From NCBI GenBank assembly GCA_021817225.1, contig JAKAVR010000010.1, forward strand, positions 1 to 44,922: a stretch of 44,922 bases of DNA, read 5' to 3'. The DNA comes from Thermoplasmata archaeon (lineage in GTDB: Archaea > Thermoplasmatota > Thermoplasmata > Sysuiplasmatales > Sysuiplasmataceae). Both the position numbers and the translations under genes were made by a program. A model generated the notes under the pieces. That model made no database searches, was not told the origin of the DNA, and worked only from the letters and a program-made list of their open reading frames with translations. Shown here piece by piece: positions 1 to 44,922 of this stretch; positions within the stretch are counted from its first letter, which is position 1; each line of letters starts with the position of its first letter.

Positions 1-468
1 GGAGACAATCCCCTGGGCAAGAGCGAGTTCCCTCTTCGGCAGCTGGTCGTTGAGCAGTGCGAATGCCACAGGGAACATGCCCATGCCCAGTCCCTGCACA
101 GCCCTTATCGCTATCAGTTCCGGAAGTGTCTGTGCGAAGCCGCCAAAGGATAAGGCAATGGTGTAGCCTGTTGCAAGCACCAGGAATATCTTCTTCTTGC
201 CGTATATGTCGGCAAGCCTGCCGAATATTGCCGCAGATATGGTGCCCGAAATCACATAGGCTGTAATGACCCACGAGAGCTGGTCGTAGTTTGTGGAGAA
301 GAAGTTGACAAGTATCGGGAGAGCAGGCGTTATCATTGTCTCGACATAGGTCACAAGCAGGCCCATGAACGCCATGATGCCTATTGTCATTCCCGCCTTT
401 TCATGCCTCACCGAAACGCCGCCGAATGCGTTTGGCCCCTGGCCGGCTTCTGCTGTTGCGGTGCTCAC
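1..468 (-). CDS. MFS multidrug-type exporter, C-terminally cut by window edge
   Basis: N-terminal 156 residues of a major facilitator superfamily transporter of the drug:H+ antiporter type. After a roughly 35-residue hydrophilic N-terminus come hydrophobic helices and the family signature loop between helices 2 and 3 (GRLADIYGKKK), followed by a helix-4-like RAVQGLGMGMF segment typical of DHA family pumps. The GTG start at 466-468 overlaps the stop of the PadR gene as GTGA, with a GGAGG ribosome site 7 bases upstream, so the two genes are translationally coupled. The regulator-pump pairing suggests efflux of a toxic compound sensed by the PadR protein; substrate unknown. The gene continues past base 1. 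Confidence 0.85.
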   Translation of the reverse strand, partial: MSTATAEAGQGPNAFGGVSVRHEKAGMTIGIMAFMGLLVTYVETMITPALPILVNFFSTNYDQLSWVITAYVISGTISAAIFGRLADIYGKKKIFLVLATGYTIALSFGGFAQTLPELIAIRAVQGLGMGMFPVAFALLNDQLPKRELALAQGIVS

Positions 469-941
469 CTGTATGCCTCCAGCAGCTTTCGCAGAGACGA
501 GTCGAGCTCCGCCAGCTTCTTCGTGTTCCCTTCCTTTTCCAGTCTGAATGCAGTGCCCAGGAGCTTCATCATGCCGCCGCCTATCCTTTCAAGAACCTGC
601 TCGAGCGTGCTAATGTCATCCACGTTCGCGAGAAGGTCGAGGTAGACTGCATTTGTGCCAAGTATTGTGGTGAGGGCATTCCTCTTGATCCCCTCCCTGA
701 TTTTCTTCACAGAGGCGACATACTTCTTCCCCCTGGCTGTAAGCCGGTAGATCTTCCTGCGGCCCGATTTCGTGAATTTCACATATTCCAGTTCCATCAG
801 CCTGTTCATCAGCGGTATGATTGTTCCATTGGACACCCTGGTGTCGAACCTTCCCAGTAACTTGGACAGGTCGTAAACGGTAAGCCCCTTTCCGAGGTCA
901 AGCAGCAGCAGAACGCTGATGGAGTAGTTGTGCGAAGCCAT
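465..941 (-). CDS. PadR-family transcriptional regulator
   Basis: 158-residue protein with an N-terminal winged helix of PadR type: a helix-turn-helix in residues about 5-45 followed by the wing containing the segment YVKFTKSGRRKIYRLTARG, then a helical dimerisation region (about 75-158) containing a Gly-rich turn (RIGGGMMK). PadR proteins repress neighbouring efflux or detoxification genes and are released by ligand. It is the first gene of a two-gene operon with the MFS pump. The ATG lies about 25 bases from a TATA-like box (964-973), suggesting a leaderless transcript and self-regulation. The ligand cannot be deduced. Confidence 0.85.
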   Translation of the reverse strand: MASHNYSISVLLLLDLGKGLTVYDLSKLLGRFDTRVSNGTIIPLMNRLMELEYVKFTKSGRRKIYRLTARGKKYVASVKKIREGIKRNALTTILGTNAVYLDLLANVDDISTLEQVLERIGGGMMKLLGTAFRLEKEGNTKKLAELDSSLRKLLEAYR

Positions 942-963
942 CTGGCGGAAGCTAGATCGGGGG

Positions 964-973
964 GGTATTTATC
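964..973 (-). promoter_or_regulatory. TATA-like box for padR-MFS operon, with adjacent palindrome
   Basis: Minus-strand GATAAATACC is centred about 28 bases ahead of the PadR ATG, the spacing expected for a leaderless archaeal transcript. Immediately upstream (978-987) is the perfect 10-bp palindrome TCGAATTCGA, a possible operator; PadR binding there is only a guess. Confidence 0.5.
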
Positions 974-1018
974 TATATCGAATTCGACCTATTTGCCTGA
1001 CTGGCGACTCACTGCCAT

Positions 1019-2512
1019 CTATGCATTCTTTTTCAAACTGTCAGGAAAATATGCCTTCATTACCCTGTCCATGTCAAAACCAGGTGTATTCATGGAGTTG
1101 AGCGCAACATCAACAAACTCTTCACGCCTGTTCCTCCACATATCAATAACCTTCAGCAGCTTGGTTGAGAACTCAGCGTAGTCCTTCCTGCTTATCTCAA
1201 TACCCTCTTTTGAGTCAAACTGAACAAGGTCTCTCAAATCCTTGCCGAACAGCCATCCGTTGTGACCGTCCCTGACAAACTCCACCACAGACCCGTCCCT
1301 CGAAGTTATCGGCGGAGTTCCGTTCGCCATTCCTTTCATGAAGGAAGTGCCGGATGACTCCCAGCCGCTGAACGGGGTGAAGACCATAAGGTCCGCGCCG
1401 CTCACGATCTTCTTCGACAGCTCGATGTTGTATGAAGGGGTGTAGTACACATTCTTCCTTCTGTCCGCAAGCGCCCTGAACTGTTCCATGATCTCCCTGT
1501 TGACAAGATCCTGGGGATGTGCTTTTCCAGCGAGGATGAAGACGAGGTCGCCGTCGCCATTCTCCTCAATGAACCTCTGCATGAAGTCCGGCCGCTTGTA
1601 CGTGACAATCCTTCTGTTCCATGCCAGTATCATGCCGTCGCTCCTGATGCCGATGTGCCTGAGCAGCTCCCTTCTCTTCTTTTCCTTGAATGCACCGAAT
1701 TCCTTTCTGCCCATTGTCGCCAGCTGGGCATCTCTCCATCTTGGTATTTCAATGCCATTTGTCACGTATCCGATCTTGTCGGCGAAGTGCGGCATTACCT
1801 TTGCAGTTATCTCGTGGTGTTTCTTTGAGACGCAGAACACGTTTTCGGCGGTTGCGAGGCCAAGATCCGTCAGATACACCTTTTCATAGAGGAAATCAAA
1901 ACCATACTGCGCCTTGAAGTTCCTGGCCGGGAAAGACGGGTGACCCCAAGGACCCGGTGTGTGTATTACAAACCTGAGTCCTGGACTGCCCAGCTTGTGC
2001 AGGTTTGGGCTTATTGCAAGGAGCGTCGTGTAGGCCTCCTGCATGTCAATGCCCTCCACTCCCTTCTCATACCTCGACAGATAGTCTATGGCACCCTCTG
2101 CAAGGAGGACGTATCTGTTGAAGGAAAGGTCTGTGTCCGTGTGCTCGTAGAGATGCTCGTTCAGTCTTCTCGCCCATGGGGGCGACACGGTGTCGATGAA
2201 GACTGCCTTCGCCTTCCCTTTTGTGAAAACCCTGTATGCCGTTGCCACCTCCCGGCCGCCTATTGTAACACTTCCCGTTTTCTCCTTGAGCGCTGCGAGA
2301 AATTCGGGCGGATAAGGGCTGTCCACAGGCACGGCCATTCCCCTGTTGAAGTCATAGTCAACGTATCCCCTGCTGTAGAAGGGAGTAATGACTGTGTATT
2401 CCATGCCCAGGCGCGCCGCCGCATAGAATTTGTCTCCCTCGAGCACGCCCAGTCCACCGGCGAATGAGGAACCCTCATCAAGCGAAAATTCAGGTGTGAC
2501 GCTAACCCTCAT
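1019..2512 (-). CDS. Short alpha-glucan phosphorylase-like glycosyltransferase (GT35 superfamily)
   Basis: About 497 residues with glycogen/maltodextrin phosphorylase hallmarks: N-terminal FAGGLGVLEGDKF (the family's SGGLGVLAGDH site), the VTYKRPDF strand, ILAGKAHP, and SSGTSFMKGMANG, which corresponds to the GTxxMK motif whose lysine binds pyridoxal phosphate (about residue 393 here). The expected reaction is phosphorolysis of alpha-1,4-glucan to glucose-1-phosphate. The protein is much shorter than classical phosphorylases (700-850 residues), and the usual WW/EG end of the motif is replaced by DGSVVEFV. Starts are possible at 2527, 2524 or 2512; I prefer 2512 because it sits about 25 bases from the TATA-like box at 2537-2544. 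A related GT-B synthase remains possible. Confidence 0.7.
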   Translation of the reverse strand: MRVSVTPEFSLDEGSSFAGGLGVLEGDKFYAAARLGMEYTVITPFYSRGYVDYDFNRGMAVPVDSPYPPEFLAALKEKTGSVTIGGREVATAYRVFTKGKAKAVFIDTVSPPWARRLNEHLYEHTDTDLSFNRYVLLAEGAIDYLSRYEKGVEGIDMQEAYTTLLAISPNLHKLGSPGLRFVIHTPGPWGHPSFPARNFKAQYGFDFLYEKVYLTDLGLATAENVFCVSKKHHEITAKVMPHFADKIGYVTNGIEIPRWRDAQLATMGRKEFGAFKEKKRRELLRHIGIRSDGMILAWNRRIVTYKRPDFMQRFIEENGDGDLVFILAGKAHPQDLVNREIMEQFRALADRRKNVYYTPSYNIELSKKIVSGADLMVFTPFSGWESSGTSFMKGMANGTPPITSRDGSVVEFVRDGHNGWLFGKDLRDLVQFDSKEGIEISRKDYAEFSTKLLKVIDMWRNRREEFVDVALNSMNTPGFDMDRVMKAYFPDSLKKNA

Positions 2513-2536
2513 GCTTGTATACATCATGCGGCGTTT

Positions 2537-2544
2537 GATATTAA
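2537..2544. promoter_or_regulatory. TATA-like element between divergent genes
   Basis: GATATTAA lies between the divergent phosphorylase-like gene (ATG at 2512) and the MFS gene (ATG at 2563). The 50-base spacing lets one AT-rich element serve leaderless transcripts in both directions. Inferred from spacing only. Confidence 0.4.
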
Positions 2545-2562
2545 TCTGTCGTGCGATTCTGG

Positions 2563-3774
2563 ATGGGAGATAGGGTGGACGAAAACAGGCTACAGTCGTG
2601 GAAGATCTTCTCCGCCAAGTCGCTGAGGGGCTTTGGCATCGGCCTTATAGTTGTCTCATTCCCGACATACCTGAGTTTCATAGGCATTGGGCCGGTGGAA
2701 ATAGGTGCAATCTTCAGCATCGTCATGATTGGCACCACCTTTCTTCTCTTCCTCATTTCCTACAGGGTAAAGAGGCTTGGAAGACGGCTTTCACTCCTCT
2801 CTTTCACCATCGTGGTGACTGTTGCTGCCGCGGGAGTGGCCTTCAGCAACAGCTTCCTGCTTATGATCCCTTTTTCATTCTTCGCGAACTTCAGCCTGGG
2901 CGGGAGCGACATAAGTGTTTTTCTTCCGCTTGAGCAGTCGCTACTGCCAAACTATGTGAGCGCTGCAAACAGAAACAGGACATTCGCGGTCTACAACACA
3001 ACCGGTTACCTCGCTGTGGCACTTGGTGTATTTGCATCCTCATGGCTGTACCAGCTGTTCGGTGCGGGTATTGGAGGCTTCAGGGGCCTTCTTCTCGTTT
3101 ATGTGTTGTGCCTGATTGCGAACGCTGTCATCTATTCCACGATACCGGGCATAGGGAAGGAACACGAGTCCGCCAGCCTGCTTGATTACCGTTCACTCAG
3201 CGCACGCAGCAAATCCATCATCAGGGAACTGACCTTGCTCTTTGCAATTGACGCATTTGCAGGGGGCCTTGTGCTGCAGAGCGTCATTGCATACTGGTTT
3301 CAATTGAGATTCGGTGCTTCGCTAAGCTCCCTGTCGGATGTCTTCGCCGCAGTGAATCTGATAATTGCAATCTCGCTGATGCTCACTCCAGTTATCGCGG
3401 GCAGGATTGGAGTTGTCAGGACGATGGTGTTCACGCACCTGCCTTCTAACATACTGCTCCTGCTGATGGCATTCGCGCCGACGTTTGCGGTCGCCGTCGC
3501 AATTCTGCTGCTGCGCCAGACAATGTCGCAGATGGATGTTCCGCCGAGGCAGTCTTATGTGATGTCGGTCACTTCGGAAGCGGAAAGACCGCAGGCCGCA
3601 GCCATCACAGGAATCGGAAGGAGCGTGGCAACATCCTCAAGCCCGTGGATATCAGGCGCAATGCTGCAGTTCACCGCCCTTGGCCTGCCATTCATCTTCG
3701 GCGGCGTGCTGAAGGCGATATACGACCTGCTCTTGCTATGGAGATTCGACAAGGTGAAACCTCCCGGGGAATAG
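2563..3774 (+). CDS. MFS transporter
   Basis: About 403-residue polytopic membrane protein with the 12-helix pattern of the major facilitator superfamily: helix pairs separated by a short basic loop (YRVKRLGRRLSL, the loop 2-3 signature) and a central cytoplasmic segment around residues 195-220 before the second half. Near the C-terminus, the stretch SEAERPQAAAITGIGRSV resembles the loop 10-11 region of sugar and drug carriers. Substrate unknown. A GTG at 2551 is also in frame; ATG at 2563 fits better with leaderless transcription from the shared AT-rich element. Ends 12 bases from the convergent DUF763 gene. Confidence 0.8.
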   Translation: MGDRVDENRLQSWKIFSAKSLRGFGIGLIVVSFPTYLSFIGIGPVEIGAIFSIVMIGTTFLLFLISYRVKRLGRRLSLLSFTIVVTVAAAGVAFSNSFLLMIPFSFFANFSLGGSDISVFLPLEQSLLPNYVSAANRNRTFAVYNTTGYLAVALGVFASSWLYQLFGAGIGGFRGLLLVYVLCLIANAVIYSTIPGIGKEHESASLLDYRSLSARSKSIIRELTLLFAIDAFAGGLVLQSVIAYWFQLRFGASLSSLSDVFAAVNLIIAISLMLTPVIAGRIGVVRTMVFTHLPSNILLLLMAFAPTFAVAVAILLLRQTMSQMDVPPRQSYVMSVTSEAERPQAAAITGIGRSVATSSSPWISGAMLQFTALGLPFIFGGVLKAIYDLLLLWRFDKVKPPGE

Positions 3775-3786
3775 GCAGCCGGGACG

Positions 3787-4929
3787 TCATGCACTCCGGT
3801 CGCTGCCGAGTGCAAGCTCTCTGCCATGCCTGAAAAATGAAGAAAGGTCCTGCAGCGCTTTCTTTCTCCCGCTGTCGGAAATCCTTGCACTCTCCACGGC
3901 CTGCCTTATTATTTCGGCCGTCTGCTCCATGCGCCGTGTGTTCACAGGGTACGGGATGCCATCCTTTCCGCCAACTGCGAAAGAATACAGCACCGGATCC
4001 TTCCAGCTTGGCTCATCCCCATATACCAGATTCGCAGCCATTGCAATGGCAAGCAGAGTCTTCTTCCCCACTCCCCTCACAAGAAGCAACTCCTCGAAGT
4101 TGGAAGGTTGAATTTCCAGTATTCTCCTTATGCTGTCCCTGAGGATGCTCCAGTTCGCTGACCAGTCCAGCTTCAGCCTCTTTGTCACGGTCCCAGAAAA
4201 GTCATCGAGAAGAGACTGGTGCTCATCTCCTGAGAGAATCATGCCATTGTACCACTCTTCCTTCCTGCCGACTGCAATCTCCACAAGATCCTTTCTCATC
4301 TCCTCTCCCTCCCCTGCGGTGAAATCCCTCACAAGCGGTTCGTGCTTTCCAACAATGGCGCTGTGCGGCTCATTCACCATTGACCTGTGGTCACACGATT
4401 CCCAGTGGTACCTTCTGGCGTAGCCGGTGTCCTCGTTCATTCCCTGCTGGATTACTGCCCAGGAGCCCTGCTCGTCAAGTATCAGTGCGTGGTGGTATAT
4501 GTCGTAGCCATCCTGGACGGCGACCCCATCCACCTTGGCCGACAGTCTGCTTATCCTTGCAAGCTCGCCAATCCTGCTTGAGATGCATTCCGATTTTATG
4601 TCCGAGAGCTGCTCTTCAATGGACCTTGATGCCCTTCCCTTGCCGCCCACGATATGGACCGGCAGCCCCCTTTCAGACATTCCCTCCTTCATCGCAGCCA
4701 GAGTGACCGTTGTTGTTCCGCTTGAATGCCAGTCAAAACCGAGTATGCAAGCAAGTGCCTGAAACCAGAACGGGTCGGAGAGCCTGCTGATTGTCTGCGC
4801 CTGCCCAAGCTCATCGATCATGAGCTCTGCTATCGAACCACCGAGTTCCCTCATTCTGCTGAACAGCCAGGCGGGTGCCTTTCCCGTATGCAGCGGGAGA
4901 TCGGCTGTTCCTGTCAGCCTGCCTGCCAT
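3787..4929 (-). CDS. DUF763 family protein with helix-hairpin-helix region
   Basis: 380 residues matching the DUF763 family, conserved in archaea and some bacteria: N-terminal TGTADLPLHTGKAP, followed by LSDPFWFQALACILGFDWHSSG and the Gly-rich IVGGKGRASR. A helix-hairpin-helix-like segment (ELLLVRGVGKKTLLAIAMAA) lies near residue 290 and is followed by WKDPVLYSFAVGGKDG. The family's function is not established; the hairpin suggests nucleic-acid binding. ATG at 4938 is also possible, but the ATG at 4929 is about 27 bases from the TATA-like CATTATAG (4953-4960) and matches the family start. Confidence 0.85.
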   Translation of the reverse strand: MAGRLTGTADLPLHTGKAPAWLFSRMRELGGSIAELMIDELGQAQTISRLSDPFWFQALACILGFDWHSSGTTTVTLAAMKEGMSERGLPVHIVGGKGRASRSIEEQLSDIKSECISSRIGELARISRLSAKVDGVAVQDGYDIYHHALILDEQGSWAVIQQGMNEDTGYARRYHWESCDHRSMVNEPHSAIVGKHEPLVRDFTAGEGEEMRKDLVEIAVGRKEEWYNGMILSGDEHQSLLDDFSGTVTKRLKLDWSANWSILRDSIRRILEIQPSNFEELLLVRGVGKKTLLAIAMAANLVYGDEPSWKDPVLYSFAVGGKDGIPYPVNTRRMEQTAEIIRQAVESARISDSGRKKALQDLSSFFRHGRELALGSDRSA

Positions 4930-4952
4930 GCGCTGCATGACTCAAGTTCGCC

Positions 4953-4960
4953 CTATAATG
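4953..4960 (-). promoter_or_regulatory. TATA-like box for the DUF763 gene
   Basis: Minus-strand CATTATAG, centred about 27 bases before ATG 4929, consistent with leaderless transcription. Confidence 0.45.
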
Positions 4961-5071
4961 CTACCATTCAGGTGGCCGTAAAGCGTCCTGCGGCCGCTTT
5001 GACAAACTGTGTCGATCCTGTTCTCCATTCATCAAACTTAATGAACAAAACGTGCGTTAAGGTTAAATACG

Positions 5072-5079
5072 CCGATGCA
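5072..5079 (+). promoter_or_regulatory. TATA-like box for the coiled-coil/mtnA/comB operon
   Basis: TTAAATAC is centred about 25 bases before the TTG start at 5101, where a GGAGGT ribosome site is also present (5090-5095). It probably starts a transcript covering both coiled-coil genes, mtnA and comB, which are separated by no more than 24 bases. Confidence 0.5.
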
Positions 5080-5100
5080 GAAGAAGGGGGAGGTAAATCT

Positions 5101-5301
5101 TTGAACACGGTAAGTGTGCTTGAGACGCTGAAAGAACTTCGCCGGTGGGAGCAAACCACCTCCTCAATTGAGTCAAGGTTGAAGGAAGTTCAATCCATGA
5201 AGTCGGACCTCAGGGAAAGGCTGAGATCCCTCGAGTTGACGCTCAACGTGCTGGAAGAAGACCGTTCAAGTGAGCTCAAAGAAGCTTCCGGAATGGGGTA
5301 G
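5101..5301 (+). CDS. Small coiled-coil protein, unknown function
   Basis: 66 residues, almost wholly charged helix with heptad-like leucines (residues about 5-55), no cysteine or signal peptide. The start is TTG at 5101, chosen because GGAGGT lies 5-6 bases upstream and a TATA-like box 25 bases upstream. An open frame extends further left (to 4726) but overlaps the divergent DUF763 gene and has no coding character. The next gene, 6 bases downstream, encodes a protein of the same size and build. No family recognised; a two-helix hairpin that pairs with its neighbour is a reasonable guess. Confidence 0.6.
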   Translation: MNTVSVLETLKELRRWEQTTSSIESRLKEVQSMKSDLRERLRSLELTLNVLEEDRSSELKEASGMG

Positions 5302-5307
5302 CTGACA

Positions 5308-5526
5308 ATGGGCAGCATCGTGAACCCTTCAATGAAGCGTACAAGGCTTGTCCGGGAAATAGAGAAGGTCAGGAACCAGCTCCAGGAGCTTGAACTGAGC
5401 GAGTCTGAGCTCAAATTATCCCTTGTCGATGCAAGGAAGCAGCTCTCCTACTACCGCAGCCTTGTGTCTTCGATGAAGAAGACAGTTTCCCCTTCCAGAC
5501 TGAAAAAGGTAATAAGGCTACTCTGA
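5308..5526 (+). CDS. Second small coiled-coil protein, unknown function
   Basis: 72 residues; helix with hydrophobic heptads over about residues 10-60 (segments REIEKVRNQLQELEL and ESELKLSLVDARKQL), then a basic C-terminus (SRLKKVIRLL). It begins 6 bases after the stop of the similar 66-residue gene and ends 24 bases before mtnA, so the three look co-transcribed. No domain recognised. Size and charge would suit a small structural partner or nucleoid/ribosome-associated protein, but nothing in the sequence decides this. Confidence 0.6.
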   Translation: MGSIVNPSMKRTRLVREIEKVRNQLQELELSESELKLSLVDARKQLSYYRSLVSSMKKTVSPSRLKKVIRLL

Positions 5527-5550
5527 TTTTTCCAGCCGGCTGATTTCCAG

Positions 5551-6555
5551 ATGCGCGTAATTGTTGATGGCAAACCACGGGAAATGGTTGCGGTGTGGCA
5601 CGAGGCCGGCAAGATACATTTCATTGACCAGAGGAAGCTGCCCGATATGCTCGAAATATACAGCGCGTCCGGGTATGCTGAAATTGCTTTTGCAATAAGG
5701 GAAATGGTTGTGAGAGGCGCACCCGCCATCGGCTGCGCTGCCGCCTACGGTATGGCGCTGGCAATGGTTCAGAAGCAGGATCTGGGAAAGGCGGAACAGG
5801 TCCTGAGGGCAACAAGGCCTACAGCGAATGACCTCTTCTATGCCATAAACTGGATGGTGGAAATGGGCCCCAGTCTGGGGCCAATGGAGGCGGCGGAGAA
5901 GTACACGGAGGATATTGTGGCCAAGTGCAGGCGCATAGGCGAGGAGGGAGCAAGATTCATAAAAGACGGCGACTCGATACTCACTCACTGCAACGCCGGT
6001 GCCCTCGCAACAGTCGACATCGGCACCGCCCTGGCGCCGATACGCATTGCAAGAGACCAGGGAAAGAAAGTTTTTGTTTACGTTGATGAGACAAGGCCAT
6101 GGCTCCAGGGCAGCAGGCTCACGGCGTGGGAGCTGACAAACGAGTCGATACCTCATGCCATAATCGCAGACAACGCCGCCGGTCATTTCCTGAAGAGCGA
6201 CGTCGACAGCGTGATAGTGGGTGCTGACAGGATAGCAGCCAATGGCGACTTTGCAAACAAGATAGGCACATATGAGAAGGCAGTCGTAGCGAAGGAGAAC
6301 GGTGTGCCTTTCTATGTCGCAGCGCCCATATCCACCTTCGATTTTTCAATCGGAAGCGGGTCTGGGATAAAGATAGAGGAGAGGAAGGAGGAGGAGGTCG
6401 TCTCATTCAGGGGAGTCAGGGTCGCAGGAAAAGGGGAGAGGGCAAGGAACCCCGTCTTTGACGTCACTCCCTCCCGTTATGTTACCTCGATAATAACCGA
6501 AGAGGGCATATTCAGCCCCGGCGAAATTGGTCAGCTTGCCAGAAAGGGAAGGTGA
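5551..6555 (+). CDS. mtnA: S-methyl-5-thioribose-1-phosphate isomerase (eIF2B-like family)
   Basis: 334 residues of the aIF2B/MtnA family: RGAPAIGCAAAYG near residue 52, THCNAGALATVDIGTALAPI near 147 (its Cys is the catalytic cysteine of MtnA), VDETRPWLQGSRLTAWEL near 175 and VGADRIAANGDFANKIGTY near 222 with the catalytic Asp. The enzyme converts methylthioribose-1-phosphate to methylthioribulose-1-phosphate in the salvage of methylthioadenosine, a by-product of polyamine synthesis. Archaeal relatives include ribose-1,5-bisphosphate isomerase (R15Pi), but the N-terminus and Cys motif fit MtnA better. The comB gene follows after 4 bases. Confidence 0.9.
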   Translation: MRVIVDGKPREMVAVWHEAGKIHFIDQRKLPDMLEIYSASGYAEIAFAIREMVVRGAPAIGCAAAYGMALAMVQKQDLGKAEQVLRATRPTANDLFYAINWMVEMGPSLGPMEAAEKYTEDIVAKCRRIGEEGARFIKDGDSILTHCNAGALATVDIGTALAPIRIARDQGKKVFVYVDETRPWLQGSRLTAWELTNESIPHAIIADNAAGHFLKSDVDSVIVGADRIAANGDFANKIGTYEKAVVAKENGVPFYVAAPISTFDFSIGSGSGIKIEERKEEEVVSFRGVRVAGKGERARNPVFDVTPSRYVTSIITEEGIFSPGEIGQLARKGR

Positions 6556-6559
6556 TCCG

Positions 6560-7336
6560 GTGACGCTCACTGTTGACCTGAAGTGGTATTCCGGGAGCGC
6601 CATCGTGTCCCGGATGAGCGAATATCTCGTGATAGTCGACGCCTTCAGGGCGACAAGCATAATACCCACACTTCTGCACAAGGGAGTTGCGAGGATAATA
6701 CCCGTAGCCCTTGTCGAGGAAGCGCTGCAGATGAAGGAGAGGAACCCCGAATACATAGCTGTGGGCGAAGACAGGGGAAAAATGCCTCCCGGTTTTGCAT
6801 TCGGCAATTCGCCATCCCGGATTTTCACAAATGCGGAAAACATGGATTTCAGCGGAAAGACGGTGATACACCGAAGTTCCGCGGGCACCCAGGCGATTTC
6901 GAAAGCGTTGAAGGTGAAGAAGGAACAGAATGCCAGGTATTCCATTTTCACATCATCCTTCCTCAATGCAGGTGCAGTTGCAGGATTCATAACAGGAATT
7001 AACGGAGGAAGGGATGAAAGACTCTCAATACTCTGCAGCGGATACGTGGACAAGATATACGCGCTCGAGGACGAACTGGGTGCAGGTGCGCTCATAAGTG
7101 AAATTGTTGCATCCGGCGCATCCGTGAAGATGAGCGAAGTGGCTGCGTCCGCATACCTTTCGTTCAGGGGAGTCAGGGAGGATGACTTTGTCCAGATGCT
7201 CCGTAGCACCAAGTCGGCGGCAAAGATAATAGAAGTCGGCGATGAACCTGACATCGAGTTCTGCTCAAGGTTGAACAGGTTCGAAGTTGTCCCGACGGTC
7301 AGGGACGGGGCGATAGTGAACGCGGACCTGAAATGA
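6560..7336 (+). CDS. comB: ComB-type 2-phosphosulfolactate phosphatase family protein
   Basis: 258 residues of the ComB family: IVDAFRATSIIPTLL (usual VIDVLRATSTI), PGFAFGNSPS, HRSSAGTQAI (usual TTTNGTRAI), SSFLNAGAVA and a C-terminal ALEDELGAGAL block. Characterised ComB hydrolyses 2-phospho-3-sulfolactate in coenzyme M biosynthesis. There are no methanogenesis genes in the window, so the substrate here may be sulfolactate-related or something else. Start chosen at GTG 6560, preceded by GGAAGGTGA; a start at 6527 would run 29 bases into mtnA. Confidence 0.85.
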   Translation: MTLTVDLKWYSGSAIVSRMSEYLVIVDAFRATSIIPTLLHKGVARIIPVALVEEALQMKERNPEYIAVGEDRGKMPPGFAFGNSPSRIFTNAENMDFSGKTVIHRSSAGTQAISKALKVKKEQNARYSIFTSSFLNAGAVAGFITGINGGRDERLSILCSGYVDKIYALEDELGAGALISEIVASGASVKMSEVAASAYLSFRGVREDDFVQMLRSTKSAAKIIEVGDEPDIEFCSRLNRFEVVPTVRDGAIVNADLK

Positions 7337-7349
7337 TGTCCCTGCGCGT

Positions 7350-8681
7350 CTAGCTCCCGCCGCCCATCGCTAGCAGAAAATTGCTTGTATGCTCAATTGC
7401 GAGATAGCATTTTTCGACATCCACGCTCTCGTTCGGTGCATGCGGCAGGGACCTGTTGTCCCCGACTCCTATCGCACTCACGCCGTCGGGTATGCCGAGC
7501 GTTTTTGTGAAGACACCCATGGGCTGCGTGCCTGCGCCGTTGATGAGCACCACCGGTTTCTTGCCGTACGTTTCCCCGGCTGATGATATCATGGATGAGG
7601 CGAGTCTGCTCCTTACGGATGTACGGACGGGATGCTCAAAGCCGAATTCAGACATCTTTCCCTCAAACCCGACTTGCTTCAGATGCTTCCTGAGCTGTGA
7701 GTAGAGTTTTGCAGGGTCCCGGTCCGGGACAAGCCTGAAGTCAATCTTCGCCATTGCCCTCCGCGGCGTGACTGTCTTCGGCCCCTCGGCCACATAACCC
7801 GAAAGGAAACCATCTATGTTGCAGGTGGGTTCTGCAAGCAGTGCCTTTGCCAATGCCTGCTTCGTCGAAGCCCTGAGCCTCTTCACACCGTACGACCTTT
7901 TCATCTCGGCCGGGTCAAGAGGGTAGTCTCTCAGCAGCTTTCTTTCTTCGCTGTTCAGCTTCCTCACGTCGTCGTAGAATCCCCTGAAAAGCACCCTCTT
8001 TCCGTCGTAAATCGTGTTTAGCGCATGCACAAGGTTCCAGGCCGCGTTCGGCGCTACCCCGGCGAGCGATGAATGCAAATCGCTCTTTCCAGTTGTCTCC
8101 TCAAGCTGCACGTAGAGCAGACCCTTGACTCCCAGTGTTACGGTCGGCCTCCCCTTTGCGTCGATCTGGCTCCCTTCCATTATGACCGAGTCTGCCCTGA
8201 ATCTCTCCCTGTGACTGCGTACGAACCTGTCGAGGCTCGGGCTCCCTATTTCCTCCTCTCCCTCAAACAGGAACCTGAGATTGATCTTCAGCTTTTTCTG
8301 TTCCATCAGCCTCCTGATGCCGAACAGTCTTGCCATCAGCGTTCCCTTGTTGTCAGCCGAGCCCCTTCCGTACAGCCTTCCCTCCTTAATCTCTGCGGAG
8401 AACGGGTCCGCTTCCCATTCACCAACAGGATCCACGGGCTGCACGTCGAAGTGGTTATACACAAGCAGCGTCTCGCGCGCACCTGCATCGAACTCACCAT
8501 AAACAACGGGATTGCCTTCGGTCGCCATTATCTCCGGGTTGAGGTCCATTGAATGCATCAGGTCCTTCAGATACGAGGCCGTCTCCTGAATGCTCTTCCC
8601 TGATGCGGAAATGGATGGTATGCGCACGAACTCACGGTACTTGTCAAGAAATTCATTTTTCTCCTTCTCGTTCAAAACCAT
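7350..8681 (-). CDS. M20-family metallopeptidase (dipeptidase/ArgE-DapE type)
   Basis: 443 residues of peptidase family M20: metal ligands in YNHFDVQP (His77, Asp79) and GRGSADNKG (Asp110), the catalytic/metal glutamates in FEGEEEIGS (about 142-144), and a middle dimerisation domain with SDLHSSLAGV. It has the layout of cytosolic non-specific dipeptidases and related Zn carboxypeptidases; no signal peptide, so intracellular peptide turnover is likely. Its ATG is preceded by a purine-rich AGAAGGGGAAG, and it is divergent from nop5 across a palindromic AT element. Exact substrate undetermined. Confidence 0.88.
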   Translation of the reverse strand: MVLNEKEKNEFLDKYREFVRIPSISASGKSIQETASYLKDLMHSMDLNPEIMATEGNPVVYGEFDAGARETLLVYNHFDVQPVDPVGEWEADPFSAEIKEGRLYGRGSADNKGTLMARLFGIRRLMEQKKLKINLRFLFEGEEEIGSPSLDRFVRSHRERFRADSVIMEGSQIDAKGRPTVTLGVKGLLYVQLEETTGKSDLHSSLAGVAPNAAWNLVHALNTIYDGKRVLFRGFYDDVRKLNSEERKLLRDYPLDPAEMKRSYGVKRLRASTKQALAKALLAEPTCNIDGFLSGYVAEGPKTVTPRRAMAKIDFRLVPDRDPAKLYSQLRKHLKQVGFEGKMSEFGFEHPVRTSVRSRLASSMISSAGETYGKKPVVLINGAGTQPMGVFTKTLGIPDGVSAIGVGDNRSLPHAPNESVDVEKCYLAIEHTSNFLLAMGGGS

Positions 8682-8730
8682 GTGACTTCCCCTTCTTCTC
8701 CTGCCTGAGTGACACGAATGGGCTGCTCCA

Positions 8731-8742
8731 ATAAACGTTTAT
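8731..8742. promoter_or_regulatory. Palindromic bidirectional TATA-like element
   Basis: ATAAACGTTTAT is a perfect 12-bp palindrome. On the plus strand its GTTTATC half lies about 26 bases before the nop5 GTG (8766); on the minus strand the same element precedes the M20 peptidase with a leader of about 26 bases. Confidence 0.5.
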
Positions 8743-8765
8743 CCTAGCACTGCATCCTTCGTTCT

Positions 8766-9821
8766 GTGTTCATCGCAACCAGGTGGTTCGGTGTCTTCCT
8801 TGCAGATGAAGGCAAGGTCGTGCGTTCCACACTCTTCCCAAAGGATCCTGCCGGGATAGCTTCACGCCTTTTTGCCATGCAGAAGGGGCACATCCTGGAT
8901 GAGGAGCGCTCCATGGCGCAGGGAAGGAAGGTGAATGTCCTTGAGAGCAGGCTCGAACCAATCGGAAGGATGGTGATGGAGGACACATCCTTCATCCAGG
9001 CATCCACCTTCGGCTTCCGCGAGCAGCTGCTGAAGGATGCCCTGGTCATGCTCGCCGAGCTGAAGTCGAAGGAGGAGACGGGGGCGGACAGGCATCTCAT
9101 GGAGGCAATAGCGACATATGACGCGGCCGAAGAACAGCTCAACCAGCTGGATCTCAGGCTGCATTCGTGGTACGGCCTCCACTACCCGGAACTTGGTGAT
9201 TTTCTCAGGGGAATGGATTATTCCAGGGCTGTCAGCACACTGGGCGACAGGAAGAGCATTCAGTCGGAGCATGGACTGCAGGGCATATCTATCGGCGTGG
9301 ATTTCATTCAGGAGGAGAAGGAAAGCCTAATGACCCTCGCCGCAGGGATACTGTATCTCAGCGATTTGGCTGAGAAGACCGGCGATTTCATCGACAGGAG
9401 ATCGATGGAGGAGTTTCCCAATCTTTCCAAGGTGCTTGGGCCCAAGCTTGCATGCAGGATTGTAAAGACAGCCGGGGGACTGGAAAGACTCTCTTCATTT
9501 CCGGCCGGGACTGTGCAGCTCATCGGTGCCGAAAAGGCGCTTTTCAGGCATCTTCGCAAGGGGAAGAGGCCGCCGAAGCATGGCCTGATATTTCAGCATC
9601 CGCTTGTCCACAGCCTGCCCCGGGAGCAGAGGGGGAGAATATCCAGGTTCCTGGCGGCGAAGGCTGTCATTGCCGCAAGGATTGACAGGTTCCATGGCAA
9701 TGATATAGGCGACAGGCTGAAGGCTGAGGTTGAGAAGAGGGCTTCAGAGCTGAGAAACTCTCCGCCGCCGAAGAGGCACCAGGCGCAGGCGGAGCGCAAG
9801 ACTGTCGCCAGAAGGCGATGA
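8766..9821 (+). CDS. nop5: C/D box methylation guide RNP protein Nop5 (NOP56/NOP58 family)
   Basis: 351 residues. N-terminal fibrillarin-binding-like domain, a long coiled coil (about residues 110-200), and a C-terminal Nop domain with GPKLACRIVKTAGGLERLSSFPAG and GAEKALFRHLRKGKRPPKHG, the RNA/L7Ae-binding signature. It bridges L7Ae-bound C/D guide RNAs to fibrillarin for 2'-O-methylation of rRNA. The basic tail after residue 325 is common in the family. The GTG start fits leaderless transcription. The fibrillarin gene that often follows nop5 in archaea is absent here; a 300-base non-coding stretch follows instead. Confidence 0.93.
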   Translation: MFIATRWFGVFLADEGKVVRSTLFPKDPAGIASRLFAMQKGHILDEERSMAQGRKVNVLESRLEPIGRMVMEDTSFIQASTFGFREQLLKDALVMLAELKSKEETGADRHLMEAIATYDAAEEQLNQLDLRLHSWYGLHYPELGDFLRGMDYSRAVSTLGDRKSIQSEHGLQGISIGVDFIQEEKESLMTLAAGILYLSDLAEKTGDFIDRRSMEEFPNLSKVLGPKLACRIVKTAGGLERLSSFPAGTVQLIGAEKALFRHLRKGKRPPKHGLIFQHPLVHSLPREQRGRISRFLAAKAVIAARIDRFHGNDIGDRLKAEVEKRASELRNSPPPKRHQAQAERKTVARRR

Positions 9822-10121
9822 GCCCGCCGTGCTAAGACATTCATCCCTGCAAAAGCGGCGCATCTCGAAACGCCGTTAAGTTTTGCCATTTTCGTCGGAG
9901 AAAAGCTCGCCAGATTCGCCCTATTGCGGCAATGGACGGTTGTTTCCTATTCTTTTGTGCCTGCACACCGCAGAATCTTTTTGCAGCCTCCGGTGATTTC
10001 TGCGAAACAGTTGAGAAACACTTCGGAGGTTCTGTACTTCTGAGGGTTGCTATAATATGGGCACAGGATGACCGACACTACTTGTGTCACAGTCTAATCC
10101 ACGAATCTTTGATCAACTGTC
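9822..10121. other. 300-base intergenic region without a recognised gene
   Basis: Between nop5 and a convergent membrane gene. Contains an AT box (TATAATATG, about 10051-10059) and a short inverted repeat GACAC-tactt-GTGTC near 10074. I could not fit a tRNA, a C/D or H/ACA guide RNA, or a coding frame with good character. Confidence 0.4.
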
Positions 10122-10547
10122 TCAAGTGTCATGTCTGAGGTAGCGCCTGGAAATTAGAAATAACACAAGTGAAAGGGCTGCGCCAACGCCAATGACTATT
10201 ACGATTGCGGCATCGTTGTGTTTAGCGACTAAGAAGAGAGTCTCTAAACCAGAAACAACTAGTAGCAGCACCAAGATAAAGATCCTCACCTTCTTCCATT
10301 CGCTAAAAGCAGCACTGGCTAATCTGATTGATGATGGCTTTCTGTTCCTATATTGAAGATAGACTATTATGTGAAGACCAAGCGACACACAAATCAAAAT
10401 GCCGAACGCGATCCCGATGGGACTCCGCTGGAGACCAGCAAATAGGCCTATCAAATAGACCCCTAGGACAAACAGCCAGGAGTAGAGAGAGTACCTTACA
10501 TATGCTATTGACTTCTCCCGCACTGAAGATCGCTCCTCGTTCTCCAT
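10122..10547 (-). CDS. Hypothetical four-helix membrane protein
   Basis: 141 residues: short charged N-terminus, then four hydrophobic segments at about 20-38, 43-65, 85-105 and 112-132, with basic loops between them (YRNRKPSS, EWKKVR, SRRYLRHDT). No family recognised, and no catalytic motif seen. Base composition looks more AT-rich than the flanking housekeeping genes. It is the right-most member of a minus-strand group of small proteins (10122-12357) with little recognisable homology. Confidence 0.6.
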   Translation of the reverse strand: MENEERSSVREKSIAYVRYSLYSWLFVLGVYLIGLFAGLQRSPIGIAFGILICVSLGLHIIVYLQYRNRKPSSIRLASAAFSEWKKVRIFILVLLLVVSGLETLFLVAKHNDAAIVIVIGVGAALSLVLFLISRRYLRHDT

Positions 10548-10580
10548 AGTTGTCCTCGTTCAAGGCATCGGCTCTTGCAA

Positions 10581-10754
10581 TCATTGGCAGTTAATATTAA
10601 CATAAACAGCTCCGGGAATGACGTTCGGGGAATGTGGCGACGCGCTTTTCAGGCTCCTGTCTTTGCTTTGCAAAGGGAAGACGGCAACACCGAATACACT
10701 CAGAAGCATTAACAGAGCGGCAAATACAGCAAATGCCGCAATGACTGATGGCAC
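10581..10754 (-). CDS. Possible small membrane-anchored or pilin-like peptide
   Basis: An open minus-strand frame of 57 codons from GTG 10752-10754 to TGA 10581-10583. It reads VPSVIAAFAVFAALLMLLSVFGVAVF then a polar tail. The frame stays open upstream to a TAG at 10791-10793, encoding LVNWKKEG just before the hydrophobic stretch; a basic-Gly-hydrophobic pattern resembles archaeal class III (pilin-type) signal peptides. No good start codon serves that longer form, and GGAGG lies too close to the GTG. It could be a decayed gene, a gene with an unusual start, or chance. Confidence 0.3.
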   Translation of the reverse strand: MPSVIAAFAVFAALLMLLSVFGVAVFPLQSKDRSLKSASPHSPNVIPGAVYVNINCQ

Positions 10755-10942
10755 ACCCTCCTTTTTCCAATTGACTAAGGCTGATTCCTCCTAATGTGTC
10801 TTGCTGCGTCGTCCTGGACGGACGATGTCGCCTTCTTGATCTGGCTCTATTTACTTGAAGTTAGTGATTTATTTTTGTCACATGTCATAAAATGACGAGA
10901 TTACACTTGGAGTGGACGTGAAAACCCACCGGGCCCCGTGAT

Positions 10943-11140
10943 TTATTTTTTCTCTCTCTCTTTGTCATCTTCAATGGCAACACCTCCAACTTCTTCCATC
11001 AGTTTATCTATGACGCCCGTCTTGCCGCAGAGGAGCCCCGTGACTTCATCGAGTTGCTCCTCCGAGAAGGTAGCGACCTTCTCGGCGTCCCTTTTCATCT
11101 TCACCGCCTTGAAGACAGTGAGATCCTCTCTCGTCCGCAT
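10943..11140 (-). CDS. Small hypothetical protein
   Basis: 65 residues, soluble and highly charged (MRTREDLTVFKAVKMKRDAE at the start, a lysine/glutamate-rich end), mostly predicted helix, with one cysteine. A ribosome site GGAGG 8 bases before the ATG supports translation. No family recognised. It lies between a possible small membrane peptide and a zinc-ribbon membrane protein on the same strand. Confidence 0.5.
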   Translation of the reverse strand: MRTREDLTVFKAVKMKRDAEKVATFSEEQLDEVTGLLCGKTGVIDKLMEEVGGVAIEDDKEREKK

Positions 11141-11196
11141 ACGCCCGCCTCCCTATGAGCACGGCCTGGAGACGCTGTTCTGAATTCTGCCACTCC

Positions 11197-11640
11197 TCAA
11201 CCCAGCCTTTCAAATTCAAGCCTGTTTCTGTAATACCAGTAACATGCCCCCATGCATGAAAACTCCATCACAAGCAGTACGTCAACAATTACTGTGAACT
11301 CCAATGGGAATACCTGGAAAAAACCGAAGTTCAAGACTGATGTGGCAAGGACGGTCATCAGGGCAACTGCAATTGGCAGCATCACGATAAAGTAAGTGAA
11401 GCGGCCCGCGTCTGAATAAACGGGCAACCCTGCTTCCGGGTTCGTGTTCCTGAGGTTGAAAGTTGTTCTCGCGTGACAATCGGGGCATCTGAATCTCCAG
11501 TCCAGACCATCGAGGGAGGCGGCCATTGACGGCCTCTTTCCATGCAGGAAATTGAACGCGAATCCGCATGCAGTGCATCGCGTAATGCTAAGCACCCACC
11601 GCCTTCTCATGAATCCCGGGGACCAGTACACAGAGTTCAT
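11197..11640 (-). CDS. Zinc-ribbon membrane protein, unknown function
   Basis: About 147 residues. The N-terminal half carries two CxxC pairs (CTACGF and CPDC, about 29 residues apart) forming a probable zinc ribbon; the C-terminal half has two hydrophobic helices (about 85-105 and 115-138), with aromatic-rich CYWYYRNR after the last. The ribbon is likely cytoplasmic. ATG at 11640 is used; a TTG three codons upstream (11649) is an alternative. No family recognised. Confidence 0.6.
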   Translation of the reverse strand: MNSVYWSPGFMRRRWVLSITRCTACGFAFNFLHGKRPSMAASLDGLDWRFRCPDCHARTTFNLRNTNPEAGLPVYSDAGRFTYFIVMLPIAVALMTVLATSVLNFGFFQVFPLEFTVIVDVLLVMEFSCMGACYWYYRNRLEFERLG

Positions 11641-11763
11641 ACGGCTCAACAGGCCAAGTACCTGATTCCATGAAGATAAGTCTTGGGAGTCTCACAGTGT
11701 ATTTCAATCCAAAGAGCAGGCGGACGCGTTGCTCTTCGCCAGAAGATATGCTCGCGGAGATGG

Positions 11764-12357
11764 TCAGAATGCCATGAGCGCCATTACAAATATCAGAGCA
11801 AGCTGGAATATCGCCTGCACGCCGCCGAGCTTCATGTTTATTGTTGTCAGCCTGACTATTTTCTTTGTGTCCGGCTTCTCCTTTATGATCTCGAGAAAGC
11901 TCCTGACCTCATTTGGAAGAAATATTCCCATTCCCTGTATGAAAAGAATCACGACAATGATGCCGGAGGCAATAATCTCAGGGCTGGAAAGGCTGAAAAT
12001 GCCAAGCCGTATCGCAAGATAATACCCGGCTGTAGTGGCAACCGAGGAGACAGAGGGCATTATGAAAAGCATGCTTGGTGTAAGTCTCTTTGCGATCTCG
12101 ACCTTCGCTGGAGGGTCTACAAGCCTCATCACGCTTACAAACACAACACCCATGAAGATGTCAAAACCCGTCCAGACTGCGCCTGTTATAACATGGACGT
12201 AATCAAGGTATGCTGTCTGCGGGAGCTGCAGCACGACAACAAGCGCAATTATGGGAATCAGCGCAATGATGAAGCTTCTCAACATGAGCTGCTTCGTGTA
12301 AGGCGGCCAAATACGCTTCGCCACGGTGATGCCTCCCGCAGCATACGAGTCGGCCAT
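11764..12357 (-). CDS. Multi-helix membrane protein, possibly CopD/DUF2269-like
   Basis: 197 residues with about five transmembrane helices. Helix 2 holds YVHVITGAVWTGFDIFMG, reminiscent of the conserved H..xxxxWxG helix of CopD/HemJ/DUF2269-like membrane proteins, where the histidine can bind haem. This relationship is suggested by pattern only. The ATG lies roughly 25-30 bases from an AT-rich element (12385-12395), so it may have its own promoter. No operon partner is evident; the phosphate-type MFS gene upstream is 117 bases away. Confidence 0.55.
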   Translation of the reverse strand: MADSYAAGGITVAKRIWPPYTKQLMLRSFIIALIPIIALVVVLQLPQTAYLDYVHVITGAVWTGFDIFMGVVFVSVMRLVDPPAKVEIAKRLTPSMLFIMPSVSSVATTAGYYLAIRLGIFSLSSPEIIASGIIVVILFIQGMGIFLPNEVRSFLEIIKEKPDTKKIVRLTTINMKLGGVQAIFQLALIFVMALMAF

Positions 12358-12474
12358 GCTTCCATGAACTCCAATTCGCTAGAAATAAGTTATGTGCTCT
12401 TCAGCCGCTTCTATGACGGAAACGGTGAATTGAAAAAGAGAAATAATTAAGTGGTTTTGTGAGTGGCTTGGTTC

Positions 12475-14016
12475 TCACTCGGCTGGAACGCTCTCCGACG
12501 GGCTTCCTGTCAGAAGCGACTCCGCAAGGTTCTCCCTGGACGTCTCTTCCAGCGTTGTCTGCTTTGTCTCGGGTATCAGGGCCAATGTAACTATTGTCCC
12601 TATTGCCGCAACGCCTGCCAGGAAAAGGAACATTCCAGGGGCACCCCAGAGCAGCAGAAGCGCAGGAAGCAGGATGACACCTACAGTCGCTCCTATCTTC
12701 CCTGTGCCGGCTGCTATTCCATGGCCCGTTGTCCTGAAAGCTGTCGGGAACACCTCTGTCGGCACTATGAACGTCGTTGTGTTTGGTCCTATGTTGCCGA
12801 ACAGGAAAGTCAGGCCGTAGATTATCACAAACGGCGCACCGAGTCCTATCAGTGAAGGGTCGAGACCAAGGACTGCAAAGGCAATCGCCATGACCGCGAA
12901 GCCTGAGTACTGAAGCGTCTTCCTGCCAACACGGTCAATCAGTGCAACCGCTATCCAGTAGCCCGGTATTGTGAATATAAGGGCTATGATGGCAGAGTAC
13001 TGTTCCGACACCATAAGATGCTGGACCTGTGTCAGCGTTGGAGCCGCGACCAGACTTAGAGACTTCAGCAGTGTAGGGGTGTCTATTCCAGTGCCGTAGA
13101 AGGACACATCGAACAGGAACCAGCTGAGTGCTGTTCCTATGACAAGCGGAAGGTATGTTGTGAAGAAGGTCAGGAAGGTTCCCTTGTTCCTCGCTTCTGC
13201 CCTGCTGTCCGCCCTGCCTGCCCTGGAAGCCTTAAGCGAGACACCGGTCAGGTCGCTGACCACATTTGCAGTCTCCTTGGCCCTTCCCTGCACATGCAGA
13301 GTGTATCTCGGTGTTTCAGGCATTCTTCTCCTGAAATAGTAGACTGCAGCCGCGGGGATAGCTCCTGCAAAGAGCATCAGCCTCCACGCAAGTCCAAGGT
13401 TTGTCGGGATGGCGTAGAGCAGCCCGATGGCAAGAAGTATTCCGGTTATGAGGCCGAAGCCCTGCATTGCAAAGACTGTGCCAACAAGCCTGCCCCTGCT
13501 CTTCACATTTGAATATTCGCTCATTATGGTGGCGCTCATCGGGTAGTCTCCGCCTATTCCAAGTCCAAGTATGAACCTGAATGCGACGAGAGATGCAAAC
13601 GACCATGCTACGGACGACAGAACTGCGCCCGCCATGAGAATTACCATCTCTATGCCGTAAATCGTTTTTCTTCCAAACAGATCTCCCAGCCGTCCAAAAA
13701 TCATCGGGCCGAATACGGCACCGAATATGGCCGCCGCCGATATCATCGACAGGCCCGTCAGACCTGTTATCTTGCTGCCTACATGGAATGAGAACACATA
13801 GCCCGGAATAGCGAACGGCACATAGAATGTGAACAGTGCCGTTATCACACCGATTACAAACAGGTCATAGGCATCGGTGAAGAAGCCCATGCCGGCAATC
13901 AGTATTGTCTTGTAGTGAAACCGCTTCACGCGACTGTCGTTCAGCGGTTTCAGTATGTCGTTTCCAGGCGAATTCAAGTCATTTCCATTCTGGTTGCTTG
14001 TTCTTGATTCGCTCAT
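12475..14016 (-). CDS. MFS transporter of the PHS (phosphate) / sugar-porter type
   Basis: 513 residues, 12 helices. GMGFFTDAYDLFVIGV at helix 1 is the signature of phosphate:H+ symporters (PHS family), followed by FGRLGDLFGRKTIYG (loop 2-3), GLGIGGDYPMSATIMSEY (helix 4 with an acidic residue) and PTEVFPTAFRTTGHGI in the C-terminal half. Archaeal members include carriers for phosphate, sugars or organic acids. The open frame extends to 14211, but ATG 14016 begins right before the typical N-terminal segment; the extra 65 codons read as a non-coding leader. Confidence 0.85.
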   Translation of the reverse strand: MSESRTSNQNGNDLNSPGNDILKPLNDSRVKRFHYKTILIAGMGFFTDAYDLFVIGVITALFTFYVPFAIPGYVFSFHVGSKITGLTGLSMISAAAIFGAVFGPMIFGRLGDLFGRKTIYGIEMVILMAGAVLSSVAWSFASLVAFRFILGLGIGGDYPMSATIMSEYSNVKSRGRLVGTVFAMQGFGLITGILLAIGLLYAIPTNLGLAWRLMLFAGAIPAAAVYYFRRRMPETPRYTLHVQGRAKETANVVSDLTGVSLKASRAGRADSRAEARNKGTFLTFFTTYLPLVIGTALSWFLFDVSFYGTGIDTPTLLKSLSLVAAPTLTQVQHLMVSEQYSAIIALIFTIPGYWIAVALIDRVGRKTLQYSGFAVMAIAFAVLGLDPSLIGLGAPFVIIYGLTFLFGNIGPNTTTFIVPTEVFPTAFRTTGHGIAAGTGKIGATVGVILLPALLLLWGAPGMFLFLAGVAAIGTIVTLALIPETKQTTLEETSRENLAESLLTGSPSESVPAE

Positions 14017-14567
14017 ATTTCTCAGATGGTCTGACCGAATGGAGCCATATGTAGCAAACCAACGTAGAGTCATTTGAGGACAATTCCAAACATAGTCTAT
14101 ATAGGTCTGAAAAAGTTGAGTTATCCCCTTGATGTGTCCCCTTCGTTTCGAGATGTGTGCCGATGGGTTGAACGAGATCTCTTCAGAACCCGGAGGTTTT
14201 ACCGATCTCATTTGATTTTGTGCCTGTAGTGCAACGGGCGTTTGAAGAGAACTTCTGTTCAGCCCCTTTCCAGAACGGAGTCAACTCTGCCCCTAAACGG
14301 TTCGCGGCGTGGCAACGAAGTCAAAGACAGCCTAAACGCAGCTTTCGCCAAACTCAATCACATTGTCATACCTTCGGCATCCCGTTTTTTCGTGAAGATG
14401 CAGGAGCATTGCACAACTGCATTTGCTGAAACGCTTGAGTTCAGAAACACAGAACAGTTGCAATAGCATTGTCATCTGTGTCTTTCTCCCGTTTAATCTG
14501 CTGGGCCTGTACGGCACTGTGGGATTTCTTGATGTATATGTTATTCCTTAGTCGTCAGAGATTGCTC
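14017..14567. other. 550-base divergent intergenic region
   Basis: Between the PHS-type carrier and the methyltransferase gene. It includes a TATA-like CTATATAG on the minus strand (about 14097-14104) for the carrier, giving a leader of roughly 55 bases, and GTATATGTT (14534-14542) on the plus strand for the methyltransferase. Two overlapping plus-strand open frames at 14220-14466 have no recognisable protein character. Nothing else is identified. Confidence 0.4.
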
Positions 14568-15473
14568 ATGGGTTCACCGGATGGAGTCGACACAACGAAC
14601 GACTTTTCACGCATTGAGTTCGAGCGGTTATGGAAAGGAAGGGGCAAGGTGACTGAAGTCGAGAGCTCGATCGCAAAGTCGCTGATATCATCCAATGGGG
14701 CTGGAAGGGCGCTGGAGGCCGGGGCGGGAAATGGAAGAATAACAAACATCCTCCATGATTCATTCCAGGAATACTACGCACTTGATGTCATTCCCGGTTT
14801 CCTGGAAAAAATAAAGTGCAAACATGATGGAACAAGGCTGGTGAAGATCAACGGGGACCTGCTTAAGACGCCTTTCAGGGACAACAGTTTTGACACGATA
14901 ATCATGATACGGGTTTTCAATTTCCTGCCCAACCCTGAATTGGCATTGAGAGAATTCCATCGTGTGTTGAAACCCGGCGGGTCTCTGATACTCAGTTATT
15001 ATCACACCGGCTCACTTGCCGTCATGGTGGACAAGTTCAAGGCAATGGGATTGGGAAATGGCGCTGTACCGATGGTGGAACGGGGAAGGTCAAGACAGGT
15101 GCTGTGTTCGCAATTCCTTGAGTTTTTCTATTCAAGATCTTATGTGAACAGCCTGGCGGCAGACGCTGGCCTTGTTGTAAGCGGTACCAGATCCTGCGGC
15201 CTTGAGGATTACACACCGTTCGAATACCTTCCAAGCAGTTTTCTGATCAATGCTTCCAGACTGCCTAATGTCCTTGGCCTGCTGCCTCACTCGTTTGTGC
15301 GCTTGAGAAAGCAGTCAACGGGGCAAGTTGCCGGGAATAGCTCCGATGAAGTAATGGCCTGTCCAGACTGCCATCTTGGAGTGGATTTGGAATCCATATG
15401 CTCCGGAAAAACGGACCGCTGCCCGAACTGCGGCCACAGTTTTGTGTACATGAATGGAGTCATGCGCGTGTAG
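14568..15473 (+). CDS. SAM-dependent methyltransferase with C-terminal zinc ribbon
   Basis: 301 residues. Class I methyltransferase fold: motif I ALEAGAGNGRIT (about residues 47-58), acidic residue after strand 2 (YALDVI), motif III-IV region GDLLKTPFRDNSFDTIIMI and EFHRVLKPGGSLILSYY, typical of the UbiE/Methyltransf_11 group. The C-terminus carries CPDCH...CPNCGHS, a zinc ribbon not usual in this group. Substrate unknown; the ribbon may dock the enzyme on RNA or protein. ATG 14568 lies about 30 bases after the TATA-like box; upstream in-frame codons look non-coding. Confidence 0.8.
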   Translation: MGSPDGVDTTNDFSRIEFERLWKGRGKVTEVESSIAKSLISSNGAGRALEAGAGNGRITNILHDSFQEYYALDVIPGFLEKIKCKHDGTRLVKINGDLLKTPFRDNSFDTIIMIRVFNFLPNPELALREFHRVLKPGGSLILSYYHTGSLAVMVDKFKAMGLGNGAVPMVERGRSRQVLCSQFLEFFYSRSYVNSLAADAGLVVSGTRSCGLEDYTPFEYLPSSFLINASRLPNVLGLLPHSFVRLRKQSTGQVAGNSSDEVMACPDCHLGVDLESICSGKTDRCPNCGHSFVYMNGVMRV

Positions 15474-15581
15474 GGATGCATTCTGTTCCGATCTCCTGAT
15501 GCATTCCAATGCCTCTCCCGTCCAGTGAATTGTACGGGGCAACCGAACGGCACACAACTTCTTCTTTTCTTCTGCGAAACG

Positions 15582-15589
15582 TATTTAAC
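15582..15589 (+). promoter_or_regulatory. TATA-like box for aIF5A-agmatinase
   Basis: TATTTAAC is centred about 34 bases before the aIF5A ATG (15620), implying a leader of only a few bases. Confidence 0.5.
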
Positions 15590-15619
15590 CAAGCTCAAGA
15601 TGGTCAAATCCGATAAGAT

Positions 15620-16006
15620 ATGGCATGGACCCAGGCCGAAGTCAGGGAGCTGAAAGAGGGCAGGTACATCCTCATTGACGAGCAGCCCTGCAAGATATTG
15701 AGTATTTCCACATCCAAACCGGGGAAGCACGGTGAAGCCAAGGCCAGGATTGAGGCCGTTGGTGTATTCGACGGCTCGAAGAGGAGCATCGTCCACCCGG
15801 TCAAGCACAGGGTGCAGGTGCCTCAGATGGACAAGAGGAAGGCACAGGTGCTGTCCATGTCAGGCGAGGAAGTGCAGCTCATGGACCTGGAAACATTTGA
15901 GACATTCCACCTCAGGGTGACAGAGGAGCAGAAGGGGACCCTGAAGGTTGGAGGAGAAACACTGTACGTCTCCTCAATGGGAATGAGAAAGATATTCGAT
16001 CTGTGA
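15620..16006 (+). CDS. Translation factor aIF5A
   Basis: 128 residues, the normal archaeal length. The hypusination loop [12 protein letters not shown] places the modifiable lysine at residue 36, followed by the SH3-like N-domain ([19 protein letters not shown]) and an OB-fold C-domain. It binds ribosomes stalled on proline-rich stretches and promotes peptide-bond formation after modification of Lys36 from spermidine by deoxyhypusine synthase. The next gene, an agmatinase-family enzyme of polyamine synthesis, begins at or just after its stop codon, a functional link between the factor and the supply of its modifying substrate. Confidence 0.96.
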
Positions 16007-16014
16007 AAGTCAAG

Positions 16015-16872
16015 ATGTCAGCCCATCTACTGAGGTTTGCAGACACAATAGACGATTATGCCGCCGCCAGGGTGGCGATTCTGGGCGTGCCTTACGACCG
16101 CACGACTTCATACAGGCCGGGCACAAGATTTGGCCCCAACGCCATAAGGGAGGCAAGCTGGAATTTTGAAAGCTACCTTTTCGATCACGGCGTTGACCTC
16201 AGGGATATCGACGTGTTCGACATGGGTGACACGGAGGAATTCGGCCCTGTCGAGGAAATGTACGATGAAGTGCATTCAACAGCAGGGTCTGCAATCAGGG
16301 ACGGCAAGTTCCTCCTTACATTCGGCGGTGAACACTCAATTTCTCCCCCCATCTTAACCAACTATCCGAGGGACATAGGTGTCATCGTGGTGGATGCGCA
16401 CCTGGACTTCAGGAACGAGTATCTGGGCTGGAAGAACAGCCACGCCTGCGCCAGCAGGAGATTTGCAGACCATGTTGGAATTGGCAGCGTAATGCAGATC
16501 GGCATAAGGTCGGTTGCAAGGGAAGACCTTGAAGATGCAAAGGGACTGGATTTCATCGATGCCTATTACGTGGCGGACAAAGGCATCGATGCATCAATAA
16601 AACGAATCGAGGAAAAGCTGGGGAAGAAGAAGATCTACCTGAGCATAGACATAGACGGCATCGATCCCGCCTATGCACCGGGCACGGGGACGCCTGAACC
16701 GTTCGGCCTTTCGCCGCTCCAGGTTCGAAAGCTTATAGTCAAACTTTCGTCAAGACTAGTGGGGGCAGACATTGTTGAAGTGTCTCCGCAGTACGACAAC
16801 GGAAACACCGCCGCTCTGGCCGCCAGGCTTGCAAGAGAGATAATTGCCACGAGGCATCCGTCTTACAGGTAA
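16015..16872 (+). CDS. speB: Agmatinase / ureohydrolase family enzyme
   Basis: 285 residues of the arginase-agmatinase family. Mn ligands appear in GGEHSIS, VDAHLDF (Asp-Ala-His-x-Asp) and SIDIDGIDPAYAPGTGTPEP. The segment SHACASRR is where agmatinases read the substrate. Archaeal members hydrolyse agmatine or N1-aminopropylagmatine, releasing urea and giving putrescine or spermidine. A GTG at 16003, overlapping the aIF5A stop, is also in frame; ATG 16015 is chosen because the protein then begins as relatives do (short lead to VAILGVPYD). Co-transcription with aIF5A is very likely. Confidence 0.9.
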   Translation: MSAHLLRFADTIDDYAAARVAILGVPYDRTTSYRPGTRFGPNAIREASWNFESYLFDHGVDLRDIDVFDMGDTEEFGPVEEMYDEVHSTAGSAIRDGKFLLTFGGEHSISPPILTNYPRDIGVIVVDAHLDFRNEYLGWKNSHACASRRFADHVGIGSVMQIGIRSVAREDLEDAKGLDFIDAYYVADKGIDASIKRIEEKLGKKKIYLSIDIDGIDPAYAPGTGTPEPFGLSPLQVRKLIVKLSSRLVGADIVEVSPQYDNGNTAALAARLAREIIATRHPSYR

Positions 16873-16925
16873 GCGGCCCGTCTGTCAGTGGTTTAATTAG
16901 GAAGCAGCCTGCTCGGTAGCGATTC

Positions 16926-17912
16926 ATGACGCCGCTAGAGGAGCTCGTCCTGAGCCTGATCGCGGTCTTCTCCGCTTCGCTGCTCTTTGTAAATGCAATA
17001 GAGTATCTTGCGGGAAAGATGGAATGGACGAGCTCCTTCACCGGCTCAATTGTGACCCCTCTTTTCACTTCCGTCCCCGAATTGTTCATTTTCCTCATTG
17101 CAGTCTTCACGAATTCAGGTGGAAGGGGACAGGAAATAGGAATAGGAACGATAATAGGCGAGCCGTTCATCACCTCGACGCTTTCCTACTTTCTTGTCCT
17201 CCTCTCGCTCGTCGTTGCTTTCCTGCTGGGCAGGACTCTCTCCAGGAGCTTTGCAGTAAGCCGTGAAATGCGCCTGCCTTACCTTCTCATTGCCATTCTC
17301 TTTCCCTGGATTCTCATCCCCGGTTTCATCCGGTCCATGCCTCTCCAGTACGTGATGGGCGGCGCTTACCTTGCCTCGTACATCGCATACATATGGCTGA
17401 TCCGCAGAAACGATGTCACCTCTTCCGTGGAGGCCGGTGAAGAAGCTTACTTTGTCAGGCTGCTCGGCAGGCCAATTTTTGTGTCGGCGCAGATTGTTGT
17501 GTCAATTGCCGCTCTCTACTTTGGTTCTACGCTCCTGGTGCATTCCATATCGCAGATTTCTGCTCCCAACCCGGGCTCTGCCCTTTCCCTTTCGATACTT
17601 CTAATCCCGATTGCAACCGCCATACCGGAGACAATCGCAAGCATGATCTGGGCTTTTACAGGCAAGAACGATCTTGCCATTGGCGCACTTGTGGGAGAGA
17701 ATGTCCTGTACGCCACCTTCTACCCGGGCTTCTCCCTTCTCCTTGTCCCCTGGAGCCTGAACATGACCGCAGCAATAGGCATACTCGGAACTGCTCTCGC
17801 ATCCGCAATGTACTACCTCTTTGTAAGAAAGGGCAGGATACCGATTTACGTGATGGGCTTCGGTCTTGTCTTCTTTGTCATCTACCTGGTCAGCCTTGCC
17901 ATCCTGTTCTGA
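16926..17912 (+). CDS. Sodium/calcium (cation) exchanger, CaCA family
   Basis: 328 residues with about ten helices in two inverted halves. The two alpha repeats that form the ion site are visible: GSIVTPLFTSVPELFIFL in the first half and LIPIATAIPETIASMIWAF in the second, each with the family's (T/A)xxPE core whose glutamate coordinates Ca2+. It exchanges Ca2+ or another divalent cation for Na+ or H+ across the cytoplasmic membrane. An AT-rich GTTTAATTAG (16891-16900) lies about 30 bases before the ATG, so the gene may have its own promoter. Confidence 0.88.
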   Translation: MTPLEELVLSLIAVFSASLLFVNAIEYLAGKMEWTSSFTGSIVTPLFTSVPELFIFLIAVFTNSGGRGQEIGIGTIIGEPFITSTLSYFLVLLSLVVAFLLGRTLSRSFAVSREMRLPYLLIAILFPWILIPGFIRSMPLQYVMGGAYLASYIAYIWLIRRNDVTSSVEAGEEAYFVRLLGRPIFVSAQIVVSIAALYFGSTLLVHSISQISAPNPGSALSLSILLIPIATAIPETIASMIWAFTGKNDLAIGALVGENVLYATFYPGFSLLLVPWSLNMTAAIGILGTALASAMYYLFVRKGRIPIYVMGFGLVFFVIYLVSLAILF

Positions 17913-18076
17913 TGCATCTTTCATGTGCTATGCGGTCGAGAAACATATCCATAAACTGCTTCACCCCCAGCCGCATCCTGTCCGATGAGTTTGTCAGGAA
18001 ACAGTTGCCTCCCAGACACCGCTTCGGCCGCCTGAACTTCATTCATGAAACTACTCCAGGCATATGCGCCCGGGAA

Positions 18077-19432
18077 TCAGTGCATGAGAGACTTCACGAG
18101 CTTAAGGTGGTCTTCTGCATACTTCTTCGCATTCTTCTCGCTCTTTGATTCGGCAAAAATCCTTATCAGCGGCTCTGTCCCCGATGGCCTGACCAGGACC
18201 CACCCTTCATCCAGGAAGATCTTGAGCCCGTCTGTTTCGTCAACCCTGGATGAGCCTGCCTTCTCGCGCACTTTCCTGAGTATGTCTGCAGGATTGATGT
18301 CTCCAATTTCAACCTTCAGTTTCACTGTGTAGAACCTCGGAAGAGAATCTATCAGCACCGAGAGCGGGCCCCTCTCTGCAACAATTTCCAGCATCTTTGC
18401 GGCGGTCATTCCACCGTCCCTGCAGTACTGCATCTGGGGATTGATTATTCCGCCGTTCTCCTCGCCCCCTATGACACCGCCCACCTCCATCATCTTCCTT
18501 GCAACAATTGGAGAGCCGACTCTTGTGTATACAGTCTTGCCCCCAAACTCTTTTATCGCCTCCTCCACAACGCTCGGAGTGCTGACGGGCACGACTGCCG
18601 TGGCGCCGTGCTTCTCCCTGATTATCTCCCTCGCAATCAGTGCAAGGCTCTGCTCCCCCGGTATGTATCTGCCCTTCTCGTCTACAAAGACAGCCCTGTC
18701 AGCATCACCGTCGTGCGCGATGCCCATGTCCGCGCCAAGGTTCTTCACAGTCCTTACCAGATCCTTCAGGTTCTCGGGCGTTGGCTCGCTTTCGTGTCCG
18801 GGGAAAGAACCCTGCGCCTGGCAGTTGAGCGTCACAACCCTGACACCGAGCATTTCCAGGAGGTAGGGTGCGGTATATGCGGAGGCACCGTTGCTGCAAT
18901 CAAGCACCACCGTGAATTTGCGCTCCCTTATGAGCTCCGAATTAACCTTTTCAGCGATTGCGCTTATGTAGTCGGAGGCCGCATCGAAGCAGGGCGTCAC
19001 GCTTCCGATGCCATTCCACTCCGCCACCTTGAAGTTTCCACTGTAGTACGCATCCTCGATCCTTTCTTCCTCCTCCACGCTTGCCTCGGTTCCATCGGTC
19101 GATATTGCCTTTACGCCGTTGAACTGGGGCGGATTGTGCGATGCCGTGATCATGGCTCCGCCGGTGAGCCGACCTTCCTTCACCCTGAACTGGAGTGCAG
19201 GTGTCGGTATCACGCCAAGATCAGCCACGTCCGAGCCGGTGGAAAGAATGCCTGCAATAAGCGCGTCCTTGAGCATGACGTTGGAAGTCCTTGTGTCCGT
19301 TGCCACAGCTATGTTGCCGTTCATTTCTGTTCCAATCGCCTTCCCCATCTTCAGAACAAAATCGGGGGTCAGAAATTCGTTGACGATGCCCCTGACGCCA
19401 TTCGTTCCAAAGAGCTTTTTCCGCTCTGGCAT
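18077..19432 (-). CDS. glmM: Phosphoglucosamine mutase / phosphohexomutase
   Basis: 451 residues of the alpha-D-phosphohexomutase family. The catalytic phosphoserine is Ser98 in TASHNPPQFNG, the metal loop is DGDADR (near residue 240), the sugar loop GGEENGG (near 335) and the phosphate-binding end RPSGTEPLIRIFAE. Archaeal members interconvert glucosamine-6-P and -1-P (GlmM) or mannose/glucose phosphates (ManB type), supplying UDP-sugars for glycans. The N-terminus LFGTNGVRG is the archaeal GlmM form. A TATA-like ATTAAATATCC (about 19460-19470) precedes the ATG by about 32 bases. Confidence 0.9.
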   Translation of the reverse strand: MPERKKLFGTNGVRGIVNEFLTPDFVLKMGKAIGTEMNGNIAVATDTRTSNVMLKDALIAGILSTGSDVADLGVIPTPALQFRVKEGRLTGGAMITASHNPPQFNGVKAISTDGTEASVEEEERIEDAYYSGNFKVAEWNGIGSVTPCFDAASDYISAIAEKVNSELIRERKFTVVLDCSNGASAYTAPYLLEMLGVRVVTLNCQAQGSFPGHESEPTPENLKDLVRTVKNLGADMGIAHDGDADRAVFVDEKGRYIPGEQSLALIAREIIREKHGATAVVPVSTPSVVEEAIKEFGGKTVYTRVGSPIVARKMMEVGGVIGGEENGGIINPQMQYCRDGGMTAAKMLEIVAERGPLSVLIDSLPRFYTVKLKVEIGDINPADILRKVREKAGSSRVDETDGLKIFLDEGWVLVRPSGTEPLIRIFAESKSEKNAKKYAEDHLKLVKSLMH

Positions 19433-19511
19433 ATAATCTGTTTTATTGATGTCCTTACGGATATTTAATTGAGTTGAACATATGCGACGCAGCGGTGTTC
19501 ATTCATGTCAT

Positions 19512-20762
19512 TCAAGTCACAAGCAATGGAACAATCATCTCGTTCAGGCTAGCTCCGCCGTGCATGCCCTTGAATACGAACATTTCGTCATGGAAATGTC
19601 TGTACCACACAGTGTTTGCCCCGTTCGGCAGGACCCAGACATCTGACATCCTTTCCCTTCCGGCCCTTGAAATGCTCTTTCCGAAAAAACCTTCCGCGAT
19701 CAGCTGCTCTGTTGTCAGCACTTCCGCCTTTTCCCCAAGCTTTCCCTTCAGCCAGTCCCTGAACTGGTTTTCCTCCCCGACAGTGTCTATTATGACATCC
19801 CGGGGTGAACCATAAGGTTGAATCAGCCTGTCTCCGCAGGAGTCGAGTCTGCCTGCGAAACCGTGTATTCTGTCCAGCATGATCATGTCTTTCGGCTCGA
19901 CGCCAACATGCCCGTGGTCCGCGGTCACTACAAGCTCAAATCCTTTTTGCGAAGCAAGGCGGCTCGCGCTTGCCAGGAACGAGTCTGCCCTCCTCATCTC
20001 TTCAAGATACTGGGCAGAGGCAGGACCATATGCATGGCCCGCCGAATCAATTCCGGGGTAGTAGAAGTGTATCAGTCTCTGCTTCCCTGCTTCAAGCAGT
20101 CGGCGGAGTTTCTGCAGCGCATCGTCAAGGTTTGAATAACCTGCCCTTTCTCCACCTCTGGATATGAGCCGGCTGAAAGCGCTGTCTGCAATCCCGGCCG
20201 GTTGCATGACCAGAGAGCATATGCCTTCAGCGGATAGTTTTGAATAGAGAGTTCTTCCCCTGTAGAGCATCTTCACCGAAGGCTTCAGTCTTCTGAATGC
20301 GTCACCGTCTTCCGGCAGTCTTGGAGCGAACGGCAGCGACTCCACCAGCATTCCCAGTTCTCTCAGATACAGATACCACTCAATCACGCCGTGCTCGGCT
20401 GGAAGCTTCCCCGTATGCATCGTTGTTATTGCGGCCGATGTTGTCGACGGGAAGACAGTGGTCACTGGAAGGACCAGCCCATCTTTGAGGCATCTGCTGA
20501 AGAAAGGCAGAACACTCCTGTTGCGCTTCATCTCGTAGTAGCCAAGTCCATCAAGAACGACAAGAAGAGTCCCCCCGCCCGTGGCAGACAGGACAAACTC
20601 CTCCGCGCCGTTTGCGGGCTGCCGATTCTCGTATTTCTTCCTGATGGCGGCCGGTATGCCTGCAACAGAGTATCCGCCGTAGTCTGGAGCTATCCTTCCT
20701 TTGCTCTTCCACTCCCTCTCCCATCGTTCTTCAAGTTCCTCTGGTGTCACGGATCGCTCCAT
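19512..20762 (-). CDS. Type I phosphodiesterase/nucleotide pyrophosphatase-family hydrolase
   Basis: 416 residues of the alkaline phosphatase superfamily. Motifs: VVLDGLGYYE (metal Asp), FPSTTSAAITTMHTGKLPAE with the nucleophilic Thr, FYYPGIDSAGHAYGP and VTADHGHVG (metal Asp/His), and a C-terminal HGGASLNEMIVPLL. It has no signal peptide or membrane helix, so it probably acts in the cytoplasm; related proteins hydrolyse phosphodiesters, phosphonates or nucleotides. It ends a three-gene operon, starting 12 bases after the YhfC-like membrane protein gene. Substrate unknown. Confidence 0.82.
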   Translation of the reverse strand: MERSVTPEELEERWEREWKSKGRIAPDYGGYSVAGIPAAIRKKYENRQPANGAEEFVLSATGGGTLLVVLDGLGYYEMKRNRSVLPFFSRCLKDGLVLPVTTVFPSTTSAAITTMHTGKLPAEHGVIEWYLYLRELGMLVESLPFAPRLPEDGDAFRRLKPSVKMLYRGRTLYSKLSAEGICSLVMQPAGIADSAFSRLISRGGERAGYSNLDDALQKLRRLLEAGKQRLIHFYYPGIDSAGHAYGPASAQYLEEMRRADSFLASASRLASQKGFELVVTADHGHVGVEPKDMIMLDRIHGFAGRLDSCGDRLIQPYGSPRDVIIDTVGEENQFRDWLKGKLGEKAEVLTTEQLIAEGFFGKSISRAGRERMSDVWVLPNGANTVWYRHFHDEMFVFKGMHGGASLNEMIVPLLVT

Positions 20763-20774
20763 TTCGGCATCGCT

Positions 20775-21497
20775 TCAATCGGCATAATGTTTTCTTGACA
20801 GGCCCCGTCTCGCGTCTTCCCAGTGGCCGGACAGATGCAGGATTAAAATGGACGCAATGACCACATAAGTGAACAGTACCGCTATCAGGAGCGGGTATGA
20901 TATCGCATGAGTGGCATTCCACCACGCAGCGAGGGAGTCCACAAATGCGAGAGGCAACGGAAGAAGTGCATGCATGGGCTTCCTGTTCAATGCAGCGTAG
21001 AAGACGAGGTACCCCCAGACTGCGTGTGCAATCAGTGAGGAAATCCTCTCGAAAGAAGCAGAAACCAAAATCAGTGCCGCTCCAGGGCCCAGAGCGCTCT
21101 GGCCGGAATTGCTGTTTGTGATGGCCAGTGCAATCAGTGAAAGGAAGCCGAGTGCCCCAATCAGGACCGCATTTTCGAAGAAGGCGAGGTATACGCCGTA
21201 TGCCCAGCCCCTGTCAGGGCGATAGCCTCCGGTGTAGACCCTGACAAAGGCATATGCAAGACCGATCTCAAAAACAGCTGTCAGAACACCATATGCAGCA
21301 TACGCTGCCAGTGTATGCCCGGAGAAGAAGGAAACGAAAGACTGTTCAACAATCAGCTTTGCGGCTATTGCGATGAAGTAGGCGAGGGCGGCAATCCCGA
21401 AGAGCATTCCGTCCCGCCTGAAATACAGCAGGGGCAGAATTCCTATTGCCAGGTAGAGTATGACTTCGGCCAGACCAAGCGGGTTTATGTCCGCCAA
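20775..21497 (-). CDS. YhfC-like multi-helix membrane protein (possible intramembrane protease)
   Basis: 240 residues with about seven helices. The helix-borne ERISSLIAHAVWGYLVF resembles the E-R...H motif of YhfC/PrsW/CPBP-type membrane proteins, and YGVLTAVFEIGLAYAF has the acidic residue of the first motif region (FE instead of the HGG/HE of canonical members). Such proteins are proposed glutamic or metallo intramembrane proteases, but proof is lacking here and the first motif is degenerate. Sits 14 bases after the upstream membrane protein gene and 12 bases before the phosphodiesterase gene. Confidence 0.6.
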   Translation of the reverse strand: MADINPLGLAEVILYLAIGILPLLYFRRDGMLFGIAALAYFIAIAAKLIVEQSFVSFFSGHTLAAYAAYGVLTAVFEIGLAYAFVRVYTGGYRPDRGWAYGVYLAFFENAVLIGALGFLSLIALAITNSNSGQSALGPGAALILVSASFERISSLIAHAVWGYLVFYAALNRKPMHALLPLPLAFVDSLAAWWNATHAISYPLLIAVLFTYVVIASILILHLSGHWEDARRGLSRKHYAD

Positions 21498-21511
21498 ACA
21501 GAAGCACCAGG

Positions 21512-22015
21512 CTAGTAGGGAGGTGGCTGCTGCCTAGGTTTTGACTTGAGCACAACACCCACAATGCCAACTATGCCTCCTGCTATTGCTATGAACAGCC
21601 CGGAGGAGGTCAGGAGTCCAAACAGGCCAACGGTTGAGCTGTATACGTACGAGTAGTGGGCTGTGGGCGTCGAATTGCCGAAGTATACTACATAATAGCT
21701 GCCAGCGGGAAGCTCATAGACCTGCGCGCCGAGAGCCGTTGCAAAAGGCTTCACTGAAACGGAAGCGAGGGTGCTGTTGGTGACAGAAGGCATGACAGCA
21801 GATCTCACCACGCCCATTGAAGGGGCTGAATTAACAATTGTTAAAGTAGCATTCTGGTCGAGCACCAGCTCATTGCTGATGTATTTTCCAGCCGAATACT
21901 GCGTGTATGTTGCAGCCGTATGGGTGTTGGACAATGTTTCGTAAGAGCCAGCGGCAAGCAGGGCGATGCCTATGATGAACACAACGAGGCCTATCAGGGC
22001 TATCTTCTTGTTCAT
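21512..22015 (-). CDS. Extracellular-facing membrane protein with N- and C-terminal anchors
   Basis: 167 residues. One hydrophobic helix at residues 5-24 (KIALIGLVVFIIGIALLAAG), then a Ser/Thr/Ala-rich extracytoplasmic beta domain of about 100 residues containing PAGSYYVVYFGN, a second helix at about 133-155, and a proline-rich tail (QQPPPY). ATG 22015 is preferred over 22066 because it begins just before the helix and lies about 25-30 bases from a TTTATGG box. First gene of the operon with the YhfC-like protein and phosphodiesterase. No family recognised; the domain could be a substrate of the YhfC-like protein. Confidence 0.6.
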   Translation of the reverse strand: MNKKIALIGLVVFIIGIALLAAGSYETLSNTHTAATYTQYSAGKYISNELVLDQNATLTIVNSAPSMGVVRSAVMPSVTNSTLASVSVKPFATALGAQVYELPAGSYYVVYFGNSTPTAHYSYVYSSTVGLFGLLTSSGLFIAIAGGIVGIVGVVLKSKPRQQPPPY

Positions 22016-22138
22016 AGACTGTCTATTCGTCCACCGAGACCATAAACATTTTGCTTGTGGATGCATCCGACAGGCGTTTCAGATTCCATACAACGCCGTT
22101 GTGGCATCAATACTCCAAATCCTTTTTTGTTTCCATTC

Positions 22139-23338
22139 TCACCTGTACGGCAGGTATTCAGGGCCAAGCATATCCCTGACGAGTATCAGCCTCATTATGT
22201 TGAGAGCGCCCTCTGCACCAACAACATAAGACAGTATTCCCCTCATTGCCATCTCAAGCATTGTCTCATTGGTGTAGCTGAGTGCCCCGTGCCAGATCAT
22301 CACCTTTTTGACCGCGTCAAGTGCAAGCTGTGGTGCAGTCAGCTTGGATGCGGCGACGGCCATGTTGAGTTCCTTCATCGGGACGCTTTTCCCCTGGTCA
22401 AACGCATCAAGGAGGGAGGCAGCCTTCAGCACCATGTTCTTCGTCATCTCAAGCTGAACCGCAAGATCAGCATACTCGAACGATATCCCTTCGTATTTTG
22501 CCAGGGGGGAGCCGAAGGCAGTCCTCTTCTTGATGAATTCTGCACCCACATCGAGCGCCCACTGGGTGGCGCCCACGCACGCAGCCGCGACAAGAGTGCG
22601 AGCATAGTTGAATCCGAGCATTGCATGGTAGAATCCCCTGTTGTAATCCCCTATTATGTTCTCTTCCGGGACTTCGACGTCGGTGTACTGCAGAATGCCT
22701 GTCGAAATGCCCATCCTTCCCATGTTATGCAGGACCGTCGTTCCAATCCCTTTCGCATTGATTGGAACATAGGCAAAGGTCAGACCCTTGTGCTTGAGCT
22801 CCCTGTCAGTCTTCATGAGCGTCAGGTGTCCGCCCCCGAGCTTCTTTGCCTCCGTCACGCCGCTGATGTAACTCTTTTCACCGTTGAGTATCAGTTTGTT
22901 TCCCTGCTTCCTTGCGCTTGTTGCCATTGCAACGAGATCCGAACCGCCTCCCGGTTCGGTTGTGGCTATTCCCAGAAACGCCTTGTTGGATGCGACCTTG
23001 GGCAGCAGCGAACTCTTCAACTCCTCCTTTCCAAGCTTTGCTGTAAGGTGACTCCAGCCGGTCACAAGCAGGTAGTAGACAGCAGTTGCCATGCTTGGGT
23101 CAGCAGCTCCAACCTCCATTGCCCCAAGAGTCGCCATGGTGATATTTCCCCCCGCACCTCCGTACCTGTCCGGTATTGTGACACCAAGGAGTCCAACACC
23201 CGCCATCTCGTCAAGAACACCCCTCGGTATTTCGTGCTTCTCGTCTATCTCCCTTGAAACGGGTGCAAGCTTTGCCTGAAGTATTTCATGGACAGACTTC
23301 TGGAAGAGCTGCTCTTCATCACTGAGTTGAAAATCCAT
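22139..23338 (-). CDS. Acyl-CoA dehydrogenase family flavoprotein
   Basis: 399 residues: N-terminal helical domain (FQLSDEEQLFQKSVHEIL), middle beta domain with GIATTEPGGGSD (FAD/substrate loop) and C-terminal helical bundle. The catalytic base corresponds to Glu376 in GAEGALNIMRLI, aligning with the YEGTSEIQR motif of the family. The usual HGGYGY and RDxR elements are altered (HGALSYTNE, MRGILS), so it is a divergent clade. The reaction is alpha,beta-dehydrogenation of an acyl-CoA, passing electrons to ETF. It starts 58 bases before the hypE stop on the same strand; the link to hydrogenase may be coincidental. Confidence 0.85.
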   Translation of the reverse strand: MDFQLSDEEQLFQKSVHEILQAKLAPVSREIDEKHEIPRGVLDEMAGVGLLGVTIPDRYGGAGGNITMATLGAMEVGAADPSMATAVYYLLVTGWSHLTAKLGKEELKSSLLPKVASNKAFLGIATTEPGGGSDLVAMATSARKQGNKLILNGEKSYISGVTEAKKLGGGHLTLMKTDRELKHKGLTFAYVPINAKGIGTTVLHNMGRMGISTGILQYTDVEVPEENIIGDYNRGFYHAMLGFNYARTLVAAACVGATQWALDVGAEFIKKRTAFGSPLAKYEGISFEYADLAVQLEMTKNMVLKAASLLDAFDQGKSVPMKELNMAVAASKLTAPQLALDAVKKVMIWHGALSYTNETMLEMAMRGILSYVVGAEGALNIMRLILVRDMLGPEYLPYR

Positions 23339-23396
23339 TTTTATCGCTTTTATTAGAGGCTGAAGAAGTGATAATGCTTTCGCCGCCGAAGGCAAT

Positions 23397-24398
23397 TCAG
23401 CATATCCTTGGCACCGGGTCGCCTACCGGTCTCTCGAGAATCCTCTCCCCGCCGACTTCAGTCTTCAGGACAACATACTTGATATCCTTCCGCGCCACAC
23501 CGACTATGCTTGCGTTCTTTCCTTCCTCGGTGCTGCGAAGCGCCCTGAGCACATCTTCGGCATATTCCGGCACCACCGCTATTATCGCCTTCCCCTCATT
23601 GCCTATCTGCAGCGGATCGATGCCAAGGAGCTCACATGCAGACCTGACGCCTTCCCTGACAGGTATCTGGTCCTCCTCGACAACTATACCGATTCCCGAC
23701 TTCTCGTTCCACTCATTCAGCGCGTTTGCCACGCCTCCCCTGGTAGGGTCCTTCGCTGCAACCAGCCCCCCGGAAGCAAGCGCCCTGTGCATCATCCCGT
23801 TGAGAGGAGCGACATCGCTCGATACAGAGGACTCGAAACCATACCCTTCCCTTGAGGACATTACAGCCACACCGTGGTCCCCCACATACCCGCTTATTAT
23901 GATTACATCTCCATCGGCAACGTTTGAATCCCTGAGCCACTTGCTTCTCTTTCCGTTCCCGTTGGCCTTGACATGGTTGTTCTCAAGTTCCGGATCCTCG
24001 AATCCTATCCCGCTTGTGTTGATTAGTATCTTGTCAAGCCCGCCCTTCTCCACAACCTTCAGGTCGCCTGTGACGATTCCGACCCCGGCCGCAGAAGCTG
24101 TTTCGCCCATGCTCCTGAATATTCTTTCCAGATCAGAGACTTCGAACCCTTCTTCAAGCACCACACCGGATGAAAGGGCGATTGGCCTTGCGCCCATCAT
24201 GCTCACATCGTTTATGGTGCCCGACACTGCGAGCTTTCCGATGTCTCCCCCGTGGAAGAAGATCGGCCTCACGGTATAACTGTCGGTGCTGAACGCTATT
24301 CCTTCGATGACGGCGGAGTCATCCATTGATGAAAGCGGCACCTCAATGTCCATCGGTGCGAGGCTTGTCAGTATTTTCTCCCTTATCAGTGAATCCAT
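23397..24398 (-). CDS. hypE: Hydrogenase maturation protein HypE
   Basis: 333 residues of the PurM/AIR-synthase fold: MDDSAVIEG (N-terminal nucleotide segment), FSTDSYTVRPIFFHGGDIGKLAV, GVGIVTGDLKVVEKG and DPTRGGVANALNE. It ends exactly in DPVPRIC, the HypE C-terminus whose last cysteine receives the carbamoyl group from HypF and is dehydrated to thiocyanate, the source of the CN ligands of the NiFe site. Divergent from hypF; both starts flank a TATA-like region at 24470-24479. GGGGGTG about 9 bases before the ATG serves as ribosome site. Confidence 0.95.
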   Translation of the reverse strand: MDSLIREKILTSLAPMDIEVPLSSMDDSAVIEGIAFSTDSYTVRPIFFHGGDIGKLAVSGTINDVSMMGARPIALSSGVVLEEGFEVSDLERIFRSMGETASAAGVGIVTGDLKVVEKGGLDKILINTSGIGFEDPELENNHVKANGNGKRSKWLRDSNVADGDVIIISGYVGDHGVAVMSSREGYGFESSVSSDVAPLNGMMHRALASGGLVAAKDPTRGGVANALNEWNEKSGIGIVVEEDQIPVREGVRSACELLGIDPLQIGNEGKAIIAVVPEYAEDVLRALRSTEEGKNASIVGVARKDIKYVVLKTEVGGERILERPVGDPVPRIC

Positions 24399-24469
24399 CG
24401 CTGCACCCCCGGCACCGTGCTTGAGCTCAATCTTCAGGCTTCAATCACCGTTTCAACATCTACCGGTCT

Positions 24470-24479
24470 GTATTTACCA
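24470..24479. promoter_or_regulatory. Divergent promoter element between hypE and hypF
   Basis: CTGTATTTAC carries a TATA-like core readable on both strands (TATTTAC plus, GTAAATACAG minus). A transcript initiated about 25 bases away on each side would have a leader of roughly 50 bases for hypE and 70 bases for hypF. Confidence 0.45.
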
Positions 24480-24542
24480 TTATTCAGCCTTCATGGAAGA
24501 ACTGTTATTTACCCCGGACTCGGATAATTGGGGGCGGGAGAA

Positions 24543-24560
24543 GTCACACTCAAGTGTGAC
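24543..24560. promoter_or_regulatory. 18-base palindrome, candidate operator in hypF leader
   Basis: GTCACACT-CA-AGTGTGAC: two perfect 8-base arms with a 2-base centre, just ahead of the preferred hypF start and of its ribosome site. A single GTCACACT half recurs at 27104-27111 between hypC and the hydrogenase operon. The shared half-site suggests one regulator, but this is inference. Confidence 0.45.
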
Positions 24561-24573
24561 AGGGTGGCTGCAG

Positions 24574-26778
24574 TTGAAGTTCATAGTGAGGGGCATAGTC
24601 CAGGGCGTTGGTTTCAGACCATATGTTGCCAGGACTGCCAGAAGGCTTGGCCTGAGCGGCTACGTGAAAAACGTCGGCTCGTATGTGGAGATATACATAG
24701 ACGGTGATGCTGCAGGCTTCCTGAATGCTTTCATGGCCAGTCTTCCTCCCCTTTCAAGAGTGGAATCGGTAGAACAGGTTGAAGAGCCGCCTGGGAGCGT
24801 CTTCAGCGGTTTTGAGATCGTCCACAGCGGTGCCGGGTACAAGAATTACATGTTTCCAAGCGACACCGCACTTTGCGATGAGTGCGTTTCAGACATATTC
24901 GACAGAGGCAGCAGGAGATACATGTACCCGTTCACAAACTGCGTGAACTGCGGTGCACGGTATTCGGTGATATACGACCTGCCGTACGACAGGGAAAGGA
25001 CAAGCATGCGGGATTTCCCCATGTGCGGCTCCTGCCTCAGTGAGTTTTCGGATGACGGCGACCGCAGGTTCGATGCCCAGACAATATCCTGTCCCGGGTG
25101 CGGCCCCGTGTACACACTTTACGACAGCGACGGGAAGAAGGTGGAAACGCGGGAACCAGTCAGGGAATATGCAAGGATTCTGGATGAGGGCCTGATCGGC
25201 GTTGCAAAGTCCTGGGGCGGCATGCACATTTCAGTCGCAGTGGACAGGGCCGCCGAATTCCGCAGATGGTACAGGAGGCCGACAAAGCCGTTTGCGGTCA
25301 TGGTGAAGGACGTCCTGACCGCGAGGCGATATGCGGAAGTGGGCAAGGATGAGGAAAAACTGCTCCAGTCTCCGGAAAGGCCGATAGTTCTTCTGCAGAA
25401 GAAAGACTTCACCGGCGAGATGCTTGACGCAATTTCACCCGGACTGCCAAATGTGGGCATCTACCTCCCGTACTCAGGCATGCATCACATACTTTTCAGC
25501 ATGCTGAAACACGACGCTCTCATAAACACATCATGCAACTTCGCCGATGAACCGATGATTGTGGAAAACAGCGAAGCGTTCCAGATGAAGGCGGATTTCT
25601 ACCTGCTGCACAACAGGCAGATAGTGAACAGGATCGACGACAGCGTTGTCCGCGTTCAGAATGGAAGGAGCATGTACATCCGGAAGTCGAGGGGGCATGT
25701 CCCCGATGTAATCAGGGTGCCATTCGGCGGAAGTTTTCTCTCTCTCGGCGCCGAGATGAATTCGAGGATCTCGCTGACGAAGGACGGTTTCATGTATTCG
25801 AGCCAGTACCTCGGCGATATATCTCACTACAACAGCGTGATGTTTCTTGAGAAGACCGTCCGCAGCTTCATGAAAATGCTTGACGTGGACAAACTCGATG
25901 GAATATCGCTTGATATGCACCCCCTCTTCGCATACAGGAGATTTGCTTCCCAGCTGGCCGAGGAGTCATCCCTGGATACGATTGAGGTGCAGCATCACCA
26001 TGCCCATGCCGCATCCCTGCTCCTGGACAGCGGGATGGAGAGCATGGTGGCAGTGGCGCTCGACGGAACAGGCTACGGAACGGATGGCATGATATGGGGA
26101 GGCGAGGTTCTGCATGCCGACGGCAAATCGTTCTCGAGGGTGGCATCCCTGGAGGAGATACCGCTCGCGGGTGGTGACGCAGCGGTGAGGCAGCCGGTCA
26201 GGCTCGTCTATGCAATCAATGAGCTTGCCGGAGGGCCCCTCGCCCTGGACTACGATTCGGACATTTACTCCAAAATGATGAGGAAGGCCGTCAGGACCAC
26301 GAGCTTCGGGAGGGTGCTCGATGCCCTCGCCGCATATCTTGGCGTGTGCACTTCGATGCATTACGACGGGGAACCCGCAATGAGGCTGGAGCGTCTCCTC
26401 CTCCACGGACGTCCGTCATATGAATTCGAAAGCGAGATTCAGAGTTCCGGCGGCAGGAAGGTCCTGAGGGTGGTCCCGCTCTTTGAACAGCTTTTCAGGC
26501 TGAAGCTGGAAAACGAAAGGCAGAAGGCAGACGCAGCCTTCTCATTCGTGAATGAGCTTGTGAGGGGCATGTCCCAGCTGAGCGCCGATTATGCAGGTGC
26601 AAAGGGCCTGAGGGTGGGACTTACCGGCGGTGTTTCATACAACGCCGTCATTTCATCCATTTTCGAAAAATCATCGGGCGGTGACATCGTATTTCACAGG
26701 TCAATTCCGAACGGCGACAACGGCATTTCCGCGGGACAGGGCCTTGTGGCATCCGCAAGAACCGGGAAACAGGAATGA
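24574..26778 (+). CDS. hypF: Carbamoyltransferase HypF
   Basis: About 734 residues: acylphosphatase domain (VRGIVQGVGFRPYV at the very start), two zinc-finger CxxC pairs separated by 18 and further CxxC pairs (CDEC, CVNC, CGSC, CPGC), a YrdC-like domain (GLIGVAKSWGGMHI, RRPTKPFAVM) and a Kae1-like domain with VQHHHAHAAS and VALDGTGYGTDG. It makes carbamoyl-adenylate from carbamoyl phosphate and transfers the carbamoyl group to HypE. TTG 24574 is preferred since AGGGTGG precedes it and the protein then starts like other HypF; GTG 24556 and ATG 24493 are alternatives that extend the protein by 6 or 27 residues without family support. Confidence 0.92.
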   Translation: MKFIVRGIVQGVGFRPYVARTARRLGLSGYVKNVGSYVEIYIDGDAAGFLNAFMASLPPLSRVESVEQVEEPPGSVFSGFEIVHSGAGYKNYMFPSDTALCDECVSDIFDRGSRRYMYPFTNCVNCGARYSVIYDLPYDRERTSMRDFPMCGSCLSEFSDDGDRRFDAQTISCPGCGPVYTLYDSDGKKVETREPVREYARILDEGLIGVAKSWGGMHISVAVDRAAEFRRWYRRPTKPFAVMVKDVLTARRYAEVGKDEEKLLQSPERPIVLLQKKDFTGEMLDAISPGLPNVGIYLPYSGMHHILFSMLKHDALINTSCNFADEPMIVENSEAFQMKADFYLLHNRQIVNRIDDSVVRVQNGRSMYIRKSRGHVPDVIRVPFGGSFLSLGAEMNSRISLTKDGFMYSSQYLGDISHYNSVMFLEKTVRSFMKMLDVDKLDGISLDMHPLFAYRRFASQLAEESSLDTIEVQHHHAHAASLLLDSGMESMVAVALDGTGYGTDGMIWGGEVLHADGKSFSRVASLEEIPLAGGDAAVRQPVRLVYAINELAGGPLALDYDSDIYSKMMRKAVRTTSFGRVLDALAAYLGVCTSMHYDGEPAMRLERLLLHGRPSYEFESEIQSSGGRKVLRVVPLFEQLFRLKLENERQKADAAFSFVNELVRGMSQLSADYAGAKGLRVGLTGGVSYNAVISSIFEKSSGGDIVFHRSIPNGDNGISAGQGLVASARTGKQE

Positions 26779-26786
26779 CTCTTCAG

Positions 26787-27011
26787 CTACTGCTTCCCTG
26801 CTCCCAGGAAGACCTTGTTCCACTCCCTGAGCGCCCTCTTTGCCTCATTCACATCAAGCTTCTCTATGGCGAAGCCCGCATGGACAATTACATAATCACC
26901 CACTTCGGGAACAACGAGCGAGATATTCGCCTCGGTCACAGTCCCGCCGTAATCAACTACCGCCCTGTCCCCCTTGACAGAAACGACCCTCCCGGGAATT
27001 GCCAGGCACAT
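26787..27011 (-). CDS. hypC: Hydrogenase maturation chaperone HypC
   Basis: 74 residues starting MCLAIPGRVV, the invariant HypC N-terminus whose Cys2 holds the Fe(CN)2CO unit with HypD and delivers it to the hydrogenase large subunit. The mid-region YGGTVTEANISLVVPEVGDYVIVHAGFA is typical. An open frame begins 27 bases earlier, but the GGAG site 7 bases before ATG 27011 and the need for Cys at position 2 fix this start. It ends 8 bases from the convergent hypF stop. Confidence 0.95.
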   Translation of the reverse strand: MCLAIPGRVVSVKGDRAVVDYGGTVTEANISLVVPEVGDYVIVHAGFAIEKLDVNEAKRALREWNKVFLGAGKQ

Positions 27012-27103
27012 CTTGTAACTCCTTGCGGCCCCTCTCACGCTTGTTTCCAGGCTGCCACATCAAAGTAATAGATTCAATACGGATTTACTTTTTTCTTTTC
27101 CGT

Positions 27104-27111
27104 GTCACACT
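27104..27111. promoter_or_regulatory. GTCACACT half-site in hypC/hydrogenase divergent region
   Basis: Same octamer as each arm of the palindrome at 24543-24560, here followed by TTATGAC so that GTCA and TGAC form a looser inverted repeat. Lies between hypC and the hydrogenase operon promoter. Confidence 0.3.
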
Positions 27112-27143
27112 TTATGACGTTCTCCGGCGACCTTACTACTTAC

Positions 27144-27156
27144 CCTATTTATTTAA
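27144..27156 (+). promoter_or_regulatory. TATA-like box of the hydrogenase operon
   Basis: TATTTATTTAAGG; initiation about 25 bases later leaves a leader of roughly 60 bases before the ATG at 27239. A second AT-rich site (AATTAAATC, 27169-27177) could also serve. Confidence 0.45.
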
Positions 27157-27187
27157 GGTTGAAAGCCTAATTAAATCAAGCCCTGGT

Positions 27188-27214
27188 AGAAAACGATGGT
27201 TCCAGACGTTTTCT
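27188..27214 (+). promoter_or_regulatory. Hairpin in the 5' leader of the hydrogenase operon
   Basis: AGAAAACG (27188-27195) pairs perfectly with CGTTTTCT (27207-27214) around an 11-base loop, and can extend by two G-U pairs. It lies 25 bases before the first start codon, so it could act as an mRNA structure or as a DNA operator. Confidence 0.4.
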
Positions 27215-27238
27215 GTCTCAGCGGGACGATGATACTCT

Positions 27239-27751
27239 ATGGTCGACAAGAACGCTCTTGCGGATGAGTGGAAGTCCAGCTTTGCCGGTTACCTGTCCGG
27301 CAGGGGGAGCCGTATACATTTTATTGGAACAGGCAACTCCCTCAGGGGGGACGATGCGGTCGGGCTGTACATCGCAAGGGAGCTGAGAAGCAGGCACGGG
27401 AAAAAGATGCCCGCAAATGTAAGTGTTTATCCCGTGTCGCTCAACCCTGAGCTGGAAATGTCACGTCTCGACCTCACCGATTCGAAGCTTGTCATCTTCG
27501 ACGCGGTGGAGTGCGACTCACCGCCCGGGACCATCATCTGCGCGATGCTTGAAGACACGAAGTACGGTTTTTTCGCGACGCACAACATTCCGCTGCGCCT
27601 CATTCCATCGCTTTCGGTCAATTCGGGTTCCGTCATGATTGTTGGCATACAGCCACTCTCCACTGAAATAGGAAGCGGCATTACGCAGGTGGTGCGCAAA
27701 TCGGCAGCTGAAGTGATAAGGAGCGCCGCGGAGCTTCTGGGGGCGGGCTGA
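27239..27751 (+). CDS. [NiFe]-hydrogenase maturation endopeptidase (HycI-like)
   Basis: 170 residues of the hydrogenase maturation protease family (M52-type): FIGTGNSLRGDDAVG near residue 24 (with the nickel-sensing acidic residue region), VIFDAVECDSPPG in the middle and ATHNIPLRLIP with the conserved His, the pattern of HycI-type proteases for membrane-bound hydrogenases. It removes the C-terminal tail of the large subunit after nickel insertion. First gene of the structural operon; the large subunit encoded downstream has a matching 31-residue tail. Confidence 0.92.
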   Translation: MVDKNALADEWKSSFAGYLSGRGSRIHFIGTGNSLRGDDAVGLYIARELRSRHGKKMPANVSVYPVSLNPELEMSRLDLTDSKLVIFDAVECDSPPGTIICAMLEDTKYGFFATHNIPLRLIPSLSVNSGSVMIVGIQPLSTEIGSGITQVVRKSAAEVIRSAAELLGAG

Positions 27752-28093
27752 GTGTCTGTGGTGGATGCGGTCCTGGCCCCTCTGCTGATCATCGCGGCGG
27801 ACATTGTCGTCTTCCTCCTTGTGGGCAGGCTCGGAAAGAGGACAACAGGAGAGGGTACCAAATTCAAGCCATTCACAGGAGGGGAGAAGAACATACCGAC
27901 AAGGGGAACATACCAGTCGAACCTGTTCATATTCGCGGTGCTTTTCATGGTGGTCGAGGCATTCGCTCTTCTTCTTGCAAGCTCTTTTGAATCGCCAACC
28001 GACTACTATCCCGCTCTCTTCCTCATTGGTGGCTCCGGCGTGATAACACTTACCGTGTGGTGGTACATTGTCGCAGGCGGCGGACAGTTTTAG
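27752..28093 (+). CDS. Hydrogenase membrane subunit, NuoA/FpoA-like
   Basis: 113 residues with three transmembrane helices (about 5-25, 53-73, 86-108). The loop FTGGEKNIPTRGTYQSNLFIFAVLFMVVEAFALLL matches the subunit A pattern (acidic-Gly-containing loop then a helix with an acidic residue) of complex I. GTG start directly after the protease stop (TGAGTG). Subunit A stabilises the junction of the peripheral and membrane arms. Present in complex I and Fpo but normally absent from simple group 4 hydrogenases such as Hyc, which makes its presence notable. Confidence 0.8.
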   Translation: MSVVDAVLAPLLIIAADIVVFLLVGRLGKRTTGEGTKFKPFTGGEKNIPTRGTYQSNLFIFAVLFMVVEAFALLLASSFESPTDYYPALFLIGGSGVITLTVWWYIVAGGGQF

Positions 28094-28529
28094 CGGCAGG
28101 TTCAGGAGATGGGCCAGGAAGAGGTCCATCTGGGTATTCCATGTAAACGCAGCCTCCTGCAACGGCTGCGACATAGAGATACTTGCGGCACTCACCCCAA
28201 GGTACGATGCCGAACGCTTTGGCGTCGAACTTGTTCCAAGTCCGAGGCATGCCGATGTTCTGCTGGTTACCGGAACAGTAAATGCGCAGATGAAGGACAG
28301 GCTGCGCGACGTGTACGAGCAGATACCTGAGCCGAAGCATGTGGTCGCCATTGGCGCCTGCGCTCTCGGCGGGGGCGTGATGAAGGGCTGCTACAACGTC
28401 GGCCACGGAATCGACAAGGTCATTCCTGTGGACCTCTACATCCCGGGCTGTCCCCCGAGGCCGGAAGCACTGCTCTTCGGAATAATCAAGCTTGTTACAG
28501 GAGAACCGCCGGACAGGAGGGAGGAGTGA
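28068..28529 (+). CDS. [NiFe]-hydrogenase small subunit, NuoB-like
   Basis: 153 residues. Cluster ligands of a proximal [4Fe-4S] centre: Cys31 and Cys34 in SCNGCDIE, Cys98 in GACALGG and Cys128 in PGCPPRP. CNGCD (CxxC) is the hydrogenase form, in contrast to the CC form of NADH:quinone oxidoreductases. It passes electrons between the NiFe site in subunit D and the ferredoxin-like subunit I. TTG start 28068 overlaps the end of the NuoA-like gene by 26 bases; no ATG or GTG is available in frame. Confidence 0.93.
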   Translation: MSQAADSFSGRFRRWARKRSIWVFHVNAASCNGCDIEILAALTPRYDAERFGVELVPSPRHADVLLVTGTVNAQMKDRLRDVYEQIPEPKHVVAIGACALGGGVMKGCYNVGHGIDKVIPVDLYIPGCPPRPEALLFGIIKLVTGEPPDRREE

Positions 28530-28988
28530 ATGGACAGTCAGGCAATCAGCGAAATTGCGGCCAAGACAGGTGGACAGGCGTTCATAAACGGCAGGATCGC
28601 AACAATTACAGTGAAGCCAGAGATGCTCAGGGACGCATGTGCGATGGTCTCATCCATTCCAGGCCTGTACCACCTGAGCACGATAACGGGCATCGACATA
28701 GGCGAGGAGATAGAACTGCAGTATCACTTCTGGAAAGAAAGGGAGTTTGTCTCTGTAAGGACGATGGTTGGGAAGCAGTCCCCGCAGCTGCGCACCGTGT
28801 CCGATGTGCTGCCCTCAGCCGTCCTCTACGAGGCCGAGGTGCATGACATGCTCGGCGTGCTATTTCAGGGAAATGCGCTAATGGGCAGGAAGCTGCTGCT
28901 GCCTGACAACTACCCGAAGGACGCTCCGCCCCCGCTGAGGAAGGAGGCAAATCCCGAAGAGATCAGGAGGCTGATGGGTCTTGAGTGA
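28530..28988 (+). CDS. Hydrogenase subunit, NuoC (30 kDa)-like
   Basis: 152 residues of the NuoC/HycE N-terminal family: IPGLYHLSTITGIDIG, FWKEREFVSVRTMVGKQ, TVSDVLPSAVLYEAEVHDMLGVLF with the family's YExExxDxxGxxF core, and LLLPDNYPKDAPPP near the end (usual LL.p.. w. g.plrk). A peripheral-arm scaffold beside subunit D. It is separate from the large subunit, as in complex I/Fpo of archaea, rather than fused as in HycE. Its ATG abuts the NuoB-like stop, and it overlaps the next gene by 8 bases. Confidence 0.9.
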   Translation: MDSQAISEIAAKTGGQAFINGRIATITVKPEMLRDACAMVSSIPGLYHLSTITGIDIGEEIELQYHFWKEREFVSVRTMVGKQSPQLRTVSDVLPSAVLYEAEVHDMLGVLFQGNALMGRKLLLPDNYPKDAPPPLRKEANPEEIRRLMGLE

Positions 28989-30213
28989 AGAGCAGGATCG
29001 TGAACTGAGAAAAACCGGCGCCGGCCTTATGGAATATTCCCCCGAAGGGATAATGCCATTCGGTCCCGTCCACCCGTCGCTGAAGGAGCCGGAATATTTC
29101 AGCCTGCTCCTCGAGGGTGAGAAAATTGTGGATGTGCAGGCAAGGATAGGGTATGTGCACAGGGGAATAGAAAGGGCGGGGCAGGATAACACATGGATAA
29201 AGAACATCTACCTTTTCGAACGGGTCTGCGGCATATGCAGCTTTGCGCACAGCATCGCCTACTCACAGGCAGTGGAGGCGCTCAGCGGATTTGTAGTGCC
29301 GAAGAGAGGCAGGTACATCAGGACCATTATTGCCGAACTCGAGCGCATCCACAGCCACCTGCTCTGGCTTGGCCTTGTCGGGCACTGGACTGGATTCGAC
29401 ACTCTTTTCATGTGGATATGGAAGGACAGGGAAAGGGTCCTTGACCTGATAGAGGCGATCACGGGCAACAGGGTGCACAAGTCCTATTCCACTCTTGGGG
29501 GTGTGAGAAGGGACCTGCCGGACGGAATCGCCGAGTCGATGAAGAAGGAAATGGAGTTCATACAGAAGCGCGTTGACTATTACAGCGAGCTTGTCCGGAC
29601 GGAGCAGACGATCGTCGTCAGGACCAGGGGAGTGGGCAGGCTCAGCCAGGATGCTGCCAGAAGGCTGTGCCCGGTGGGCCCGCTGCTGAGAAGCACAGGC
29701 ATATCCAGGGATGTGCGTGTCGAGGACCCGTATGCTGCATATGATGAGATAGTGCCGGAGGTGAAGACAAGCAATGAAGGGGATATCGCATCCCTCCTCA
29801 AACTGAGGCTGGACGAGGTCGCGGATTCCTGCAGGATGATACTGGAGGCCATGGCAAAGCTTCCCGAGGGTGGCTACAAGATTGCTTTTCCCAGGGTCGT
29901 CCCGCGCGGCGATTCTGTATTCCATGTTGAGGCTCCGAGGGGGGAGCTTTTCTACTTCGTGCGTTCGGCCGGCAGTATAAAGCCCTCGAGGGTGAAGATC
30001 AGGACGCCGACGATGGCAAACATACTCGCAGCGACCGAGATGCTGAAGGGCCATACGCTTGCCGATGTCCCCGTCGTGCTCACTGGCATGGATCCCTGCT
30101 TCGGTTGCATGGACAGGCTGTCGGTTGTGGAGGCGGGCAGCGGAAGGGAGTGGATGATGAACGGCGAGCAGCTTCGCACTTTCGGTATCGAGTACTACTC
30201 AGGGAAGGGATGA
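28981..30213 (+). CDS. [NiFe]-hydrogenase catalytic large subunit, NuoD-like
   Basis: 410 residues. Both nickel-ligand pairs are present: Cys83/Cys86 in RVCGICSFAHS and Cys373/Cys376 in DPCFGCMDR, so this is a true hydrogenase rather than a quinone-binding NuoD. After MDR (Arg379) a 31-residue tail begins LSVVEAG, like the site where HycI cuts HycE. Family segments HRGIER, ERIHSHLLWLG and RVVPRGDSVFHVEAPRGE are also clear. It produces or consumes H2 at the cytoplasmic face of the membrane. TTG start overlaps nuoC-like by 8 bases; its stop overlaps the NuoH-like start (ATGA). Confidence 0.96.
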   Translation: MSEEQDRELRKTGAGLMEYSPEGIMPFGPVHPSLKEPEYFSLLLEGEKIVDVQARIGYVHRGIERAGQDNTWIKNIYLFERVCGICSFAHSIAYSQAVEALSGFVVPKRGRYIRTIIAELERIHSHLLWLGLVGHWTGFDTLFMWIWKDRERVLDLIEAITGNRVHKSYSTLGGVRRDLPDGIAESMKKEMEFIQKRVDYYSELVRTEQTIVVRTRGVGRLSQDAARRLCPVGPLLRSTGISRDVRVEDPYAAYDEIVPEVKTSNEGDIASLLKLRLDEVADSCRMILEAMAKLPEGGYKIAFPRVVPRGDSVFHVEAPRGELFYFVRSAGSIKPSRVKIRTPTMANILAATEMLKGHTLADVPVVLTGMDPCFGCMDRLSVVEAGSGREWMMNGEQLRTFGIEYYSGKG

Positions 30214-31187
30214 ACCTGACTCCCCTTCTCGTCGCTGAAATACTCCTTTTCCCCGGCCTCACGTTCTTCGTTTTCATGGCGTTCATACTCGAATGGCTTG
30301 AAAGGAAGACTGCAGCGAGGGTGCAGGGGAGGAGGGGGCCTGTTGTCGCAGGGCCTTTCGGCATTGTGCAGCCCGTGGCCGATTTCTTCAAGCTTTCAAT
30401 GAAGGAGGAGATTGTTCCCGAAGAATCGGACAAATTCATAATGAGGTGGGGTCCGCCGCTCTACTTCGCGGCTCCCGCGGCAGGCCTTGTGTTCGTGCCT
30501 GTCATTGCACTCAGCGCACTAATCCAGAACCAGTTCGATCTGTTCTTCATGTTCTTCATACTCTCTTTCACAACACTGATGGCCTCCCTCCTCGGCTACG
30601 CCTCCGCCGGAAGGTACTCGACCGTTGCAGTCGGAAGGCTGGTTCTGCAGTACTCAAGCTACGAGATACCGATGCTCCTTTCCATGATCGTCCCGGCCGT
30701 CCTGTCGGGGAAGCTGTCGCTGAGCGGCATCGTGGCAGCCCAGTCCGGACACTGGTTCGTGCTTTTCGCACCGGTGGGCTTTGCCGTGTTCATAATAGCT
30801 GCCCTGGCGGAACTTGAAAAGCCTCCGTTCGACATACCGAGCGCATCAACCGAGATCGTCGGAGGATGGATGACCGAATTTTCAGGGAACACGCTTGCAT
30901 ATGTCAAGCTCACCAAGAATCTGAGCTATGTCTTCCTGTCCGCGCTGTCTGCGACTCTTTTCCTGGGCGGTCCGCAGGGCCCGATTTTTGTAAGCGGTGC
31001 GATGGCAGCCGTGGTGCTGCACACATTCTATTTCACCGTCAAGCTGCTCTTTGTCGCTTTCCTGATATTTGCCATCAGGACAGCACTTGCCAGGGTGAAG
31101 ATAGACCAGGCAACGAGGCTGTTCTGGACAATACTGACGCCGCTCGCGCTCGTGCAGCTTGGCGTTGCCGTCATACTGGGGTGGTGA
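30210..31187 (+). CDS. Hydrogenase membrane subunit, NuoH-like
   Basis: 325 residues, eight helices. FMAFILEWLERKTAARVQGRRGP and AELEKPPFDIPSASTEIVGGWMTEFSG are the subunit H/HycD signatures, containing the acidic residues of the proton pathway between active site and antiporter modules. It anchors the peripheral arm and links redox chemistry to ion translocation. ATG 30210 overlaps the large-subunit stop as ATGA; the longer open frame from 30105 lies inside the upstream gene. The next gene begins one base after the stop. Confidence 0.93.
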   Translation: MNLTPLLVAEILLFPGLTFFVFMAFILEWLERKTAARVQGRRGPVVAGPFGIVQPVADFFKLSMKEEIVPEESDKFIMRWGPPLYFAAPAAGLVFVPVIALSALIQNQFDLFFMFFILSFTTLMASLLGYASAGRYSTVAVGRLVLQYSSYEIPMLLSMIVPAVLSGKLSLSGIVAAQSGHWFVLFAPVGFAVFIIAALAELEKPPFDIPSASTEIVGGWMTEFSGNTLAYVKLTKNLSYVFLSALSATLFLGGPQGPIFVSGAMAAVVLHTFYFTVKLLFVAFLIFAIRTALARVKIDQATRLFWTILTPLALVQLGVAVILGW

Positions 31188-31188
31188 T

Positions 31189-31584
31189 TTGGGGAGAAGG
31201 AGAGTCGGCAAGGCATTCGGCGAGATGCTCAGGATGGTCTGGGCGAGACCTGTCACCGTCAAGTACCCCTTCGAGCCGGCGAAAGTCGCAGGGAGGTTCA
31301 GGGGGAAGCTCGACATCGATCCTGCAAAGTGCACCGGGTGTGGCGTCTGCAAGAACAGCTGCCCTGCCGGTGTGATCGAGATGGTGAAGATTGGAACGAG
31401 GAAGGTTGGAGACAGGGAGATCGAAAACAGGAGGCCTGTCTTCGACCTGTACACATGCATCTCCTGCGGCCAGTGCGTTGATGACTGCAGGTTTGGGGCG
31501 CTGAAGCTCACGGGGGACTTCGAGCTTGCCGTATTCGACAAAGAATCCCTTGTCATGAAGAAGGCATTGAAAATTGTTGAATGA
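31189..31584 (+). CDS. Hydrogenase ferredoxin-like subunit, NuoI-like
   Basis: 131 residues with two [4Fe-4S] motifs: CTGCGVCKNSCP (Cys48, 51, 54, 58) and CISCGQCVDDC (Cys90, 93, 96, 100). Between them is a basic insert (GTRKVGDREIENRRPVFD). It carries electrons from the external donor to the small subunit. No NuoEFG dehydrogenase or F420-oxidising subunit (FpoF) follows, so soluble ferredoxin is the likeliest partner. TTG 31189 is the only reasonable start after the nuoH-like stop. Overlaps the next gene by 11 bases. Confidence 0.92.
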   Translation: MGRRRVGKAFGEMLRMVWARPVTVKYPFEPAKVAGRFRGKLDIDPAKCTGCGVCKNSCPAGVIEMVKIGTRKVGDREIENRRPVFDLYTCISCGQCVDDCRFGALKLTGDFELAVFDKESLVMKKALKIVE

Positions 31585-32059
31585 CCTGGTTGCGATTCTG
31601 CTGTCTGCGACACTGCTTCTTACAGTCGTTGCCGCCCTTCTTGCCAGGAAGGTCTCCGTCTCGCTTATACTGCTGTTCTATGCAAGCCTGCTGCTCGGGG
31701 TCATTTTCACAGTCTACGACGATGTGCTGATCGGCCTTGTGACAATGATAACATTTGCGGGTGCGGTGTCTGTGCTCATACTCACCGTTGTGCTCATGAC
31801 TGGCCAGTCTGAAATGGGTGCCGCAACAAGACGGAGCCAGCTGCTTGCTGTCGCCGCCGGAGCAGCCGTTGTTGCTGTCGCGGCCTATTCACTCTTCTCC
31901 GCAGCACCCGGCGGAGCTCCACAGGCGGCAGGCGACATCTCGCTGCAGCTGTTCGGCTTTCTATGGGCTTTCAGGTCATGGGACCTGCTGATTCTTGTCA
32001 CTGTGTTTGCCGCATCGATGGTTTCGGTGACAAGCCTTCTTTCGGGGGAATCAGAGTGA
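31574..32059 (+). CDS. Hydrogenase membrane subunit, NuoJ-like
   Basis: 161 residues with five helices; LLFYASLLLGVIFTVYDDVLIGLVTMITFAGAVSVLILTVVLM matches helices 2-4 of subunit J, where helix 3 (with the GAVxVL element) is the region that moves during turnover in complex I. TTG start inside the NuoI-like gene; GTGA overlap with the NuoK-like gene follows. Subunit J is present in complex I and Fpo, and in reduced form in Mbh/Mrp-type systems. Confidence 0.85.
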   Translation: MLNDLVAILLSATLLLTVVAALLARKVSVSLILLFYASLLLGVIFTVYDDVLIGLVTMITFAGAVSVLILTVVLMTGQSEMGAATRRSQLLAVAAGAAVVAVAAYSLFSAAPGGAPQAAGDISLQLFGFLWAFRSWDLLILVTVFAASMVSVTSLLSGESE

Positions 32060-32364
32060 TAGGGATACAGCTTGTTTTCCTGCTCACCGGGACGCTTCTC
32101 GTTTTCATAGGCATTGCCTTCATCTCGTATTCGAGAAACATGGTCAAGTCAATCATGTCCTTCCAGGTAGTGCTTTTCGGTGCAAACCTTTCCATTTTCG
32201 CATCGGGGCTGGGAGGAAGTGAGAGGCTCATGTCTGACACATTCATCCTCTTCTCGATACTCGTCGGTGCAAGCGTGGAGGCTGTTGGCCTGGCGCTGAT
32301 AGTTGTCATACACCACAAATTCGGGACGCTGAATCCGGAGGAGATAAGGAGGCTGAGACATTGA
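32056..32364 (+). CDS. Hydrogenase membrane subunit, NuoK/MrpC-like
   Basis: 102 residues, three helices: LVFLLTGTLLVFIGI, SIMSFQVVLFGANLSIFASGLG, and TFILFSILVGASVEAVGLALIVVI with the two glutamate/aspartate-region features of subunit K (a membrane-embedded Glu is seen in VEAVGLAL). GTG 32056 overlaps the NuoJ-like stop as GTGA, and the stop overlaps the TTG of the NuoL-like gene. Standard NuoK size, completing the E-channel with A, H and J. Confidence 0.9.
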   Translation: MIGIQLVFLLTGTLLVFIGIAFISYSRNMVKSIMSFQVVLFGANLSIFASGLGGSERLMSDTFILFSILVGASVEAVGLALIVVIHHKFGTLNPEEIRRLRH

Positions 32365-34094
32365 ATTACGCGCCATGGCTCCTGTGGCTCATACCTCTCA
32401 TGGCGGCACCGCTCGCTCCCCTTGTTTCAATGCTCAGGCAGAGGGCTGCAGACTGGTTCACGGTAGCGGTTGCAGCCATCACAGCGGCTGTGGGCATCTA
32501 CCAGGCGGCTGTCTTCACATCCCCGTACACCGAGACGGTTTCCACCTGGATTGCACAGCTCAATCTTCCTCTTCAGGTGGATGTCGACGGAATAGCTGTG
32601 CTGACAGGCGCATTTGTGGCGCTCGTTGCCTTCCTGATAGTGCTCTACTCGGTCGGCTACATGAGGCACGAGGGAGGGAAGGCAAGGTACAATTTCCTCG
32701 TGCTCCTCTTCATAGGCGGGATGCTCGGCCTTGTCATGGCCGGCAACCTGATACAGTTTTACTTCTTCTGGGAAATCGTCGGCATATGCTCCGCGCTCCT
32801 GATTGCCTTCTATTACACCAGGCCCGAAGCAAGGCGCGGAGGCATGAAGGCCTTTCTGATGACCAGGGTCGGCGATGCCTCCCTCCTCGTTTCAATCCTT
32901 ATAATCTACTCAACAATACACACCACATCCTTTGCGTCCATCTTTGCATCGGCGGGCACGGCCGCGCTTGGAGGCGGCACGCTTGTTGTTGTCGGAATAC
33001 TGATGACCGTGGGCGCAATGGGAAAGTCTGCGCAGGTGCCCCTGCACACATGGCTCCCTGACGCGATGGAGGCTCCGACGCCCGTTACGGCGCTCATCCA
33101 TGCGGCAACGATGGTCAACGCGGGTGTCTACCTTCTTGTCAGGATGTACCCTCTGCTGCACATTTCGTCCGCGGTCCTGGACACCGTTCTTGTCATTGGC
33201 CTGCTTACTGCGCTTGTCGGCGGCTTATGCGCCATGGCTGAAAACGACTTCAAGCGCATATTTGCCTATTCAACCATAAGCCAGCTTGGTTTCATGTTCG
33301 CCGCCGTCGGGCTCGGGCTGCCATACATTGCCCTCTACCTTCTCATCGGCCACGGCTTCTTCAAGGCGCTTATTTTCCTCTCGGCAGGGTCCGTTGTCGA
33401 GGCGGTGGGGACTAGGGACATTTCACTCATGGGCGGGCTCGCCGGGAAGATGAAATACACATATTCCGTGTTCCTGGTCTCCATTCTTGCCATGGGCGGC
33501 CTTCCTCCTCTCGTCGGCTTCTGGAGCAAGGGGGCCATAACCGAACAGGCTGCAGCACACAGCTCTCTTGTCTTCATGTCCGTGCTCGTCATTTCTGTGC
33601 TCACATCCATTTACGGCTTCAGGGCGCTCTTCAAGGTCTTCCACGGGGAAAGCAGGTCCGGCCTTTCGGCCAGGGAGGCGCCTGCCATCATGCTTGTGCC
33701 CATGATTCTGCTCTGCCTGTTTGTTGTCACAGCATGGATTCCCCTGAACTACCAAAACATTCTGCCCCTGTATTCAGGCTCTGCCAGCTGGCTGATCACT
33801 GCTGCCGAAGAGGGTGCCATTCTTGCAACGGGCCTCCTGATAGCATATCTTGCATTCATGAGATATGCGGCAGAGACGGCCGAAATAGCGGTCAGAGGCG
33901 GGGTGGGGGCGGCAAGGGGCGTCGCTCTCACAGGAATGGGATTTGACACACTATACAACGGTCTGCAGAAGAGGGTGCTTCGTGCCGGCGGGGCAGCAAC
34001 TGCCGTGCAGAGCGGGTCATTCGGGATGAACATGGTGCTCCTCATTGCTGTCTTCGCGCTCATTGTTTTGCTCGCCGGGCTGGGGGTGTTGTGA
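32361..34094 (+). CDS. Hydrogenase antiporter-like subunit, NuoL-like
   Basis: 577 residues, about 15-16 helices. Conserved ion-channel elements: FFWEIVGICSALLI (helix 5 Glu), GKSAQVPLHTWLPDAMEAPTPVTALIHAATMV, and NDFKRIFAYSTISQLGFMF with the helix-12 Lys. The C-terminal part (FDTLYNGLQKRVLRAG then a last hydrophobic helix) matches the lateral-helix end of NuoL. It moves H+ or Na+ across the membrane when the hydrogenase turns over. Start TTG overlaps the NuoK-like stop. Confidence 0.93.
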   Translation: MNYAPWLLWLIPLMAAPLAPLVSMLRQRAADWFTVAVAAITAAVGIYQAAVFTSPYTETVSTWIAQLNLPLQVDVDGIAVLTGAFVALVAFLIVLYSVGYMRHEGGKARYNFLVLLFIGGMLGLVMAGNLIQFYFFWEIVGICSALLIAFYYTRPEARRGGMKAFLMTRVGDASLLVSILIIYSTIHTTSFASIFASAGTAALGGGTLVVVGILMTVGAMGKSAQVPLHTWLPDAMEAPTPVTALIHAATMVNAGVYLLVRMYPLLHISSAVLDTVLVIGLLTALVGGLCAMAENDFKRIFAYSTISQLGFMFAAVGLGLPYIALYLLIGHGFFKALIFLSAGSVVEAVGTRDISLMGGLAGKMKYTYSVFLVSILAMGGLPPLVGFWSKGAITEQAAAHSSLVFMSVLVISVLTSIYGFRALFKVFHGESRSGLSAREAPAIMLVPMILLCLFVVTAWIPLNYQNILPLYSGSASWLITAAEEGAILATGLLIAYLAFMRYAAETAEIAVRGGVGAARGVALTGMGFDTLYNGLQKRVLRAGGAATAVQSGSFGMNMVLLIAVFALIVLLAGLGVL

Positions 34095-35572
34095 ACATGT
34101 GGCTGACAGATGTGATGATGATACTCTTCGCCGGCGCGATGGTCTCTCTCATAGTGGACATGGGAAAGAGGTTCTACGGCGGCAGAAGGCAGTTCATTTC
34201 GGGTGCGGTCGCGATAGCTGCGACAGCCGTTTCGCTCGCAATCGTTCTTGCCGAGTGGTTTGCCGAAACAGCCTCCACGACTGAAATATCGCCCGCATCC
34301 TCGCCATTCGCCACGCTCTTCGTCGTCGACAGCTTCACGCTTTTCATAATAGTCACAGAACTGTCCATTGGGCTCGTGATAGCCTATTTCTCCACCGTGT
34401 ATCTGACGCCCAGGGACAACTCGGGCCCGTTCTTTGCGCTGCTGCTCATCATGCTTCTTTCACTGACGGGCGTCAGCTCGGCAGGAGACTTTCTTTCACT
34501 TTTCCTTTTCTGGGAGGGGATGAGTATTTCTGCGTACGGCCTTGTCTCCTTCAGGAAGAAGCCCGGAATCGCGCTGGAGGCATCAATCAAGTACTTCTTC
34601 CTTGCAGGTGTGGGCAGCCTGCTCTCGCTTTATGGAATCTCCGTGGTATACTCAATCACGGGCAGTCTTCATCTCTCATCGATTTCACAGGCTGTCTTCA
34701 CAACAAGCCAGTCGGGACTGTTCGGCCTGCTCATGCTGTTCATCGGCTTCGGCGTCGAGGCTGCCATAGTGCCGCTGCATACCTGGCTTCCGGACATATA
34801 CTCGGCTGCGCCCGCTCCGGTTGCGGCGCTGATAGCAGGTGATGTGACAGGCATAGCAGTGTTTGTAATTGTGAAAATAGTGCAGCCGCTCTCAGTTCCC
34901 GGAGGGCAGCTGATAGGTGAATACTTTCGCGCGGGGATGCTCCCCCTGATTGTACTGTCGGTGGCAACGATGCTGCTCGGAAATCTGAGCGCCCTTATGC
35001 AGACGAATCTGAGGAGAATGCTTGGTTTCAGCACAATTGCACAGACCGGATACATGCTTGCGGCCATATCCACATTCTCAATACCGGGGCTGATTGCAGT
35101 TGTTTTCAACATATGGAACCACGGCCTTCTGAAGTCAAGCTTCTTCCTCAACATCGGCAGGAGGGACGAAGACTACTCGCTCACCGAGCTGAAAAACCTC
35201 TCATTGCCCGGAAACGGGGGAAGGCTCCAGTCGGTGATGTACACCGCTTCATCCCTCGGGATGACAGGGTCGCCCCCGTTCGGGCTCTTCTGGTCCGAGA
35301 TACTGATCGTCCAGTCGCTGCTCCTCATGTCGAACATAACGTTCACGGTGCTTGCAATAATAGTTGTTTCAAACATTGTGCTTTCAATCGGCTACTATTT
35401 CAGGATAATCAACTCTGTTGTTTCAGGCAAGTCTCCGGAAGCGGCCGGACCGCAGGCAAGAATGAGGGAAATGGCGGCGCCCCTCGCCCTTCTTGCACTA
35501 AGCATTGCGACAGGCATAATCCCCGGCCTTTTCATAGGCCGAATAGCGCTGCTCGGAAGTGTGTTTCCATGA
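34091..35572 (+). CDS. Hydrogenase antiporter-like subunit, NuoN-like
   Basis: 493 residues, about 14 helices. SLFLFWEGMSISAYGLVSF (helix 5 Glu), GVEAAIVPLHTWLPDIYSAAP and NLRRMLGFSTIAQTGYML are the antiporter-like core; length and lack of a lateral helix fit NuoN or NuoM. Position after L and at the end of the series suggests N. Only one such subunit follows L, whereas complex I and Fpo have M and N, so the pump has two antiporter-like modules plus the H/J/K channel. GTG start overlaps the NuoL-like stop. Confidence 0.9.
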   Translation: MNMWLTDVMMILFAGAMVSLIVDMGKRFYGGRRQFISGAVAIAATAVSLAIVLAEWFAETASTTEISPASSPFATLFVVDSFTLFIIVTELSIGLVIAYFSTVYLTPRDNSGPFFALLLIMLLSLTGVSSAGDFLSLFLFWEGMSISAYGLVSFRKKPGIALEASIKYFFLAGVGSLLSLYGISVVYSITGSLHLSSISQAVFTTSQSGLFGLLMLFIGFGVEAAIVPLHTWLPDIYSAAPAPVAALIAGDVTGIAVFVIVKIVQPLSVPGGQLIGEYFRAGMLPLIVLSVATMLLGNLSALMQTNLRRMLGFSTIAQTGYMLAAISTFSIPGLIAVVFNIWNHGLLKSSFFLNIGRRDEDYSLTELKNLSLPGNGGRLQSVMYTASSLGMTGSPPFGLFWSEILIVQSLLLMSNITFTVLAIIVVSNIVLSIGYYFRIINSVVSGKSPEAAGPQARMREMAAPLALLALSIATGIIPGLFIGRIALLGSVFP

Positions 35573-35595
35573 GGCTGTTTTCAGCAGGCTGTTTT
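35572..35595 (+). repeat. Tandem 14-base direct repeat after nuoN-like gene
   Basis: AGGCTGTTTT occurs at 35572-35581 and again at 35586-35595, separated by CAGC. It begins on the last base of the nuoN-like stop. Purpose unknown. Confidence 0.5.
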
Positions 35596-35608
35596 GTGAT
35601 GTGATAGA

Positions 35609-35941
35609 ATGGGCAGGCAGAGAATACTGGTGGACATAGAGAACGTGGGGCAGGCCCGAAAGATTGAGGAGACGGTTGAGTCGGGCTACCTCGAGGCAAC
35701 AATAGAGCATCTGCTCCAGTGGATTGCGGTCGAGGAGGACCTGATCAGCAGCTACGACAATCTCAGCGGGAAGGGGGGAGAGGGACGGCGCGGGGAGATA
35801 TTCTCATCCTTCTCCAGGAACTCTCGTGAGAATCTGAAGTACCTGAACGAATTCCTGAGGTTGTGCGAGCAGATGCAGAAGGAGAGGCAGGAGAGGCTCA
35901 TCCTTCTTGGCGGCCTGGAGAATTCAGGGGCAGGGCACTGA
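35609..35941 (+). CDS. Hydrogenase-operon-linked hypothetical protein
   Basis: 110 residues, soluble, predicted mainly helical. Segments TIEHLLQWIAVEEDLISSYDNLS and NLKYLNEFLRLCEQMQKERQERL could form a helical pair with acidic residues reminiscent of ferritin-like helices, but no metal motif is clear. It follows the nuoN-like gene by 36 bases, probably as the last gene of the operon. A role in assembly or regulation of the complex is guessed from position only. No family recognised. Confidence 0.6.
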   Translation: MGRQRILVDIENVGQARKIEETVESGYLEATIEHLLQWIAVEEDLISSYDNLSGKGGEGRRGEIFSSFSRNSRENLKYLNEFLRLCEQMQKERQERLILLGGLENSGAGH

Positions 35942-35972
35942 ACGGCAAATTGCCGGGAGAGATGTGCGCGGC

Positions 35973-36707
35973 CTAGAGCAGCGAAGCCGCTTCGAGCACA
36001 TTTTTCAGCTCTCTCATGAATGCGCTCCCCCTGAGCCTGGACACGGGCCTGTCCGATATTGATCCGTGGTAGCCTATGCTGCCAAGAACAGGCACTCCCA
36101 TTTTCGAGCAATCCCTTTCTATCTGCCTGAGGGGGCGGCCCATATTCTGTATAACGCCTGCGATGCCGCTCTTCATTGCGACTGCAATCCCAAGCGCACG
36201 TTTTGTGACATTCCAGCTCAACATGCTCGGCTGTGTCACGAACACTATCCCCTCCCTCCCACGGAACATTTCAAGTGCCGTGAGGAATTCGTCACCCGTG
36301 CCTGGCGGGAGGTCTACCACGAGTGTATCGAGGGGGCCGAAGTTTGTTATGGCCATCATGTCCTTCATTGTCTCCGCCTTCCTCACTCCCCTTGCCGGCA
36401 AACCCCTTCCGCGGACGAACGAATCTATGGACATGACATGCACTGTGTCCACTTTCGCAGGAACAAGCCCTTCCCTGCTCTCCCTGAAAGAGCAGCTGGC
36501 TATTCCGAAAAGGGCCGGTATGGACGGACCGTGGAGGTCCAGGTCGAGGACGCCCACGCTGCCCCTTGAGGAAAGGAGGTATGCTGTCGACGCGGAAAGC
36601 GTGCTCTTTCCGACGCCTCCCTTGCCGCTTGCAAAAAGAAGGACCCTGCCTATTTCCTCCAGTCTGCCCGATATCAGTCCGTCCCTGAGATCAAGGGCAG
36701 GGGTCAT
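35973..36707 (-). CDS. Mrp/MinD-type P-loop ATPase, likely HypB substitute (mHypB)
   Basis: 244 residues. Deviant Walker A GKGGVGKST (28-36), Walker A' VGVLDLDLHGPS, VDLPPGTGDEFLTAL and VTQPSMLSWNVTKRA identify the Mrp/NBP35 branch of SIMIBI ATPases. No CxxC iron-sulfur motif is visible, unlike Nbp35-type carriers. In Thermococcus a MinD/Mrp-like protein (mHypB) works with HypA in nickel insertion; here its ATG overlaps the hypA stop (ATGA) with GGAGGAAAAGGGC upstream, supporting that role. No classical HypB GTPase is present. Confidence 0.85.
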   Translation of the reverse strand: MTPALDLRDGLISGRLEEIGRVLLFASGKGGVGKSTLSASTAYLLSSRGSVGVLDLDLHGPSIPALFGIASCSFRESREGLVPAKVDTVHVMSIDSFVRGRGLPARGVRKAETMKDMMAITNFGPLDTLVVDLPPGTGDEFLTALEMFRGREGIVFVTQPSMLSWNVTKRALGIAVAMKSGIAGVIQNMGRPLRQIERDCSKMGVPVLGSIGYHGSISDRPVSRLRGSAFMRELKNVLEAASLL

Positions 36708-37132
36708 GCCCTTTTCCTCCCGTCCGCGGTGAAGCTCATGATTGAAAGGCCGAAGCCGGAGACTATGTCGAAGTCGGGGCTGCCGCAGGAAGGACATGTT
36801 ATGAATGCGTTGACGGTGGAAGGCAGATAGTGCACAGCGTTGTCTCCTCCCTTTTGCAGGGGGCTCAGCTGTTTCCTGCTTTCCATGAAGCTCCAGGCAT
36901 GCATGCACTTCCTGCATGACATCCTTGTCCTCTCCTTCCTGATTGTGATTCTGCTGCCCGACATCGCCGTCCCCTTCTTGAGATGGGACAGCGCCTCCCT
37001 GAGGGTGTCCACCTCAATCTGCGCCAGCTCCCCCACGGAAAGCTCCAGGCTCTGCACTCTTGTTATCGACTGCCTTCTGCACTCATCCTCAACCGTCTGG
37101 ATTATTCCTGCTGCGAGGCTCCATTCATGCAT
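36704..37132 (-). CDS. hypA: Nickel-insertion protein HypA
   Basis: 142 residues beginning MHEWSLA, the HypA N-terminus (MHE) where the amino group and His2 bind nickel. The zinc domain has CRKC and CPSC pairs with a roughly 40-residue insert between them, a form seen in archaeal HypA. The N-terminal fold includes LELSVGELAQIEVDTLREAL. ATG 37132 is required to put His at position 2; the open frame continues upstream into hypD. It passes nickel to the hydrogenase large subunit together with the overlapping mHypB. Confidence 0.93.
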   Translation of the reverse strand: MHEWSLAAGIIQTVEDECRRQSITRVQSLELSVGELAQIEVDTLREALSHLKKGTAMSGSRITIRKERTRMSCRKCMHAWSFMESRKQLSPLQKGGDNAVHYLPSTVNAFITCPSCGSPDFDIVSGFGLSIMSFTADGRKRA

Positions 37133-37181
37133 CTTGGGCACCACTCTCCATGATTCCACCCCGGTGCGGATACAACCGTTT

Positions 37182-38300
37182 TCAAGCGGCGGTGGTTGAC
37201 GCTGCACCGGCCCTGACATTCCTCAGCTTGCCGTACTTGAATTCAATGGCGCAGGCACCCTCCGAGGAAACCATGCACGGCCCTATCGGCCTGTCGGGAT
37301 TGCATACCTTACCGAAGAGAGGGCAATTCCATGGATACATTTCACCCCTTATGACTTCGGCGCACTTGCAACCCGGAGGGTCGCTGAATTTCCTGCCCTT
37401 CAGGTCTTCAAGCAAATCCTCGTATTTCTTCTCGGCATCTATCGAGGAGAAAATGTCCCTCAGCTTCATGCCGCTTCCAGGAAGAAGGGGGAAGCCCCGC
37501 CATTCGCTGTCCACCGGTATGAACACATCGTTCATCACCCTCTTTGCCCTCTCGTTTCCGCCGTGTTTTACGACCCTGCCATACTCTATCTCGACTCTCG
37601 GGGTCTTGTCCTCAATCTGCCTTATCAGCATGTGTATTCCAATGAGCAGATCCAGCGGTTCAAAACCGGCGACAACCTGCGGCATGCCGACCGTTGCGCG
37701 TATGTTTTCCCAGGGTTCTGTTCCTATGATTGCAGACACATGCCCCGGGAGTATCATTCCGTTGAGAGCCACGTGACCGAGCTTCGCTATGCCCTCCACG
37801 GCGGGCGGTGTCAGCTTATGCATGCTGTAGATTGAGAAGTTCTCCGGCGGACCATTTTCAGCCACCACTGCGGTGGACGGGATTGTTGTCTCAAATCCAA
37901 CGGCCATGAAGACAACCTCCCTGTCAGGGTGTGCTCTTGCAAACTCCACTGCATTTTCGATGCTGTACACCACTACAACGCTGTTCCCCTTTGCCTTCTC
38001 AGTTTCGAGTGAACCCCTGAAGCCGGGTGCCCTGAGCATGTCTCCATACACCGCCACGGTCTTCCCGCTTCTCGCGAACTGCCTTGCAGTCTCGATCTCC
38101 CTGGTGGTGCTCACACAGACGGGGCAGCCCGGCCCTTCCCTGACATCTATTCCGGCATCAATCAGCATCTGGTCCAGCCCATGCCTGACAAGAGTGTCCT
38201 GGTGCGTCCCGCAGACATGCATGAACCTGTAGCTCGAGTTCCTCAGCTGGATGCTGTCCACGATGCTCCTTGCAAGCTCCTTCTGCCTGAATTGAAACAT
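37182..38300 (-). CDS. hypD: Hydrogenase maturation protein HypD
   Basis: 372 residues: FMHVCGTHQDTLVRHGL, REGPGCPVCVSTT, MAVGFETTIPSTA and ALNGMILPGHVSAIIG are the HypD signature elements, and the C-terminal CKCAEVIRGEMYPWNCPLFGKVC region holds the [4Fe-4S] cysteines. With HypC it assembles the Fe(CN)2CO unit. Stops 50 bases upstream of hypA, so hypD-hypA-mHypB form one minus-strand operon. The ATG is preceded by an 80-90 base leader if the TATA-like element at 38391-38406 is used. Confidence 0.95.
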   Translation of the reverse strand: MFQFRQKELARSIVDSIQLRNSSYRFMHVCGTHQDTLVRHGLDQMLIDAGIDVREGPGCPVCVSTTREIETARQFARSGKTVAVYGDMLRAPGFRGSLETEKAKGNSVVVVYSIENAVEFARAHPDREVVFMAVGFETTIPSTAVVAENGPPENFSIYSMHKLTPPAVEGIAKLGHVALNGMILPGHVSAIIGTEPWENIRATVGMPQVVAGFEPLDLLIGIHMLIRQIEDKTPRVEIEYGRVVKHGGNERAKRVMNDVFIPVDSEWRGFPLLPGSGMKLRDIFSSIDAEKKYEDLLEDLKGRKFSDPPGCKCAEVIRGEMYPWNCPLFGKVCNPDRPIGPCMVSSEGACAIEFKYGKLRNVRAGAASTTAA

Positions 38301-38806
38301 CTGATTTCCCTTGGGACAGGCCCGCCATCGCCGAATGATGCTCTTCCCTCCAGGACGGCGGAACCGGTTCCAGGTGGATGATCAGCGGACTTGAATATAA
38401 ATTCAATACCGCTCAGAAAAAACTGAATCGTTCCTGTATTTAACCCTTACATCTAACATGTAATGGTTCACAGTTATCGTGGGTCCTGCCATGAAGCTAA
38501 CTCAAGGAAGCGTCGAAACCGTCCCAGATGAGGTATAGCCGTCCTTCGCACTGGCTGTCCAGAACGGGCTTGGGTCCAAGCTGTCTACCTGCAAGTAAAT
38601 GCTGTCTACCCAATCCTCTCTGCATCAGTGCAGTTCACTCGTGAGGACAGGTGGACAAGGAGGAAAAGGCACCATCCGGCACCGAACCTGCGGGGAGGTC
38701 TCGAGTGGCGGATAGGGTGGGGGACACCCCCTGGACCGGCATTGGCGCTTCCCTTCTAAATGCCATTTCAGGCGGCATCGACCTGTAATCACTCTCTGCT
38801 GCTTTT
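38301..38806. other. 506-base intergenic region, no gene recognised
   Basis: Holds the hypD promoter region, an outward TATA-like GTATTTAACC on the plus strand (38435-38444), a 10-base direct repeat GCTGTCTACC (38580-38589 and 38601-38610) and a GGGGG-ACA-CCCCC hairpin (about 38719-38731). Short open frames on both strands show no recognisable protein. It could carry an untranslated RNA or a decayed gene. Confidence 0.4.
38391..38406. promoter_or_regulatory. Palindromic AT element upstream of hypD
   Basis: TTGAAT-ATAA-ATTCAA, 6-base arms, overlapping a minus-strand TATA-like TTTATATT. It may be the hypD promoter with a built-in operator; a second TATA-like GGTTAAATACAG lies just upstream (38434-38445, minus strand). 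Confidence 0.4.
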
Positions 38807-39973
38807 TCAGCCGGTGAGGATCTTTGCCACGGAAAGCGTCTTGAAATCGCAGTTGAATGCGCCCGAAACCATGAGCCCCACGGGCAGCCCGTCAACCTCT
38901 CCTACCGGCAGGGATATGGAGGGTGAGCCAGTGGCGTTGAAAAGCTCTGTCAGTGCAAGGAGGCTCCTGTAATCCGCTTCATGGCCCAGAACGGTTGCAA
39001 TCAGGGGAGCGGTCTGCGTCACGGTGGGGGAAAGCAGGGCGTCATAGCCCTTCATCCTCTCCTCGAAGTCTTCCCTGAGCGCCTGGAGCTCCACAAGCGC
39101 CTGGCTGTACTGCCCGTCTGTTGTTTTGCTTCCTCCCCTGAGCACAGACAGAACATCGGGGAAATATTCGCCGCTCCTTTTCTCCATCCATTTCCTGTGG
39201 AATCTCGCACCCTCGTACGAGCTGACCGTCCTCCTCAGCCCTGGCCCCTCCTTTGTAAGCAGCGGTATATCCACCGGCGAAAAGTCGAACCTGTCCTTCA
39301 TGCCCTCAACAAACTCCCTGACCCTGAGGGAGACGGCATCCGTCCCGAACATGTACAGCCCTATCTTCGGTTTCCTTTCGCTTCCGACCCACTCGACCGC
39401 GACCCTTCTGCGCCCAAGAATTGTCTCGAAAACAAGTTCGACGTCGTCTATTCTTCTTCCAAGTATTCCAACAGCGTCGAGCGTCTTGCTCAGCGGCACA
39501 ACGCCCTCATCCGGGATAATGCCAGTAGTTGGTTTGAAACCAATGACACCGCACAGCGCAGCCGGCAGTCTTACCGAACCTCCCGTATCGGTTCCAATTC
39601 CGACATCTGCCTCGCCCGAGGCAACACATGCGGCTGAACCGCCTGACGAACCGCCTGTTATATGCGCCGGATTGCGTGGATTCAGGCAGGGGCCGGCGGC
39701 CGATGAAGTTGTCGTCGCACCGATGGCGAATTCGTGCATGTTCGTCTTGCCCACAATTCGTCCACCCTCGTCAAGTATCCTGTCAACAACAAGAGCATTC
39801 TTCTTCGGTATATTGCCGCGCAGGATCCTGGATGCGGCCGTTGTAGGCAGTCCACGCACGTCCATGTTGTCCTTCACTCCGAACGTGAGAGATGAAAGCC
39901 GTCCCTTTTCCTTTCGCCTGGCATCCGCGACGGTGATGAATGCATTGTACTGGTTCTTCTGCAAGGAGACCAT
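38807..39973 (-). CDS. Amidase-signature family hydrolase
   Basis: 388 residues with a complete amidase-signature triad: Lys34 in GVKDN, Ser109 in GGSSGGSA and nucleophile Ser133 in TGGSVR. It lacks the long N-terminal helix seen in some GatA and FAAH proteins and is shorter than the usual 450-500 residues. It hydrolyses a C-N amide bond, releasing ammonia or an amine. It sits 25 bases after the cysteine hydrolase, which follows carbamate kinase on the same strand, pointing to a role in catabolism of an amide or carbamoyl compound rather than Glu-tRNA amidation. Confidence 0.87.
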   Translation of the reverse strand: MVSLQKNQYNAFITVADARRKEKGRLSSLTFGVKDNMDVRGLPTTAASRILRGNIPKKNALVVDRILDEGGRIVGKTNMHEFAIGATTTSSAAGPCLNPRNPAHITGGSSGGSAACVASGEADVGIGTDTGGSVRLPAALCGVIGFKPTTGIIPDEGVVPLSKTLDAVGILGRRIDDVELVFETILGRRRVAVEWVGSERKPKIGLYMFGTDAVSLRVREFVEGMKDRFDFSPVDIPLLTKEGPGLRRTVSSYEGARFHRKWMEKRSGEYFPDVLSVLRGGSKTTDGQYSQALVELQALREDFEERMKGYDALLSPTVTQTAPLIATVLGHEADYRSLLALTELFNATGSPSISLPVGEVDGLPVGLMVSGAFNCDFKTLSVAKILTG

Positions 39974-39998
39974 CGGTTACCGACATTGGAACTGATGA

Positions 39999-40658
39999 TT
40001 AATTCTTTGCTCCCTTCCGGGAAAGGCGTCTTCTCCTGACGACATCCCTTTTGACCGCAGCCGCAAGCGATTTTCCTCCCATGAACCTCTCAATCTTCTC
40101 AATGAATTCATCGGAGCCCAGGACTGTGAAGCCCACATTCCTGAAATCGCGCAGGTTTGCCTCCTGCACCTCCTCCGTGTTGGATGATATGCAGTCCGAG
40201 ATGAGCACCGTCCCGAAATCGTTCATATCCGAGTCATAGGCCGTTGCCCTGATGCAGTTGGGTGTCTGGGTGCCGGTGATGACAACCGTGTCAACGTCCA
40301 GCTTCCTCAAAAGAAGGTCAAGCTCCGTCCTGAAGAATGCGCTCCACTTCTTCTTCAGCACAACATAGTCACCCTTCTTCGGTTTCAGCGGGCCAAAGAA
40401 TTCTCCCGAGAGCCTGCCCCTTGAATCCAGGAGCAGCGGCCTCCCGCTATCGGACCAGTATTTCCACCTGCTGATCTCAACATCGGTGCCATCCTCCCTG
40501 TATCCCCTCGTGATGAAGAAGACGGGGACTCCCTTCCTCCTGCATGCGTCCACGACTTTTCTTATGCGCGGAACAGTCTCCCTGGCGCCTTTCACACACA
40601 GGGGAGAATCCCTGTTCACAAAAGCGTTGTTCATATCAACAACAAGCAAGCCGATCAT
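39999..40658 (-). CDS. Isochorismatase-like cysteine hydrolase
   Basis: 219 residues. Catalytic triad Asp8 (LLVVDMNNAF), Lys103 (KKKWSAFF) and Cys135 (TPNCIRATAYDS) as in nicotinamidase, N-carbamoylsarcosine and ureidoacrylate amidohydrolases. Such enzymes release ammonia (and CO2) from amides and carbamoyl amines. Its neighbours, amidase and carbamate kinase, support N-carbamoyl or amide catabolism; the exact substrate cannot be read. ATG 40658 is about 25 bases from a TATA-like box (40680-40687). The C-terminal 20 residues are highly basic (RDVVRRRRLSRK). Confidence 0.87.
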   Translation of the reverse strand: MIGLLVVDMNNAFVNRDSPLCVKGARETVPRIRKVVDACRRKGVPVFFITRGYREDGTDVEISRWKYWSDSGRPLLLDSRGRLSGEFFGPLKPKKGDYVVLKKKWSAFFRTELDLLLRKLDVDTVVITGTQTPNCIRATAYDSDMNDFGTVLISDCISSNTEEVQEANLRDFRNVGFTVLGSDEFIEKIERFMGGKSLAAAVKRDVVRRRRLSRKGAKN

Positions 40659-40679
40659 TTTGCAGCACCTTACAGATTC

Positions 40680-40687
40680 ATTTATTA
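40680..40687 (-). promoter_or_regulatory. TATA-like box for the cysteine hydrolase-amidase pair
   Basis: Minus-strand TAATAAAT, centred about 26 bases before ATG 40658, giving a leaderless transcript. Confidence 0.5.
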
Positions 40688-40699
40688 CATGTCGCTGGA

Positions 40700-41656
40700 T
40701 TAATCATTTTCGAAGATGGTTGTTCCGTCCTTCCCGTCGAGAGCGTCGAACATCTTCTCCTGTGATGTTATCACGGCGCGCTTTCCTCCCATTTGCACAA
40801 ACTTCACTGCAGCCTCGGCCTTCGGGAGCATGCTTCCCCTTCCGAACTGTCCTTCGCTTATGTGCCTCTTCATCTCATCAACCGTGGCACTCCTGAGCGG
40901 ATGCTGTTTTTCCGTCCCGAAATCAAGGAAGACGGAGTCAACATCGGTCAGTATGAACAGTTCATCCACTCCAAGGGATGTAGCAACGACCTGCGCCGCA
41001 AGATCCTTGTCTATTACCGCCTCCACTCCCCTGTAACCTTTTCCCTTCCTGATCACGGGTATGCCGCCGCCTCCCGATACAATCAGTATCTCCCTGCGGT
41101 TTTCCGAACTGTGGAAGAATGTCTTCAGCAGCTCGCCTTCCGCTATGGCCACCGGGACGGGTGAAGGCACTACTCTCCTGTAGCCGCCCCTCGCGGAGTC
41201 TTGAACCATCTTCCATTTCTTTTCCTTCTTCAGCTTCCTGCTCTCCTCACCGCTGTAATATCCGCCGACAGGCTTTGAAGGGTTTTCGAATGCTGGATCA
41301 TCTGCGCTTACAATCGTCCTCGTGAGAACACATAATGCCTGCATGCCTATGTTCCTCTTCCTGAATTCGTTGTCCATGCTCTGTATCAGCATGTATCCTA
41401 TGAGACCCTGCGATTCTGCAACGCAGGCGTCAAGCGGGGAAGGAGGTACGGCTTTCACTGCTGTTTCATTCTGAAGGAGGATGTCTCCCACCTGCGGTCC
41501 GTTGCCGTGCGTCACAACGAGATGATATCCCTTTTCGACCAAATTCGCAATAATCTTCGCTGCCTCGCGCGTATTCTCAATCTGCAGTTCGAACTCGCCC
41601 CTCTGTCCTGCCTTGAGAATCGCATTTCCCCCGAGTGCAACCAATGCTGTTTTCAA
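40700..41656 (-). CDS. arcC: Carbamate kinase
   Basis: 318 residues of the carbamate kinase family: VALGGNAIL, VTHGNGPQVGDILLQNE, the lid region ending in VVPSPVPVAI, SGGGGIPVI and a C-terminal GSMLPKAEAAVKF with GKDGTTI. It transfers phosphate from carbamoyl phosphate to ADP, making ATP plus carbamate that decays to NH3 and CO2. With FdrA encoded on the other side of the locus it fits energy-yielding breakdown of a carbamoyl compound. Start is TTG at 41656; no ATG or GTG is available near the conserved N-terminus. It also could supply carbamoyl phosphate for HypF when run in reverse. Confidence 0.95.
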   Translation of the reverse strand: MKTALVALGGNAILKAGQRGEFELQIENTREAAKIIANLVEKGYHLVVTHGNGPQVGDILLQNETAVKAVPPSPLDACVAESQGLIGYMLIQSMDNEFRKRNIGMQALCVLTRTIVSADDPAFENPSKPVGGYYSGEESRKLKKEKKWKMVQDSARGGYRRVVPSPVPVAIAEGELLKTFFHSSENRREILIVSGGGGIPVIRKGKGYRGVEAVIDKDLAAQVVATSLGVDELFILTDVDSVFLDFGTEKQHPLRSATVDEMKRHISEGQFGRGSMLPKAEAAVKFVQMGGKRAVITSQEKMFDALDGKDGTTIFEND

Positions 41657-41780
41657 AATAACACCAGAATTTTGCTTGTTTCCTTCTCAGGGCGGTACGC
41701 ACAGAGAATCCCTGCGTGCGGCAGTCGCTCTGAATTTCCCGATGTCCGTATTTTTGTCAATTATTTCACTAATGTAGCCC

Positions 41781-41796
41781 ATAACGGCACCGTTAT
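41781..41796. promoter_or_regulatory. 16-base palindrome between arcC and the amidohydrolase
   Basis: ATAACGG-CA-CCGTTAT, perfect 7-base arms with a 2-base centre, in the 231-base divergent region. Position suits an operator for either or both genes. Confidence 0.4.
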
Positions 41797-41834
41797 CGTG
41801 TCAGGAAAGCAAACGCAGGTTTTGTTAGAAGAAA

Positions 41835-41848
41835 ATGTATATATTAAT
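41835..41848 (+). promoter_or_regulatory. TATA-like box for the amidohydrolase
   Basis: ATGTATATATTAAT; initiation about 26 bases later would leave a leader of about 20 bases containing GGGGGT ahead of ATG 41888. Confidence 0.5.
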
Positions 41849-41887
41849 CTTTTTCATTTTAGATCCTTTTCCTCTGGGGGTACAAGA

Positions 41888-43135
41888 ATGGCTGAAATGG
41901 AACTCGTAATTAAAAACGCAAGGATTGAGGATGAGAAACCGTTGGTTGATATCGGTGTCTCCGAGGGCAAGATCGCAGAGATAGGCAGCGGTCTGAAGGG
42001 CAAGAACACAATTGACGTGAAAGGCGATGTCGTGGTTCCAACTTTCATTGAGAGCCACATACACCTTGACAAGGCGCTGCTCGAAAGGGTAAGGCCAAAC
42101 GTCGAGGGGACGCTCGCCGGCGCCATAAAGATCACCGGTGAACTCAAGAAGGGCTTTCAGTACGATGAGGTCCTGAAGCGATCCATGCAGGTCATGGACA
42201 TGCTTGTTTCTCACGGCACGACGATTGTCAGGGCGCACCCGGACACGGACCCTCTCGGCGGCCTTACAGGGTTCAAGGTGATGCTGGAGCTCAAGAAGAG
42301 GTACAAGGGCGTAGTGGACCTGCAGGTTGTCGCCTTCCCGCAGGAGGGCATAATCAAGCTGCCGGGCGCATTCGAGATAATCGAGGAGGCAATGAAGCTC
42401 GGCGCCGATGTCGTCGGCGGCTGTCCCTACAATGAAAACAACTACGAGGACACAAAGAAGCATGTTGACAAGATGTTCGACCTCGCAAAGAAATACAACA
42501 AGGACCTCGACTTCCATGCAGACTTCGGCGACAATCCTGACGACCTCAGGTACAGGTCAATTGACTACATCATAGAGAAGACAGAACGCGAAAGCTTCCA
42601 GGGGAGGGTTACGGTCGGCCACATGACATCCCTTTCCAGCATAGAGCCAGAGCTGCTCGCAGACACAATCAAGCGCATGGCTCACGCACGCATCAACATA
42701 GTGCCTCTTCCTGCGACCGACATGTATCTGAGCGGAAGGGGGGACAAGAACAGGGTGAGAAGGGGAGTGATTAATCCGAAGCCCTTCATTGCGGGCGGAG
42801 TCAACGTCGTCTTCTCTTCCAACAACATAAGGAATGCATTCACACCATTCGGACGCGGCGATCTGCTTATGATAGGCTCCCTGTTCGAACATGCCGCGCA
42901 GCTTGGCTCGATAAGCGACCAGAAGCTGCTGCTCGATATGATAACAAACAACGCCGCGAAACTGCAGCATTTGGAGAAGACATACGGGCTGCAGAAGGGG
43001 AAGAACGCCGACTTCAACGTCCTTGGCACGAAACTCCTGTCAGATGTCTTCCTGGACGTCCCCGTAAGGAAGTATGTTGTCAAGAGGGGAAAAATAGTTT
43101 ACAAGAGCGAACTGGTTGAAACAAGGAACTGGTAA
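41888..43135 (+). CDS. Cytosine deaminase-like amidohydrolase with altered active site
   Basis: 415 residues of the CodA/AtzC branch of the amidohydrolase superfamily: metal HxH in ESHIHLDKALL (His57, His59), His210 in FHADF, His245 in VGHMTS, and DLQVVAFPQEG with the conserved Gln. Compared with E. coli CodA, as recalled, the positions of Glu217, Asp313 and Asp314 are Phe213, Asn312 and Asn313 here, so ordinary cytosine deamination is unlikely. Context suggests a ring-opening or N-carbamoyl hydrolysis step upstream of FdrA/carbamate kinase. GGGGGT precedes ATG 41888; the in-frame extension to 41507 overlaps arcC and is rejected. Confidence 0.88.
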   Translation: MAEMELVIKNARIEDEKPLVDIGVSEGKIAEIGSGLKGKNTIDVKGDVVVPTFIESHIHLDKALLERVRPNVEGTLAGAIKITGELKKGFQYDEVLKRSMQVMDMLVSHGTTIVRAHPDTDPLGGLTGFKVMLELKKRYKGVVDLQVVAFPQEGIIKLPGAFEIIEEAMKLGADVVGGCPYNENNYEDTKKHVDKMFDLAKKYNKDLDFHADFGDNPDDLRYRSIDYIIEKTERESFQGRVTVGHMTSLSSIEPELLADTIKRMAHARINIVPLPATDMYLSGRGDKNRVRRGVINPKPFIAGGVNVVFSSNNIRNAFTPFGRGDLLMIGSLFEHAAQLGSISDQKLLLDMITNNAAKLQHLEKTYGLQKGKNADFNVLGTKLLSDVFLDVPVRKYVVKRGKIVYKSELVETRNW

Positions 43136-43147
43136 AAGAAAAGGTGG

Positions 43148-43155
43148 TTTAAATA
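43148..43155 (+). promoter_or_regulatory. TATA-like box upstream of the DUF1097-like gene
   Basis: TTTAAATA is centred about 26 bases before an in-frame ATA at 43177, the position expected for a leaderless start. Confidence 0.5.
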
Positions 43156-43212
43156 GCAACGAGAACGAAAGAAACAATACCGACTGCATTTACGGGTGCC
43201 TTCATAGCCGGA

Positions 43213-43749
43213 TTGACTGTACTGATGACAGCGTCTGTCGTGCTGCCAAAACCATGGGCAATACTGTTTCCCCCATGGGCTGTCTTCATCACATGGGCAG
43301 GTTACTTCGCTGCAGGCGGAGGCGGCAAGGGACAGGCGCTGCCAACATTCAAGAAGATGTACATCGCAGTCCTGTGGGGCGACATCTGGGGTCTAGCCGG
43401 AGGCCTGGGGCTTGTATTCGTTGTGGGCAAGATGGGCCTGTCACTCCCGCTTTCGCTCCTGCTTGACGGGATAGTGATATTCCTTGTTAACCAGCCAATA
43501 CTCTGGGGAACAAGGTGGTGGGGGCCGATAAAATACACTCCCGCCATCTTCTACGGCTTCGCCACCTTCTTCAGCACATACTTCAGCGGTTTCGGCTTCT
43601 ATCCCGGTCCGCTTGACCAGTACACGACTATTTTCTCCGCCTTCATAACAGCATACATAGCAAACGCACTCGGCCCGATTGCGGCGTACCTGCAGGTCAG
43701 ATTAGCAATGATAAAAGAGGTGCCTGTGGAAGGCAGTGCAAAGAACTGA
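43213..43749 (+). CDS. DUF1097-like membrane protein (transporter/permease candidate)
   Basis: 178 residues from TTG 43213, with about five helices. FPPWAVFITWAGYFAAGGGGKG is the DUF1097 pattern (hydrophobic helix then WASYFA.GG). The TTG start would cut helix 1: the open frame continues upstream to a stop at 43150, encoding PTAFTGAFIAG without any ATG, GTG or TTG, and an ATA at 43177 lies at the leaderless distance from a TATA-like box. The true protein may therefore be 190 residues. DUF1097 function is unestablished; its place between amidohydrolase and FdrA suggests substrate uptake. A G+C-rich hairpin follows. Confidence 0.7.
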   Translation: MTVLMTASVVLPKPWAILFPPWAVFITWAGYFAAGGGGKGQALPTFKKMYIAVLWGDIWGLAGGLGLVFVVGKMGLSLPLSLLLDGIVIFLVNQPILWGTRWWGPIKYTPAIFYGFATFFSTYFSGFGFYPGPLDQYTTIFSAFITAYIANALGPIAAYLQVRLAMIKEVPVEGSAKN

Positions 43750-43760
43750 ACGCATTCAGT

Positions 43761-43781
43761 CCCCGGCCGTTCCGGCCGGGG
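43761..43781 (+). terminator. GC-rich stem-loop after the DUF1097-like gene
   Basis: CCCCGGCCG (43761-43769) pairs with CGGCCGGGG (43773-43781) around a 3-base loop, followed by AAACATTTT. Twelve bases after the stop codon; it may end or attenuate the transcript before fdrA, which has its own promoter. Confidence 0.5.
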
Positions 43782-43810
43782 AAACATTTTACAGTTACAG
43801 GTGGACATCA

Positions 43811-43819
43811 GTTTAAATT
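43811..43819 (+). promoter_or_regulatory. TATA-like box for fdrA
   Basis: GTTTAAATT, with predicted initiation near 43841, about 11 bases before the GTG start at 43852. Confidence 0.5.
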
Positions 43820-43825
43820 GGCGCT

Positions 43826-43839
43826 TGTGATAGATCACA
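43826..43839. promoter_or_regulatory. Palindrome between fdrA TATA box and start, candidate operator
   Basis: TGTGAT-AG-ATCACA, perfect 6-base arms, occupying roughly -15 to -2 of the predicted initiation site, where a bound repressor would block initiation. Confidence 0.45.
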
Positions 43840-43851
43840 TCACATCGGCCG

Positions 43852-44922
43852 GTGATTGTTCTGAGTGAGGTTTATCGCACTGTCGAGGGCAGGTATGTGG
43901 ATTCCGTCCTGCTGATGCAGATCAGCAGGGAAGTGGAGAAGATGGATGGAGTGCAAAAGGCGGGAGCCATGGTTGCAACTCCCGAGAACATCTCATTTTT
44001 CAGGATTGCAGGCTTCAACCCTCCTCCGGGCGCTGGTGCAAACAGCATACTTCTGGCAGTGGACGCCGTGACCGAGCCGGCCGCTGATGCGGCAATAAGC
44101 AAAATGCTCGGCATGATAGAAAGCGGAACTTCGGGAGCGGGCCGCAGATACAGGCTGGATGAACTGTCTTCGCTGATGTCAGATGAAGATTATCCAGTGA
44201 TGCTCATATCGACCCCCGGACAGTATGTCAGGGAGATTGCACTCGGTGCCCTTGATATTAGTGCAAACCTGCACATTTTCAGCAGCAACGTGCCGCTTGA
44301 GCAGGAACTTGAAATCAAGAGAAAGGGAAGGGACAGGGGGCTGCTTGTGATGGGACCGGACTGCGGCACATCCATCATCGACGGGCACGGTATCGGCTTT
44401 GCCAACAAGCTCAGCCCGGGAAATGATGTTGGCGTCATCGGCTCGTCCGGGACGGGCATACAGGAACTCACCGTGCAGCTTGACGCAGCCGGTCTGGGCG
44501 TTTCATACGCAATAGGCACGGGCAGCAATGATCTCACACCTGAAGTGGGCGGGATTACAACAGAGCAGGCAATAGCTATGCTTCGCGGCAAGTGCTCATC
44601 CATAGCCATTGTATGCAAGAAGCCGGACCCTGCGCTGCAGAAGAGGATAGTTGCCGAGATTCAGGATTTGCCCTCCGCCTTCATCTCACTCGGCAGCAGC
44701 GAGTCTGGCGTTTATGGGAATACAGGTGTCGGCGGCATAATAGACGAAGCGGTGGCCCACATTGCCAGGAAGCTCGGAAGGGGGCACCCTCTTGATGAAA
44801 AGGCGGTTGAGGCTGCAAGTCCGGGGCAAAGCAGAAGACTCCTGAAGGGTTACTTCGTGGGCGGAAGCCTCTGCTATCAGGCCCAGGCAATTCTGCACCG
44901 TGAAGGAATAAAGGTGTACTCC
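43852..44922 (+). CDS. fdrA: FdrA family protein, cut by window edge
   Basis: 357 residues to the window end, open and lacking a stop. Matches FdrA: YVDSVLLMQISREV at the N-terminus, KGRDRGLLVMGPDCGTSIIDG, GVIGSSGTGIQELT (CoA-ligase-like nucleotide loop) and EVGGITTEQAIAML. E. coli FdrA belongs to the fdrA-ylbE-ylbF-carbamate kinase cluster, assigned to a transcarbamylase that phosphorolyses oxamate-type carbamoyl products of allantoin. Here carbamate kinase is 2 kb upstream on the other strand. GTG 43852 is used; no ribosome site, with a leader of about 11 bases. DUF1116 and DUF2877 genes are expected beyond the window. Confidence 0.9.
   Translation, partial: MIVLSEVYRTVEGRYVDSVLLMQISREVEKMDGVQKAGAMVATPENISFFRIAGFNPPPGAGANSILLAVDAVTEPAADAAISKMLGMIESGTSGAGRRYRLDELSSLMSDEDYPVMLISTPGQYVREIALGALDISANLHIFSSNVPLEQELEIKRKGRDRGLLVMGPDCGTSIIDGHGIGFANKLSPGNDVGVIGSSGTGIQELTVQLDAAGLGVSYAIGTGSNDLTPEVGGITTEQAIAMLRGKCSSIAIVCKKPDPALQKRIVAEIQDLPSAFISLGSSESGVYGNTGVGGIIDEAVAHIARKLGRGHPLDEKAVEAASPGQSRRLLKGYFVGGSLCYQAQAILHREGIKVYS

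Follow-up and report, generated by a model that had tools for sequence, protein, structure and literature searches.

In E. coli, the carbamoyl group is stripped off and ATP is made at the end of allantoin breakdown; the activity of AllFGH was assigned as late as 2024. The question raised by the present archaeal locus is whether it encodes a complete set of such enzymes and, if so, which compound might feed them. A sequence-only reading had grouped an amidase, a cysteine hydrolase, a carbamate kinase, a cytosine-deaminase-like hydrolase, a DUF1097 membrane protein and FdrA into an archaeal locus for the energy-yielding breakdown of a carbamoyl compound. The window, that is, the whole stretch of 44,922 nucleotides that was analyzed, is an entire MAG contig.

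Gene content and conservation of the locus

Profile searches gave matches far beyond chance for all six genes, which stand together as that reading had placed them. On the minus strand lie a GatA-like amidase of 388 aa (38807..39973; PF01425, 276 bits, E 6e-82), an isochorismatase-family cysteine hydrolase of 219 aa, CysH (39999..40658; PF00857, 125 bits, E 3e-36), and a catabolic carbamate kinase of the ArcC/AllK type of 318 aa (40700..41656), which passes the curated family cut-off (TIGR00746, 370.2 bits against 358.25). An intergenic region of 231 bases (41657..41887), read directly from the sequence, separates these from a divergent set and, judging only from this orientation, likely holds both promoters. 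The plus-strand set consists of a CodA-like amidohydrolase of 415 aa, AmHyd (41888..43135; best match NCBIfam PRK07572, 278 bits, cut-off 438), a DUF1097 membrane protein of 178 aa (43213..43749; PF06496, 47 bits, cut-off 24.6), and the first 357 of the 488 aa of AllF/FdrA (43852..44922; PRK06091, E 6e-66). An AmHyd start at 41507, where the open reading frame begins, was rejected in favor of one near 41888.

FdrA is truncated because the contig stops at 44922, within the fdrA/allF gene. Contig C74 of the same genome shares an exact 46-base end overlap with the window, and joining the two gave an AllF open reading frame of 488 aa that matched the E. coli FdrA structure 3dmy (E 4.5e-59). Outside the window, C74 carries the remainder of AllF (L006:56-451), AllG (DUF1116; L006:614-1852; PF06545, 279 bits) and AllH (DUF2877; L006:1849-2661; PF11392, 76 bits), followed by Liv-type ABC transporter genes. 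The DUF1116 and DUF2877 genes that had been anticipated downstream are thus present, and this acid-mine archaeon encodes the complete AllFGH trio together with a carbamate kinase, with CysH and the kinase divergent from AmHyd-DUF1097-AllF-AllG-AllH.

The entire locus was also found in the same order on a single contig of a sister species MAG, YF1.bin95 (Thermoplasmata), at 91–93% DNA identity and with AllF, AllG and AllH consecutive. In a third species (74% DNA identity), AmHyd-DUF1097-AllF was present, while HypD, the amidase and CysH lay on another contig in the order of the window. A mis-join or contamination was rejected on account of the contiguity in the sister MAG and the HypD-amidase-CysH order kept in the third species, and recent foreign DNA was rejected on composition, the GC content (0.51–0.58) being like that of the remainder of the contigs. 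All reading frames were open in both the genome of the window (G000) and YF1.bin95, and the identities of AmHyd (97%), AllG (97%) and CysH (98%) between the two exceeded that of the DNA, suggesting purifying selection. The cassette was missing from G332, a congener, as well as from the other 389 genomes of the phylum sampled, a rarity figure that holds for this draw from a larger group, and the sister MAG was the sole match in an AllG search of the genome contigs. Wider named relatives came from a plasmid collection, with bacterial chromosomes represented by E. coli K-12. In the literature searched, AllFGH in archaea was reported only for Nitrososphaerales, mostly ammonia oxidizers; a complete AllFGH, apparently under selection, is now placed in a second archaeal phylum, Thermoplasmatota.

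Comparison with known AllFGH systems

In E. coli, AllFGH has been purified as an oxamic transcarbamylase (PMC11326118), and AllK serves as a catabolic carbamate kinase (PMC9843812). The archaeal locus resembles this allFGHK system in combining three transcarbamylase subunits with a carbamate kinase, and homology with the enzymes of E. coli would give it the proposed role in making ATP from carbamoyl phosphate. AllF and AllG were 34.5% and 45% identical to their E. coli counterparts, the carbamate kinase was 37–45% identical to those encoded in bacterial AllFGH loci, E. coli allFGHK and yah among them, and AllH was weakly similar to other members (35% over 116 aa against E. coli AllH). In the AllG tree, the E. 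coli, E. faecalis and E. gilvus proteins formed a group with 100/99 support, outside of which the archaeal AllG branched without firm placement. This position outside the characterized OXTCase clade, together with the weak similarity of AllH, suggests that the acceptor may not be oxamate.

Unlike E. coli allFGHK, the archaeal locus has no allantoin genes, and AmHyd, CysH and DUF1097 are added. No Ldh_2 (PF02615) match, as sought for an AllD-type ureidoglycolate dehydrogenase, which in E. coli provides the oxalurate, was found in the genome (95% complete), and no allantoinase or hydantoinase was called among its Amidohydro_1 (PF01979) proteins, the closest of which was best called a dihydroorotase (258 with the allantoinase model, cut-off 358). 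These data fit a substrate other than allantoin.

This much of the archaeal interpretation stands, whereas the idea that the extra hydrolases are peculiar to archaea is not supported, as cysteine hydrolases, ring-opening amidohydrolases or proteins resembling CodA are also encoded in bacterial loci with AllFGH and carbamate kinase. The E. faecalis IDRL-9065 locus (NZ_CP143580.1 302129-313349, L014) shares the AmHyd residue type, the carbamate kinase, AllH and, as a fusion, AllF and AllG, but it has an AllD-like dehydrogenase and secondary transporters, and no CysH, amidase or DUF1097 is annotated there. E. coli yahDEFGHIJ likewise joins AllFGH and carbamate kinase paralogues to a CodA-related amidohydrolase, YahJ, which, unlike AmHyd, falls in another clade (25% identity) and has Glu217 and Asp313 intact. 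In the AllHFG-arcC loci of Peptoclostridium and an E. coli plasmid, a cysteine hydrolase stands beside AllH, AllF, AllG and carbamate kinase. These two hydrolases share 59% identity with one another but only 25% with CysH, suggesting that they are probably not its orthologues, and such orthology was rejected.

A 2025 report (PMC12625717), in the part of its text drawn on here, describes loci of ammonia-oxidizing archaea (AOA) in which allFGHK adjoins genes for BiuH and a GatA-like amidase. Those contigs are alike in that archaeal AllFGH and carbamate kinase adjoin an isochorismatase-type hydrolase and a GatA-like amidase. They differ in belonging to another archaeal phylum, in that the CysH of the window is not BiuH by model score, and in that neither AmHyd nor DUF1097 is listed for them in that part of the report.

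The altered active site of AmHyd

AmHyd had been described as cytosine-deaminase-like, which holds for its overall sequence, closest to cytosine deaminase models and structures, but not for its catalytic residues. The metal histidines H61, H63 and H214, the glutamine Q156 and also H246 are all kept, while the Asp-His-Glu set of cytosine deaminase (E217, H246, D313) is incomplete. In a residue table and a tree, both covering 23 sequences, the catalytic Glu217 was replaced by Phe and Asp313 by Asn in 11 of the 11 clade members. All 11 also showed the reciprocal exchange on strand 7, from Asn to Asp, and the Asn/Asp swap occurred in none of the 12 other sequences. By alignment, the E217F/N279D/D313N residues of this subfamily correspond to F213, D278 and N312 in the window. 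Deaminases use the missing Glu to protonate the ring nitrogen (PMC12828455), and a canonical deaminase was rejected; lacking both catalytic acids, AmHyd might be inactive or catalyze something else. An AlphaFold2 model of AmHyd from two sequences had a mean pLDDT of 44, and D278 is placed in the active site from the alignment only.

The closest bacterial relative found was a protein 45.7% identical to AmHyd in an E. faecalis AllFGH locus, whose AllG groups with that of E. coli (100/99 support). Of the nine bacterial loci examined for the AmHyd clade, one had AllFGH next to the AmHyd relative, two had 8-oxoguanine deaminase genes, and five contained a gene of the gamma-glutamyltransferase family (oxamate-hydrolase-like), these last neighbors being alphaproteobacterial plasmid genes, not archaeal ones. 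For the three such loci that were compared with structures (L018, L061 and L063), the best match was to the two chains of structure 5HFT taken together, which we take to be the Klebsiella oxamate amidohydrolase HpxW. The subfamily thus spans archaea, enterococci and alphaproteobacteria, lacks the deaminase machinery although automatic annotation calls it cytosine deaminase or amidohydrolase, and tends to occur alongside enzymes that make or cleave oxamate; its neighbors and residues give a short substrate list.

Predicted pathway and alternative explanations

The genes, their order, their conservation and the altered AmHyd residues were read from sequence, and the enzyme roles that follow are predicted. 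We lean toward a cassette in which an AllFGH-type transcarbamylase and carbamate kinase would turn an imported cyclic or N-carbamoyl nitrogen compound into ammonia and ATP. In the favored scheme, uptake might tentatively be assigned to the DUF1097 protein or the Liv-type transporter. AmHyd, judging from its neighbors and catalytic residues, would open a cyclic ureide, the most likely product being oxalurate or a closely analogous N-carbamoyl acid. AllFGH, if it acts like its purified E. coli homologue, would move the carbamoyl group to phosphate, yielding carbamoyl phosphate together with oxamate or another amide, and carbamate kinase, placed in its family by score, would presumably run in the direction of ATP, CO2 and ammonia. 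As a guess, CysH may hydrolyze the left-over amide or another intermediate.

Read by eye, the CysH sequence has the Asp, Lys and Cys that a catalytic triad would require, and its closest solved chain was 3hu5, named only "isochorismatase family protein"; 3hb7 and proteins related to N-carbamoylsarcosine amidase came next. It scored below the cut-offs for BiuH (50.6 against 370 bits) and RutB, the ureidoacrylate amidohydrolase (61.4 against 378 bits), and a copy 85% identical to it stands alone, without the cassette, in G392, which also has an amidase relative (48%). The amidase was below the curated cut-offs for AtzF (179 against 511 bits), AtzE (195 against 426) and GatA (247 against 481). 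Its position in the locus is confirmed, but the congener G332 keeps it beside an FMN reductase without the cassette, so that it is probably a flanking gene and not an obligate member. The DUF1097 protein, a candidate uptake protein, had no matches in the plasmid collection and occupies an equivalent place, with 98% conservation in YF1.bin95 and 77% in G390.

These scores bear on a biuret- or triuret-type pathway, like that proposed for AOA, in which a biuret-like substrate would fall to CysH and allophanate to the amidase, with AllFGH and carbamate kinase working on a separate carbamoyl compound. Although the three gene kinds that adjoin one another here are also combined on the AOA contigs (PMC12625717), we consider this unlikely, given the shortfall of both hydrolases from the BiuH and allophanate hydrolase (AtzF) cut-offs, their occurrence elsewhere without the cassette, and an AmHyd relative not being among the genes described for the AOA loci in the part of that report drawn on here. 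A pyrimidine route, with AmHyd deaminating cytosine or another pyrimidine and the other enzymes degrading a ring-opened pyrimidine ureide, would accord with the overall resemblance of AmHyd to cytosine deaminases and with the cytosine or xanthine permeases in E. coli plasmid and clostridial AllFGH loci. It appears very doubtful, as archaeal CodA-like relatives in pyrimidine operons retain Glu217 and Asp313, both replaced throughout the AmHyd clade, and PreA or dihydropyrimidinase genes were not found in the stretches around the locus.

The direction of the reactions could also be reversed, with carbamate kinase making carbamoyl phosphate and AllFGH carbamoylating an acceptor for biosynthesis or nitrogen storage. 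For the E. coli enzyme, kinetic constants were indeed given with carbamoyl phosphate and oxamate, the carbamoylating direction (PMC11326118), but the association with hydrolases and the purine-degradation gene and transporter neighbors in bacteria point to catabolism, making this highly improbable. That the cassette is a patchily inherited relic, out of use, agrees with its rarity in the phylum; the open frames and the apparent purifying selection make us regard this, too, as very unlikely.

Within the favored scheme of ring opening to oxalurate or an analogue, a more specific proposal is that proteins of the E217F/N279D/D313N subfamily represent a new catalytic type of the amidohydrolase superfamily, in which strand 7 instead of strand 8 supplies the acid and which opens the ring of parabanate or a related oxidized purine to oxalurate. 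We regard this as improbable. If true, archaea of acid mines would live partly on oxidized purines, each molecule yielding ammonia and one ATP by way of AllFGH and carbamate kinase. The reported stability of parabanic acid below pH 5 (PMC5703782) and its reported formation from urate by the Fenton reaction (PMC12152903) would suit an acidic, iron-rich habitat. At neutral pH, however, its ring also opens by itself, so that an enzyme would be less needed.

The locus across the contig break and its extent

All six genes of the sequence-only reading (amidase, cysteine hydrolase CysH, carbamate kinase, the CodA-like amidohydrolase AmHyd, DUF1097 protein and FdrA, here AllF) were found at their positions, with family matches far beyond chance. 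The window comprises all 44,922 bases of a MAG contig, C3, and the fdrA gene is interrupted by its end. The DUF1116 (PF06545, AllG) and DUF2877 (PF11392, AllH) genes that the same reading expected beyond this end were indeed present, each as one copy in the genome (95% completeness, 1.6% contamination) and both on a second contig, C74. Bases 1–9 of C74 are TTCCGATCT (L006:1–9), which resembles the terminal part of an Illumina adapter; immediately after them, C74 repeats the last 46 bases of the window exactly. The break probably stems from a read end that had not been trimmed. Joining the two contigs gave an open AllF frame of 488 codons, followed by AllG and AllH. The join is supported beyond the 46-base overlap, because the sister species YF1.bin95 carries amidase-CysH-carbamate kinase and AmHyd-DUF1097-AllF-AllG-AllH, with the subsequent genes, on a single contig (JAKAPY010000004.1), at a DNA identity of 91–93% to the window region. 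The protein identities between the two species (AmHyd 97%, CysH 98%, and AllG 97%) exceed the DNA identity, suggesting, at the level of sequence, that the cassette genes are under selection.

Two parts of the region recur in the window's order in G390 (69% complete), a third species of this genus: AmHyd-DUF1097-AllF on one contig and HypA-HypD-amidase-CysH on a separate one, both at about 70% DNA identity. In a congener (G332, 95% complete), FMN reductase, ETF, phosphoribosyltransferase, and LivK-type genes begin about 370 bases after the amidase; no cassette gene lies between the amidase and the FMN reductase, and no AllG was found anywhere in that genome. The amidase and what follows AllH are thus found where the cassette is missing, so that the cassette proper is limited to CysH, carbamate kinase, AmHyd, DUF1097, AllF, AllG, and AllH. 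A lone CysH, 85% identical, occurs in another genus of the family (L044:5518–6270), next to a CBS-domain amino-acid permease, an Lrp-type regulator, and a class III aminotransferase. Among 390 genomes sampled from the phylum, AllG was found only in that of the window, and within the order in two of eight. A recent foreign origin of the cassette was considered and rejected, as base composition does not single it out. Downstream lies a Liv-type ABC transporter (L006:6471–11220) with a binding protein, two permeases, and two ATPases.

Active site and neighbors of AmHyd

By overall sequence, AmHyd is cytosine-deaminase-like, and a 23-sequence alignment (E. coli CodA numbering) showed that the metal histidines, Q156, and H246 are retained, while E217 is replaced by Phe, N279 by Asp, and D313 by Asn. 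All three substitutions occur in every one of the 11 members of a clade (support 91/95) comprising the proteins of the window, G390, E. faecalis, and eight alphaproteobacterial plasmids. Among the 12 sequences outside it, N279D and D313N are both absent, and E217F occurs once, in an Arthrobacter protein. In guanine- and cytosine-deaminase clusters, Asp and Glu belong to the highly conserved machinery, with Glu protonating the ring nitrogen (PMC12828455). Since these residues are replaced, AmHyd is, judged by its sequence, unlikely to be an ordinary deaminase; hydrolysis of an amide or imide, which would not need such a Glu, is a fair guess. Residues 217 and 313 are intact in archaeal relatives encoded in reductive pyrimidine operons. 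Two such Thermoplasmata operons (L049 and L050) encode a PreA-type dihydropyrimidine dehydrogenase, a dihydropyrimidinase (both above the cut-off in L050), a nitrilase-family N-carbamoyl amidase, an NCS1 permease, and a CodA-like protein whose catalytic residues are preserved; together they apparently form a reductive pyrimidine degradation pathway in archaea.

The E. faecalis AmHyd locus contains carbamate kinase, AllH, an AllD-like dehydrogenase, and AllF and AllG fused in one reading frame (L014:14339–17350). Five of the eight alphaproteobacterial loci contain a gamma-glutamyltransferase-family gene, and two of the nine bacterial loci an 8-oxoguanine deaminase gene. In all three gamma-glutamyltransferase-family genes tested, the summed scores of the two chains of 5HFT, which we take to be HpxW, the oxamate amidohydrolase of Klebsiella, exceeded that of every other structure (Pleomorphomonas, 297+263 bits vs. 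244; Azospirillum, 181+161 vs. 195; Rhizobium ACO-34A, 160+173 vs. 201). The Pleomorphomonas gene is annotated as ywrD. According to a review (PMC5270733), oxamate is split by HpxW into oxalate and ammonium, and HpxW and YwrD closely resemble each other. Because AllFGH, HpxW-like, and 8-oxoguanine deaminase genes adjoin it, the AmHyd subfamily is associated with enzymes making or using oxamate and with purine genes, an association across nine loci rather than proof. On the plasmid of Rhizobium sp. ACO-34A (L061:178–6233), an isochorismatase, an allophanate hydrolase, a YahJ-type amidohydrolase, the HpxW-like gene, and an E217F/N279D/D313N amidohydrolase stand in one row, a bacterial set closely resembling the archaeal one.

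Proposed pathway and known AllFGH loci

Purified AllF-AllG-AllH of E. coli is an oxamic transcarbamylase that interconverts oxalurate plus phosphate and oxamate plus carbamoyl phosphate (PMC11326118), and AllK is the catabolic carbamate kinase (PMC9843812). Archaeal AllF matches 3dmy, the structure of E. coli FdrA (E 4.5e-59), and archaeal AllG is 45% identical to E. coli AllG. In the AllG tree, E. coli, E. faecalis, and E. gilvus form one clade (100/99), with the archaeal AllG branching outside at a weakly supported position. The archaeal AllFGH likely yields carbamoyl phosphate from some N-carbamoyl compound, for which oxalurate is only plausible. In the pathway we propose, AmHyd would open the ring of a cyclic ureide to oxalurate or an analogue, AllFGH would move the carbamoyl group of this product onto phosphate, and carbamate kinase would then generate ATP together with CO2 and ammonia; the left-over amide may be hydrolyzed by CysH. 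One concrete candidate for the cyclic ureide, though of low probability, is parabanate, a product of the Fenton reaction with urate (PMC12152903). Parabanate opens to oxalurate; it persists below pH 5, whereas at neutral pH the ring opens without an enzyme (PMC5703782), and this spontaneous opening speaks against the need for one. We infer acid-mine water as the host habitat from the name of the sister isolate, YF1, which looks like the code of a mine site in China.

Bacterial AllFGH/carbamate kinase loci are modular, in that partner genes vary from locus to locus: allantoin genes in E. gilvus, a ring-opening amidohydrolase in Aeromonas and Aminobacter, a cysteine hydrolase in Peptoclostridium and on an E. 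coli plasmid, and YahJ in the E. coli yah locus. The window locus resembles one reported in 2025 from ammonia-oxidizing archaea (PMC12625717), where allFGHK is accompanied by biuH and a GatA-like amidase, but it comes from another archaeal phylum and, compared with the portion of that report available to us, features a non-BiuH cysteine hydrolase, DUF1097, and an altered amidohydrolase. Plasmids of Aminobacter and Klebsiella share a near-identical locus (L024:6268–12642 and L016:7268–14954) with AllF and AllG, no annotated AllH, and an adjoining ring-opening amidohydrolase, carbamate kinase, CodA-like protein, and nucleoside-type ABC transporter, suggesting that AllFG is employed there in cyanurate- or barbiturate-type ring breakdown.
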